44,450 nt of DNA, from the NCBI GenBank assembly GCA_030705825.1, contig JAUZPR010000012.1, positions 1 to 44,450 of the forward strand, written 5' to 3'. Shown piece after piece: positions 1 to 44,450 of this stretch. The notes under the pieces are model-generated. The model saw only the letters and a program-made list of their open reading frames with translations, made no database searches and was not told the DNA's origin. How positions within the stretch are numbered: the stretch's first letter is position 1; each line of letters starts with the position of its first letter. Position numbers and translations under genes: made by a program. The DNA comes from Bacillota bacterium. GTDB taxonomy: Bacteria; Bacillota; Clostridia; Acetivibrionales; JANLFN01.

Positions 1-1
1 C

Positions 2-259
2 ATAGACAATGCTATCAGCGTTTTTGCAGAATTGTGCAAAGCGGGTGAACAGTATGAATGTGTTGTATTCACGCATATCATTAATCATTTGAAAAACTGT
101 AGGCCGAAAGAAGTATGCCAGCATGCCGAAAGAGCATTTATCTGTGTAAATAAAGCTAATTCCAAGGAATTTGCTGAGGCTTTGAATATAAGAAAAGATG
201 TTCTTAATGCTTCACAAATTAATAGGGTAAACAAGCTAATGAGAAAAATAGAACAGTAG
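2..259 (+). CDS. Hypothetical protein, C-terminal part (cut by left edge)
   Basis: The reading frame is open from base 2 and ends at TAG 257-259, so this is the last 85 residues of a gene that starts outside the window. An internal TTG at 32 could serve as a start but has no good ribosome binding site, so a truncated larger gene is more likely. The pattern V-V-F-x-H-I-I-N-H, a basic stretch, then A-F-I-C-V-N-K-A-N-S-K-E-F-A-E-A-L alternates strand and helix like the end of a small Rossmann-type domain. It is loosely compatible with a DUF2325 C-terminus, but that match is a guess. It converges on the ArsB-like permease. Confidence 0.6.
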   Translation: MDNAISVFAELCKAGEQYECVVFTHIINHLKNCRPKEVCQHAERAFICVNKANSKEFAEALNIRKDVLNASQINRVNKLMRKIEQ

Positions 260-319
260 CAAAGAACTTAAGCCTGAGACTTCTTGAACAGAGAAGGAAA
301 AGCTCCGGGAAATTATATC

Positions 320-360
320 GCAAGATAAAGCAGACAGTTTATTGTCCGGCTTTATCTTGC
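320..360. terminator. Hairpin between convergent genes, probable bidirectional terminator
   Basis: A perfect 12-bp stem (GCAAGATAAAGC at 320-331 with its complement at 349-360) holds a further inner GACA/TGTC pairing at 333-336/343-346. It lies between the stop of the left-edge gene (259) and the stop of the permease on the other strand (375). Neither side has a clear T-tract, so intrinsic termination is plausible but not certain. Confidence 0.55.
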
Positions 361-374
361 AAATATCAACTCGT

Positions 375-1733
375 TCATAATACGACCTGTGTCCAATAAA
401 ACAACATTAATAATGTTAGTATAACTGACAAAGGTATCACAATTATTGTTAAACTGAGATACTCCTTCCATGAAACTCTTATTTTATTTTTCTTCAGAAT
501 GTGCATCCAGATAAGTGAAGCAAGTGTTCCAATTGGTAAAAATAGGGAGCCCATGTCGCTGCCAATAATATTAGCCAGGTAAACAGCTTTCAATGTAACC
601 ATATCCAAATGCATACTTGATAAAGTAATAGTTCCTATCATCAAGGCAGGATGGTTGTTAAAAGTATTTGATAATAAGGAAATTACCCCTCCCATAAGAA
701 AATTTGCATGAAATAATCCTTGGTTAATAATCGGCTTACAAAAGTTTGCAAGTAATTCAGTTAACCCAATATTATTTAAACCATAGACAATTACATACAT
801 TGAAAATGCAAATACTAAAATATGCCATGGAGTCTTCTTCAAAATGTCTACTGGTATAGTCCCTAAAAAATACCACCTAAATGCCAGCAATAAAATAGAA
901 CCTGATACTGCTACTAAATAAATAGGGATACCAATATACGAGGCTATAAATAAAAGACACCGTACAAAGAGCACAAATCCAAGTAGTCCAAGCATAAAGC
1001 GTGTTCTTTTCTTTGGTGTGTCAAATGAAAAGCTCCCTTTCTGCGGATGAAAATACTTTTTGAAAAATAAATCTTCTAATTCCAATGACGTCATTGGAAG
1101 CTTTCGCGGTAATTTATTCAACAGAACCAGAAACATTAAAACAGACATAAAAGCCAGCCCGATAATAGCAGGAATAAACATCATAGTGGTATATTCGTAA
1201 AGAGTCATACCAATAATTTTTAATGAAATTAAGTTCACTATGTTACTTACTCCTATGGGAATGCTGGCACTAGTTGCAATTAATGCTCCACTTAATAAAT
1301 AAAGTATTTGCTGATGAGGTTTTAATTGGAAATTTCTCAGCAACAAAATAAGAATAGGTGTAGTAATCATAATGCTTCCATCATTATTAAATAGCAATGT
1401 CATCAGGAAACATAATAATTGTACATACCAATATAAGCGATACCCTGAGCCCTTTGAGAATTTTGTCAGCTTAGCTGCCGCCCAATGGAAAAAGCCAAAG
1501 CTCTCTAATATAACAGCCATAGAAATAGTAGAAATAATAGTGATGGAAGCATCGCCTATTTTTTGTATAATATCTAAAAGATTTGAATAAGTGACAATTC
1601 CGCAAAAAAGTAAGATTATTGCCCCAGTAGTAGCTGCATATACTTCATTCAGTCCTTTTGGTCTTAGAAAAATAACTGTAATAGTCATTACAAAGACAAA
1701 GACGGCAACAATTTCTTTTATATCTGTAGCCAT
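375..1733 (-). CDS. ArsB/NhaD-type ion permease (arsenite-pump-like)
   Basis: This is a polytopic inner-membrane permease of the ion transporter superfamily (ArsB/CitM/NhaD fold), with about 11-12 hydrophobic segments. Two family signatures are visible, one per half: F-N-N-D-G-S near residue 115 and N-T-F-N-N-H-P plus A-N-I-I-G-S-D-M-G-S with L-P-I-G-T-L-A-S-L-I-W in the C-terminal half. The latter is typical of ArsB-like arsenite exporters. I chose ATG at 1733 (452 aa) because AGAGGTGA sits just upstream; a GTG at 1742 in the same frame would lie inside that Shine-Dalgarno sequence. No arsR or arsC lies nearby, so arsenite is only a family guess; Na+/H+ or another anion is possible. Confidence 0.8.
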   Translation of the reverse strand: MATDIKEIVAVFVFVMTITVIFLRPKGLNEVYAATTGAIILLFCGIVTYSNLLDIIQKIGDASITIISTISMAVILESFGFFHWAAAKLTKFSKGSGYRLYWYVQLLCFLMTLLFNNDGSIMITTPILILLLRNFQLKPHQQILYLLSGALIATSASIPIGVSNIVNLISLKIIGMTLYEYTTMMFIPAIIGLAFMSVLMFLVLLNKLPRKLPMTSLELEDLFFKKYFHPQKGSFSFDTPKKRTRFMLGLLGFVLFVRCLLFIASYIGIPIYLVAVSGSILLLAFRWYFLGTIPVDILKKTPWHILVFAFSMYVIVYGLNNIGLTELLANFCKPIINQGLFHANFLMGGVISLLSNTFNNHPALMIGTITLSSMHLDMVTLKAVYLANIIGSDMGSLFLPIGTLASLIWMHILKKNKIRVSWKEYLSLTIIVIPLSVILTLLMLFYWTQVVL

Positions 1734-1973
1734 ATTTATCACCTCTCTTTGCGTATGTACGGTATTGCAATTGATTAGTAAGGTGGTAAATCTAGAGGCT
1801 TAAAAAGTTTACATAAGGTGCTATATGTTCATATTATGATGGTTTACATAAAATTGTGCAGATGTAACTGGAAACTGGAGATGTTGATTCAATTGGTAAA
1901 AATTCATGAAAAAAAGAACCAATAATATATGTTTTGAATAGAATATTGTAAATATATATTTGGAGGTATTTAG

Positions 1974-2165
1974 ATGAAAGTAGTAGAGATATATTTTACA
2001 GGGGGTAAAGATAATTCGTCAAAACTGATGCTTGATGATAATGAAATTATGACATTAAAAGAATGGATAATTAATGAAGCACCCACATTGTCATTTAATT
2101 ACGAATCAGGTAAAAGAGAAATTACTTTATTCAGGTCGCATATTGCTTATATACTATACTATTAA
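1974..2165 (+). CDS. Small hypothetical protein (63 aa)
   Basis: A short gene with a good ribosome binding site (TTGGAGGT, about 7 bases before the ATG), encoding 63 residues. The predicted pattern is beta-rich: M-K-V-V-E-I-Y-F at the start, then L-K-E-W-I, and a hydrophobic tail ending I-L-Y-Y. There is no signal peptide or membrane helix. It stands alone between the divergent permease and a 460-base non-coding stretch. I do not recognise a family. The strong ribosome binding site and balanced composition argue that it is real. Confidence 0.6.
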   Translation: MKVVEIYFTGGKDNSSKLMLDDNEIMTLKEWIINEAPTLSFNYESGKREITLFRSHIAYILYY

Positions 2166-2629
2166 TTAGCTGTTAATTTAGTAGTTCATTAGCTTAATAT
2201 TATTATCGACAACCTTTCGGTACCGCTCTATAATATTGCGCTTCTTAAAAACAATCTGATACTGGTATCCAGCTACATACTTGTATCTATTTTCATATTG
2301 TCATTAAAAATATGAATTTTAAATAAGAAAATGCTTCAGAATAACGCATTATGTACACTAATTAGGAGATACGCATAGTGTTTAAACCCTGTGATATTAC
2401 AAACATAATGAACTTTAGAAATCGGGTATCTAAGAACACCTAAGTATTTTGACAAAAGTTTTGGTACTTCTAATGTGCTAATATGCTTAAAAATGGGTGA
2501 ATTAAGCTTAAAACAAAAAATTTACATAATTCATTAACATAAACACATATTTTACACTTAAGCATATAATGAAAGTGAACGTTAATCTATAATTATATCT
2601 ATTTTTAAAAGTAAATGGAGGTTATTTTT
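2166..2629. other. Gene-free region, 464 bases, upstream of the spore-surface gene
   Basis: This is a long AT-rich leader and promoter region for the CsxC-like gene. I see no open frame with a ribosome binding site and no strong hairpin. CATATAATG near 2560 resembles the -10 region of a sporulation promoter (sigma-K type CATAnnnTA) imperfectly. A classical TTGACA/TATAAT pair at proper spacing is not visible. Confidence 0.4.
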
Positions 2630-3607
2630 ATGGAGATGATTGTTAACCCTAATTCTAACCCAAATACTGAAGCTTGGGAAGTAACAACACTTCTTGCTAC
2701 TCCCAGTAGTTCTATAAAAATTGAAGGTAAGAAGACTGGGGTAGTTACAAAAGCGCCCGTTTTAATAGGTAAAACACAGGTCCAGATATACATTGATGCT
2801 TTAGCTGATCTGCAGGAGCCTGCACTGGAAATAACCAACACTAAACATGATTTACAATTAGAACATTGCGAGTTTATACAAGAAGAGGATGCAAAAAACG
2901 GAAAATTGTTGATGAGCGGATACATCAGAGTAAATGTCGATTATACTACTCCCAATATTTTGGATGATGGAACTGTAGGCATTGAGAATAAACGTACTGG
3001 TATGAATATTCCATTCAAATGCTTTACAAAACTTCGCCTGGATTCGGAACCTGTATTTACCAGTGCGGCCAAAACTGCCAAATCAGAAGATGGAGCTGCC
3101 TATAACAGTAGTTTAAATAGCTTTTATTATTTAAATACAGATGATCAACTAAACTTTGAGGTAGCTGAAACAAGGATCCGACAGGTTAATATAAAACGTA
3201 ATATAGAGAATATGAGTATTAATAATTATAATGAACAGATATTCTCCTCGTTTACTGTAAATATGGCTGTTGAAGTAACTCTATTGATTTTACAGGACCA
3301 ATATATTCAAATATCTTCATCCGATAAGTCGGGTTCAGGTGACAGTAAAGGCTCAAGCGACAGTAAAGGAGATAAAAATTCCTCTGATAAAGGAGATAAG
3401 AATTCATCTTGTCAAGGGGGCAAAAATAGTAAAGACGGGGATAAAAATAGTAAAGATGGGGATAAAAATAGTAAAGATGGGGATAAAAACAGTAAAGAAA
3501 AAAAGGATGAAGGAAATAAAACTAATAAAGAATGTCAAAAAAATGATCTCCATTTTAATCTATTTTGCAGTTTGAAAAAGCATCAGCTTTGGAAAAGAAT
3601 GTTCTAG
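2630..3607 (+). CDS. CsxC-like spore surface (exosporium) protein with repeat tail
   Basis: The first ~200 residues match the CsxC-family pattern (related to SPOCS/DUF3794 spore coat proteins). A V-L-I-G-K-T-Q-V-Q-I-Y-I-D segment is followed by L-Q-E-P-A-L-E-I, then a C-E-F-I strand, L-M-S-G-Y-I-R-V-N-V-D-Y, and F-K-C-F-T. Known members are cysteine-containing exosporium proteins of Clostridium. From about residue 228 the protein turns into a low-complexity Ser/Lys/Asp/Gly tail with repeated S-D-K-G-D-K-N-S and K-D-G-D-K-N-S units, then ends in a short cysteine-containing segment. I chose ATG 2630 because GGAGG lies 8 bases upstream; an upstream in-frame ATG at 2615 overlaps that site. It is a single gene and probably made in the mother cell late in sporulation (inference). 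Confidence 0.75.
   Translation: MEMIVNPNSNPNTEAWEVTTLLATPSSSIKIEGKKTGVVTKAPVLIGKTQVQIYIDALADLQEPALEITNTKHDLQLEHCEFIQEEDAKNGKLLMSGYIRVNVDYTTPNILDDGTVGIENKRTGMNIPFKCFTKLRLDSEPVFTSAAKTAKSEDGAAYNSSLNSFYYLNTDDQLNFEVAETRIRQVNIKRNIENMSINNYNEQIFSSFTVNMAVEVTLLILQDQYIQISSSDKSGSGDSKGSSDSKGDKNSSDKGDKNSSCQGGKNSKDGDKNSKDGDKNSKDGDKNSKEKKDEGNKTNKECQKNDLHFNLFCSLKKHQLWKRMF
3422..3497 (+). repeat. 21-bp tandem repeat in the CsxC-like tail
   Basis: Three full 21-base units at 3422-3442, 3443-3463 and 3464-3484 are followed by a partial copy. They differ by a single C/T and encode D-K-N-S-K-D-G. More degenerate S-D-K-G-type copies precede them from about 3330. Near-identity at DNA level points to recent slippage. 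Confidence 0.9.
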
Positions 3608-3638
3608 TTAACGGTATTGAAATTCCGTAAATCTAAAT

Positions 3639-3681
3639 AGCTGCAGTCTTTTACCGGTTTTATAATTACTGCAGCTTCTTC
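3639..3681 (+). terminator. Possible terminator after the CsxC-like gene
   Basis: AGCTGCAGT (3639-3647) pairs perfectly with ACTGCAGCT (3668-3676) over a 20-base loop, and T-rich TTCTTCT follows. It lies 31 bases after the stop codon at 3607. The large loop makes it a weak example. Confidence 0.45.
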
Positions 3682-3815
3682 TACATAAACTGTCAAGTAA
3701 ATTAACTTTCCTGATATTTGTTTTAGGCTCAACCAATTTTGAATTTGAAAGCTAAATTTACTAAATTTAAATAATAGTTTAAAATGAAATAAACAGAAGT
3801 ATCAGGAGAAATTAT

Positions 3816-4466
3816 ATGAAATATAAATACATACTATTCGACCTTGACGGTACACTGACTGATCCAGTAATCGGTATAACCAATTCCGTAATGCATGCAC
3901 TAAAGAAATACGGTATTGAGGTTAATGACAGAAGTAAATTGCATAAATTTATAGGACCTCCTTTATATGATTCTTTTGAAAAGTTTTACGCCTTTTCTGT
4001 GCAGGAGGCCAGGAATGCAGTTGAATACTACCGCGAGTATTACAGAGATACAGGGATATTTGAAAACCTTGTATATGACGGCTTCGAAAAGCTCTTAAAA
4101 GCACTGACTGAAAGCGGCATGACTCTCATTGTAGCTACTTCCAAGCCTGAGGTGTTTGCAAAACAGATATTGGAGCACTTTGATATTTCAAAATATTTTA
4201 CATTTGTTGCAGGCAGCAAACTTGACGGTTCAAGGGTAAAAAAGGAAGAAGTAATCGGCTATGCACTTGAAAGCTGCAAAATCTCCGATTTGTCGGAAGC
4301 TATAATGATAGGCGACAGGGAATATGATATTATTGGAGCAAAATCCAATGGTATCAGCTCAATGGGAGTTTTATTCGGGTACGGTACCAGGGACGAGCTT
4401 GAAAAAGCAGGAGCCGATTATATAGCTGAAAACGTTGAAGATATCGAAAGGATTTTACTTTCTTAA
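3816..4466 (+). CDS. HAD-superfamily phosphatase, Gph/PpaX-like
   Basis: A soluble HAD hydrolase of the phosphoglycolate/pyrophosphatase-like subfamily (216 aa, usual length). Motif I is F-D-L-D-G-T-L-T at residues 8-15, with the nucleophile and acid aspartates. Motif II is the V-A-T-S-K segment near 108, the conserved lysine lies around 145, and motif IV is M-I-G-D-R-E-Y-D-I near 167. A helical cap lies between motifs I and II. The substrate cannot be read from the sequence; close relatives act on phosphoglycolate, nucleotides or sugar phosphates. AGGAGAAATT precedes the ATG. It is the first gene of a three-gene operon with 17 bases to the next gene. Confidence 0.85.
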   Translation: MKYKYILFDLDGTLTDPVIGITNSVMHALKKYGIEVNDRSKLHKFIGPPLYDSFEKFYAFSVQEARNAVEYYREYYRDTGIFENLVYDGFEKLLKALTESGMTLIVATSKPEVFAKQILEHFDISKYFTFVAGSKLDGSRVKKEEVIGYALESCKISDLSEAIMIGDREYDIIGAKSNGISSMGVLFGYGTRDELEKAGADYIAENVEDIERILLS

Positions 4467-4483
4467 TATATTGAGGGCAGAAT

Positions 4484-5209
4484 ATGAAAGGAACTATACA
4501 AAAGCTTATATTGAATGAACGTGAATGCCTGGTGTATCTTCCAAATGGTTATGAAACAAGCGGACTGTATTATCCGGTTATTTACTTGAACGGGGTTGAC
4601 CGAATACCTGAGATTATGGACATTATAGAACCCCATATGGGTGAGGGGTGCCAGCCGTTTATTTTAATTGGTATTCAATCTGTTAATTGGAATGATGATT
4701 TCTCCCCGTGGCCTGTAGCTGGATTGACAGAAGGGAATGGAGCATTTGGCGGGGGTGCGCGGGATTATCTTAAGTTTCTTGTTGATACAGTAAAACCTTA
4801 CATGGATGATCATTACCATGCAAAGAAAGAACCTGAAAATACAGCGCTTGTTGGATATTCGCTGGGTGGCCTTGCGGCACTATATTCACTTTATACTGAA
4901 AATTCCTTTGGCAGGGTAGGCAGTATATCAGGATCACTTTGGTTCGATAAATGGATAGAATTTATGAATTCCAGTATGCCTGTAAATATTGAAACCAAAG
5001 TATACCTTTCACTTGGCAAAGGTGAAGAGCGGAATAGAAATCAAAACCTTGCAAAAGTAGGAGCTTGCACAAGAAAAGCTTCAGAGATATTGGCAAGGCA
5101 GCTTAAAGACAGGGAGAACATTATACTGGAGTGGAATGATGGCGGTCATTTCAGTGAAATTGATCAAAGGTATAAAAAAGCAATTCTATGGTTGATGGGG
5201 GATAATTAA
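4484..5209 (+). CDS. Esterase-D/Fes-like alpha/beta hydrolase
   Basis: A 241-aa alpha/beta hydrolase of the putative-esterase family (PF00756, enterochelin esterase / esterase D type). The nucleophile elbow is G-Y-S-L-G-G with Ser126, and a late G-G-H-F-S near the C-terminus supplies the likely catalytic His. There is no signal peptide, so it is cytoplasmic. The substrate is unknown; the family includes siderophore, acyl-ester and S-formylglutathione hydrolases. It sits between the HAD phosphatase (17 bases upstream) and an acetyltransferase whose ATG overlaps its stop codon (TAATG), so translation is probably coupled. Confidence 0.8.
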   Translation: MKGTIQKLILNERECLVYLPNGYETSGLYYPVIYLNGVDRIPEIMDIIEPHMGEGCQPFILIGIQSVNWNDDFSPWPVAGLTEGNGAFGGGARDYLKFLVDTVKPYMDDHYHAKKEPENTALVGYSLGGLAALYSLYTENSFGRVGSISGSLWFDKWIEFMNSSMPVNIETKVYLSLGKGEERNRNQNLAKVGACTRKASEILARQLKDRENIILEWNDGGHFSEIDQRYKKAILWLMGDN

Positions 5210-5997
5210 TGAATTTATTAAATAAAGAAGATATGTATAAAATTGTTCCGCTTTTTAACGGCTGGGACAAAACCATGATATGGTCATGTTTACAGGGTTA
5301 CATGGGAAATGCCTGGGTCAATGATCTTAAAAACCCGGTATCGGCTCAGATTATAACAGGTGATTTCTGCTTTTTTGCAGGAGTTCCCGATATGGAACTT
5401 GTTAATAATATACCTGAAAGCTTTCCTTCGAAATGTATTCTGATGATACCTCAAAATGAAGAGTGGGGGAAGCTTATAGAACAGGAATACAAAAACAATT
5501 GCCTTAGGTTTATGCGTTATGCAATAAAAAAGGAACCAGGCGTATTTGACACTACAAAGCTGTCTGAGAATATAAGAAGACTGACTCCGGAATTCCAAAT
5601 AAAAAGGATAGACAGGGAAATATACTCCAGGATAGAGCAGGAGGAGTGGTCCAGGGATCTATGTTCTCAATTTCCTACTTATAGTGAATTCGAGAAAAAC
5701 GGAATAGGTTTTGTTGTATTGGAAGGTAGCCGGCTTGTCAGCGGTGCTTCCTCATATACAGTATATGACAGGGGAATAGAAATTGAAATTGATACAAGGC
5801 AGGAATACAGAAGGAAGGGTTTGGCCCTTGCCTGCGCTTCAAAGCTGATTCTTGAATGTCTGGAAAAAGATCTTTATCCAGCCTGGGATGCCGCAAACAT
5901 GGAGTCTGTAAAATTGGCTGAGAAACTTGGATATCATTTTGATAAGGAATATGTTACTTATGCCGTTACAGTTCACCAGGGTTTTATTACAAAGTGA
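5209..5997 (+). CDS. GNAT acetyltransferase (GNAT_acetyltran / PF12746-like)
   Basis: A 262-aa protein with a variable N-terminal half and a C-terminal GNAT fold. The acetyl-CoA-binding segment is visible as R-Q-E-Y-R-R-K-G-L-A-L-A-C-A near residue 195, followed by W-D-A-A-N-M-E-S-V-K-L-A-E-K-L-G-Y, the usual GNAT end. This two-part layout fits the Clostridium/Bacillus GNAT_acetyltran family. The start overlaps the esterase stop by one base. The stop TGA is part of the following hairpin. The acceptor is unknown. Confidence 0.8.
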   Translation: MNLLNKEDMYKIVPLFNGWDKTMIWSCLQGYMGNAWVNDLKNPVSAQIITGDFCFFAGVPDMELVNNIPESFPSKCILMIPQNEEWGKLIEQEYKNNCLRFMRYAIKKEPGVFDTTKLSENIRRLTPEFQIKRIDREIYSRIEQEEWSRDLCSQFPTYSEFEKNGIGFVVLEGSRLVSGASSYTVYDRGIEIEIDTRQEYRRKGLALACASKLILECLEKDLYPAWDAANMESVKLAEKLGYHFDKEYVTYAVTVHQGFITK

Positions 5998-6022
5998 CAG
6001 CAGAATGCTGTCACTTTGTAAT
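5986..6022. terminator. 17-bp perfect hairpin, bidirectional terminator candidate
   Basis: Bases 5986-6002 pair without mismatch to 6006-6022 around a GAA loop. The stem contains the stop codon of the GNAT gene and ends 14 bases from the stop of the convergent YecD-like gene. No long T-tract follows on either strand. Confidence 0.65.
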
Positions 6023-6035
6023 TTATATCAATAAT

Positions 6036-6620
6036 CTATTTCAAGGCTGAAATAATCTCATCGGTTGCGCGGACTCTGCCTATTCTGGGGAAGATATGCC
6101 TGCATACAAAAGCATGCTCTTCTTCTGAGGCTGATGTCATTGCATCTTCTGCAAAAATTTGATTATAACCATGCTGGTAAGCTTCTCTGGCTGTTGTGTC
6201 AACACCAATCGAAGTAGAAATTCCGCAAAGCACGACTGTGTCAATTTTACGACGCCTGAGCTGCAGATCAAGATCAGTGCCGTAAAAAGCTCCCCACTGC
6301 CTTTTTGTTATTATGTGGGCATTCTTAAACTTAGCCAGCTCTGGTACTAAATTATCCCATCCTTCCTGAAACTGCACCGTATGTTTTACATCAGTATTTG
6401 GTTTTAGCATATCCTTACCATCAAGTGTGGATACTCTTACAAGAACAACAAATGCTCCTTTCTGAGTGAACCCCTTAACTAATTTAGCAGCATTTTGAAT
6501 AACCTGTTCACCGGTATATGGAGCCCCATGCCTGTTAGATATCCCATTCTGCAGGTCAATTGCTACCAGCGCCGTTCTATTTGCTTCAATAAATTCCATA
6601 CTATTAGCCGATTTTTCCAT
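6036..6620 (-). CDS. YecD-like isochorismatase-family protein (Gly at the Cys site)
   Basis: A 194-aa isochorismatase-fold hydrolase most like E. coli YecD. Shared segments are [10 protein letters not shown] (Asp22), [13 protein letters not shown] (Lys106), [14 protein letters not shown], and the end [10 protein letters not shown]. Cysteine hydrolases of this fold carry the nucleophile where this protein has Gly139. EntB-type isochorismatases and YecD also lack it, so amidase chemistry is unlikely and a Cys-independent hydrolysis or a non-catalytic role is more likely. The ribosome binding site is TAGGAG. It is the third gene of the minus-strand cluster, 23 bases after the MFS exporter. Confidence 0.85.
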
Positions 6621-6643
6621 TCTGTTTTTGCTCCTATTCCGTT

Positions 6644-7846
6644 TTATTTTAGAATGTTGTTTAATTTGATTTTTTTATGCACCTTGAAATATACCCAAAC
6701 TGCATTAAGGAGCAGCAAAGAGCTTGTAACAAAAAATACATATCTAATGCTCCAAAGGGCTGCTATTTGTCCTCCTAAAACAGATCCGCCAAATACTCCC
6801 AAATACTGTGCCGACATATTAAAACCAAAAACTCTGCCGGCTATTGATGCCGGTGCGATTCTTTTTACCAGTGCATTTACGGAGGGAACCAATCCTGCTG
6901 TTGCCAATCCCAGCATAAATCGAAGAATCATCAGCTGCCAGGCGCTTGATACAAAAGCCTGCGGTATGAAAAGAAGCCCTGCCGCGATGAGTGCAGCCAG
7001 CATAACTTTATGCGGCCCGATTCTGTCGGAAATTTTCCCCAATCTGGGAGCTGCAATTATACTTGCCAAGCCTGAGGCTGAAAATGTCATTCCCGCAATT
7101 AGAGCAATGTGCTTGCCAGTATGGGATAACTGGGTCACATAGACAGTTACGATAGGCTCTATGGAATACAGCGCCAGAGTCAACACAAAAGATGTGACAA
7201 ACATAATTATAATTAAGCCGGTATCGGGAATAATCCTCCAAACCTCCTTGGCGCTGAGTACCTTAACTTCCTGCCGGTTAAAGTTTTCCTTTACAAAAAA
7301 TGCAGTCAAAATAAATGCAACAAGCAATAGAAAGCCTGTTATAAAAAATACATTCTGCATACCTAAATTTTCTTCAATAAACCCTCCAATCATAGGTCCC
7401 AGCAGGGAACCTGCGATAGAAGACGTAGAAAGTGTTCCAAGAGCCCAACCTGCATGCTCCTTATCTGTCTGGGTTGCAATCAATGTAGTGCAAGCCGTAC
7501 TGTATCCTGTAATAACGCCTTGCAGCAGTCTTAATCCTATAAGCACATAAACATTGGGTGCAAATCCCATACAGAATATAACTACGGCCATTCCCAGGCT
7601 CGCTCTAAGAAGCATGGGCTTTCGTCCGAATTTGTCTGCAGCAAGACCCCATATAGGGGAGAACACAGCAGAAATTATATATGTGATCCCAAATGCTATT
7701 CCTGAGAATTGCTCAACTAAGGAGGTATTATGAACTCCGAGATGTTTTATGAAAAGCGGCAGAACGGGCGCGATCTGGCTCATTCCAATGCTTGTAACAA
7801 ACATACCAAACCAGCAGACTATCAAGTTTCTTTTCCAAATCTGCAT
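6644..7846 (-). CDS. MFS multidrug-type exporter (MdtG-like)
   Basis: A 12-transmembrane major facilitator of the drug:H+ antiporter type. The motif-A loop reads [11 protein letters not shown] between TM2 and TM3, and a motif-C-like L-G-P-M-I-G-G lies in TM5. The overall order resembles MdtG/TetA-type carriers. I chose ATG 7846 (M-Q-I-W-K-R, 400 aa), preceded by AAGGAAGG. An in-frame start at 7903 would add a 19-residue extension with no clear site. It sits between an AraC regulator and a YecD-like protein on the same strand. The substrate is unknown. Confidence 0.85.
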
Positions 7847-7942
7847 ATAATATAAGCCTTCCTTCTGAGTAGTGTTTATTATTGCGATGAACAATAACAA
7901 CATAATTCTAAACCGGGAAGTGGCTTTATTCCATGCATTATA

Positions 7943-8773
7943 TTAAACATCATGGACATTTTTGCTGTAATATTCAGATGGGCTTATGCCTTCTATTTTC
8001 TTAAATGTTCTGCTAAAATAGAATTCATCGGTGAATCCGAGCAAATGAGCTATTTCTTTTATCTTCTTATCACCCTCAATGATCATTTCTTTTGCTTTAT
8101 CTATTTTCAGCTTGTTGAAAAATTCTATTAAGGAATATCCTGTAATTTCCCTAAAGGCTCTGGAAAAATATGTAGGAGATAATTGTACCATTTCGGCTAA
8201 TTGAGTCAGGCTCAATCTCATGTCCAAATTGCTGTACATATAATTGATAACTTTCTCCACCTTCAGGGAAATTGAATAATTCCGGTCATGCTTTCGCCCA
8301 CTTTGATATATGGCAATCAAGAGCTGCTGGAGAAATGTCCTTGCAATGAACTCGTATCCGGGAAGCTTGGTATTCCAGCTCTCAACCAGCTTTTTAAATA
8401 AATCTTCAATTTGATAGTAATCTTTTATTTCCTGTGCAGTGTGAAGATGGAGAATATTTGATTCGTTCCTTATCTCCCATTTGTTGTCTATACAGCTTGC
8501 ATTTGCATAACTGAAATGTACGGTAAAAAAACTTCCTGCTAACTCTGTATCTACCTCAATTGAATGCAATACATTCGGGCAAATGTAAAAGAGCATCCCT
8601 TCTTTAACCGGATAGTTCTTATTTTCAATTGTTATACTCCCGCTGCCGCCTTTGACAAAAATAATTTCATGATGCTGAAGTGTTCTGGTTATCTTCTTCG
8701 TGAACCTCTCGGAGCTTTTTTGATGCTTGTAATTGCAGTAGTGTATGTGAAAAACAAGATTGTTTATATTCAT
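7943..8773 (-). CDS. AraC-family regulator with cupin sensor domain
   Basis: A 276-aa regulator with an N-terminal AraC-type cupin (residues ~20-110, with H-H-E-I-I-F-V-K-G-G-S-G and a Y-P-V-K-E-G-M-L-F segment). The C-terminal double helix-turn-helix includes L-A-E-M-V-Q-L-S-P-T-Y-F-S-R and the signature I-A-H-L-L-G-F-T-D-E-F-Y-F-S-R-T-F-K-K. The start is ATG 8773 with GGAGG five bases before it. It is the first gene of the minus-strand group, 96 bases before the MFS exporter, so it probably controls that exporter (inference from position). The small-molecule signal is unknown. Confidence 0.85.
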   Translation of the reverse strand: MNINNLVFHIHYCNYKHQKSSERFTKKITRTLQHHEIIFVKGGSGSITIENKNYPVKEGMLFYICPNVLHSIEVDTELAGSFFTVHFSYANASCIDNKWEIRNESNILHLHTAQEIKDYYQIEDLFKKLVESWNTKLPGYEFIARTFLQQLLIAIYQSGRKHDRNYSISLKVEKVINYMYSNLDMRLSLTQLAEMVQLSPTYFSRAFREITGYSLIEFFNKLKIDKAKEMIIEGDKKIKEIAHLLGFTDEFYFSRTFKKIEGISPSEYYSKNVHDV

Positions 8774-8969
8774 GTTTTCCTCCAAATGATATACAAATAT
8801 ATGATACAACTAATAAGTAATTTTATCATATTTAACTTTTTGTATATCTATTATTGATGAGGATAGGTATAAATATTGTATAAAAATTGAAATTTGAAAA
8901 ACAAGGATGGAACCTATTAATTGTATTTGCAGTCTAACAGGGTAAATGCTTATAATGGAGGTGCATTTG

Positions 8970-9821
8970 ATGCCTAAAATACCGGTTTTTATTATAATTT
9001 TGACTGTAATGTTTACAACAGCCTTTTCGGGTTGTTCACATAATAAAAATAATACTAAGGATTATTCTATGCATAAGGCTGAAAATATGCCGGTTTCCTC
9101 TGACAACTCAAAAAAAGCATCACTTGTTAAAGTAATTGTAAAAAAGCAAATGGATATGACTTTTAACAAACCGGAAGATCTTAAGGTCTTTTCATCTGCT
9201 TTGGAAAACGGGACTCCCATAAAAAATATTCCTACTGAATTAAAAGTACCGGGTTATTTTCTATATTATACTTATTCTGATAACCAAACAGCAGAGATAT
9301 TCCTTTATATTAACCAAAACAACGGATGGATTTATAAAAATGGAACACGGGAAGCGTATACACTATCAAAGGAATCGGTTGAAAACCTGAACCGGATATT
9401 ACTGTTGTATAAGGAAGAAGCTAAACGCACAGATCTATATACGGCTGTAATGAAAGCAGCTTTTAGGAAAGAGAACGGGGGAAACGGGTTTATTGCTATA
9501 GAAAAGGAATCTTTGAAAGAGCTTAAGGAGGAAAGCAAAGAGTACATACTTGAAGCTTTTAATGATATATCTTACAATTTGTATTGGTTTGAGGATGTAA
9601 AAGACAATAACATCTTGTTTAAACTGGATAAAAACGGCGATATACTTGGAACTATAAACGGGACAGTACTATCAATCAACCTGAAAGAATATAAGAACGA
9701 TGAAGCTATAATAACGGTTACTTCATGGTTTGGAAATTTGGGAGCGGTTTTTCCGGAGTACAAAGCTGTGTATAAAGATGGCTTATGGCAATTGGAACTA
9801 ATAAGTATAGCTGTTTCATAA
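8970..9821 (+). CDS. Putative lipoprotein of unknown function
   Basis: A 283-aa exported protein. After M-P-K-I a hydrophobic stretch leads to A-F-S-G-C with Cys22, a lipobox with F in place of the usual L, so lipid attachment is likely but the box is not canonical. The mature part is charged, with no recognisable domain; an NTF2-like or DUF4829-type fold is conceivable from the C-terminal strand pattern but not shown. GGAGGTG precedes the chosen ATG; an upstream in-frame ATG at 8946 lacks a site. It converges on the carboxypeptidase gene, with only 7 bases between stops. Confidence 0.65.
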   Translation: MPKIPVFIIILTVMFTTAFSGCSHNKNNTKDYSMHKAENMPVSSDNSKKASLVKVIVKKQMDMTFNKPEDLKVFSSALENGTPIKNIPTELKVPGYFLYYTYSDNQTAEIFLYINQNNGWIYKNGTREAYTLSKESVENLNRILLLYKEEAKRTDLYTAVMKAAFRKENGGNGFIAIEKESLKELKEESKEYILEAFNDISYNLYWFEDVKDNNILFKLDKNGDILGTINGTVLSINLKEYKNDEAIITVTSWFGNLGAVFPEYKAVYKDGLWQLELISIAVS

Positions 9822-9828
9822 AAGACTG

Positions 9829-11148
9829 TTATATCCTGTAATTTTTCCTATTCTTTTTTTTTATTGCCTTGCGATAGGCTAAACTTACCAACGCAAAACC
9901 CAAACAGGTTATAAAAAGAATAATTATGGTACGCATTAATGCACTATCCAAAAGGCTTCCAGCCTTTTTAACAATAACTTTCGGCTGTATTGCTTCTACA
10001 TTTCGTGAGGCTATTACGTTGACTTTCCCGAGGGATATACCATTCCTGGAATATTCCACATACCCTAGTACATCACCTTGCTTTACAGGAGCTTTAACTG
10101 AAAGATTAATATTTTCTTTTGATTCCAAATTCCACGTACCTTTATCAAGAGGCATGGCGCTCATAAGATTCGAAGCCGTTACCAGGTCGAGACTTCCGTT
10201 TCCTTTGGCATCACTGATGTTAACAGTTTTAACTACCTTGTCGGCATCTGCTATTTTCTGCATTCCATAATTCTCAAATCCGTATTTTAATAATTCTTTT
10301 GCATAACCGAAAATTTTATTCTGCTGTGTCACATGCATGATAACAGCTATCAATTCCATTCCGTCCTGGTTTACGGCGGAGGATACCAGATTATTTCCTG
10401 CGACGCTGGTATAGCCTGTTTTAATCCCCTCAACGGTAAAATTATGTGTAACGCCATCAAGAGTATAAGGATAGGTATTACTATCCCAGAGCAGCTGGTC
10501 TGATGTACGTAGAACACCCCAGTTGGTATGATCGTTTGTTACAGGCATATCTTTATAGTATTCCTTGCTTACAATTTCCCTGAATTTGGGTATATTCATA
10601 GCATATCTTGCAATGGCAGCCAAATCGCGGGCTGTAGTAAGGTGATTGGCATCTTCTTTGGCATCGTCTTTACCGCAGGGATTTACGAAATTTGTATTTA
10701 AGGCACCAAGCTCCTTTGCTTTTTCATTCATCATCTGTACAAAGGCACTCTTGGAGCCGCCTATATTTTCAGCTATTATATTTGCAGCTTCATTGGCAGA
10801 TTTGATAAGCATGACATTAAGGAGATTCTCCAGAGTCAGATTGCTTTCACCAGGCATAATCCCAACATTCATGCCATCCTGGCCTATATCATATACAGCT
10901 TCCTTGGAAACATTCATAGCGTCATTCAAATTGCCTTTTTCCAGAGCCAGAATTGCCGTCATGATTTTGGTTGTACTGGCAGGACGAAGTTTCCTGTCAG
11001 AATTGTATTCCTTGATAACCTGACCTGTCCTGGCATCAATAAGTATATAGGAACTGTTTGAAGGTATGTCCAGTGGAGAAGCAAACGCAGTGGAGGTTGA
11101 TAAAAGAGAAACTACAATTAAGATTATGCAAAAGTAAATTTTTTTCAT
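9829..11148 (-). CDS. D-alanyl-D-alanine carboxypeptidase, S11 family (DacF-like)
   Basis: A low-molecular-weight penicillin-binding protein that trims the terminal D-Ala from cell-wall pentapeptides outside the membrane. It has a signal peptide (residues 1-23), Ser58-x-x-Lys61 in A-S-T-T-K, S-A-N at 117-119, and K-T-G in G-I-K-T-G-Y-T near 243. A PBP5-like C-terminal beta domain follows, and a C-terminal membrane helix with a basic tail anchors it. All three active-site motifs are intact. The length (439 aa) fits DacF/DacB. It is monocistronic. A sporulation role (DacF) versus vegetative role (DacA) cannot be settled from the sequence. Confidence 0.92.
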   Translation of the reverse strand: MKKIYFCIILIVVSLLSTSTAFASPLDIPSNSSYILIDARTGQVIKEYNSDRKLRPASTTKIMTAILALEKGNLNDAMNVSKEAVYDIGQDGMNVGIMPGESNLTLENLLNVMLIKSANEAANIIAENIGGSKSAFVQMMNEKAKELGALNTNFVNPCGKDDAKEDANHLTTARDLAAIARYAMNIPKFREIVSKEYYKDMPVTNDHTNWGVLRTSDQLLWDSNTYPYTLDGVTHNFTVEGIKTGYTSVAGNNLVSSAVNQDGMELIAVIMHVTQQNKIFGYAKELLKYGFENYGMQKIADADKVVKTVNISDAKGNGSLDLVTASNLMSAMPLDKGTWNLESKENINLSVKAPVKQGDVLGYVEYSRNGISLGKVNVIASRNVEAIQPKVIVKKAGSLLDSALMRTIIILFITCLGFALVSLAYRKAIKKKNRKNYRI

Positions 11149-11526
11149 TACATTCTCCCTTGATTTTCAGCCTATAAAGTAAATCATTTTCTTAATATAT
11201 TACTTATTAATTTTTCCCGTTATTTATGGTATGCATATGGCTAAATTGTAAATTTTTCTTTAACAATTCTGAAAGGCCTGATATTGCTTGCTTACAGCTT
11301 ATGAAATTAAAAAAGAGAGATTTTTTGATGGGAAATAAAGTTCAGGCAAAGTTTATACTTATATTTATGAATTTAACAGCAACTCCCGGTTGTCAAAAAT
11401 GTTATCAAGAATTGGTAGAATTTATACTGATTTTTTAGTATCTTTTATATGAAGGGAATAATTGCATGTCTATTCAAAGGTAGATATTTCCGAATTTTAG
11501 GTTCATAAAGTAAGGGGATGGTATTG
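11149..11526. other. Gene-free region between divergent genes, 378 bases
   Basis: This is the upstream region of both dacF (minus) and the XRE regulator (plus). An open frame at 11226-11438 has no ribosome binding site and an unconvincing composition, so I do not call a gene. I see no strong hairpin or repeat. Confidence 0.4.
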
Positions 11527-12207
11527 GTGAAATTTCAGGAAAAATTACAGGCATTAAGAAAAGAAAAAGGCATGTCTCAGGAAAATCTGGCTGAAAAAAT
11601 CGGTATATCCAGGCAGGCTGTTGCCAAGTGGGAAGTAGGAGCATCCTATCCCGATATGGAAAATCTCATTTGTTTGAGTGATTTATTCAGAGTCAGCATA
11701 GATAAACTGGTAAAGGATTATGATGATGAGAGCTGCTGCTACAACAATTCAAAACAACAGAATGTTATTGATGAAAATGTGCTGGATTTTTTGTGCCGTG
11801 CCAAAAAATCCACATATGCTGCTAAAGGTGTAGAAGCTGCACCTTCACGGCCTAGCTCCCATGATTTTCAATATTTTGAAGGTGATTTGAAATATATTGA
11901 TACATATCTGGGCGGAGAAAAATTTGCTGGAGAAGAGGCCGTCTGGAATAAGGATAACCCCATTTGGTCTATGAATTATGCAGGGCGCATCCTTGCTGAA
12001 GGTTTTTCAGGGGATTTTCTGAAGGAGTGCCTGATGCTTATGCCAAAAGAATATCCTTACCGTGGTCCTTTAGTACACCAGAACGGAGAATACAAATATC
12101 ACTGTATAATATACGGAGAATTTGAATGGTTTAACGGGTATGAGGAAATATTCTGCAATGATATCAAGGTATATGAATGTATCTTCCATGGAGGGTGCAT
12201 TAAGTAG
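11527..12207 (+). CDS. XRE-family regulator with DUF5680 domain
   Basis: The N-terminal helix-turn-helix (residues 1-60) is classic Cro/CI type: K-L-Q-A-L-R-K-E-K-G-M-S-Q-E-N-L-A-E and I-S-R-Q-A-V-A-K-W-E. After a linker, the C-terminal ~140 residues match the DUF5680 pattern (F-L-C-R-A-K-K-S-T-Y-A, then D-F-Q-Y-F-E-G-D-L-K-Y-I-D-T-Y-L-G-G, G-E-F-E-W-F-N-G-Y-E-E-I). I prefer GTG 11527 because AGGGG ends at 11517, at normal spacing; an ATG at 11518 directly abuts that site. DUF5680 may sense a ligand, but its role is not known to me. It is followed by a good terminator. Confidence 0.85.
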   Translation: MKFQEKLQALRKEKGMSQENLAEKIGISRQAVAKWEVGASYPDMENLICLSDLFRVSIDKLVKDYDDESCCYNNSKQQNVIDENVLDFLCRAKKSTYAAKGVEAAPSRPSSHDFQYFEGDLKYIDTYLGGEKFAGEEAVWNKDNPIWSMNYAGRILAEGFSGDFLKECLMLMPKEYPYRGPLVHQNGEYKYHCIIYGEFEWFNGYEEIFCNDIKVYECIFHGGCIK

Positions 12208-12234
12208 GGAAACACTGGTTAATCTCATTGACTG

Positions 12235-12266
12235 AAGGTTTCATTATCATATGAAGCCTTTTTTAT
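12235..12266 (+). terminator. Rho-independent terminator after the XRE-DUF5680 gene
   Basis: AAGGTTTCAT (12235-12244) pairs with ATGAAGCCTT (12251-12260), ten pairs with one G-U, over a 6-base loop, running directly into a T-rich tract. Confidence 0.85.
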
Positions 12267-12287
12267 TTGTGTATTTTGTTCATAATG

Positions 12288-12316
12288 TTGACATGTATGG
12301 ATTTTAAAGGGATAAT
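12288..12316 (+). promoter_or_regulatory. SigA-type promoter of the DJ-1/PfpI gene
   Basis: TTGACA at 12288-12293 and GATAAT at 12311-12316 are separated by 17 bases. The promoter lies 30 bases before the ATG at 12346 and downstream of the preceding terminator, so the gene has its own transcript. Confidence 0.75.
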
Positions 12317-12345
12317 ATATCCAAAATTAGAAAGGCAGAACAATT

Positions 12346-12915
12346 ATGAGGATTGCTTTTATTGTATATGATGACCTGACACTTCTGGACTTTGCCGGAG
12401 CTTATGATCCGGTCACCAGACTGAAAACAATGGGATTTTTGGATGACCTTGAATATGATGTCTGTGCTATGGGGGAGAAGGTTAAATCTTTTGAGGGCTT
12501 GGAGCTTATACCCAATAAAGTACATAACAATTTGTCGGTTTATGATTACATTTTTATTCCTGGCGGGAACGGAGTTATGAAATTATTCGGTGATAAGGAT
12601 TTTATGTCCTGGATAAAAGGTGTTTCAAGCAGTACAATTGTCACGGCAGTATGCGGAGGAGCACTTGTCCTTGGAGCGGCAGGATTTTTATCAGGTAAAC
12701 AGGCAACTACCCATCCGGAATTTATGAAGTATTTATATAAGTTTACCGATAAGGTTAAGGATTCCAGAATCGTTTCCGACGGGAATGTAATAACGGCAAG
12801 AGGGGTTACATCGGCAGTTGATCTTGGCTTGTATTTATGTGAAAGAATTGCTGGAAAAGAGGCACGGGAAAAAATACAAAAACAGATGGATTATTTATCA
12901 TATACCTGCGATTAG
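12346..12915 (+). CDS. DJ-1/PfpI-family protein
   Basis: A 189-aa protein of the class I glutamine-amidotransferase-like fold. It shows Y-D-D-L-T-L-L-D at the N-terminus (with the conserved acidic residue), F-I-P-G-G-N-G near 70, and the nucleophile elbow T-A-V-C-G-G-A-L with Cys103, followed by A-T-T-H-P-E-F, typical of isonitrile-hydratase-like members. There is no C-terminal AraC domain, so it is not one of the fused regulators. It may act as isonitrile hydratase, deglycase or a stress protein; the substrate is not predictable. It is a single gene with its own promoter. Confidence 0.85.
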   Translation: MRIAFIVYDDLTLLDFAGAYDPVTRLKTMGFLDDLEYDVCAMGEKVKSFEGLELIPNKVHNNLSVYDYIFIPGGNGVMKLFGDKDFMSWIKGVSSSTIVTAVCGGALVLGAAGFLSGKQATTHPEFMKYLYKFTDKVKDSRIVSDGNVITARGVTSAVDLGLYLCERIAGKEAREKIQKQMDYLSYTCD

Positions 12916-12932
12916 TTTTAGAGTTACAAAAA

Positions 12933-12968
12933 ATATTATTATTCCATGTTAGTTGACAATAATAATAT
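12933..12968. repeat. AT-only inverted repeat downstream of the DJ-1 gene
   Basis: ATATTATTATT (12933-12943) and its exact complement (12958-12968) are separated by 14 bases. The pairs are all A-T, so the hairpin would be weak. It could mark the end of the DJ-1 transcript or an operator in the speA leader. The rest of the 12916-13148 gap shows no clear signal. Confidence 0.4.
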
Positions 12969-13148
12969 CCATATGTTATTGTGACATTGGTGTGCACAAA
13001 TTATGACAGGTACGGGTTTTGACGTTATATAAAAACATTTGGAAACACTGTTTTTTGTTAATGGCTCAATTTGTTTCACTTGAATAAAACAGCCATTCAC
13101 TGAGCTATAAAAGCAACAAAAAATTTTGCCTGGATGGATGTGAGGATC

Positions 13149-15068
13149 ATGAATAAAGCAGAACTCTTGGGTAGATGGACCAAAGAAAAGTCCGAAGAGC
13201 TTTATGGTATAAAAAACTGGGGTGCAGGTTATTTTTCGATATCAGATAAAGGCGAGGTATTGGTAAATCCATATAAGGATAACGATTCTGCAGCTATCAG
13301 CCTGATGGATATAATTTCAGGTATTCGTGACCGCGGACTGGATATGCCGGTTTTGCTGCGCTTTGAAAATTTGCTGGATTCTCAGATTTCATTTCTCAAC
13401 AACTCTTTTAATGAAGCAATGAGGAAACTGAGTTATAAAGGCGAGTACAGGGGTGTTTATCCAATAAAGGTCAATCAGCAGCAACAGGTAGTGGAAGAGG
13501 TTACCAAGTTCGGACAGAGGTATCACCACGGTCTGGAGGTTGGTAGCAAGGCTGAGTTGGTTGCGGCATTATCCCTGATGAAGGATAAGGAAGCATGTCT
13601 TATCTGCAATGGTTATAAGGATGAAGAATTTATAGATTTAGGCCTGTATGCGGTTAAAATGGGTTTTAAATGCCTATTCGTCATAGAAATTCCGGGTGAA
13701 TTGGATATTGTACTGGAACGTTCACAAGCGCTAGGTGTTAAACCCAATATAGGCATCCGAATAAAGCTTGCTTCAAAGGCAGGGGGACACTGGACCGAAT
13801 CGGGCGGTGACCGAAGCATATTCGGCTTGAATATGTCACAGGTAATTGAAATAGTAGATATTCTTAAAGAGAAAAATATGATGGACTGTCTCAAATTGCT
13901 GCATTATCACCTGGGATCGCAGATACCAAATATAAGGGATATACGTTCGGCAGTACTGGAGGCAACACGTGTTTATGCCGAACTTGTTAAAGAAGGCGCA
14001 CCCATGGGCTATCTTGATTTGGGTGGAGGCTTGGCAGTAGATTACGACGGATCAAATACAAATTATTCATACAGCCGTAACTATACAGTTGAAGAATACT
14101 GTTCCGATATAGTAGAAGCTGTTATGTCAATTTTGGATTCCAGCAATATAAAACATCCGGTTATAGTTACTGAATCAGGTCGTACCACAGTTGCCTACTA
14201 TTCGGTATTGTTGTTCAATGTGCTTGATGTGGAAACCTTCGAAGAGTATGAGATTCCTGACCAGCTTGATGAAAATATATCCGAGCAGATAAAAAACCTG
14301 TATGACGTAAATAAAAACCTTACCCTGAAGAATATACAGGAATGCTATAATGATGCCCTTTATTACCGTGATGAGATAAGGGACATGTTCAAACACGGCA
14401 GAATAAGCCTGCGCGAACGGTCCTTGTCTGAAAAAATCTTCTGGAATACAATTCACCAGATTGCAAAGGAAAAGCAGAAGCTTAAAATTGCACTGCCTGA
14501 TCTTGAGGATATTGAAAGTGCAATTGCAGATATATATTACTGTAATTTTTCGGTATTCCAGTCTATTCCAGACAGCTGGGCAATTGATCAGCTTTTCCCG
14601 ATAATACCGCTGCAACGATTACAGGAGCTTCCCAAGCGCAACGCTGTAATAGCGGATATAACTTGTGATTGCGACGGTAAAATCGATCGTTTTATAGATC
14701 TGCATGATGTAAGGACCACGCTGCCCCTTCATGAAATGAAAAACGGGGACGATTATTATCTCGGAGTTTTTCTGGTAGGAGCTTACCAGGAAACCCTGGG
14801 TGACCTTCATAATCTGTTTGGAGATACCAATGTGGTAAGTGTCAGGCTCAATCCCGACGGAACTTTTGAATTGGTAAGAGAAATTCACGGAGATAGTGTT
14901 GCTGACGTCCTTTCCTACGTTGAATTCGAGCCCAAGGATATGATCGTTAATTTCAGAAAAACAGCAGAGGAAGCAGTTCAGGAAGGTTTGATAAGTGCAA
15001 GCGAGAGACGTGAAATCATGCGTGCTTACGATAACGGGCTAAGGGGTTATACCTACTACGAAAGGTAG
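13149..15068 (+). CDS. speA: Biosynthetic arginine decarboxylase (SpeA)
   Basis: A large PLP enzyme that converts arginine to agmatine, the first step of the agmatine route to putrescine. Its 639 residues match the usual SpeA length (group IV, alanine-racemase-like fold). The PLP lysine is Lys107 in V-Y-P-I-K-V-N-Q. Other marks are H-H-G-L-E-V-G-S-K-A-E-L, L-H-Y-H-L-G-S-Q, Y-L-D-L-G-G-G-L-A-V-D-Y and the product-side D-I-T-C-D-C-D-G-K-I-D. I chose ATG 13149 (GTGAGG just upstream); the in-frame ATG at 13134 has no site. It is monocistronic, closed by a strong terminator. An agmatine deiminase family gene lies about 6 kb downstream. Confidence 0.95.
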   Translation: MNKAELLGRWTKEKSEELYGIKNWGAGYFSISDKGEVLVNPYKDNDSAAISLMDIISGIRDRGLDMPVLLRFENLLDSQISFLNNSFNEAMRKLSYKGEYRGVYPIKVNQQQQVVEEVTKFGQRYHHGLEVGSKAELVAALSLMKDKEACLICNGYKDEEFIDLGLYAVKMGFKCLFVIEIPGELDIVLERSQALGVKPNIGIRIKLASKAGGHWTESGGDRSIFGLNMSQVIEIVDILKEKNMMDCLKLLHYHLGSQIPNIRDIRSAVLEATRVYAELVKEGAPMGYLDLGGGLAVDYDGSNTNYSYSRNYTVEEYCSDIVEAVMSILDSSNIKHPVIVTESGRTTVAYYSVLLFNVLDVETFEEYEIPDQLDENISEQIKNLYDVNKNLTLKNIQECYNDALYYRDEIRDMFKHGRISLRERSLSEKIFWNTIHQIAKEKQKLKIALPDLEDIESAIADIYYCNFSVFQSIPDSWAIDQLFPIIPLQRLQELPKRNAVIADITCDCDGKIDRFIDLHDVRTTLPLHEMKNGDDYYLGVFLVGAYQETLGDLHNLFGDTNVVSVRLNPDGTFELVREIHGDSVADVLSYVEFEPKDMIVNFRKTAEEAVQEGLISASERREIMRAYDNGLRGYTYYER

Positions 15069-15093
15069 TACTGGGTAAAAAATGAAAAGTTCT

Positions 15094-15148
15094 AAAGCTG
15101 TTGTCTTATCGGGCGAAATATAGTACTCGACAAGATAGCAGCTTTTTT
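15094..15148 (+). terminator. Strong terminator of speA
   Basis: A 20-bp stem (15094-15113 with 15126-15145, three G-U pairs, one mismatch) encloses a 12-base loop. Its 3' side merges into a TTTTTT tract at 15143-15148. Confidence 0.9.
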
Positions 15149-15229
15149 GATTAAACTGATAAAACTTTTTATGATAAATTACGTATATATAAACGTTGGA
15201 AGAAAAGTAAAATTTTTTTATAATTTATA

Positions 15230-15260
15230 TTGACTCTCCCACTACGGTAAAGTTTATTAT
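15230..15260 (+). promoter_or_regulatory. MerR-type promoter/operator with 19-bp spacer
   Basis: TTGACT (15230-15235) and TATTAT (15255-15260) are 19 bases apart, the over-long spacing typical of promoters activated by MerR-family regulators. The spacer region holds a dyad: ACTCTCCC (15233-15240), a 5-base centre, and GGTAAAGT (15246-15253), matching at 6 of 8 positions. It lies 41 bases before the MerR-like gene, so autoregulation together with the ABC operon is likely. Confidence 0.75.
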
Positions 15261-15301
15261 ATATTCTAGTGACATAAGTTATCGATACATAGGTGGTTAA
15301 A

Positions 15302-16123
15302 ATGATTAAAATCGGAGACTTTGCAAGGTTGAACAAGGTAACGGTAAAAACCCTGAGATATTACGACAGTCTTGGCCTCCTGCAGCCTGAAAAAGTTGAT
15401 AATGCTTCCGGATACAGGTATTATTCTACCAATCAGATGATAAGACTTGACCGGATAAACATCTTAAAATATGCCGGATTTTCTTTGGATGAGATTTCGC
15501 TGATTCTTAACAAGGACCTGGACCCAAAACAATTCCTTATGCTATTGGAACTTAAACATGCAGAAATTACCGATAACATAAAGAAGGAACAGGAAAAGCT
15601 GAGCAGGGTGAAAGACTTGATATATATGTATGAACAAGGAATATACAGTATAAAGTATGATATTGAAATCAAGCCGATAGAGCCTATGCTGGTTGCTACA
15701 ATCAGGGAAACCATTCCCGCATATAGTGAGCAGGGACGTCTCTGGAAGGAGCTAATGGAACATATCATAAAACACAACGGTGAAGCTGTTCCTCCATTCA
15801 TGACTATATACCATAATTCCGGCCCAAATGAAGAGTCGGTGGATGCCGAAGTTATAAAACCGATAGTAGGAGAACTGCCTGAGACTGATAGGATAAAGGT
15901 CAGGATTCTGGAGGGTATTGTAGAGATGGCTTCTCTGGTTCACAAAGGAGCGTTTGAAAGCTTGCACCTGGCTTATAAAACCCTATTGGACTGGATAGAG
16001 AGAAATAATTATGAAATTATAGGCTCCCCAAGGGAATTGTATCATAAGTATGATTGGAAGAGTGATTATTCAAATGATAATATAACTGAAATCCAATTTC
16101 CTGTCAGGAAACTGTCGGGTTAA
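15302..16123 (+). CDS. MerR-family regulator with GyrI-like effector domain (BmrR-type)
   Basis: The N-terminal winged helix (residues 1-75) reads I-K-I-G-D-F-A-R-L-N-K-V-T-V-K-T-L-R-Y-Y-D and G-Y-R-Y-Y-S. A coiled-coil linker spans about 80-115. The rest (~120-273) looks like a GyrI-like drug-binding domain, ending V-R-K-L-S-G. This is the BmrR/Mta-type multidrug sensor layout. I chose ATG 15302, as AGGTGG lies five bases upstream; a GTG at 15293 lies inside that site. It is followed, 71 bases on, by an ABC exporter, its probable target. Confidence 0.85.
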   Translation: MIKIGDFARLNKVTVKTLRYYDSLGLLQPEKVDNASGYRYYSTNQMIRLDRINILKYAGFSLDEISLILNKDLDPKQFLMLLELKHAEITDNIKKEQEKLSRVKDLIYMYEQGIYSIKYDIEIKPIEPMLVATIRETIPAYSEQGRLWKELMEHIIKHNGEAVPPFMTIYHNSGPNEESVDAEVIKPIVGELPETDRIKVRILEGIVEMASLVHKGAFESLHLAYKTLLDWIERNNYEIIGSPRELYHKYDWKSDYSNDNITEIQFPVRKLSG

Positions 16124-16163
16124 TTTCCATATTATAATTTTGATGTTTACAAATACGGAAATT
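16122..16163 (+). repeat. Inverted repeat in the merR-ABC gap
   Basis: AATTTCCATATT (16122-16133) and AATACGGAAATT (16152-16163) pair at 11 of 12 positions over an 18-base loop. It begins within the regulator's stop codon and could moderate read-through into the ABC genes. No T-tract follows. Confidence 0.45.
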
Positions 16164-16194
16164 CAAATAAATAGTAATTTTAAGGAGAACTTTT

Positions 16195-17175
16195 ATGAAT
16201 GATCAATTTATTATTGAAACAAAAGACCTTCGGAAAAATTTTATTTCCAAATCAAAAGGCAAGAAGAAAATAGTAGAGGCAGTAAAGGGTATAAATCTAG
16301 CTGTTAAAAAGGGTGAGATATATGGTTTCCTGGGGCCTAACGGTGCCGGTAAATCTACTACCCAGAAAATGCTTTCAACCATATTGTCGCCTACAAGCGG
16401 AGAAGTCAGGATAAATGGCTATGACCTTGCTAAACAACCACAGCAGATACGCCAAAGTATAGGCTATGTTAGTCAGGCTGGAGGGACCGATTCGATGTCC
16501 ACCGGAATGGAAAATTTGATTTTGCAGTCACTGCTTTACGGGCTTGATAAGGAAACAGCCCAAAAACGTGCCTTGCAGTTTACAGACAGATTCCAGATGA
16601 GTTCATTTGCCGACAGGTTGGCTGTAAGCTATTCCGGAGGCCAGCGCCGCAGGTTGGATCTGGCTCTTGGCATGATACACCATCCAAGTATACTATTGCT
16701 TGACGAGCCGACAGTCGGTCTGGATCCGCAGAGCAGGGCATACCTTTGGGATGAAATCCGAAATCTTAAGGAAGAGGGTATTACCATACTATTGACAACC
16801 CACTATCTTGATGAGGCTGATAAACTTTGCGATACCGTAGCAATTATTGACTATGGGGAAATTGCGGCAGAAGGAACCCCTGCAAAGCTAAAGGACGATA
16901 TAGGAGCGGATTCGGTACTGTTGGGCTTTGGAGACATAAACACCTCGAAAAAATCCGGAGAAATTCTAAGTAAGGAAATAGAAGCTCAGGGAGTAAAGGT
17001 CGAGGATAAAAATGTTCATTTATATATAAGGAACGGGGAACGTGAGCTTCCAAACATACTGAGATTACTGGATTCCAATAACCTTATTGTAGAAAGTATT
17101 TCTTTATCCAAACCAAGTCTGGATGATGTTTTCCTGAAGCACACAGGGCGTTCGTTAAGGGAGGATGATAAATAA
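16195..17175 (+). CDS. ABC exporter ATP-binding protein (DrrA-like)
   Basis: The 326-aa nucleotide-binding subunit of an ABC-2 type exporter, of the daunorubicin-resistance (DrrA/CcmA) family. Walker A is G-P-N-G-A-G-K-S-T (47-55), the signature is Y-S-G-G-Q-R-R-R near 148, Walker B is L-L-L-D-E-P-T near 167, and the switch histidine lies in L-T-T-H-Y-L-D-E-A-D. The C-terminal ~100-residue extension ending K-P-S-L-D-D-V-F-L is typical of DrrA. The Shine-Dalgarno is AAGGAGA. The stop codon overlaps the permease start (TAATG). Probable drug or lipid export, controlled by the upstream MerR protein. Confidence 0.92.
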   Translation: MNDQFIIETKDLRKNFISKSKGKKKIVEAVKGINLAVKKGEIYGFLGPNGAGKSTTQKMLSTILSPTSGEVRINGYDLAKQPQQIRQSIGYVSQAGGTDSMSTGMENLILQSLLYGLDKETAQKRALQFTDRFQMSSFADRLAVSYSGGQRRRLDLALGMIHHPSILLLDEPTVGLDPQSRAYLWDEIRNLKEEGITILLTTHYLDEADKLCDTVAIIDYGEIAAEGTPAKLKDDIGADSVLLGFGDINTSKKSGEILSKEIEAQGVKVEDKNVHLYIRNGERELPNILRLLDSNNLIVESISLSKPSLDDVFLKHTGRSLREDDK

Positions 17176-17936
17176 TGAAAGCTTTATATGAAACAAGACT
17201 AATGTTCCAGAGAAGTCTCAAGCATACGGTCAGGAACCCAATCTGGGTATTTCTCAATTTGTTCCAGCCCTTGTTATATCTTTTCCTTTTTATGCCGTTG
17301 TTGAAAAGCCTGGGTGGAGTACCTGGCCTTCCGGCAGGTAAAACCGTACAGATATTCATACCGGGTCTGCTTGTGATGCTGGCATTGTTCGGTTCCGCTT
17401 TTGTCGGGTTTGGATTGGTTGATGAAATCAGAACCGGGGTTATTGAACGTTTCCTGGTAACACCCGCCAGCAGGGTTGCAGTAATAGCGGGCAGGGTATT
17501 GAAGGATGTAGTTGTCCTCCTTATCCAATGTATCCTTATAACTTTGTTTTCCATACCAATGGGGCTTAGTGTAAATATTGAAGGTTTTCTTATGTCCTTG
17601 CTTTTGTATGCGGTAATAGCAATTGCAATGGCATCTATGTCATATGCTTTTGCAATAATCTTTAAATCGGAAGATACCCTTGCTTCAACCTTAAACACAA
17701 TTGCCCTTCCCATATCACTCCTGTCGGGTATCATGCTTCCACTGGCACTTGCACCGCTGTGGATAAGAGACCTGTCAAAAGCAAATCCTTTTTCATATGC
17801 GGTTAATGCTTCGCGCGCCTTGTTCTCAGGGGATATAGGCAATAAGGATGTAATAATCGGATTCATAATAGTTATACTGCTTGCAGCTCTGACCTTCTGG
17901 TGGGCCGTAAGATCACTTAAGAAGATGGCAGCATAA
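17175..17936 (+). CDS. ABC-2 type exporter permease (DrrB-like)
   Basis: A 253-aa integral membrane protein with six hydrophobic segments and the ABC-2 family features: R-N-P-I-W-V-F-L-N-L-F-Q-P near the N-terminus, F-I-P-G-L-L-V-M-L-A, and the E-R-F-L-V-T-P-A-S-R loop that contacts the ATPase. P-L-A-L-A-P-L-W-I-R-D-L-S-K-A-N-P near 200 is the DrrB/NodJ-type signature. It forms a complex with the overlapping ATPase gene. It ends in a repeat-rich gap with a terminator about 165 bases on. Confidence 0.9.
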   Translation: MKALYETRLMFQRSLKHTVRNPIWVFLNLFQPLLYLFLFMPLLKSLGGVPGLPAGKTVQIFIPGLLVMLALFGSAFVGFGLVDEIRTGVIERFLVTPASRVAVIAGRVLKDVVVLLIQCILITLFSIPMGLSVNIEGFLMSLLLYAVIAIAMASMSYAFAIIFKSEDTLASTLNTIALPISLLSGIMLPLALAPLWIRDLSKANPFSYAVNASRALFSGDIGNKDVIIGFIIVILLAALTFWWAVRSLKKMAA

Positions 17937-18102
17937 TAGTTGACAGTTGACAGGGGATAGTCAAAATTAGTTGAGAGTTCGGGGTTAGGAGATTAGAATT
18001 CGGAGTTTAGGGTTCGGGGTTCTGCTCCGCCCGTTCAGAGTTTAGAGTTCGCGGTTCGGAGATGCATGTGGGGGTGATCATTGATCGCCCGTTTAGAGAT
18101 TG
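17937..18102. repeat. Repeat-rich intergenic DNA after the ABC operon
   Basis: Two exact GTTGACA heptamers (17939-17952) open this stretch. Degenerate, overlapping variants of a GAGTTCGGGGTT-like phrase follow to about 18060 (GAGTTCGGGGTT, GGAGTTTAGGGTTCGG, GAGTTTAGAGTTCGCGG). A GGGTGATC...GATCGCCC hairpin is at about 18072-18090. It carries no gene and is more GC-rich than its neighbours, as expected of accumulated non-coding repeats. Confidence 0.6.
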
Positions 18103-18142
18103 GGGGACAGTCCTGTATTTTGACCAGGATGTCTCCTTTTTT
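18103..18142 (+). terminator. Terminator of the ABC operon, built from a dispersed hairpin motif
   Basis: GGGGACAGTCCTG (18103-18115) pairs with CAGGATGTCTCC (18125-18136), with one bulged base and one G-U, then TTTTTT (18137-18142). The left arm resembles the hairpin at 19327-19396. Confidence 0.75.
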
Positions 18143-18177
18143 CGTTTGTTTTTGTATGATTCTTTTTTAAATCTTTA

Positions 18178-18234
18178 TTGACAATAAATATGTAAAGTTC
18201 TATAATGAGTATATACTCAATGAGCGGATACTAA
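18178..18234 (+). promoter_or_regulatory. Consensus promoter with palindromic TetR operators
   Basis: A perfect TTGACA (18178-18183), 17-base spacer and TATAAT (18201-18206). The perfect 14-bp palindrome TGAGTATATACTCA (18206-18219) overlaps the end of the -10 box and the start-site region. A second, imperfect copy TGAGCGGATACTAA follows at 18221-18234, exactly 15 bases on. This fits autorepression of the TetR-family gene that starts at 18260. Confidence 0.85.
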
Positions 18235-18259
18235 ATAAAATCTTATATGGAGCAGTCTA

Positions 18260-18853
18260 ATGAAGGAAACACAGCGTCAAAAGCAAAAAAGCCAAACCAG
18301 AAAGCAGATAATTGAAGCGGCATTAAAACAATATGCCAAGACTGGTTTGATAAAAACGCCTACAATAGAAATAGCAAAATCGGCCAAAGTATCACACGGA
18401 ACCATATTTGCCCACTTTCCGACACAGGATGTTTTGCTTACGGAGGTTATTGAGGAATTTGGCTTCAGAGTAAATAAAAGACTGCACGAGCTTGTTGAGG
18501 GCAAAAGCACTGTAGAAGAGATCCTAAAAGCACATTTAGAGGGATTGACGGAATATGAGGATTTTTATATAAGGCTTGTTTCGGAAAGCAGGCTTCTCCC
18601 ACCGCAGGCACAGGATACTGTAATTATGATACAATCAGCCATTTCACACCATTTAAGCAGAGCCGCGGAAATCGAAATGTCTGAAGGAAAGTTAAAAAAG
18701 CTGCCGCTGCATATGGTTTTTAACGGGTGGATAGGGCTGATTCATTATTATTTAACCAACCATGACCTGTTTTCACCGGGAGAATCAGTGCTTAAACGTT
18801 ACGGGCAGGAGTTAACAGCCTACTATATGGCTTTGCTGCAGGTAAGAATTTAG
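18260..18853 (+). CDS. TetR-family transcriptional regulator
   Basis: A 197-aa repressor. The N-terminal helix-turn-helix spans about 10-58: R-K-Q-I-I-E-A-A-L-K, I-A-K-S-A-K-V-S-H-G-T-I-F-A-H-F-P-T-Q-D-V-L-L. The all-helical ligand-binding domain that follows is not family-specific. It is preceded by a consensus promoter and tandem operator candidates. It is first of three genes with gaps of 23 and 15 bases, so it probably controls its own operon with the ArsR-tail and zinc-ribbon proteins. The ligand is unknown. Confidence 0.88.
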   Translation: MKETQRQKQKSQTRKQIIEAALKQYAKTGLIKTPTIEIAKSAKVSHGTIFAHFPTQDVLLTEVIEEFGFRVNKRLHELVEGKSTVEEILKAHLEGLTEYEDFYIRLVSESRLLPPQAQDTVIMIQSAISHHLSRAAEIEMSEGKLKKLPLHMVFNGWIGLIHYYLTNHDLFSPGESVLKRYGQELTAYYMALLQVRI

Positions 18854-18876
18854 TTGAGAAAGGGTGAGCAACATAT

Positions 18877-19071
18877 ATGGAAGCTGCAGGCAGGAAAGTG
18901 TTAACTGGGAGAAGCTGTTACGGACATCTGGGTGGGAAGCTGGGTGAAAGGTTATTTGTAGGATTATTGGAACTGGGATGGCTGGTACAGGCCGAAGGCA
19001 GAACGACTGTATATGAAATTACAGAAAAAGGACATAAAGAATTTGAAAAATTGGGTATCAAACTGGATTAA
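18877..19071 (+). CDS. Stand-alone ArsR-type C-terminal segment (64 aa)
   Basis: This short gene resembles only the C-terminal third of certain ArsR-family regulators, those with an R-x-C-Y-x-H-L-A-G-x-L-G motif followed by a G-W-L turn and an L-T-x-x-G-x-x-x-x-x-x-L-G-I end. Here the pattern is R-S-C-Y-G-H-L-G-G-K-L-G-E-R-L, then L-G-W-L and I-T-E-K-G-H-K-E-F-E-K-L-G-I-K-L. The DNA-binding winged helix is absent, and no ArsR N-terminus is encoded upstream, because the TetR gene ends 23 bases before. AGGGTGAG precedes the ATG, so it is probably expressed. It may be a remnant after deletion or a stand-alone module. Confidence 0.65.
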   Translation: MEAAGRKVLTGRSCYGHLGGKLGERLFVGLLELGWLVQAEGRTTVYEITEKGHKEFEKLGIKLD

Positions 19072-19086
19072 AGGAGAATTAACACT

Positions 19087-19323
19087 ATGAAAACTTGTAT
19101 AGCATGTGGAATGCCAATGGAGAAAACATCTGATTTTGCAGCGGGGGATGTAAATAAAGACTACTGTGTCTATTGTGCACGCCCTGACGGAACAATGCAG
19201 TCCTATGACGAGAAACTTGATTCCATGACTGAATTTATAGTTAGAACTCAAGGACTGGATAAGAAAGCTGCCAATGAAGCGGCGAAGTCAATGATGGCCA
19301 GGCTTCCGGCCTGGAAGGTTTAA
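19087..19323 (+). CDS. Putative zinc-ribbon protein (PF12674-like)
   Basis: A 78-aa protein with a four-cysteine site: C-I-A-C-G-M-P-M at residues 4-11 and Y-C-V-Y-C-A-R-P-D-G near 31. This is the usual form of the 'putative zinc ribbon' family seen in clostridial regulators and small proteins. The second half is helical and ends R-L-P-A-W-K-V, also a family feature. AAAGGAGAA precedes the ATG. It is last in the TetR operon, followed by a hairpin. The function is unknown. Confidence 0.8.
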   Translation: MKTCIACGMPMEKTSDFAAGDVNKDYCVYCARPDGTMQSYDEKLDSMTEFIVRTQGLDKKAANEAAKSMMARLPAWKV

Positions 19324-19326
19324 CTA

Positions 19327-19396
19327 AAGGGGACAATCCTGTACTTAAATGGTTGAAAATACAGGACTGTCCCGCTATCTCCTTAATGGTCCCCTT
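19327..19396. repeat. GGGGACAATCCTGTA-type hairpin element
   Basis: GGGACAATCCTGTA (19330-19343) pairs with TACAGGACTGTCCC (19360-19373), 13 of 14 positions. An alternative outer pairing uses AAGGGGAC (19327-19334) and GTCCCCTT (19389-19396). It lies between the convergent zinc-ribbon and CapA genes and could end both transcripts. It shares its arm sequence with the terminator at 18103, suggesting a dispersed family. Confidence 0.65.
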
Positions 19397-20558
19397 ACCT
19401 ATTGTAGCTCAATTGAATTTCCCCGGCTGTTTTTTTAATGTAGGACATCTTATCTTTTGAAATGACTGTACTGTATTTATCAATAGATTTTACAGGTACA
19501 GCCTTGAAAACCATTCTGCCGCTGCTTGAATATTTTAGTCTATAGACCGGTATGGTTTCGGCCGAATCAAGCAAAACACCCTTCTCTGATCTTAGTAAAC
19601 CAAGTTTCACTATACTGCCTATATCGGTATAATTATAGACCTGGTCACTAATAAGATTACCCATGGAATAATCTATGAAAACCTGTTTGTTGTTCTTATT
19701 TAATATTTCTGATTTTTTTGCCACGTGAGGATGGCTGCATATGACTGCATCGGCTCCTAATCCTGTTATGTAGTCAACTATATCCTGCTGCTCGGGTTCA
19801 ACAGTTCTTACATATTCGGTTCCTATATGAAGATATACAATCAGATAATTACAGGCTTCCTTATTTTTAAGCGTATCCATATCCTTTTTTATTTTTAACC
19901 GGTCAATGTAATTTATATAATCTCCATATAGATTCCCCACATTTGTAGAGTATGTGTATCCCAGAATTCCCGCCTTGACTCCATGTTTTTCAAAAATAGC
20001 ATATTTAATGCTCCCGGGCGTTCCCGCTCCAATATTTTTAATTCCATTTTTTTCAGTAAGGCTGACAGTACTAATAACCCCGTCCAAACCTGTATCAAGT
20101 ATATGATTGTGTGCTTGTATCAAAGCGTTTACTTTATGATTCTTCAGAGTCGCGAATATATCAACAGGGCAATTAAAGGCAGGGTACCCTGAAATCTGCC
20201 TTTTCGGATTAACCGTAGACTCAATATTGGTTACGAGAAAATCTGTTGAATCAAGTTCATCGGATATATCTGTGAACATTGGGCTAAAATCATAGCTGCC
20301 GTTTTTTCCGAATGAGTTTACAAGTGATGTATGCATTAATATATCACCTGTAAAAGTGAATACGACTTTTTGGTTGTTTTCTTCAGAGTATTTGTAAAGA
20401 CCACTTACCATCAAGTCATTAATAATAGATGCCGCACCTTGTATTTCGGGGATGGGAGCGGGAATCGGAAGGCTGACTGTGTCCTGGCTGAAGCTTGCAC
20501 CTGTCAAAAAAACCAGCAGCAACAGTGTGTAGGAAATTATAAGAAAAATTCTTTTCAT
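19395..20558 (-). CDS. CapA-family (PGA_cap) exported metallophosphatase-like protein
   Basis: A 387-aa protein with an N-terminal signal or anchor helix (about residues 1-25) and a calcineurin-like PGA_cap domain. Visible features are F-T-F-T-G-D-I-L-M-H, the F-L-V-T-N-I-E-S-T segment, A-H-N-H-I-L-D-T-G, Y-L-H-I-G-T-E-Y and C-S-H-P-H-V, the metal-ligand set of this family. Members are named after poly-gamma-glutamate capsule synthesis, but no capBC genes are here; many clostridial copies have unknown roles. I prefer ATG 20558 (M-K-R-I-F-L-I), giving a clean signal peptide; an in-frame start at 20573 adds five residues. A 10-bp palindrome CACAATTGTG lies at 20569-20578. Confidence 0.85.
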   Translation of the reverse strand: MKRIFLIISYTLLLLVFLTGASFSQDTVSLPIPAPIPEIQGAASIINDLMVSGLYKYSEENNQKVVFTFTGDILMHTSLVNSFGKNGSYDFSPMFTDISDELDSTDFLVTNIESTVNPKRQISGYPAFNCPVDIFATLKNHKVNALIQAHNHILDTGLDGVISTVSLTEKNGIKNIGAGTPGSIKYAIFEKHGVKAGILGYTYSTNVGNLYGDYINYIDRLKIKKDMDTLKNKEACNYLIVYLHIGTEYVRTVEPEQQDIVDYITGLGADAVICSHPHVAKKSEILNKNNKQVFIDYSMGNLISDQVYNYTDIGSIVKLGLLRSEKGVLLDSAETIPVYRLKYSSSGRMVFKAVPVKSIDKYSTVISKDKMSYIKKTAGEIQLSYNR

Positions 20559-20713
20559 AAAAACGAACCACAATTGTGAACATTACTACAATAAGCTTAT
20601 TCGCAAAAGGACAGCTTGATTACATTTTTTGAGATACAAGTCTTATTTTTACCAGAACATTTTAAACTGAAGGATAATATTATATTATGTAGATCTTTTA
20701 CAGAGGGGATATT

Positions 20714-21247
20714 ATGTTTTATGATATGAATTTTCCAAGGCCGGCATATAACCCATCAGGTCCGGCTCCTTTTAATTCACAGGCTTATACACAAAATACC
20801 GAAATGTATAATGCATATGTTTATCCACAGAACCTACCCACTGCACTCCAACTTATACAGGATGCAGTTGAGGGTGAAACTGAGGACAGGTTGTTTTACA
20901 GTTACCTAATAAATACTGCTCCCACCGAAGAAGAAAAAAGAATTATAACCGGAATAAGGGATGACGAAATAAAACACTTCAGCCTCTTCAGACAGATTTA
21001 TTTTGAGCTTACCGGACAAGTGCTGGCGCCACCTGCTAATGCATCCTTTCAACAGCCGGCTACTTATTGTGACGGCTTGAAGAGGGCACTCCTGGGTGAA
21101 CAAAATGCAGTAGGCAAATATAGAAAAATTTTATTTGCCATGCAGGACAGAAGGATAATAAATATAATGGTTGAGATAATCACAGATGAAATAAGGCATG
21201 GAAGCCTTTACAACTATTTGTATTCTAAAAATGGTTGTAATGTTTGA
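20714..21247 (+). CDS. Ferritin-like / rubrerythrin-type protein
   Basis: A 177-aa protein. The N-terminal ~45 residues are rich in Pro, Tyr and Asn; the rest is a four-helix ferritin-like domain. Likely metal ligands come in the usual spacing: E-G-E-T-E-D, D-D-E-I-K-H-F, L-L-G-E-Q-N-A-V and T-D-E-I-R-H-G. There is no rubredoxin domain. The Pro/Tyr-rich head recalls clostridial spore-coat-associated ferritin-like proteins, but this is a guess. GAGGGG precedes the ATG. It is monocistronic, closed by a terminator. Confidence 0.75.
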   Translation: MFYDMNFPRPAYNPSGPAPFNSQAYTQNTEMYNAYVYPQNLPTALQLIQDAVEGETEDRLFYSYLINTAPTEEEKRIITGIRDDEIKHFSLFRQIYFELTGQVLAPPANASFQQPATYCDGLKRALLGEQNAVGKYRKILFAMQDRRIINIMVEIITDEIRHGSLYNYLYSKNGCNV

Positions 21248-21315
21248 AAATATCAGGGAATAGTATTTAACCCCTTGTCTGATGTGAGGGAGGGACAGGG
21301 GTGAGGGTTTTAACA

Positions 21316-21343
21316 GGGTGGAGCTAACTCCACCCGCTTTTTT
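21316..21343 (+). terminator. Terminator downstream of the ferritin-like gene
   Basis: GGGTGGAG (21316-21323), loop CTAA, CTCCACCC (21328-21335), then GC and TTTTTT. It is a strong plus-strand terminator. The bases before it (about 21271-21310) contain another GC-rich CCCCTTGTC / GACAGGGG pairing of the kind seen in the repeats at 34 kb. Confidence 0.88.
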
Positions 21344-21367
21344 CATGTTTTATACTTTATTTTATGT

Positions 21368-22576
21368 TTATGCAGGCATATGCTGTGTTATACAGTGGAT
21401 ACCGCCGCCCCATTTATTGATGTTTTCTGCATCTATGGCTATGATTTTTCTTCCGGGGAAAATATTCTGGAATGTTTTATTAACCTGTGCTTCGGCAGTT
21501 TTTAGGTTATTGGACCTTCCATCGTGCCAATAGTTTGGTATCAGGACTGCTCCGTTTGTCACGGCATAATTCAGGTAACTCCGAACGGGAATGGAACCGC
21601 CGCTATTATTGGCTTCCTGATACAATGTGGGCGGCATTGGAATTCTTATTATTTTAAACGCTTTTCCGTCCTGGTCGGTGGAATTTTTTAATATATTATA
21701 ATTCTCTTCCAGCCTTAAATAAGATTCTTGTGAATAAGAGTTTGCATATCTGTCTCCGGGAAGTATCTGGGCAAGAAGAATTGTATTAGGATCACTGAAA
21801 CGGGCAATTTCATTTATATGTCCGGTGGTTATGGCATCATCCTCTGCAAGTCCTTTTTTTAACCATATTACTTTTTTAACTCCAAGTACTCTTTTGTATT
21901 CACTTTCAATCTGCTGTCTGGACATTCCAGGATTCCTGTTGAAGGCAACCGCTTCAACCAGCATCAGGGTACCTTTCCCGTTAGCTTCCATGGCACCGCC
22001 CTCAGATATCAATTTGGACTGAATTACCGGCAGCTTCAGGTATTGAGCCGTAAGCTTGTCTACCTGGCTTTCAACGTTAATATAATATTGACTGCCGTCC
22101 CTTCCGTAATTGTTGAAACCGAAATCGGCTACGGCAAGCTTTCCGTTGCTGCCTTTCAGGAAAATAGGGCCAACATCCCGTGTCCAAATCGACAGGTGAT
22201 TTATATTATAGAAATGGGCATTTGTACCCTTATATCCGTTGTCCTTTAGAATATTCTTTATCTGAAGTATTTCGTCGATGTCACGTGCCATTATATTAAC
22301 CCGGATATAGGGATCAAGTGATTTTATCATACTAATCATGGCCGGTATTACAGGCCGACTGCTTTCGCTGTAAACTTCCGACGGCCACTCAAGCCATATT
22401 GATTGTTGTTTTTCAAACTCGGCAGGCACATGGTAGGTTACAGGACCAGTACCACCTTGGTACTCCATTTTACCGAATTTTATATTCCTGTTTGGATTTA
22501 AAAGTGAGTAGGTGCCCACTCCTGCTATTAGCAAGGTACATAACGAAATTATAAAAATTTTAGACCATTTTTTCAT
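21368..22576 (-). CDS. Exported agmatine deiminase-family protein
   Basis: A porphyromonas-type peptidylarginine deiminase / agmatine deiminase family member; the usual reaction is agmatine to N-carbamoylputrescine plus ammonia. Conserved parts are L-E-W-P-S near 64, I-W-T-R-D-V-G-P-I-F, F-G-F-N-N-Y-G, S-E-G-G-A-M-E, T-G-H-I-N-E-I-A-R-F and the terminal G-G-G-I-H-C-I-T-Q with nucleophile Cys395. All expected catalytic residues are present. The unusual part is an N-terminal hydrophobic helix (residues ~6-25) after M-K-K-W-S-K, so the enzyme is probably secreted or membrane-anchored. AAAGGATTG precedes the ATG. Alternative: a related exported arginine/peptidylarginine deiminase. Confidence 0.88.
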   Translation of the reverse strand: MKKWSKIFIISLCTLLIAGVGTYSLLNPNRNIKFGKMEYQGGTGPVTYHVPAEFEKQQSIWLEWPSEVYSESSRPVIPAMISMIKSLDPYIRVNIMARDIDEILQIKNILKDNGYKGTNAHFYNINHLSIWTRDVGPIFLKGSNGKLAVADFGFNNYGRDGSQYYINVESQVDKLTAQYLKLPVIQSKLISEGGAMEANGKGTLMLVEAVAFNRNPGMSRQQIESEYKRVLGVKKVIWLKKGLAEDDAITTGHINEIARFSDPNTILLAQILPGDRYANSYSQESYLRLEENYNILKNSTDQDGKAFKIIRIPMPPTLYQEANNSGGSIPVRSYLNYAVTNGAVLIPNYWHDGRSNNLKTAEAQVNKTFQNIFPGRKIIAIDAENINKWGGGIHCITQHMPA

Positions 22577-22772
22577 TTTATCAATCCTTTTCTTTTTTTA
22601 TATTATTAGCTTTTTAATTTATATTGATGATAACAATATCTAATATTATTAGGTGAAAAATCCAATAAATATTGATTGGCAAATCTTAAGTATTAAATAG
22701 TCGACATAATACTGCTATAATATATAAAGTTACAGATTTTATATCTATGAAATTTATAGAGGAGGGGAAAAT

Positions 22773-24209
22773 ATGAGATTTGGATTGCAGAGGCTGGGGA
22801 AATCACTGGCTTCCAAAGCGATTACAGGCGGGATAATAGCTGCTGTTGCAATTTTTGGTGCCGGTACGGCACAGGCGGCATCCATCAAGGATATAGACAA
22901 GAGTTCTGATTATGCCAAATCAGCTATTGCGGCTCTCGCACAAAGTAACATAATTTCGGGGGATCAGAATTCAAATTTTCATCCTCATGATACATTGAAA
23001 CGTGATGAACTGATTAAAATGGTTGTTAATGCATTAGGTATAGATATAACAAAGATACCTGATATACAGACCTTTAAGGACGTACCCAAAGGCAGCTGGG
23101 AATACCCATATGTTGAGGCAGCCTACCTTAACGGTATTGTCAAGGGTGTAACAGCCGATACATTCGGAGCTGAGGACAAGTGTACCAGAGAACAGATGGC
23201 GGCAATATTTGTCCGTGCAGTAGGTTTGAATGACGATAATATTAAAGGTAAACAGGATTACTATCACGTCGATAAGCTTAATGACAAGGACAATGTATCA
23301 GGCTGGGCCAAGGATTATGTGGAATTTGTAATGACATCGGGTCTTATGGGTGGAACAGGAAACGGTAATTTCAGTGCTGCCAACTATGCGCAACGTGAAC
23401 AGGTTGCGGTTTTGATTCAAAGATTTCTTAACAATAAGGATAACATACAAAAAATAGTTAAGGGATATTTGGGAGAGGTGGATTATCCGGAACTTTACAA
23501 TGCTATAAAAAATAACGATAGGACGTACAAGGGCGGTATTAATGCTGATATGCAGCTGACCCTCAATGACCTGACCGGATATAATCCTCCTTTTAGTATG
23601 CATTTAAAAATGGATGGTACTGCTGATGGTCAGAATTATGACATGACCTACAGTTTGTCAATGGACGGATATGATGGCGCTTCTGTGGAAAACCAGCAAT
23701 TCAGAATAATAAAAATTAGTGACAATAATTATGTTCAGCAGTCGGGAAGCAACACATGGTCTATTCAACCTGCGACAGAACTTCAGAAACAGCTTGAAGA
23801 AGGTAATGACAATTCAAGTATGGTTCTCAAATATTATATCACTTCGCCTGTTATAAAAGATGGACAGGTTGATATAAACGGGGTTATGGCAACAAAATAT
23901 ACCATTAAACTCAATCAGGATTCATTTAATGAACTTATAAACAGTTCCCCTGTGATGATGGAGAGCGGAACTGAAGCTGAAAATTCAATAGGAGACCTGA
24001 CTGATTCAAACGGTACGGTTGAATATTATCTTGATTCAAATAATCAGATAATAAAAGAAGCTATTAATTATTCCGGTAACATAAGTGACCTGCAAAACAG
24101 CCTGGATGCTTCAATGAATATTGTTATTGATGTAAATTTGGATGCTTCAAAACCGGTTGACATTAAAGCACCAGATCCGACGCAGGTTGAATCTCAAAAT
24201 AATATTTGA
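22773..24209 (+). CDS. S-layer-homology (SLH) domain surface protein
   Basis: A 478-aa exported protein: a signal peptide ending near A-Q-A-A (residue ~36), then three SLH repeats to about 225 (K-R-D-E-L-I-K-M-V-V, C-T-R-E-Q-M-A-A-I-F-V-R-A, A-Q-R-E-Q-V-A-V-L-I-Q-R-F). These normally bind pyruvylated wall polymers. The C-terminal ~250 residues form a beta-rich domain with repeated acidic and Asn residues, resembling lipoprotein-like LppX/DUF6612 folds, though I cannot prove it. GGAGGGG precedes the ATG, and a TATAAT at 22716-22721 could be its -10 box. Confidence 0.88.
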   Translation: MRFGLQRLGKSLASKAITGGIIAAVAIFGAGTAQAASIKDIDKSSDYAKSAIAALAQSNIISGDQNSNFHPHDTLKRDELIKMVVNALGIDITKIPDIQTFKDVPKGSWEYPYVEAAYLNGIVKGVTADTFGAEDKCTREQMAAIFVRAVGLNDDNIKGKQDYYHVDKLNDKDNVSGWAKDYVEFVMTSGLMGGTGNGNFSAANYAQREQVAVLIQRFLNNKDNIQKIVKGYLGEVDYPELYNAIKNNDRTYKGGINADMQLTLNDLTGYNPPFSMHLKMDGTADGQNYDMTYSLSMDGYDGASVENQQFRIIKISDNNYVQQSGSNTWSIQPATELQKQLEEGNDNSSMVLKYYITSPVIKDGQVDINGVMATKYTIKLNQDSFNELINSSPVMMESGTEAENSIGDLTDSNGTVEYYLDSNNQIIKEAINYSGNISDLQNSLDASMNIVIDVNLDASKPVDIKAPDPTQVESQNNI

Positions 24210-24220
24210 TCTTATTATAA

Positions 24221-24254
24221 AGCATCCGGGTAAATAATATCCGGATGTTTTTTT
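24221..24254 (+). terminator. Terminator of the SLH gene
   Basis: CATCCGG (24223-24229) pairs with CCGGATG (24241-24247), followed by seven Ts; flanking A/T pairs lengthen the stem. Confidence 0.85.
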
Positions 24255-24355
24255 ATAAAAAAATACCTTTATTTTTCATGCATGAAAATAAGTTTATCGT
24301 GCAATATATTATTATGTCGCCTGTTTTTTCATATTTTACGAAAGGAGTGGTTTAT

Positions 24356-24715
24356 GTGAAAAAACTTATTATTTTATTATTATTTGCAGCTGCCTTTATT
24401 CCTCAAAACGTATTTGCTGCCGAAATCTATGATGATCCGGAAACGATTTATTCCTATAAGTCCCTGGTTCTTTCCGATGAATCGGATACGGCAGTAAATT
24501 ATTATAACAATAGCCTGGAAAACAAAATTAATCAAAACAGGCAGGATGATATTTATTCGGATGATGTAAATGGACTTAAGGAGCTGGATTTAAACAACAG
24601 GTACGTTTCCAAACCTCACTATGGAAACAAGTCCGTTAAGTTCCGTGAAGAACTTAACGGACGGAACCTTTACATAATTCAATCCAATAATGTAAATAGC
24701 AAACCAATCTACTAA
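24356..24715 (+). CDS. Small secreted protein of unknown function (119 aa)
   Basis: I chose GTG 24356 because AAAGGAG lies eight bases before it and the product then begins with a clean signal peptide (V-K-K-L-I-I-L-L-L-F-A-A-A-F, cleavage after V-F-A-A). The longer in-frame start at 24245 lies inside the preceding terminator. The mature part is acidic and rich in Asn, Tyr and Asp, with no recognisable domain or cysteine. It has its own leader, 146 bases after the SLH gene, and is followed by an AraC regulator. A perfect 13-bp inverted repeat lies within its 3' end. Confidence 0.65.
   Translation: MKKLIILLLFAAAFIPQNVFAAEIYDDPETIYSYKSLVLSDESDTAVNYYNNSLENKINQNRQDDIYSDDVNGLKELDLNNRYVSKPHYGNKSVKFREELNGRNLYIIQSNNVNSKPIY
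24631..24662 (+). repeat. 13-bp perfect inverted repeat inside a coding region
   Basis: GTCCGTTAAGTTC (24631-24643) and its exact complement (24650-24662) are separated by CGTGAA. The hairpin lies within the small secreted-protein gene, about 50 bases before its stop codon, where coding constraint would normally prevent such symmetry. Confidence 0.85.
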
Positions 24716-24855
24716 ATTTAGAAAAATTAAAAAAACCCATAAACTTATAGACAATTTTTTTTAATTATAAGCAATTTAATCCATTTTTTCTGACCTTAAA
24801 ATCTAATATTATATTACTATAATATTTTATATTTTCGTTAAAAGGGTGAGATATT

Positions 24856-25767
24856 ATGGAGTCTGCTACAATCGGCAGATATTATTATAAGGGTTATATT
24901 CTGGAGTTATCCTGTAACCTTGACGAAAAAACAGCGAGCCTTAATAAAAGCGATTCAATTTACAGGTTCATATTGGTTGAAGAGGGTAAGGGAATAATAA
25001 AGGTAGGAGACTATAGACAGTTTGTAATAGCCCCTTCCGTCTTATGCATGAATGAGAAGGACAAAGCTGAATGGACAGAATCGATAGGCTTGAAAACAAA
25101 ATCGGTTAATTTTCATCCCAGAGTAATAAATAATAAATTTGATTTTGATATGGGCTATGACAACAGCAATAGTTCAGAAAGCGACAACCAGGACAGATGG
25201 TGTGTTCGGCCATTTGTGACCAGAGATTCCAAATTCGTTGGGATTTATAATATAGACTACACTACCTCAAACAGACTATCGTCAATAATCAGCACCCTTA
25301 ATAATGAATTGCTCGAACAAAAGGATGAAAACTGGCCATGCCGAAGCAGGACATACCTTTTAGAACTTTTATTTATTGCCGGAAGGGCTTATGATTTTTA
25401 TAAAGACCAAAACGACTTTATATATCAGGGAACAAGCAATTATTTGGATTCCACAATAATGTATCTCCATATGAACTATAATCAAAAAATTACACTAAAC
25501 GATCTTACTAGCATATTCCATACAAATAAGACTACTTTAAACAATTATTTTATATCTACAACAGGTTTGTCTGTAATGTCATATTTAATCAATATTAGAA
25601 TGAATGTGGCTTGTTCCATGCTCAGAAATACCACTCTTCCCGTTTCGGAAATATATTCAAGGACGGGCTTTAAGGATAACGGTCATTTCGGTAGAACCTT
25701 CCGCAAGGTTACCGGATATTCACCTTTGAAATACAGGCAGGATAACTGCTGGATGCTAAGCAATTGA
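24856..25767 (+). CDS. AraC-family transcriptional regulator
   Basis: A 303-aa regulator. The C-terminal ~100 residues hold two helix-turn-helix units: I-T-L-N-D-L-T-S-I-F-H-T-N-K-T-T-L-N-N-Y-F and the signature I-Y-S-R-T-G-F-K-D-N-G-H-F-G-R-T-F-R-K-V-T-G-Y-S-P with K-Y-R. The N-terminal part (~1-120) has strands and a V-E-E-G-K-G-I-I-K-V turn, consistent with a cupin sensor. AAAGGGTGAG precedes the ATG. It may act on the surface-protein genes just upstream, on position only. Confidence 0.82.
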   Translation: MESATIGRYYYKGYILELSCNLDEKTASLNKSDSIYRFILVEEGKGIIKVGDYRQFVIAPSVLCMNEKDKAEWTESIGLKTKSVNFHPRVINNKFDFDMGYDNSNSSESDNQDRWCVRPFVTRDSKFVGIYNIDYTTSNRLSSIISTLNNELLEQKDENWPCRSRTYLLELLFIAGRAYDFYKDQNDFIYQGTSNYLDSTIMYLHMNYNQKITLNDLTSIFHTNKTTLNNYFISTTGLSVMSYLINIRMNVACSMLRNTTLPVSEIYSRTGFKDNGHFGRTFRKVTGYSPLKYRQDNCWMLSN

Positions 25768-26077
25768 ATTTTATTTGTCAGGAGATCAGTCGTAAATCCC
25801 AAAATGATTGCCGGATAACATGTGGGCAAAAACTGTCCTAAGAACAATTAAAAACCTCTTCTCAATTCTTTTCTATCCTTTTACTTTCCGCACTAAATCA
25901 TTAATTTGCTGGTATAGGATGTATTAAAATGGCAAATATAAAAATGTATTATTTATATTTGCCAAAAGTTCCAGAATCGATTATATTTACATTAACAATT
26001 AAATTAAACGTGGCATAATCTGCAGTTCGTTTTCTATTAATCATATAATTGGTTGAACTTTATGAGGTGAAAATTCA
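25768..26077. other. Gene-free region with a 13-bp inverted repeat
   Basis: These 310 bases hold no convincing gene. A perfect dyad, TGGCAAATATAAA (25930-25942) and its complement (25952-25964), has a 9-base loop. It could be an operator for the DUF116 operon or a weak terminator; short T-runs flank it but no strong tract follows. Confidence 0.5.
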
Positions 26078-26836
26078 TTGGATAAATCACTAAAGAAATT
26101 TATTTCAGTTTCCTTTATATTTATAACATTGCTGGTACTTATGTTTGTAGCACTTGAGGCTATTTATCACAATTTTACCGTGTATGTGTACAAGTATCTT
26201 GATCTGGGTCTGATGTTACTTTTGGCCTTGTCCATATTGTTTGTCTTATTGGTTTTCAGCCAGATTATAGTTGTTTATAGTAGAAAAAGTGCAAAATTCC
26301 TTCCCAAATGGCTGAAAAAAGCCGGGCTTAGATTCCTTCTCCCTGCCGCCATCTCAATTGCAGGACTGTTCAAGCTGGACAAAGACTCTGTCAGAACCTT
26401 TTTTATAAATTACAATAATATCCTGGTAGAAGCGGGAATAAATAAATATTCTCCCGACGAAATCCTTGTACTTTTGCCAAGGTGCATGCAGAGAGCGGAT
26501 TGCGGCGAACGTCTTTATGACGGCTTGAACAATTGTAAAAAATGTTTCAAATGCAGTATAGGAAAAATTAAGGAAGTCGTTGAGGAATTTGATGTTAACT
26601 CGGTTATTGTTGCAACAGGGGGAACAGTTGCAAGAGAAACAATAGAAAGGTTAAAGCCTGCAATAGTACTTGCTGTGGCATGTGAAAGAGAGCTTGTAAG
26701 CGGAATTTCCGATGTGAGAAATGTATCTACATATGGAATAATTAATATGAGACCTAATGGTCCCTGTTTTAATACCTCTTTGGATATTGACGTATTTAAA
26801 AGGCAACTTGAAGGTTTGGTTAAAGAAAATAATTAA
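26078..26836 (+). CDS. DUF116 membrane protein
   Basis: A 252-aa protein starting at TTG 26078 (GAGGTG eight bases upstream). Two membrane helices lie in residues ~8-30 and 42-66. The cytoplasmic DUF116 domain follows, with a characteristic cysteine set: L-P-R-C-M-Q-R-A-D-C near 130, N-N-C-K-K-C-F-K-C near 148, V-A-C-E-R-E-L near 205 and G-P-C-F-N-T. The cysteines suggest a metal or Fe-S site. The function of DUF116 is not established. It is followed after 24 bases by an acetyltransferase and then pepT, probably as one operon. Confidence 0.88.
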   Translation: MDKSLKKFISVSFIFITLLVLMFVALEAIYHNFTVYVYKYLDLGLMLLLALSILFVLLVFSQIIVVYSRKSAKFLPKWLKKAGLRFLLPAAISIAGLFKLDKDSVRTFFINYNNILVEAGINKYSPDEILVLLPRCMQRADCGERLYDGLNNCKKCFKCSIGKIKEVVEEFDVNSVIVATGGTVARETIERLKPAIVLAVACERELVSGISDVRNVSTYGIINMRPNGPCFNTSLDIDVFKRQLEGLVKENN

Positions 26837-26860
26837 TAACAGCTGTTTCACGGGGGATTT

Positions 26861-27373
26861 ATGGAAAAAATAATAAATACGAAGCTTGATAAATTTTCTC
26901 TGAGATTTGCAGAGAAGAAGGATACCGATTTAATACTGGAATTCATTAAAGGCTTGGCTGAATATGAAAAGATGTCCGATCAGGTGTCTGCAACACCTGA
27001 AATATTGGAAAAATCAATATTCGAACGTAAAATGGCCGAGGTTGTCATAGGAGAATATAAAGGAGTTCCTGTGGCATTTGCTTTGTTTTTTCATAACTTC
27101 TCCACCTTTTTGGGAAAGCCGGGACTTTATCTTGAAGATTTGTATGTAAAGCCGGAAATGAGAGGAAAAGGCATAGGTAAAATTATTCTGTCATTCCTGG
27201 CATCGCTGGCAATAGAGAGGGATTGCGGCAGATTTGAATGGTGGTGTCTAGATTGGAATGAACCCTCTATAGAATTTTATAAAAAGATCGGAGCCATTCC
27301 GATGGATGAGTGGACAGTTTACCGGGTAAGCGGCGAAAAATTAAGTACACTTGCCAGGGAATTTGACAAATAA
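26861..27373 (+). CDS. GNAT acetyltransferase, SSAT (diamine/polyamine)-like
   Basis: A 170-aa single-domain GNAT enzyme close in pattern to spermidine/spermine N1-acetyltransferases: L-A-E-Y-E-K-M-S-D-Q-V near 30, L-Y-L-E-D-L-Y-V-K-P-E-M-R-G-K-G-I-G near 91 (acetyl-CoA P-loop), and L-D-W-N-E-P-S-I-E-F-Y-K-K-I-G-A. These would acetylate diamines, polyamines or thialysine; the exact substrate is not readable. It sits between the DUF116 gene (24 bases) and pepT (45 bases). A polyamine role would connect it with speA and the deiminase. Confidence 0.85.
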   Translation: MEKIINTKLDKFSLRFAEKKDTDLILEFIKGLAEYEKMSDQVSATPEILEKSIFERKMAEVVIGEYKGVPVAFALFFHNFSTFLGKPGLYLEDLYVKPEMRGKGIGKIILSFLASLAIERDCGRFEWWCLDWNEPSIEFYKKIGAIPMDEWTVYRVSGEKLSTLAREFDK

Positions 27374-27418
27374 GAAAATGCCAGGATTAATTGAAACTAA
27401 GTTAAAAGAGGTTTTTAA

Positions 27419-28645
27419 ATGAAAAATGTTGTTGAAAGATTTATTGAATATGTAAAAGTCGATACCAAGTCGGATGAAAATTCCGAATCCTGTCCCTCTA
27501 CCAAAAACCAGTATGAATTCGGCAGGAAACTGGTTGAAGAACTTATAGAAATAGGACTGCAAGACGTTTCGATAGACTCAAACGGGTATGTTATGGGTAC
27601 CATCCCGTCGAATGCAGGCAAAAGTGTACCTGTTCTTAGTTTTATAGCTCACATGGATACCAGCCCGGATATGTCGGGCTCAAATGTACAACCGAATATT
27701 GTCAGGAATTATGACGGCGGGGATATAGTTTTAAACAGAAGCCAAAATATCATACTTTCACCCTCTGCATTTCCTGAACTTAAAAGCTATAAAGACCAGG
27801 ATCTGATTGTAACCGATGGTACTACCCTGCTGGGTGCCGACGACAAGGCCGGCATTGCAGAAATCATAACAGCCTGTGAAATTCTTGTTAATAAGCCTGA
27901 GCTTAAGCATGGAACAATTAAAGTAACTTTTACCCCCGACGAAGAAATCGGAAGGGGTGCCGACCGCTTCAACGTTGAAAAATTCGGCGCAGATTTTGCA
28001 TATACCGTTGACGGCGGAGAAATAGGCCAGCTTGAATATGAAAACTTCAATGCGGCAGCTGCTGATATTGAGATACATGGACAAAATGTCCATCCGGGCA
28101 GTGCAAAAAATAAGATGCTCAATTCCATTTTAATAGCTATGGAATTTAACTCAATGCTTCCTCCGGCGGAAATTCCGGCTAATACCGAGGGCTATGAGGG
28201 CTTTTACCATTTAAACAACATGGAAGGCAGCGTTGAAGCAACACAACTGCATTATCTTATAAGAGACCATGATAAGTACAGGTTTGAAGCACGAAAACAA
28301 GTATTTGAAAAAATTGTCCGTTATATAAATGATAAATACGGAAAAAACATCATAACGTTAAAGCTTAAAGACCAGTATTACAATATGAAGGAGAAAATCG
28401 AACCGGTATTTCATATTGTAGAAACTGCTAAAAAGGCAATGGAAGCTGTTGGGGTAACCCCGCTGATAACTCCTGTACGGGGAGGGACCGATGGAGCAAA
28501 GCTTTCCTATATGGGTCTTCCAACGCCTAACCTTTTTACAGGTGGATTGAATTATCACGGTAAATTTGAATTTATCCCGGTAAATTCCATGAATAAAGCT
28601 GTAGAAGTAATATTAAAGATCACAGAGCTCTATGCGGAAGAGTAG
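27419..28645 (+). CDS. pepT: Peptidase T (tripeptide aminopeptidase)
   Basis: A cytoplasmic M20B zinc aminopeptidase that releases the N-terminal residue of tripeptides; 408 aa is the normal PepT length. Zinc and catalytic motifs are present: F-I-A-H-M-D-T-S-P-D near 77, T-L-L-G-A-D-D-K-A-G near 140, T-P-D-E-E-I-G-R-G near 175, Y-T-V-D-G-G-E-I-G and the late P-V-R-G-G-T-D-G-A and F-T-G-G-L-N-Y-H-G-K. AGAGG precedes the ATG. It is last in the DUF116 operon, converging on the EamA gene with a 12-base gap. Confidence 0.95.
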   Translation: MKNVVERFIEYVKVDTKSDENSESCPSTKNQYEFGRKLVEELIEIGLQDVSIDSNGYVMGTIPSNAGKSVPVLSFIAHMDTSPDMSGSNVQPNIVRNYDGGDIVLNRSQNIILSPSAFPELKSYKDQDLIVTDGTTLLGADDKAGIAEIITACEILVNKPELKHGTIKVTFTPDEEIGRGADRFNVEKFGADFAYTVDGGEIGQLEYENFNAAAADIEIHGQNVHPGSAKNKMLNSILIAMEFNSMLPPAEIPANTEGYEGFYHLNNMEGSVEATQLHYLIRDHDKYRFEARKQVFEKIVRYINDKYGKNIITLKLKDQYYNMKEKIEPVFHIVETAKKAMEAVGVTPLITPVRGGTDGAKLSYMGLPTPNLFTGGLNYHGKFEFIPVNSMNKAVEVILKITELYAEE

Positions 28646-28657
28646 GAAATTATCAGG

Positions 28658-29581
28658 TTATTCGGGCTGATTTTTCATGAATGCCTTTTTGTTATCCCTT
28701 TTGAAGGTTATAAGCAGCATACCTGCTATCGAAAGTGATACGCCTGCTGCGTGAAAAGCTGTAAAGGCTTCTCTTAAAACAGTACAGGAGAGAATTACTG
28801 CACTTATAGGCATAAAGCTGGTATAAACGGCTGCCGTCCCCGCTGAAACCTTTGAAACACCGCAAAACCACAAAATATAAGCAATTGCCGTAACAACTAC
28901 TCCATAATAGACTATATAAAGCCACTGCTCCGGACTTACCGATGAGAAGTCAAATTTCAAGCCTTCCGACAAGGATACGGGTAGAAAAAGTATGAATGAG
29001 AAAAGAGTTACATAATAAGTGCATACTATAGGTGTAATATCTTTAGAATTTCCCTTTCTGAAAATTGTAAGAAGCGCTTCGCAAATAACCGCAAGAAAAA
29101 TCATTATATTGCCATACAAGGAATAGTCCCCGGAGCTTGCAGATTTACCCGCCTCCATAACATTAATTATAAGCACACCCATAACTGACATTGATATGCC
29201 TGTAAGCTTTATACAGTTTATTTTTTCCTTTAGAAATATAAACGAAAGCAGTGCAAGGGCTGCGGGTGTGAAACTTGTAATTATACCGCTTTCTACTGCT
29301 GTAGTTTTTTTTAACCCGTATAACATGAAAACACGGAAAAGGAACATCCCTGCCAATGCCTGCAGGAACATAAAAAGGTAATCTTTCTTCGATATAGATG
29401 AGATTTTGCGCCTCGAACGGAAAGAGGCAGGAAACAAAACGGCAAGTGCAGCAATAAGGCTCACGCCCTGGGATAGAAAGACTGGAAAGGTGTTTGCCAG
29501 TAGTTTGCCTGCTACTATTGAACTGCCTGCCATAGCAGTAGCAACAGACAATTCTGTGTAAGGCAGTATTTGTTTAGACAT
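28658..29581 (-). CDS. EamA/DMT-family transporter
   Basis: A 307-aa membrane protein with ten hydrophobic segments arranged as two EamA repeats (roughly residues 8-140 and 155-290). Marks are A-G-S-S-I-V-A-G-K, a V-E-S-G-I-I-T-S-F-T-P-A turn at the end of repeat one, and A-G-T-A-A-V-Y-T-S-F-M-P at the matching place in repeat two. GGAGG lies four bases before the chosen ATG 29581. It faces a MocR-type regulator across a 133-base divergent gap, a common pairing in Firmicutes. Probably an amino-acid or metabolite exporter. Confidence 0.88.
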   Translation of the reverse strand: MSKQILPYTELSVATAMAGSSIVAGKLLANTFPVFLSQGVSLIAALAVLFPASFRSRRKISSISKKDYLFMFLQALAGMFLFRVFMLYGLKKTTAVESGIITSFTPAALALLSFIFLKEKINCIKLTGISMSVMGVLIINVMEAGKSASSGDYSLYGNIMIFLAVICEALLTIFRKGNSKDITPIVCTYYVTLFSFILFLPVSLSEGLKFDFSSVSPEQWLYIVYYGVVVTAIAYILWFCGVSKVSAGTAAVYTSFMPISAVILSCTVLREAFTAFHAAGVSLSIAGMLLITFKRDNKKAFMKNQPE

Positions 29582-29659
29582 TTTACCTCCGGTATAAGGA
29601 AAATTGAACATTCCCCTAATGATTTTTTTATACTATAATGTAAACAGATGGAAGCGGTT

Positions 29660-29680
29660 TATAAAAGAGCCGCTTTTATA
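29660..29680. promoter_or_regulatory. Dyad in the EamA-MocR divergent gap (operator candidate)
   Basis: TATAAAAG (29660-29667), AGCCG, CTTTTATA (29673-29680) is a perfect 8-bp inverted repeat. It lies between the divergent transporter and regulator genes. A second near-dyad, CGGTGGTACCG, follows at about 29687. MocR proteins bind such sites in the promoters they share with neighbours. Confidence 0.45.
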
Positions 29681-29714
29681 GGAAATCGGTGGTACCGGTT
29701 TTGCGGGGTATATA

Positions 29715-31124
29715 ATGGTATGGGTGGATATTAACAGAAATTCTGCAATTCCCATGATACAGCAGATATATCAACAGATAAGGAAGAAAATACTTTCGGG
29801 TGAGCTTGCTCCCGGAGAAAAAATGCCGTCTTCGCGGGCATTTGCAGCAGAATTGAGGATATCAAGAAACGTAGTGCTGGAAGCATATGATATGCTGGCT
29901 GCAGAGGGCTACTTAACGGGTGAGGCCGGTTCGGGCACTTATGTATCCAAGGGCGCATGCTTGAAAGGCTATAATCAGATTGCAGCTTATGAAAACAAAA
30001 CTGGTGGTCCTCTGCCGGTTAAGCCTGATGGGATAAACTTCCGTTCGGGAGTTCCGGCACTGAATTTATTCCCTATTGAGAAATGGGCTGACCTATATAA
30101 AAAGGTCTGCCAGGAAACAACCGGCAAAACTCTTGGCTATGGTGCTCCTGAAGGAAGCATCGAACTCAGGACAACATTGGCCGAGTACCTTTTAAGGACT
30201 AGAGGCATGTACTGCAATCCGGGTAGTATAATCATTACAACAGGAGCAGTCCAGGGCTTGCAGCTGGCGGCAAGAGTTCTGATTTCCCAAGGTGATGCCG
30301 TTATATTGGAAGACCCTTCAAATTACGATCTGCAAAGGATTTTTTTATCGGCAGGAGCAAAGCTCTATCCAATCCCGGTGGACAACAAAGGAATGGATAC
30401 ATCATTATTGCCTGCCGGGCTTAAAACAAGTTTTATATATGTTACACCTTCGCACCAATTCCCTATGGGAGGAATACTGCCTATCCAGAGAAGAATAGAA
30501 CTGGTCGGCTATGCAAGGGAAAACGGCTGTTATATACTTGAAGATGATTATGACAGTGAATTCCGTTATGAGGGTGCGCCGGTAGGTACAATCAAAAGCC
30601 TGGATGATAAAAATGTTATCTATATAGGAACTTTCAGCAAGATTCTTTTTCCATCATTGAGAATAGGATATCTGGTTTTGCCCGAAGAATTGATCCTGCG
30701 TTTCCGTAAACTGAAAAAACACCTTGATGTCCAGACGCCGATACTGGAACAGCTTACGCTTGCAAGATTCATTACTGAAGGGCACCTTGAAAGGCATGTT
30801 TTAAAAGTAAGGAAAATTTATTCCAGACGGCGAAAAAAACTTATAGACTGTTTAAATGAGTTTTTTCCCGGTTGTTTCAGAATATATGGAGAGTGTGCCG
30901 GTTTACACCTGGTTGTAGAATTTGATTTCAACATTACAAAGAAAATCATGAATGCAGTTAAAAAATCCGGAATAGATATTTATCCTGTTTGGCTACATTC
31001 TCTTGACAGAAATCAGAAAAGGAACAAGTTTATATTCGGCTACGGGAATTTGAATGAAGAATTGATATATTCAGGCATTAAGAAATTAAGAGAAATTTTG
31101 TCTGATCAAGGAATTCTTACTTGA
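29715..31124 (+). CDS. MocR/PdxR-family regulator (GntR + aminotransferase fusion)
   Basis: A 469-aa two-domain regulator. Residues ~10-80 are a GntR winged helix (I-Q-Q-I-Y-Q-Q-I-R-K-K-I-L-S-G-E-L, G-E-K-M-P-S-S-R-A-F-A-A-E-L). Residues ~110-460 are a fold-type I aminotransferase domain with the PLP lysine in I-G-T-F-S-K-I-L-F-P-S-L-R-I-G-Y and E-D-D-Y-D-S-E-F. Both domains look intact. In this family the PLP domain senses PLP or an amino acid rather than acting as an enzyme. It is divergent from the EamA transporter, its probable target. No pdxST genes are near. Confidence 0.92.
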   Translation: MVWVDINRNSAIPMIQQIYQQIRKKILSGELAPGEKMPSSRAFAAELRISRNVVLEAYDMLAAEGYLTGEAGSGTYVSKGACLKGYNQIAAYENKTGGPLPVKPDGINFRSGVPALNLFPIEKWADLYKKVCQETTGKTLGYGAPEGSIELRTTLAEYLLRTRGMYCNPGSIIITTGAVQGLQLAARVLISQGDAVILEDPSNYDLQRIFLSAGAKLYPIPVDNKGMDTSLLPAGLKTSFIYVTPSHQFPMGGILPIQRRIELVGYARENGCYILEDDYDSEFRYEGAPVGTIKSLDDKNVIYIGTFSKILFPSLRIGYLVLPEELILRFRKLKKHLDVQTPILEQLTLARFITEGHLERHVLKVRKIYSRRRKKLIDCLNEFFPGCFRIYGECAGLHLVVEFDFNITKKIMNAVKKSGIDIYPVWLHSLDRNQKRNKFIFGYGNLNEELIYSGIKKLREILSDQGILT

Positions 31125-31234
31125 TAAAGTATTTATGTTTCAAATGTATAATGGCATCCTGCCGGGGAATTATGAATAATATATGCTGATTTTCAGCGTG
31201 TAATCATTTTTTAAAAAAATAGGGAGGTGTAAGA

Positions 31235-31402
31235 ATGGATAAAAATGCAGCTAAATGCATGCCTGTAAAATGCAGTGTAACAAATTGCACATACAATGAT
31301 TCACACCTGTGCCATGCCGATACACTTGAGGTTAATTCCCTTACGGGGAATAAGGCAGGAACAAGTGACGATACCTGCTGTACTACCTTCAAAGATAAAT
31401 AG
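31235..31402 (+). CDS. DUF1540 small cysteine-rich protein (55 aa)
   Basis: A short gene with a very strong ribosome binding site (AGGGAGGTG, five bases before ATG). The product carries the DUF1540 pattern: C-S-V-T-N-C-T-Y-N at 13-21, H-L-C-H-A-D near 24-29, and T-S-D-D-T-C-C-T-T-F at 43-52. These small proteins are common in spore-forming Clostridia and probably bind metal through the cysteines. It is followed within 20 bases by a clear terminator, so it is a discrete transcription unit. Confidence 0.9.
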   Translation: MDKNAAKCMPVKCSVTNCTYNDSHLCHADTLEVNSLTGNKAGTSDDTCCTTFKDK

Positions 31403-31418
31403 GGATAAGTAATGTTTG

Positions 31419-31449
31419 AGGAAGATACCGCAGGGTATCTTCCTTTTAA
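31419..31449 (+). terminator. Terminator of the DUF1540 gene
   Basis: GGAAGATACC (31420-31429), loop GCAG, GGTATCTTCC (31434-31443), then TTTT. The ten-pair stem is perfect. Confidence 0.9.
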
Positions 31450-31561
31450 TTTGTCCTGTCCCATATTTAAAATAGGCATCAGAGGTATTTATTTATGTCA
31501 ATCTAAATGGTATAATTTATAAGTTCTTATCTGTTTTATTTTTTCTTTTAGGGGGAAGTTT

Positions 31562-31966
31562 ATGAAAAAGGTGCTCAAAATTATCTGCATCATACTAATA
31601 GTAATTATAGCCGTATTAACCGTTTTCTTTATAGTATTCAACCACGGGATGAGTGACGTTAAGAACGCAGTTGTTAGCAATGTTGATCTCTCAAAAATAA
31701 ATGACGGTATATATCCGGGTACCTTTAAAGGAGGCAGATGGTCCAATACTGTTGAAGTAACTGTACGGAACCATCAGATAGTTGAGATACGTGTGGACAC
31801 AAATCAGACCATCCCTGCCCAGGATGTAGCCAACAAAGTATTTGACAGCATAATGAAAAAACAGACCCCTAAGGTAGATGTGGTTTCAGGAGCAACAGTA
31901 TCCAGCAAAGGGTATATGAAATCTGTTGAAATTGCACTTAAAAATGCTTTAGCCATGAGTAAATAA
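31562..31966 (+). CDS. Membrane-anchored FMN-binding domain protein
   Basis: A 134-aa protein: an N-terminal membrane helix (residues ~6-28), then a single FMN_bind domain outside the cell. The domain has G-I-Y-P-G-T-F-K-G-G-R-W near 50, V-R-N-H-Q-I-V-E-I-R, and V-S-G-A-T-V-S-S-K-G near 108, the segment whose Thr carries covalently linked FMN in flavinylated members. ApbE is not in the window. It is likely a small extracellular electron carrier. AGGGGGAAG precedes the ATG. It lies 103 bases before the topoisomerase genes without obvious functional relation. Confidence 0.88.
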   Translation: MKKVLKIICIILIVIIAVLTVFFIVFNHGMSDVKNAVVSNVDLSKINDGIYPGTFKGGRWSNTVEVTVRNHQIVEIRVDTNQTIPAQDVANKVFDSIMKKQTPKVDVVSGATVSSKGYMKSVEIALKNALAMSK

Positions 31967-32069
31967 GCCGATAAAAAATATAGTTGAAAAATTATGTGCA
32001 ATAAATCAATATCAATTCAAAAGAGTACAGCTGTATAACCCGCTCAGCTTAGAAAGGTGAGAGACACGA

Positions 32070-34046
32070 ATGACAAAGCACGATACCAATGAATATGGAA
32101 ACCATAGTATTACTTCCTTAAAGGGAGCGGACAGGGTAAGACTAAGGCCGGGTGTTATATTTGGCTCTGATGGTCTTGAGGGCTGCCAGCATTCAGTATT
32201 TGAGATACTTTCAAATTCAATAGATGAAGCCAGGGAAGGCTACGGAAGCTGTATTGAGATAGTCCGATATAAGGATTTCTCCATTTCTGTAAGAGATGAA
32301 GGAAGAGGAGTACCTCTTGACTATAATTCAAAAGAAGAACGTTATAACTGGGAATTGGTTTTTTGTGAATTATATGCAGGCGGTAAATATAAAAACAATT
32401 CGGGCGAGAACTATGAGTTCAGCCTTGGATTGAACGGGCTTGGAAGCTGTGCCACACAGTACAGCTCTGAATATATGGATGTAACTGCTTACAGGGATGG
32501 TTTCAAATATGACCTGCATTTCGAAAAAGGTGAAAATGTAGGTGGTTTGAAAAAAGAAAAGTATAAAACCGAACAAACAGGTACATTCATAAAATGGAAG
32601 CCTGATCTTGATGTATTTACAGATATAAAAATTCCGCTTGAATATTTCCAGGACACATTGAAAAAGCAGGCTGTGGTTAATGCCGGACTGCGTTTTAAAC
32701 TGCTGGATGAGGAAACCGGCGAGGAATATATATATTATTATGAAAACGGCATAGTTGATTATATCAGTGAAGTCAACCTGGATAAAGGCTTTACCGGCGT
32801 ACAGTATTATGAAACCTCAACCAAAGGAAGAGACCGTGAGGATAAACCTGAATACAAGCTCAAAATACAGATAGCGTTCTGCTTCAATAATGAAATAAAT
32901 CTTCTTGAATATTACCATAACTCAAGCTTTCTTGAACATGGCGGTTCGCCTGATAAGGCGGTTAAAACAGCTTTTGTAAATGTCCTGGATAAGTTCCTCA
33001 AACAGAGAAACAAATACAATAAGGATGAATCAAAGGTTACATTCGCAGATATTCAGGACAGTATTATATTGGTTACCAATTCCTTTTCTACAATGACCTC
33101 ATATGAAAACCAGACTAAAAAATCAATTACAAATAAGTTCATACAGGATGCAATGACTGAATTCCTGAAAGAACGGCTCGAGATATATTTTATCGAAAAT
33201 AAAATCGAAAGCGATAAAATAATCGAGCAGGTCCTTGTGAACAAAAGAAGCAGGGAAACGGCAGAAAGAACCAGAATAAACATAAAAAAGAAATTGGGCG
33301 GAACAATCGACATCTCAAACAGGGTAAAAAAGTTTGTTGACTGTAGGACAAAAGACTTAAGCAGGCGCGAAATCTATATAGTGGAAGGTGATTCAGCTCT
33401 TGGAGCCTGCAAGCTGGGAAGGGACGCAGAGTTCCAGGCTATAATGCCGGTCAGGGGAAAGATTCTGAACTGCCTCAAGGCCGACTACGATAAAATTTTC
33501 AAGAATGATATCATAGTAGACCTTATTAAAGTGCTGGGCTGCGGAGTTGAAGTCAAGTCAAAGCACAATAAGGACCTGAATACCTTTGATATGGAAAATC
33601 TCAGATGGGATAAAATAATTATTTGTACCGATGCCGATGTTGACGGCTTCCAGATAAGGACCCTGATACTGACAATGCTGTATACCCTGGTTCCCACACT
33701 TATTCAGGAGGGAAAGGTTTATATTGCTGAGTCGCCTTTGTTTGAAATCAGTGCAAGGAATAAAACCTATTTTGCATACAGCGAGAAAGAAAAAACCGAA
33801 ATACTTTCAAAAATAAACACGAAATACTCTATTCAACGTTCCAAAGGTCTTGGTGAGAATGAACCTGAAATGATGTGGCAGACCACCATGAATCCTGAGA
33901 GCAGAAGACTTATAAAGGTTTTGCCCGATGATATGGAAAGAACGGCTGAAACCTTTGAGCTGTTGCTGGGTGACAACCTTCAGGGAAGAAAGCTTTTTAT
34001 AGAGGAGAATGGATACAAGTACCTGGACATGATTGATGTAAGTTGA
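32070..34046 (+). CDS. Divergent type IIA topoisomerase subunit B (ParE/GyrB-like)
   Basis: The 658-aa ATPase subunit of a second-type gyrase/topoisomerase IV. The GHKL part has R-P-G-V-I-F-G-S, F-E-I-L-S-N-S-I-D-E-A with catalytic Glu45 and Asn49 (the usual D before N is S), V-R-D-E-G-R-G-V-P, and L-G-L-N-G-L-G near 125. The Toprim part has V-E-G-D-S-A near 437 and D-A-D-V-D-G near 520, where the usual D-G-x-H-I-R-T-L is D-G-F-Q-I-R-T-L. Q-R-S-K-G-L-G-E-N-E-P-E closes it. All catalytic residues are intact, but the wording departs from housekeeping GyrB and ParE. Shine-Dalgarno AGGTGA. The A subunit follows after a repeat cluster. Confidence 0.9.
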   Translation: MTKHDTNEYGNHSITSLKGADRVRLRPGVIFGSDGLEGCQHSVFEILSNSIDEAREGYGSCIEIVRYKDFSISVRDEGRGVPLDYNSKEERYNWELVFCELYAGGKYKNNSGENYEFSLGLNGLGSCATQYSSEYMDVTAYRDGFKYDLHFEKGENVGGLKKEKYKTEQTGTFIKWKPDLDVFTDIKIPLEYFQDTLKKQAVVNAGLRFKLLDEETGEEYIYYYENGIVDYISEVNLDKGFTGVQYYETSTKGRDREDKPEYKLKIQIAFCFNNEINLLEYYHNSSFLEHGGSPDKAVKTAFVNVLDKFLKQRNKYNKDESKVTFADIQDSIILVTNSFSTMTSYENQTKKSITNKFIQDAMTEFLKERLEIYFIENKIESDKIIEQVLVNKRSRETAERTRINIKKKLGGTIDISNRVKKFVDCRTKDLSRREIYIVEGDSALGACKLGRDAEFQAIMPVRGKILNCLKADYDKIFKNDIIVDLIKVLGCGVEVKSKHNKDLNTFDMENLRWDKIIICTDADVDGFQIRTLILTMLYTLVPTLIQEGKVYIAESPLFEISARNKTYFAYSEKEKTEILSKINTKYSIQRSKGLGENEPEMMWQTTMNPESRRLIKVLPDDMERTAETFELLLGDNLQGRKLFIEENGYKYLDMIDVS

Positions 34047-34054
34047 GGTTATAG

Positions 34055-34236
34055 AACTCACCCCTAGCCCCTCTCTTTCCAAAAAGAGGGGAACTAGTAA
34101 GGTGAAAAAAAGAAAAAGATTCAGGAACTTACCCCTAGCCCCTCTCTTCTGGAAGAGAGGGGTTGGGGTGAGTTTAATAAATATTAAAAGGCACTTCACC
34201 CCTCTTTTCTGGAAGAGAGGGGCTAGGGGTGAGTTT
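34055..34236. repeat. Cluster of three palindromic (REP-like) elements
   Basis: Element 1 (34055-34104) starts AACTCACCCCTAGCCCCTCT and carries a CCCCTCT / AGAGGGG stem. Element 2 (34126-34174) is an almost perfect 49-base palindrome, AACTTACCCCTAGCCCCTCT... ...AGAGGGGTTGGGGTGAGTT, centred on CTTCTGGAAG. Element 3 (34192-34236) has the same right arm, AGAGGGGCTAGGGGTGAGTT, but a shortened left arm. They fill the space between the two topoisomerase genes. They are GC-rich against an AT-rich background, as expected for mobile REP-type or RPE-type repeats. Confidence 0.9.
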
Positions 34237-34254
34237 TTCGGGAGGAATTTAATT

Positions 34255-36438
34255 TTGTCGGAGAAGAACCTTGTTCAACAAAAAATTGTATATACACTTG
34301 AAAATAATTATATGCCGTATGCCATGAGTGTCATCGTATCAAGGGCGATACCCGAGATTGACGGTTTTAAGCCGTCTCACAGGAAGCTGCTTTATACAAT
34401 GTACAAAATGGGACTGCTTACAGGCAATCGAACCAAGTCGGCAAATGTTGTAGGCCAGACAATGAAGCTGAATCCCCATGGTGACGCTGCAATTTACGAA
34501 ACTATGGTAAGACTGACCAGGGGTAATGATGCTCTTTTACTGCCGTACGTTGATTCAAAGGGTAATTTCGGAAAACAGTACTCAAGGGATATGGCCTATG
34601 CAGCTCCCCGTTATACCGAAGTCAAGCTGGACAAGGTATGCGAGGAATTGTTCAGGGATATTGATAAGAACACGGTTGACTTCGTGGACAACTATGACGG
34701 TACTATGAAGGAACCGTTGCTTTTGCCCGCCGTATTCCCGAATGTTCTTGTAAATGCAAACCAGGGAATAGCCGTAGGTATGGCAAGTAATATATGCAGC
34801 TTCAACCTTCAGGAGGTTTGTGATGCTACCGTACAGTTCATTCAAAACGATAAGGTGGATTTGCTGCAATATTTGAAGGCCCCCGATTTTTCTACAGGCG
34901 GGCAGCTGATATACAATGAAAATGAAATATCCGACATATACAGGAACGGTAAAGGCAGCTTCAAGCTTAGAGCGAAATACCAGTACGACAAAAAGAACAG
35001 CTGTATTGAAATACTTGAAATACCTTATACAACAACTTCAGAAGCTATTATCGATGCAGTTGTCGAACTGGTGAAGGCAGGTAAAATAAAAGATATTGTT
35101 GATGTAAGGGACGAAACAGATCTGGATGGCTTAAAAATTACCTTTGATATCAAAAAGAGTGCGGATCCTGAAAGCATAGTGAACAGATTGTTCAAACTGA
35201 CACCGCTTCAGGACACATTTTCCTGCAATTTCAATATTCTTGTCAACGGAACTCCACGGGTTATGGGAATTAAGTCCATACTTACAGAATGGCTTATATT
35301 CAGGATTAACTGCATAAAACGGCAGGTAAGGTTCGATATAGACAGAAAATCAGAAAAGCTTCACTTGCTGCTGGGCTTGAGAAAAATACTGCTGGATATA
35401 GATAAGGCAATAAAAATCATAAGAAATACCGAACAGGATGAAATGGTAGTTCCAAATTTGATGCAGGGCTTTGAAATAGACCAGCTCCAGGCCGACTACA
35501 TAGCCGAAATAAAACTGAGAAACCTGAACAAACAGTATATTCTGAACCGGGTCGGTGAAGTAGATGACCTGAATAAGGAAATTGAGGAGCTTAAATCCAT
35601 ACTTGCAGATGAAAACAAGATTAAGAAAATCATAATAAAACAGGTGAACGAAATTTCAAAGAAATACGGTCAGCCACGCAGAACCGAAATAATTCACGAT
35701 ACTCTGGTGGAAGAAATTACAGAAGAACACCTGATTGATGATTTTAACCTTAAGCTTTTCCTGACCGAACAGAATTATCTTAAAAAGATACCGCTGGTTT
35801 CTCTGAGGGCTAATCCGGATCAGAAGCTTAAAGATGACGATTACCTGCTTCAGGAACTGGAGACACACAATAAAACCGATTTGATACTGTTTTCAAACAA
35901 GTATACCGTTTACAAGCTTAAAACCTATGAAATAGAAGAAACCAAAGCAAGCAATCTTGGGGAATACCTGACCAATATTCTGGAATTGGAACAGGATGAA
36001 AAAGTAATTTACATGACGGCTACCGACAATTATAAGGGCTGCATCCTGTATTCATATGAAAACGGGAAAATGGCAAAAATACCTTTGGAAAGCTTTGCTA
36101 CCAAGACAAACCGTAAAAAACTGGCTAATGCCTACTCGGATTTGTCTAAACTTATAAGTATAATGTACCTTGAAGACGATAAGGAACTAGTGGCTTTCAG
36201 CAGCATTGACAAGGTATTGATTTTCAATACTGCAGCCATAAACCCCAAATCAACAAGGGATTCCCAGGGGGTACAGGTATTGAAATCCAAAAAGGGTAGT
36301 ACCTTAATTGCAGTAAAGGATATAGATCAGACCGAAATAAAGGATCAGGAATATTACAGGACCAAGGTTATTCCTGCAATAGGCTGCTATTTAAAGGATG
36401 AGGACAAGGCAGACAATCAAATAAAGCTTAATCTTTAG
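34255..36438 (+). CDS. Divergent type IIA topoisomerase subunit A (ParC/GyrA-like)
   Basis: The 727-aa DNA-cleaving subunit. I chose TTG 34255 (GGGAGG nine bases upstream). This places the catalytic tyrosine, in A-P-R-Y-T-E, at residue 120, as in E. coli ParC. The in-frame ATG at 34102 would add 51 residues made of repeat sequence. Other motifs are I-P-E-I-D-G-F-K-P-S-H-R-K near 30 and N-P-H-G-D-A-A-I-Y-E-T near 78 (quinolone region). The C-terminal beta-pinwheel is short, and I see no Q-R-R-G-G-x-G GyrA box, so decatenation or relaxation is more likely than supercoiling. It partners with the B subunit upstream. Confidence 0.9.
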   Translation: MSEKNLVQQKIVYTLENNYMPYAMSVIVSRAIPEIDGFKPSHRKLLYTMYKMGLLTGNRTKSANVVGQTMKLNPHGDAAIYETMVRLTRGNDALLLPYVDSKGNFGKQYSRDMAYAAPRYTEVKLDKVCEELFRDIDKNTVDFVDNYDGTMKEPLLLPAVFPNVLVNANQGIAVGMASNICSFNLQEVCDATVQFIQNDKVDLLQYLKAPDFSTGGQLIYNENEISDIYRNGKGSFKLRAKYQYDKKNSCIEILEIPYTTTSEAIIDAVVELVKAGKIKDIVDVRDETDLDGLKITFDIKKSADPESIVNRLFKLTPLQDTFSCNFNILVNGTPRVMGIKSILTEWLIFRINCIKRQVRFDIDRKSEKLHLLLGLRKILLDIDKAIKIIRNTEQDEMVVPNLMQGFEIDQLQADYIAEIKLRNLNKQYILNRVGEVDDLNKEIEELKSILADENKIKKIIIKQVNEISKKYGQPRRTEIIHDTLVEEITEEHLIDDFNLKLFLTEQNYLKKIPLVSLRANPDQKLKDDDYLLQELETHNKTDLILFSNKYTVYKLKTYEIEETKASNLGEYLTNILELEQDEKVIYMTATDNYKGCILYSYENGKMAKIPLESFATKTNRKKLANAYSDLSKLISIMYLEDDKELVAFSSIDKVLIFNTAAINPKSTRDSQGVQVLKSKKGSTLIAVKDIDQTEIKDQEYYRTKVIPAIGCYLKDEDKADNQIKLNL

Positions 36439-36495
36439 TTAAAAAGTAATAACATATTATACAAATCTGTTAAATTTATAGCGGAGGTATTGAGT

Positions 36496-37584
36496 ATGCC
36501 TTTTGAAATGGTAAAATACAATGAGCCTGATTTTGACAGAGAGCCGTTCATTTCGTCACCTGATGCGGCTGTTAGAGCAGTAGTCAGAAATGGAGTCGCT
36601 CCTGACAATTTTCATTCAACCACCATTTTCCCGGAATATTTTAAAATAAACGGCAGGTGGCTGTTGGCTCAGCAAAGCAGAATGGATTGCGTAGCTGTCG
36701 TAAATTCGGACTCCTGTGTTGAAATCAAGGAATTCAGGAGGCTGGAGGTTGGAGATAAGGTTATTGTAGGAAGAAGCGAGGATGCAAGTGAAGGCATATT
36801 CGTATATACCAACGGCTTCAAACAAGCCGCCGGATCGGAGGAAATCTTTGCCTTCAGGACTGGAAGGTCAAGGGAAACCTCATATTCCAGGGATTACGAC
36901 AGACTGTATGATATTTTGAAATATGAAAAGGAACACGGATATATTGTATGGGTGCTGGGGCCGGCAGCAGTCTTCGATCATGATTCAAGAACAGCACTTG
37001 CATCGCTTATAGATAACGGGTATGCGCATGCGATTCTTGCCGGAAATGCTCTGGCTACGCATGATATGGAGGGGGCAATTTTCAGGACTGCTCTCGGACA
37101 GGATATTTATACCCAGGCTTCAATACCTAACGGTCATTACCACCACCTTGAACTTATAAACCGTGTAAGGAAATATGATACTATTGCTGATTTCCTTGTG
37201 GGAGAGAAAGTAAAGGATGGAGTAATACACGCATGTTACAGGAATAATATACCGTTTGTCCTTACGGGATCTATCAGGGACGACGGTCCTCTTCCGGGAG
37301 TTTTTGCAAATGTCTATGAAGGACAGGATGCGATGAGAAAGCATATCAGAAGGGCTACAACAGTATTGGGACTAGCTACACAGCTTCATTCCATAGCAAC
37401 AGGGAATATGACACCGTCATACCAGGCGGTGGATGGAGTTGTCAGGCCGGTTTTCATATATAATGTAGATATATCTGAATTTGCGGTAAATAAATTAAGA
37501 GACAGAGGAACTACGGAGGTCACTTCTATAGTCACAAATATTCAGGATTTTCTGGTAAACCTATCACGCAATCTGACAAAATAA
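36496..37584 (+). CDS. TIGR00300 / archaeal-type ornithine cyclodeaminase-like protein
   Basis: A 362-aa protein matching the LOR/SDH-like TIGR00300 family. Its characterised archaeal and cyanobacterial (AgrE C-terminal) members turn ornithine into proline and ammonia with NAD. Visible segments are A-P-D-N-F-H-S-T-T, W-V-L-G-P-A-A-V-F-D, A-I-L-A-G-N-A-L-A-T-H-D-M-E, G-H-Y-H-H-L-E-L-I-N, V-L-T-G-S-I-R-D-D-G-P-L-P and L-A-T-Q-L-H-S-I-A-T-G-N. It appears to lack part of the usual N-terminal region (family proteins are nearer 400 aa). I prefer ATG 36496 (GCGGAGG eight bases upstream) over TTG 36490. It is 57 bases after the topoisomerase gene. The exact reaction is inferred from family only. Confidence 0.8.
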   Translation: MPFEMVKYNEPDFDREPFISSPDAAVRAVVRNGVAPDNFHSTTIFPEYFKINGRWLLAQQSRMDCVAVVNSDSCVEIKEFRRLEVGDKVIVGRSEDASEGIFVYTNGFKQAAGSEEIFAFRTGRSRETSYSRDYDRLYDILKYEKEHGYIVWVLGPAAVFDHDSRTALASLIDNGYAHAILAGNALATHDMEGAIFRTALGQDIYTQASIPNGHYHHLELINRVRKYDTIADFLVGEKVKDGVIHACYRNNIPFVLTGSIRDDGPLPGVFANVYEGQDAMRKHIRRATTVLGLATQLHSIATGNMTPSYQAVDGVVRPVFIYNVDISEFAVNKLRDRGTTEVTSIVTNIQDFLVNLSRNLTK

Positions 37585-37598
37585 CATTTATAACCGTT

Positions 37599-37622
37599 GA
37601 AAGGACTCGAAAGGGTCCTTTC
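37599..37622 (+). terminator. Terminator after the TIGR00300 gene
   Basis: GAAAGGACTC (37599-37608), GAAA tetraloop, GGGTCCTTTC (37613-37622): ten pairs with one G-U, followed by a modest TTAATATT tract. Confidence 0.8.
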
Positions 37623-37772
37623 TTAATATTCCCATTTACCCTTTTGCGGATTTTATGTAAACTAAATAATAATACAATATAAGCATTTAAAGTTGAGAGT
37701 TAATACTTAATGCAAAAATCAGCTTAAACCTTTTCCTTTTAGTAATTCTTAAATACTCACTATTCCCGAATT

Positions 37773-37814
37773 AACTGTCAACTGTCAATTGTCAACTATC
37801 AACTATCAACTATA
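37773..37814 (+). repeat. Six tandem AACTRTC-type heptamers
   Basis: AACTGTC, AACTGTC, AATTGTC, AACTATC, AACTATC, AACTATA follow without gaps, ending 14 bases before the ATG of the GH18 gene. The complement of AACTGTC is a rotation of the GTTGACA repeated at 17939-17952. The rest of the 37623-37828 gap has no clear signal. Confidence 0.85.
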
Positions 37815-37828
37815 TAAAGAGGGATTCT

Positions 37829-39232
37829 ATGAAAAAAATAATTACCTGGTCATGTCTTATTGTTTTTACCCTGTGTTTGCTGTTACCGGTATTTTCTTAT
37901 GCTTCAACTGACAATCAAGTTTACGTAAATGTCAACGGTCAGAGAATTTACCCAAGTACTCCGGCATTTATAAGGAATGGAAGGACCCTGGTGCCCCTGC
38001 GCGGGATTTTTGAAAAGTTGGGAGCCAGCGTTGAGTGGAATGCTAATGATAGAAGTGTAACTGTCGTATATAAAAATACTACTGTTTACCTTCAGATTGA
38101 CAATAACAGTGCCACTGTAAACGGAGCAGGGAAGTGGATGGATGTCGCGCCTGAAATTGACAATAACAGTACCATGATCCCGTTAAGGTTCATTTCAGAG
38201 AGCATTGGAATGTGGGTTCAATGGATACCTGAAACAAGAGCTGCAACAGTAACCGACCCCAATTACTTTAACAACCAGACTTCGGGAACTGTACTCGGAT
38301 ATACCACCAACGACTACCCCGGAGATAACGGGTCATATTCATCACTTTCGAAATACCATCAGAACATGACCAGTATTGCTGCATTTTCAGATTACTTTGA
38401 TACCAGCGGAAACCTTGAAAATATAGGTCAATCTCAGGACAATTCAGTAGCACTTGCCAACACAGATAATATTAAACCGTTATTATTGGTATGTAATTAC
38501 AGCAGTGGAAACTTTGATATCGACCTCGCCCATGCGGTCCTGTCAAATGCCTCCAGGCGCGCAGCACTAGAGCAGAATATACTTGTGGCTCTCAGCCGGG
38601 GGGCTTATTCAGGTGTAAATATAGATATTGAACATATATATTGGTATGACAGGCAGTATTATACAAGCCTTGTAAAGGAACTAAAACAAAAGCTCACACC
38701 ATATGGGTATTTAACTACTTTATCGGTTTCTGCCAAGAATATGGAAAGTAACGATAATTGGGACGGAGCATTCGATTATGCCCAAATAGGACAATATGCC
38801 GACCAGATTACATTGATGACATATGACGAACATAATCCGGCAAGCGATGCAGGCCCTGTAGCATCCCAACCTTGGGTGGACAGTGTGTTGAGTTATGCTT
38901 CTTCACTTATGCCGGCTAAAAAAATCCTTCTTGGTATACCCGGTTACGGCTACGATTGGTCAAGCAGCGGAGTAAAAGCCTTATCCTACTCGAATATTGA
39001 GAATCTTATTCAGAACAATGGGCTGCAGGCAATTTGGGACAGCAGTTCAATGACGCCCCATTTATCTTACTCTAGCAATGGAGTATCCCATAACGTCTGG
39101 TTTGAAAACGGGCAGAGCCTTTCATTGAAGCTGGCTCTAGTAAACAAGTATGGACTTGGAGGAATAGCAATCTGGAAATTGGGTTATGACAATGATGATT
39201 TTTGGTCGGCAATAAAAGCGGTAATGGGTTAA
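37829..39232 (+). CDS. Secreted stalk-domain / GH18 glycosidase-like protein
   Basis: A 467-aa exported protein. The signal peptide is residues 1-25. Residues ~28-145 form a copper-amine-oxidase N-terminal 'stalk' domain (R-T-L-V-P-L-R-G-I-F-E-K-L-G-A, then M-I-P-L-R-F-I-S-E-S). Residues ~165-467 are a glycoside hydrolase 18 domain: Y-S-G-V-N-I-D-I-E-H with acid Glu268, I-T-L-M-T-Y-D-E-H, and I-L-L-G-I-P-G-Y-G-Y-D-W. This layout resembles the clostridial YaaH/SleL-like proteins that act on peptidoglycan or spore cortex. Chitinase is less likely. AGAGGG precedes the ATG. Confidence 0.9.
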   Translation: MKKIITWSCLIVFTLCLLLPVFSYASTDNQVYVNVNGQRIYPSTPAFIRNGRTLVPLRGIFEKLGASVEWNANDRSVTVVYKNTTVYLQIDNNSATVNGAGKWMDVAPEIDNNSTMIPLRFISESIGMWVQWIPETRAATVTDPNYFNNQTSGTVLGYTTNDYPGDNGSYSSLSKYHQNMTSIAAFSDYFDTSGNLENIGQSQDNSVALANTDNIKPLLLVCNYSSGNFDIDLAHAVLSNASRRAALEQNILVALSRGAYSGVNIDIEHIYWYDRQYYTSLVKELKQKLTPYGYLTTLSVSAKNMESNDNWDGAFDYAQIGQYADQITLMTYDEHNPASDAGPVASQPWVDSVLSYASSLMPAKKILLGIPGYGYDWSSSGVKALSYSNIENLIQNNGLQAIWDSSSMTPHLSYSSNGVSHNVWFENGQSLSLKLALVNKYGLGGIAIWKLGYDNDDFWSAIKAVMG

Positions 39233-39262
39233 ACTTGTTAAAATTAGATTTATAGGTTTATT

Positions 39263-39289
39263 GGGAGACTGTAGCCAGTCTCTTTTTTT
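39263..39289 (+). terminator. Terminator of the GH18 gene
   Basis: GAGACTG (39265-39271), loop TAGC, CAGTCTC (39276-39282), then seven Ts. Confidence 0.9.
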
Positions 39290-39435
39290 ATTTGGAAGAT
39301 ATTTATGGAATATATTAAAACAATCTGCGAATAATAAAACAAGAAAACTTTTTATAAAAGTCCTTGTGTATTTTCAATTATTCAACGAGCAGGCTGCTTT
39401 ATACAGCAATATTCAACATAAACGGAGTGAGTTGC

Positions 39436-40377
39436 TTGACTAAAAAGAAGGGTGTTCCGCTATTGCTTATTGGCTTTTTTATAGCTGCAATAGCATTATC
39501 CCTGGTACTTATTTACGGAAATAATACAAAAGGTAATGATAAGAAACAGCCTGTGCCAAAGACAGGTTTGAATATGGTTACGCCGATACCGGTTCCTGAA
39601 GTTTTTAAAAGTCCTGCAAAATCGGGATCAGTTACGATTCTTCCATGGAATAGCGATGACAAATTCAAGGCTTCAATGACAGCGGCAGGAACTCCTGTAC
39701 TTTTGGCTGCATATTGTACGGTCCTGAAGGATCCGCTTCCGGGTGAAGAATATAACGTTCACCACGCAGCAGATCTTCTCAAGAATTATATCATTAAGCC
39801 GTGGCAGGTATTTTCCCAAAACGATGCTATTGGTCCGTACAGCTTGGATAGAGGCTTTAAGGAAGGTCCCACCTATATCGGTTCAAAGCTTCAAAAGACA
39901 ATAGGGGGTGGAGTATGTAAGATTGCCTCTACCTTGTATAATGTAGCTGTTTTAAGCAATCTTCAGATTGTAGAAAGGCATCTGCACAGCATGCCTGTCC
40001 CGTATGTGCCTTATGGGCAGGACGCTACGGTTTCCTATGGGTCTATGGACTTCAGGTTCAAAAATGATTCCGACAGCCCGGTACTTATATGGGCTCAGGG
40101 AATTGACAACACACTTTACATCGCGTTTTACGGAAAAGCCAAACCGGATACGGTTGAGTGGAAGCATGAAATTTCAAATGTAGTACCTGCCCCAAGATTG
40201 ACGCGGGTAAATTCTTCCCTGCCAAGCGGAACCGAGAAGGTTGTCAGTGAAGGTATGGACGGAGCTACGGTAAGGTCCTGGGTACTGATAAAAAAACAGG
40301 ACGGCTCGGTTGAAAAAAGATATATGAGTACAAGCGTATATGAGCCTATGGCATATATTATTGAAACAAACAAATAG
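39436..40377 (+). CDS. VanW-family membrane-anchored protein
   Basis: A 313-aa protein with an N-terminal membrane helix (residues ~8-28), a linker, and a VanW domain (~90-250). The domain shows N-Y-I-I-K-P-W-Q-V-F-S-Q-N, G-G-G-V-C-K-I-A-S-T-L-Y-N near 155 (the VanW hallmark, usually G-G-G-V-C-Q) and R-H-L-H-S-M-P-V-P-Y-V-P-Y-G-Q-D-A. I chose TTG 39436, with GGAG eight bases upstream. The longer in-frame ATG at 39364 would put 24 unlikely residues before the anchor. VanW proteins are widespread cell-surface proteins in Clostridia, and this one is not linked to vancomycin resistance genes. It converges on an MFS gene. Confidence 0.88.
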   Translation: MTKKKGVPLLLIGFFIAAIALSLVLIYGNNTKGNDKKQPVPKTGLNMVTPIPVPEVFKSPAKSGSVTILPWNSDDKFKASMTAAGTPVLLAAYCTVLKDPLPGEEYNVHHAADLLKNYIIKPWQVFSQNDAIGPYSLDRGFKEGPTYIGSKLQKTIGGGVCKIASTLYNVAVLSNLQIVERHLHSMPVPYVPYGQDATVSYGSMDFRFKNDSDSPVLIWAQGIDNTLYIAFYGKAKPDTVEWKHEISNVVPAPRLTRVNSSLPSGTEKVVSEGMDGATVRSWVLIKKQDGSVEKRYMSTSVYEPMAYIIETNK

Positions 40378-40400
40378 CAGTTGGTCTAATTCTAAAAATT

Positions 40401-41672
40401 TTAGCAGCTTGAAGACTTAACAGGTACAGAAGGATTTTCTCCTTTATTGTGACTCCTCTTATAATTGATATAAAACAGAGCGGTTGCTGCAAGCCTGAGA
40501 AAACTATCCATATACATTGTGAAGTAAATGGATGTATGCTTGTAAATCCATACGCCCACAAGCGGTGAGGCAAAATTGGATATGTTGATGAATGTTGTAT
40601 AAATGGCTATGTTCAGAGTTTTGTTTTCCTGAGGGACCGTGTTCATAAGGTTTTCAAACAATGCCAGCTGAAAAGCCGAGAATAGAAAGCCTACCAATAT
40701 TGTGAACAGCAATGCTTCAAAAAGGCTTTTTGAAATGACAAGCAACAGCGGGTTCAAAGCCAGACCGAAGCCGCCTATTATAATTACCCACCCTGCACCC
40801 TTCCTGTCAACCATCCTGCTCCACAGCGTGTACGTAACAACTCCTGCAAGACCGGTTCCTACATTGAGGAAACTGAGCCATGCTTCATTTGCATGAAGAA
40901 AGTTTACCTGGAATATAAAGAAGAGTGGCCATGTCATCTGCCAGGTTATATGGAATAAAAAAGCAGTTAGGATAAAGGATTTAAAAGGCTTATCGGCTGC
41001 TGCCTTCTTTACGGTTTGGATCAGGATCTTTAAATTATGACTGGTAGTTGGCTTTTCAGTTATTTCATAGCCTGTAACCCTGGATAGAAACCATATCTGT
41101 ATTAAAGCGAATACAAAAGCTATAAAGAAGAATATTTGATACAACGTCACTCTCTGCCCGTCGGTATGCGGAATATAAGCCAGTATCAGTCCTGTACACA
41201 GCAACGAGATCATTCCAAACAAGTTACCCAGTTTGCTTCTGGCAGCATATACCCTGTTCCTTAAGCTGCCGTCAAATACGTCGGAAAAAAAGGACTGCCA
41301 GCAGATAATATATACGGAATAGGGCCAGTTTAGGATTGCGATTGCTATAATATACCAAAATACCCTTGAGGTACCTGTGAAAGGTGTAAAAGCTGCAATT
41401 GGGTACAAAATTCCCGTACAAAGTGCCAAAACGGCAACAACTTTCTTTTTATCCCTGAATCTTCCCACCAGCATTGCACCGGGTATAACCGCCAGAATCC
41501 CCATCAGAGCAGGAATTGATGAAATCAGCCCTATTTGGTAATCCCCGGCTCCCATACGCTTTCCGAACATTGTAAAAAAAGGGTTGGCTATATTAATGAT
41601 TATTGTTATTGCAATGCCTTCATATATAAAAAAAAGCGAATTTTTGTCTACTGAAGATTTTGATTTAAACAT
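40401..41672 (-). CDS. MFS transporter
   Basis: A 423-aa major facilitator with 12 membrane segments. Family traits are G-D-Y-Q-I-G-L-I-S-S-I-P-A in TM2, V-G-R-F-R-D-K-K-K as the motif-A-like loop, and L-N-V-G-T-G-L-A-G with a second loop R-M-V-D-R-K-G-A in the second half. It resembles the uncharacterised MFS carriers common in Clostridia (MFS_1). The ATG at 41672 is the only start, since an in-frame TAA lies two codons upstream; the GGAGG is unusually far away (14 bases). The substrate is unknown. It is divergent from a second MFS gene 188 bases away. Confidence 0.85.
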   Translation of the reverse strand: MFKSKSSVDKNSLFFIYEGIAITIIINIANPFFTMFGKRMGAGDYQIGLISSIPALMGILAVIPGAMLVGRFRDKKKVVAVLALCTGILYPIAAFTPFTGTSRVFWYIIAIAILNWPYSVYIICWQSFFSDVFDGSLRNRVYAARSKLGNLFGMISLLCTGLILAYIPHTDGQRVTLYQIFFFIAFVFALIQIWFLSRVTGYEITEKPTTSHNLKILIQTVKKAAADKPFKSFILTAFLFHITWQMTWPLFFIFQVNFLHANEAWLSFLNVGTGLAGVVTYTLWSRMVDRKGAGWVIIIGGFGLALNPLLLVISKSLFEALLFTILVGFLFSAFQLALFENLMNTVPQENKTLNIAIYTTFINISNFASPLVGVWIYKHTSIYFTMYMDSFLRLAATALFYINYKRSHNKGENPSVPVKSSSC

Positions 41673-41702
41673 TTTTTATGTCAATGCCTCCGCTCATATA
41701 AA

Positions 41703-41714
41703 TATGTTAACATA
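41703..41714. promoter_or_regulatory. Palindrome TATGTTAACATA upstream of an MFS gene
   Basis: A perfect 12-bp palindrome, 31 bases before the start of the minus-strand MFS gene, in the divergent gap. Its position fits an operator, but no regulator is adjacent. Confidence 0.4.
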
Positions 41715-41847
41715 ACAGATGCTATTTTTGAAGAGGTTTGGCAACAGGCAACTTCTGTAATGATTTACAATAAGCCTCTATCAGACAAAATTAGTAAATA
41801 AACGTATTAACTATATGTTGTGGCTAATTTAATTAAGATTATCTAGG

Positions 41848-41857
41848 GAGGATCCTC
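41848..41857 (+). promoter_or_regulatory. Palindrome covering the ribosome binding site
   Basis: GAGGATCCTC is self-complementary and contains the Shine-Dalgarno GGGAGG of the MFS gene whose ATG is at 41861. A true hairpin would have almost no loop, but pairing between two transcripts or protein binding is possible. It may also be chance. Confidence 0.35.
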
Positions 41858-41860
41858 AAA

Positions 41861-43198
41861 ATGCAGGAAATAAGTAATATTTCAGAACCAAATGATATTG
41901 CTGGTTTTGATAAAGGTTCTTTTTCAATTGATGAAAAAGTTGATGATAGTATAAAAGACATGAAAGAAAAGGGTTTGGGAAAAAGCTTTTTTGTACTTTG
42001 GCAGGGTCAGCTTGTCTCCATGCTGGGTGATGTTATTTACAGTATAGCCTTAGGCTTCTGGGTATTGGCAGTTACGGGCTCTACTGGACTAATGGGAACG
42101 CTTATGGCGGCTTCAACTCTTCCGGGAGTACTTGTATCACCAGTTGCAGGTGTTTTGGTTGACCGGTATGACAGAAGAAAATTAATGATTATAATGGATG
42201 TGCTGAGAGGAATAAGCATCACAGCAGTAGGTATCGCAGCATATACGGGAGTGCTTGCCGTATGGATGGTATTTGCAGCAGGCATGCTAATGAGCATATG
42301 TGGAGCATTTTTTACCCCTGCAGTTAATTCCGCTGTCCCGGATATAGTTCCCAAATCGAAGATAACTAGTGCCAATTCTTTGCTGCAAATGGTCTTCCCA
42401 GCTTCCAATATTATTGGCAATGCTGTGGGAGGATTCATTTATAAAGCGCTGGGTGCCTCGATCATGTTTCTATTCAACGGATTGTCATTTCTATTTTCGG
42501 GGACCTCAATATTGTTTACAAAAGTTCCAAAAATAAATCAGCCTGAGGAAAAGAAACATTTTATTACTGATATGAAGGAAGGCTTTTCTTTTGTATGGAA
42601 GTTCAAAGGCTTGAAATATGCCTTACTTATGACTTCTGTAGTGAATTTCTTTGCGTTTATAGCGATTACTCTTTTAATTCCTCTGTTTGAACGTTCTCCT
42701 GAACTGGGATCGGGATTGTATGGAGTAGCAATGGCATGTTTTACCGGAGGTACACTTCTTGGATTCATTTTTGCTTCTATTATAAAAATACCTGCTCATA
42801 AAAGAACACGTATCTTTTTTGTATCCTGTGCAATATTCTGTATAGGCGCCGTTATTTTCTCGAGTTTGAAAATTGTGCTTGTAATGTTGATTCTGCTGCC
42901 TGTCAGCGGTTTCTTCAACGCTATAGTAAATGTACTGCTTATGTCTTCAGTCCAGCTTACAGTGCCGCAGAATATGAGGGGCAAGGTGTTCTCCCTGATG
43001 GGAATGGTTACGCAGGGTTTGACGCCATTTGCAATGGCTCTTGGCGGTATTCTGGCTGAATTCATTCCTATAAGGATAATTATGGCGTTAAGCTTTCTGA
43101 TAGTATTTATTGTTTTTATGCCGTTCGCATTTGTAAAGTCTTTCAGCAGGTTTATCAATTTTGACCCTGATAAGGAGAAGCTTGAGGATATATTGTAA
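41861..43198 (+). CDS. MFS exporter, MFS_3 (MefA-like) type
   Basis: A 445-aa carrier with a ~40-residue charged N-terminal extension, then 12 membrane segments. The MFS_3/macrolide-efflux pattern is visible: F-F-V-L-W-Q-G-Q-L-V-S-M-L-G-D, S-P-V-A-G-V-L-V-D-R-Y-D-R-R-K as motif A, F-F-T-P-A-V-N-S-A-V-P-D-I-V, and V-P-Q-N-M-R-G-K-V-F-S in the second half. Such proteins export macrolides or other compounds; the substrate is not readable here. GGGAGG lies inside a small palindrome. It ends in a hairpin just after the stop. Confidence 0.87.
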   Translation: MQEISNISEPNDIAGFDKGSFSIDEKVDDSIKDMKEKGLGKSFFVLWQGQLVSMLGDVIYSIALGFWVLAVTGSTGLMGTLMAASTLPGVLVSPVAGVLVDRYDRRKLMIIMDVLRGISITAVGIAAYTGVLAVWMVFAAGMLMSICGAFFTPAVNSAVPDIVPKSKITSANSLLQMVFPASNIIGNAVGGFIYKALGASIMFLFNGLSFLFSGTSILFTKVPKINQPEEKKHFITDMKEGFSFVWKFKGLKYALLMTSVVNFFAFIAITLLIPLFERSPELGSGLYGVAMACFTGGTLLGFIFASIIKIPAHKRTRIFFVSCAIFCIGAVIFSSLKIVLVMLILLPVSGFFNAIVNVLLMSSVQLTVPQNMRGKVFSLMGMVTQGLTPFAMALGGILAEFIPIRIIMALSFLIVFIVFMPFAFVKSFSRFINFDPDKEKLEDIL

Positions 43199-43200
43199 TA

Positions 43201-43222
43201 GGAACGGTGAGGGCACCGTTCC
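43201..43222 (+). terminator. Hairpin after the MFS_3 gene
   Basis: GGAACGGTG (43201-43209), AGGG loop, CACCGTTCC (43214-43222), two bases after the stop codon. The nine-pair stem is perfect, with no T-tract. Confidence 0.6.
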
Positions 43223-43240
43223 CTACAGTAGATATTTGTT

Positions 43241-43268
43241 CCCTTCCCCCAATGCCCTGGGGGAAGGG
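43241..43268. repeat. GC-rich palindrome, REP-like
   Basis: CCCTTCCCCCA (43241-43251) pairs perfectly with TGGGGGAAGGG (43258-43268) over a 6-base loop, followed by TTAGGGATGAGGG. It resembles the AGGGG/GGGGTGAG elements at 34 kb in style, though not in exact sequence. Together with 43201-43222 it fills most of the space before the uvrB promoter. Confidence 0.75.
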
Positions 43269-43347
43269 TTAGGGATGAGGGTTGGTACAGAATGAGCTAG
43301 AGAGGGAGTTTACCCTGAGGTTAGGTTTGGTTATAGGAAACATTGCC

Positions 43348-43386
43348 CAAACATATGTTTGCATATCGTTTTTGATATGTTATAAT
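43348..43386 (+). promoter_or_regulatory. uvrB promoter with probable LexA (SOS) box
   Basis: CAAACATATGTTTG (43348-43361) is a perfect 14-bp palindrome close to the Gram-positive LexA site (GAAC-4-GTTC, here AAAC-4-GTTT). It overlaps the -35 element TTTGCA (43358-43363). After 17 bases comes TATAAT (43381-43386), 33 bases before the ATG. A smaller dyad, CATATC / GATATG, sits within the spacer. SOS control of uvrB is known in Firmicutes. Confidence 0.75.
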
Positions 43387-43419
43387 AAGACATATGATTT
43401 TTTTATTTGGGAGTTTATT

Positions 43420-44450
43420 ATGCCTGATTTTAAGATAGTTTCAAACTACAAACCATGCGGTGACCAACCTGATGCCATAGATGTGCTGAGCCGCGGAGTG
43501 AACAGGGGCTACAAGCACCAGACCCTTCTCGGGGTTACAGGCTCGGGAAAAACCTTTACTATGGCAAATGTCATAGAAAAGGTTCAGAAGCCAACATTGG
43601 TCATAGCTCACAATAAAACACTTGCTGCACAGCTTTGCAGTGAATTCAAGGAATTTTTCCCCGATAATGCTGTTGAGTACTTCGTTAGCTATTATGATTA
43701 TTACCAGCCGGAGGCATATATTCCTTCTACCGATACCTATATAGAAAAGGATTCATCCATTAACGAAGAGATAGACAGACTCAGGCATTCAGCAACAGCA
43801 TCCCTTTTTGAAAGAAGGGATGTTATAATTGTTGCCAGTGTCTCCTGTATATACGGTCTGGGTGATCCCGAGGACTATACCGAGCTAATGCTTTCATTAA
43901 GGCCTGGAATGCACAAGGACAGGGACGATGTGATACGGAAGCTGGTAGATATACAATATGAAAGAAATGAAGTGGATTTTAAGCGCGGAAAATTCAGAGT
44001 AAGGGGAGATGTCCTGGAAATATTCCCTTCCAACACTTCTGAAAAAGCGGTGCGTGTTGAATTTTTCGGGGATGAAATAGAGAGAATCACCGAGGTCGAT
44101 TACCTTACTGGTGAAATACTTGGCAACATGTCACATGCAGCTATTTTCCCGGCATCCCACTATGCTACTACCAGAGGGAAAATGGAAAAGGCTCTTGTGA
44201 CTATAGAAAAAGAGCTCGATGAAAGACTCAAGGAGCTCAAGGAACAGGGAAAGCTTGTTGAAGCCCAAAGGCTTGAGCAGAGGACCAGATATGATCTGGA
44301 AATGATGGCTGAGGTAGGGTTCTGCCAGGGAATTGAAAATTACTCCAGGCATATAAGTGGCAGAACACCCGGAAGTTCGCCCTACACACTTATAGATTAT
44401 TTCCCTGATGATTTTCTTATGATAATAGACGAATCCCATGTAACTGTGTC
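43420..44450 (+). CDS. uvrB: Excinuclease ABC subunit B, N-terminal half (cut by right edge)
   Basis: The first 343 codons of UvrB, the damage-verifying helicase-like subunit of nucleotide excision repair that works with UvrA and UvrC. Visible parts are G-D-Q-P-D-A-I near 14, Walker A G-V-T-G-S-G-K-T near 38, [12 protein letters not shown], and the damage-binding beta-hairpin [12 protein letters not shown] near 95 with [32 protein letters not shown] follows. The window ends just after the Walker B segment I-I-D-E-S-H. GGGAG precedes the ATG. The rest of the gene lies outside. Confidence 0.97.

Follow-up and report, generated by a model that had tools for sequence, protein, structure and literature searches.

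Organization of the Topoisomerase Locus

The window analyzed in this study is a stretch of 44,450 nucleotides from a clostridial member of the Bacillota (GenBank assembly GCA_030705825.1, contig JAUZPR010000012.1, positions 1 to 44,450), which includes neighboring genes for the B and A subunits of a type II topoisomerase (Table 1). The B gene ends with a stop codon at 34044-34046, and its homologues terminate at the same residue. The intergenic gap that follows is 208 nt long, and three GC-rich hairpins occupy most of positions 34055-34235. Unit 1 is a single copy with its tail oriented toward the B stop codon, from which it is separated by 8 nt. Unit 2 is symmetrical, with the order tail-hairpin-tail, and can be read as 34126-34162 on the forward strand and as 34139-34174 on the reverse strand. 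Units 2 and 3 form an inverted pair with the tails outward, and their arms (34126-34163 and 34198-34235) are 89% complementary.

Table 1. Features of the topoisomerase locus, in window coordinates. R1 is the covariance model of the palindromic unit.
Feature	Position	Strand	Description
Type II topoisomerase B subunit (GyrB/ParE-like), 658 aa	32070..34046	+	NCBIfam PRK05644, E=1.8e-153
Palindromic unit 1	34055..34091	+	Tail AACTCACCCCTAG followed by hairpin CCCCTCTCTTTCCAAAAAGAGGGG; R1 57.6 bits
In-frame open stretch, GTG 34102 up to the predicted true start	34102..34254	+	Judged untranslated as part of the A subunit; homologues lack it
Palindromic unit 2	34126..34174 (hairpin to 34175)	.	R1 57.5 and 57.9 bits
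Palindromic unit 3	34199..34235 (hairpin from ~34192)	-	R1 59.9 bits; repeat search
Shine-Dalgarno GGGAGGA	34240..34246	+	Read from sequence; 8 nt upstream of TTG 34255
Type II topoisomerase A subunit (GyrA/ParC-like), 727 aa	34255..36438	+	TTG start; homologue alignment, Tyr index, NCBIfam

The three palindromes had been noted in a preliminary description of the sequence and were confirmed; dinucleotide shuffles of the window contained no such hairpin. Three matches to the exact core CCCCTCT-N(2-12)-AGAGGGG are present in the window, all of them in this gap, and none was seen in 100 shuffles. The RNA of the gap has a predicted fold of -119.8 kcal/mol, compared with -72.6 kcal/mol in shuffled sequences. 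The units were also considered as intrinsic terminators and rejected, since there is no T run behind unit 1 or unit 2 and only TTTTTC, read from the sequence, behind unit 3. The Rfam search of the hairpins returned only sub-threshold matches, mostly to miRNA families and all far under the gathering scores.

Start of the A Subunit and the Upstream Reading Frame

The closest homologues of the A subunit are 70-75% identical (locus L034, Pseudobacteroides, Acetivibrio and Ruminiclostridium), and their initial ATG falls opposite TTG 34255 in the alignment. The N-terminus is MSDKNL in the L034 protein and MSEKNL in the A subunit of the window, and the catalytic Tyr (APRYTE) is residue 120 when counted from TTG 34255. 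By homology, TTG 34255 is therefore the predicted start of the A subunit. It has a Shine-Dalgarno sequence of its own upstream and is the start favored in the preliminary description. The gene start in the window is corrected accordingly; an automatic caller could set it 51 codons too early.

The frame of the A subunit can be followed upstream of this start. It was described earlier as running from an ATG at 34102 through the second and third elements and into the A gene without a stop, with the peptide PLFWKRG encoded twice. This proved accurate except for the codon at 34102, which is GTG. The frame is stop-free back to 34042, which is 71 codons before 34255, and so passes through the first element as well. 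GTG 34102 is the first possible start, as no usable ATG, GTG or TTG was found in the gap upstream of it. Extensions of at least 51 codons occurred in 3-4% of dinucleotide shuffles, and an open frame of 71 codons is mildly unusual. The repeat unit itself is stop-free in four of its six frames. For these two reasons, little weight can be placed on the open frame.

The same gap was compared at 67 homologous topoisomerase loci, and the unit was absent from the B-A gap in all of them. The start of the homologues at the TTG position, the Shine-Dalgarno sequence, the position of the catalytic Tyr and the absence of the unit from these 67 loci indicate that the repeats are extragenic and almost certainly lie outside the protein. 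With translation of the A subunit predicted to begin only at TTG 34255, the readable upstream frame would be a by-product of stop-poor repeats.

In most relatives the B-A gap is approximately 20-150 nt long. At seven loci (L034, L040, L056, L058, L068, L069 and L077) the gap before the A subunit is 200-800 nt, and some of these gaps contain other repeat-like sequences. The spacer thus looks as if it tolerates insertions. The best match to the A subunit in G001, another genome of the family, is only 33% and there is no close homologue; the second topoisomerase pair is therefore not universal in the family.

The Palindromic Unit Is Dispersed in the Genome

The unit consists of the tail AACTCACCCCTRG and a hairpin of the form CCCCTCTCTT..AAGAGAGGGG. 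The consensus of 15 aligned copies is 36-40 nt long and comprises the tail AACTCAYCCC, a variable foot (for example TRG), a stem of 10-11 bp and a loop of 4 nt. Next to the stem, the foot variants are CTAG, CTG, CGAC, CTGG and CTAT. The cells of the stem are paired in 98.7% of cases, and the sub-families CCCCTCTC, TCCCTCTC and CCCTTCTC vary jointly on both sides of a pair.

R1 was trained only on units from the genome of the window. The search for further copies in this genome gave 24 full-length matches at 17 loci, so the gap sequence is not a single-copy feature. At the 15 loci read besides the window, no open reading frame of at least 100 aa was overlapped by the unit; the coding fraction, measured on the window only, is approximately 83%. 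By our own reading, the tail of single units points toward the 3' end of the neighboring gene in 10 of 11 cases (binomial p=0.006). Several loci are inverted pairs with the tails outward, and three such pairs are alike over approximately 100 bp, with limits near the tails. The unit is thus a short, tailed, dispersed palindrome that is extragenic and mostly 3' of genes, which makes it a REP in the broad sense, at a copy number that is low next to classical REPs.

When 60 relatives were searched with R1, 31 matches were found in G026, 19 in G023, one weak match in G028 and none in the other 56. This patchy abundance, limited to the genome of the window, G023 and G026, is as expected for a mobile or horizontally acquired element, and together with the 17 loci and the gaps of the relatives it upholds the early impression of dispersed, apparently mobile palindromes. 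The family is a dispersed REP-like element and not a coding insert of the Rickettsia type, because it is present at 17 loci, is extragenic at 15 of the 15 other loci and is absent from the gap in homologues. In G026 (C9, L161:1566-2006), an inverted pair of units with its spacer is present in three tandem copies with a period of 173 bp.

DUF559 Genes Flanked by Inverted Hairpins

Repeats of this kind are found near DUF559 genes. DUF559 was tested from a prior guess, and the G023 result is in part a confirmation of that guess; the search sets used later are independent of it. In G023 the unit of the window type brackets a DUF559 gene at three sites, in inverted orientation and with the tails outward. 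The copy on contig C127 is intact (PF04480, E=4e-26), and those on C84 and C18 are decayed. These copies are similar over approximately 370-500 bp, from unit to unit, and gene and brackets thus act together as a single mobile element.

We take DUF559 to be a family of Vsr-like nucleases of the PD-(D/E)XK type. The flanked gene belongs to the DUF559 / PRK09767 family, and the flanked proteins share a D...E-x-D..H...D set in which D52, E63, H69 and D76 are invariant and D65 is nearly so. The nearest relative with a solved structure is PDB 3hrl, an 'endonuclease-like protein'. In the literature searched, which left most subscription journals outside, no report was found that links DUF559 with inverted or palindromic repeats or with mobility.

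Inverted hairpins around DUF559 genes were then sought at three levels. In the order-wide PF04480 search, all seven stand-alone DUF559 genes or remnants had inverted hairpins at both ends, with a weak score at L167 (38, where shuffles reached 30 at most). The flanking hairpins of DUF559 in G026 and G016 include ones of other sequence. The DUF559 domains within long proteins that were inspected (L170, L174, L177 and L178) had no hairpin flanks. At the level of the phylum, 3 of 12 strong DUF559 matches passed the inverted-repeat test and 9 failed, several of the latter at contig ends; L194, L199 and L233 have units on one side. Among 12 plasmid matches, six passed clearly with scores of 52-128 (Pseudanabaena twice, Sinorhizobium, Azospirillum, Deinococcus and Sphingomonas), three were borderline and three failed; of 62 control flanks of the topoisomerase A gene, none passed (maximum score 24; the set omits one locus with an N run). 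One borderline case, L200 from Synechocystis, has R1 units on both sides. R1 matched both flanks with the tails outward at L169 and L181 (G023 and G016), in Synechocystis and in Pseudanabaena. The arrangement of DUF559 between inverted tailed hairpins was therefore seen repeatedly, with cases in Bacillota, Cyanobacteria, Alphaproteobacteria and Deinococcus.

Several of these loci have features of their own. A longer DUF559 element is present four times in G026 (L168, L182, L185 and L187) and exceeds 700 bp in L168; its outer ends lie near GGGTGTATTTAATT / TATGCACCC, outside the hairpins, and the genes are decayed or shortened in three copies. On a plasmid of Pseudanabaena galeata (L211), the palindromes surround a DUF559 segment that is annotated within a protein of approximately 1600 aa, and this element may thus have landed in frame inside a gene. 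On a plasmid of Sphingomonas parapaucimobilis (L210), a hairpin-ended DUF559 gene lies between sufB and sufC. Ends without a gene recur in many Rhizobiaceae replicons, with several per replicon in Azospirillum lipoferum. Empty sites were sought for the Sinorhizobium, Sphingomonas and Azospirillum plasmids and no clean one was found, the relatives being too rearranged; no target duplication was obtained.

The co-occurrence of the two features by genome was also examined. Of the 397 further genomes searched in the phylum, 4 contained R1 copies and 10 had strong DUF559 matches; 3 genomes had both. DUF559 is thus enriched in genomes with R1 copies (3/4 vs 7/393, Fisher p=4.6e-5; p=0.003 when collapsed to genera). 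In the fourth R1 genome, G413, a fragment of DUF559 lies next to R1 units at the end of a contig. PF04480 had no match in the genome of the window, and its copies are therefore without a resident partner in this assembly; they could be remnants, or a gene that the genome later lost could have moved them.

Proposed Origin of the Units

The units in the gap belong to an extragenic REP-like family and are most probably non-autonomous derivatives of elements with the order unit, DUF559 gene, inverted unit. In the full form of the element, a Vsr-like DUF559 nuclease would recognize the tailed hairpin and nick or cut there, and repair or replication would then copy the unit elsewhere. Cutting at the hairpins would thus be the means by which DUF559 moves them, and the units of the window would descend from such elements. 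In this lineage, the units would have entered the parE-parC-type operon at the non-coding gap directly behind the B stop, where the hairpins may also affect topoisomerase expression. A wider claim, for which we judge the chances to be about even, is that DUF559 proteins are the mobilizing nucleases of minimal elements that cross phyla, each with a gene of approximately 120 codons and two inverted tailed hairpins, and that units without a gene gave rise to REP-like repeats in many genomes, including those in this operon.

Several other explanations were weighed. First, the DUF559 genes may be only passengers or frequent landing sites, with the palindromes moved by something else. This is possible though doubtful. 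Several of the genomes are rich in palindromes, the genome of the window has no DUF559 gene, and G026, the richest relative, has DUF559 genes that end in another type of hairpin, which is a point against the DUF559 link. However, inverted flanking on both sides was seen for DUF559 and not for control genes, the element recurs with its gene in G023 and G026, and R1 copies and DUF559 occur together by genome.

Secondly, the hairpins could be a device of the operon, such as an attenuator, an RNA processing site or a 3'-stabilizing site, selected to set the A:B ratio. The very stable fold of the gap (z=-9.4) and the location of units behind stop codons throughout the genome are in keeping with this, but all 67 homologous loci examined lack the hairpins, which are therefore not conserved in this operon, and a U-run of the usual length for an intrinsic terminator is missing. 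We regard such a device as unlikely.

Third, the units could be classical REPs of the GTAG/CGTC type that owe their movement to a RAYT, a Y1 tyrosine transposase. The architecture matches in its short tail tag, hairpin, inverted pairs and extragenic location 3' of genes, and the genome of the window encodes four Y1_Tnp proteins, one of them with flanking hairpins. However, the unit of the window flanks none of the four Y1_Tnp genes, the hairpins around L026 and L029 differ from it in sequence, and the foot reads CTAG or a variant where it meets the stem, neither GTAG nor CGTC. This origin is improbable, and the resident Y1_Tnp genes were rejected as partners, their flanks having other hairpins or none. 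At L026 (1035-1063 and 1985-2010; G000:C61), a gene for a 266-aa RAYT-like Y1_Tnp protein has the different hairpin TGAGTCAGGGGACAGTCCCCTGACTCA on both sides, and the two are a candidate RAYT/REP pair. At L029 (1406-1725; G000:C235), the hairpin GGGCGGCT..AGCCGCCC lies immediately upstream of a short Y1_Tnp gene and is present again in frame within its coding sequence, as the peptide NGRLWAAAPT.

Lastly, in-frame coding insertion of the Rickettsia type, with an extended A subunit made at least sometimes from GTG 34102, is very unlikely: the 71 open codons at a 3-4% chance by shuffling, a GAGGGG 10 nt upstream of that GTG and the N-terminal REPs reported in open reading frames of other species (PMC3733652) are outweighed by homologues that begin at the TTG position, the strong Shine-Dalgarno sequence ahead of it, the extragenic location of the other copies (15/15 examined loci) and a unit that is stop-free in four of six frames, and many of those REPs annotated at the N-terminus may themselves be extragenic, since translation may begin downstream (PMC3733652).

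Comparison with Known Repeat Systems

The likeness to Rickettsia palindromic elements, drawn in the preliminary description, is limited to repeats that are palindromic and readable in frame. The Rickettsia elements are inserted in frame inside protein genes, whereas the family described here has no intragenic copy among the 15 other loci. Its single readable case lies upstream of a conserved A start to which the homologues keep, in a frame that is open at close to chance, and the analogy was not retained.

MITEs are also short, non-autonomous derivatives of a longer coding element with inverted repeats. However, the ends of the window type are self-complementary tailed hairpins, the parent gene is no known transposase and no target duplication was obtained.

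The closest parallel is with REP, BIME and REPIN elements and the RAYT (TnpA-REP) transposases (PMC3733652, PMC2817692, PMC3116915). In both systems, tailed palindromes of 20-40 nt are dispersed, form inverted pairs, lie outside genes and mostly 3' of them, and are patchy between species, and the full form brackets a small gene of nuclease type. The two differ in the foot, which is CTAG and variants here and GTAG/CGTC in REP/RAYT, and in the bracketed gene, which is DUF559 in the proposed element and a Y1 HUH tyrosine transposase in REP/RAYT. REPs of the CGTC type are without a dedicated transposase and show only a few fortuitous associations with other transposase classes (PMC3733652). DUF559, bracketed by such hairpins in several phyla, is a testable candidate for the spread of palindromic repeats beyond the RAYT/GTAG class. 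It is proposed that DUF559 partners these palindromes as RAYT transposases partner classical REPs. If this is true, a family of unknown function gains a candidate function, and RAYT/REP would have a counterpart of the PD-(D/E)XK type in these elements.
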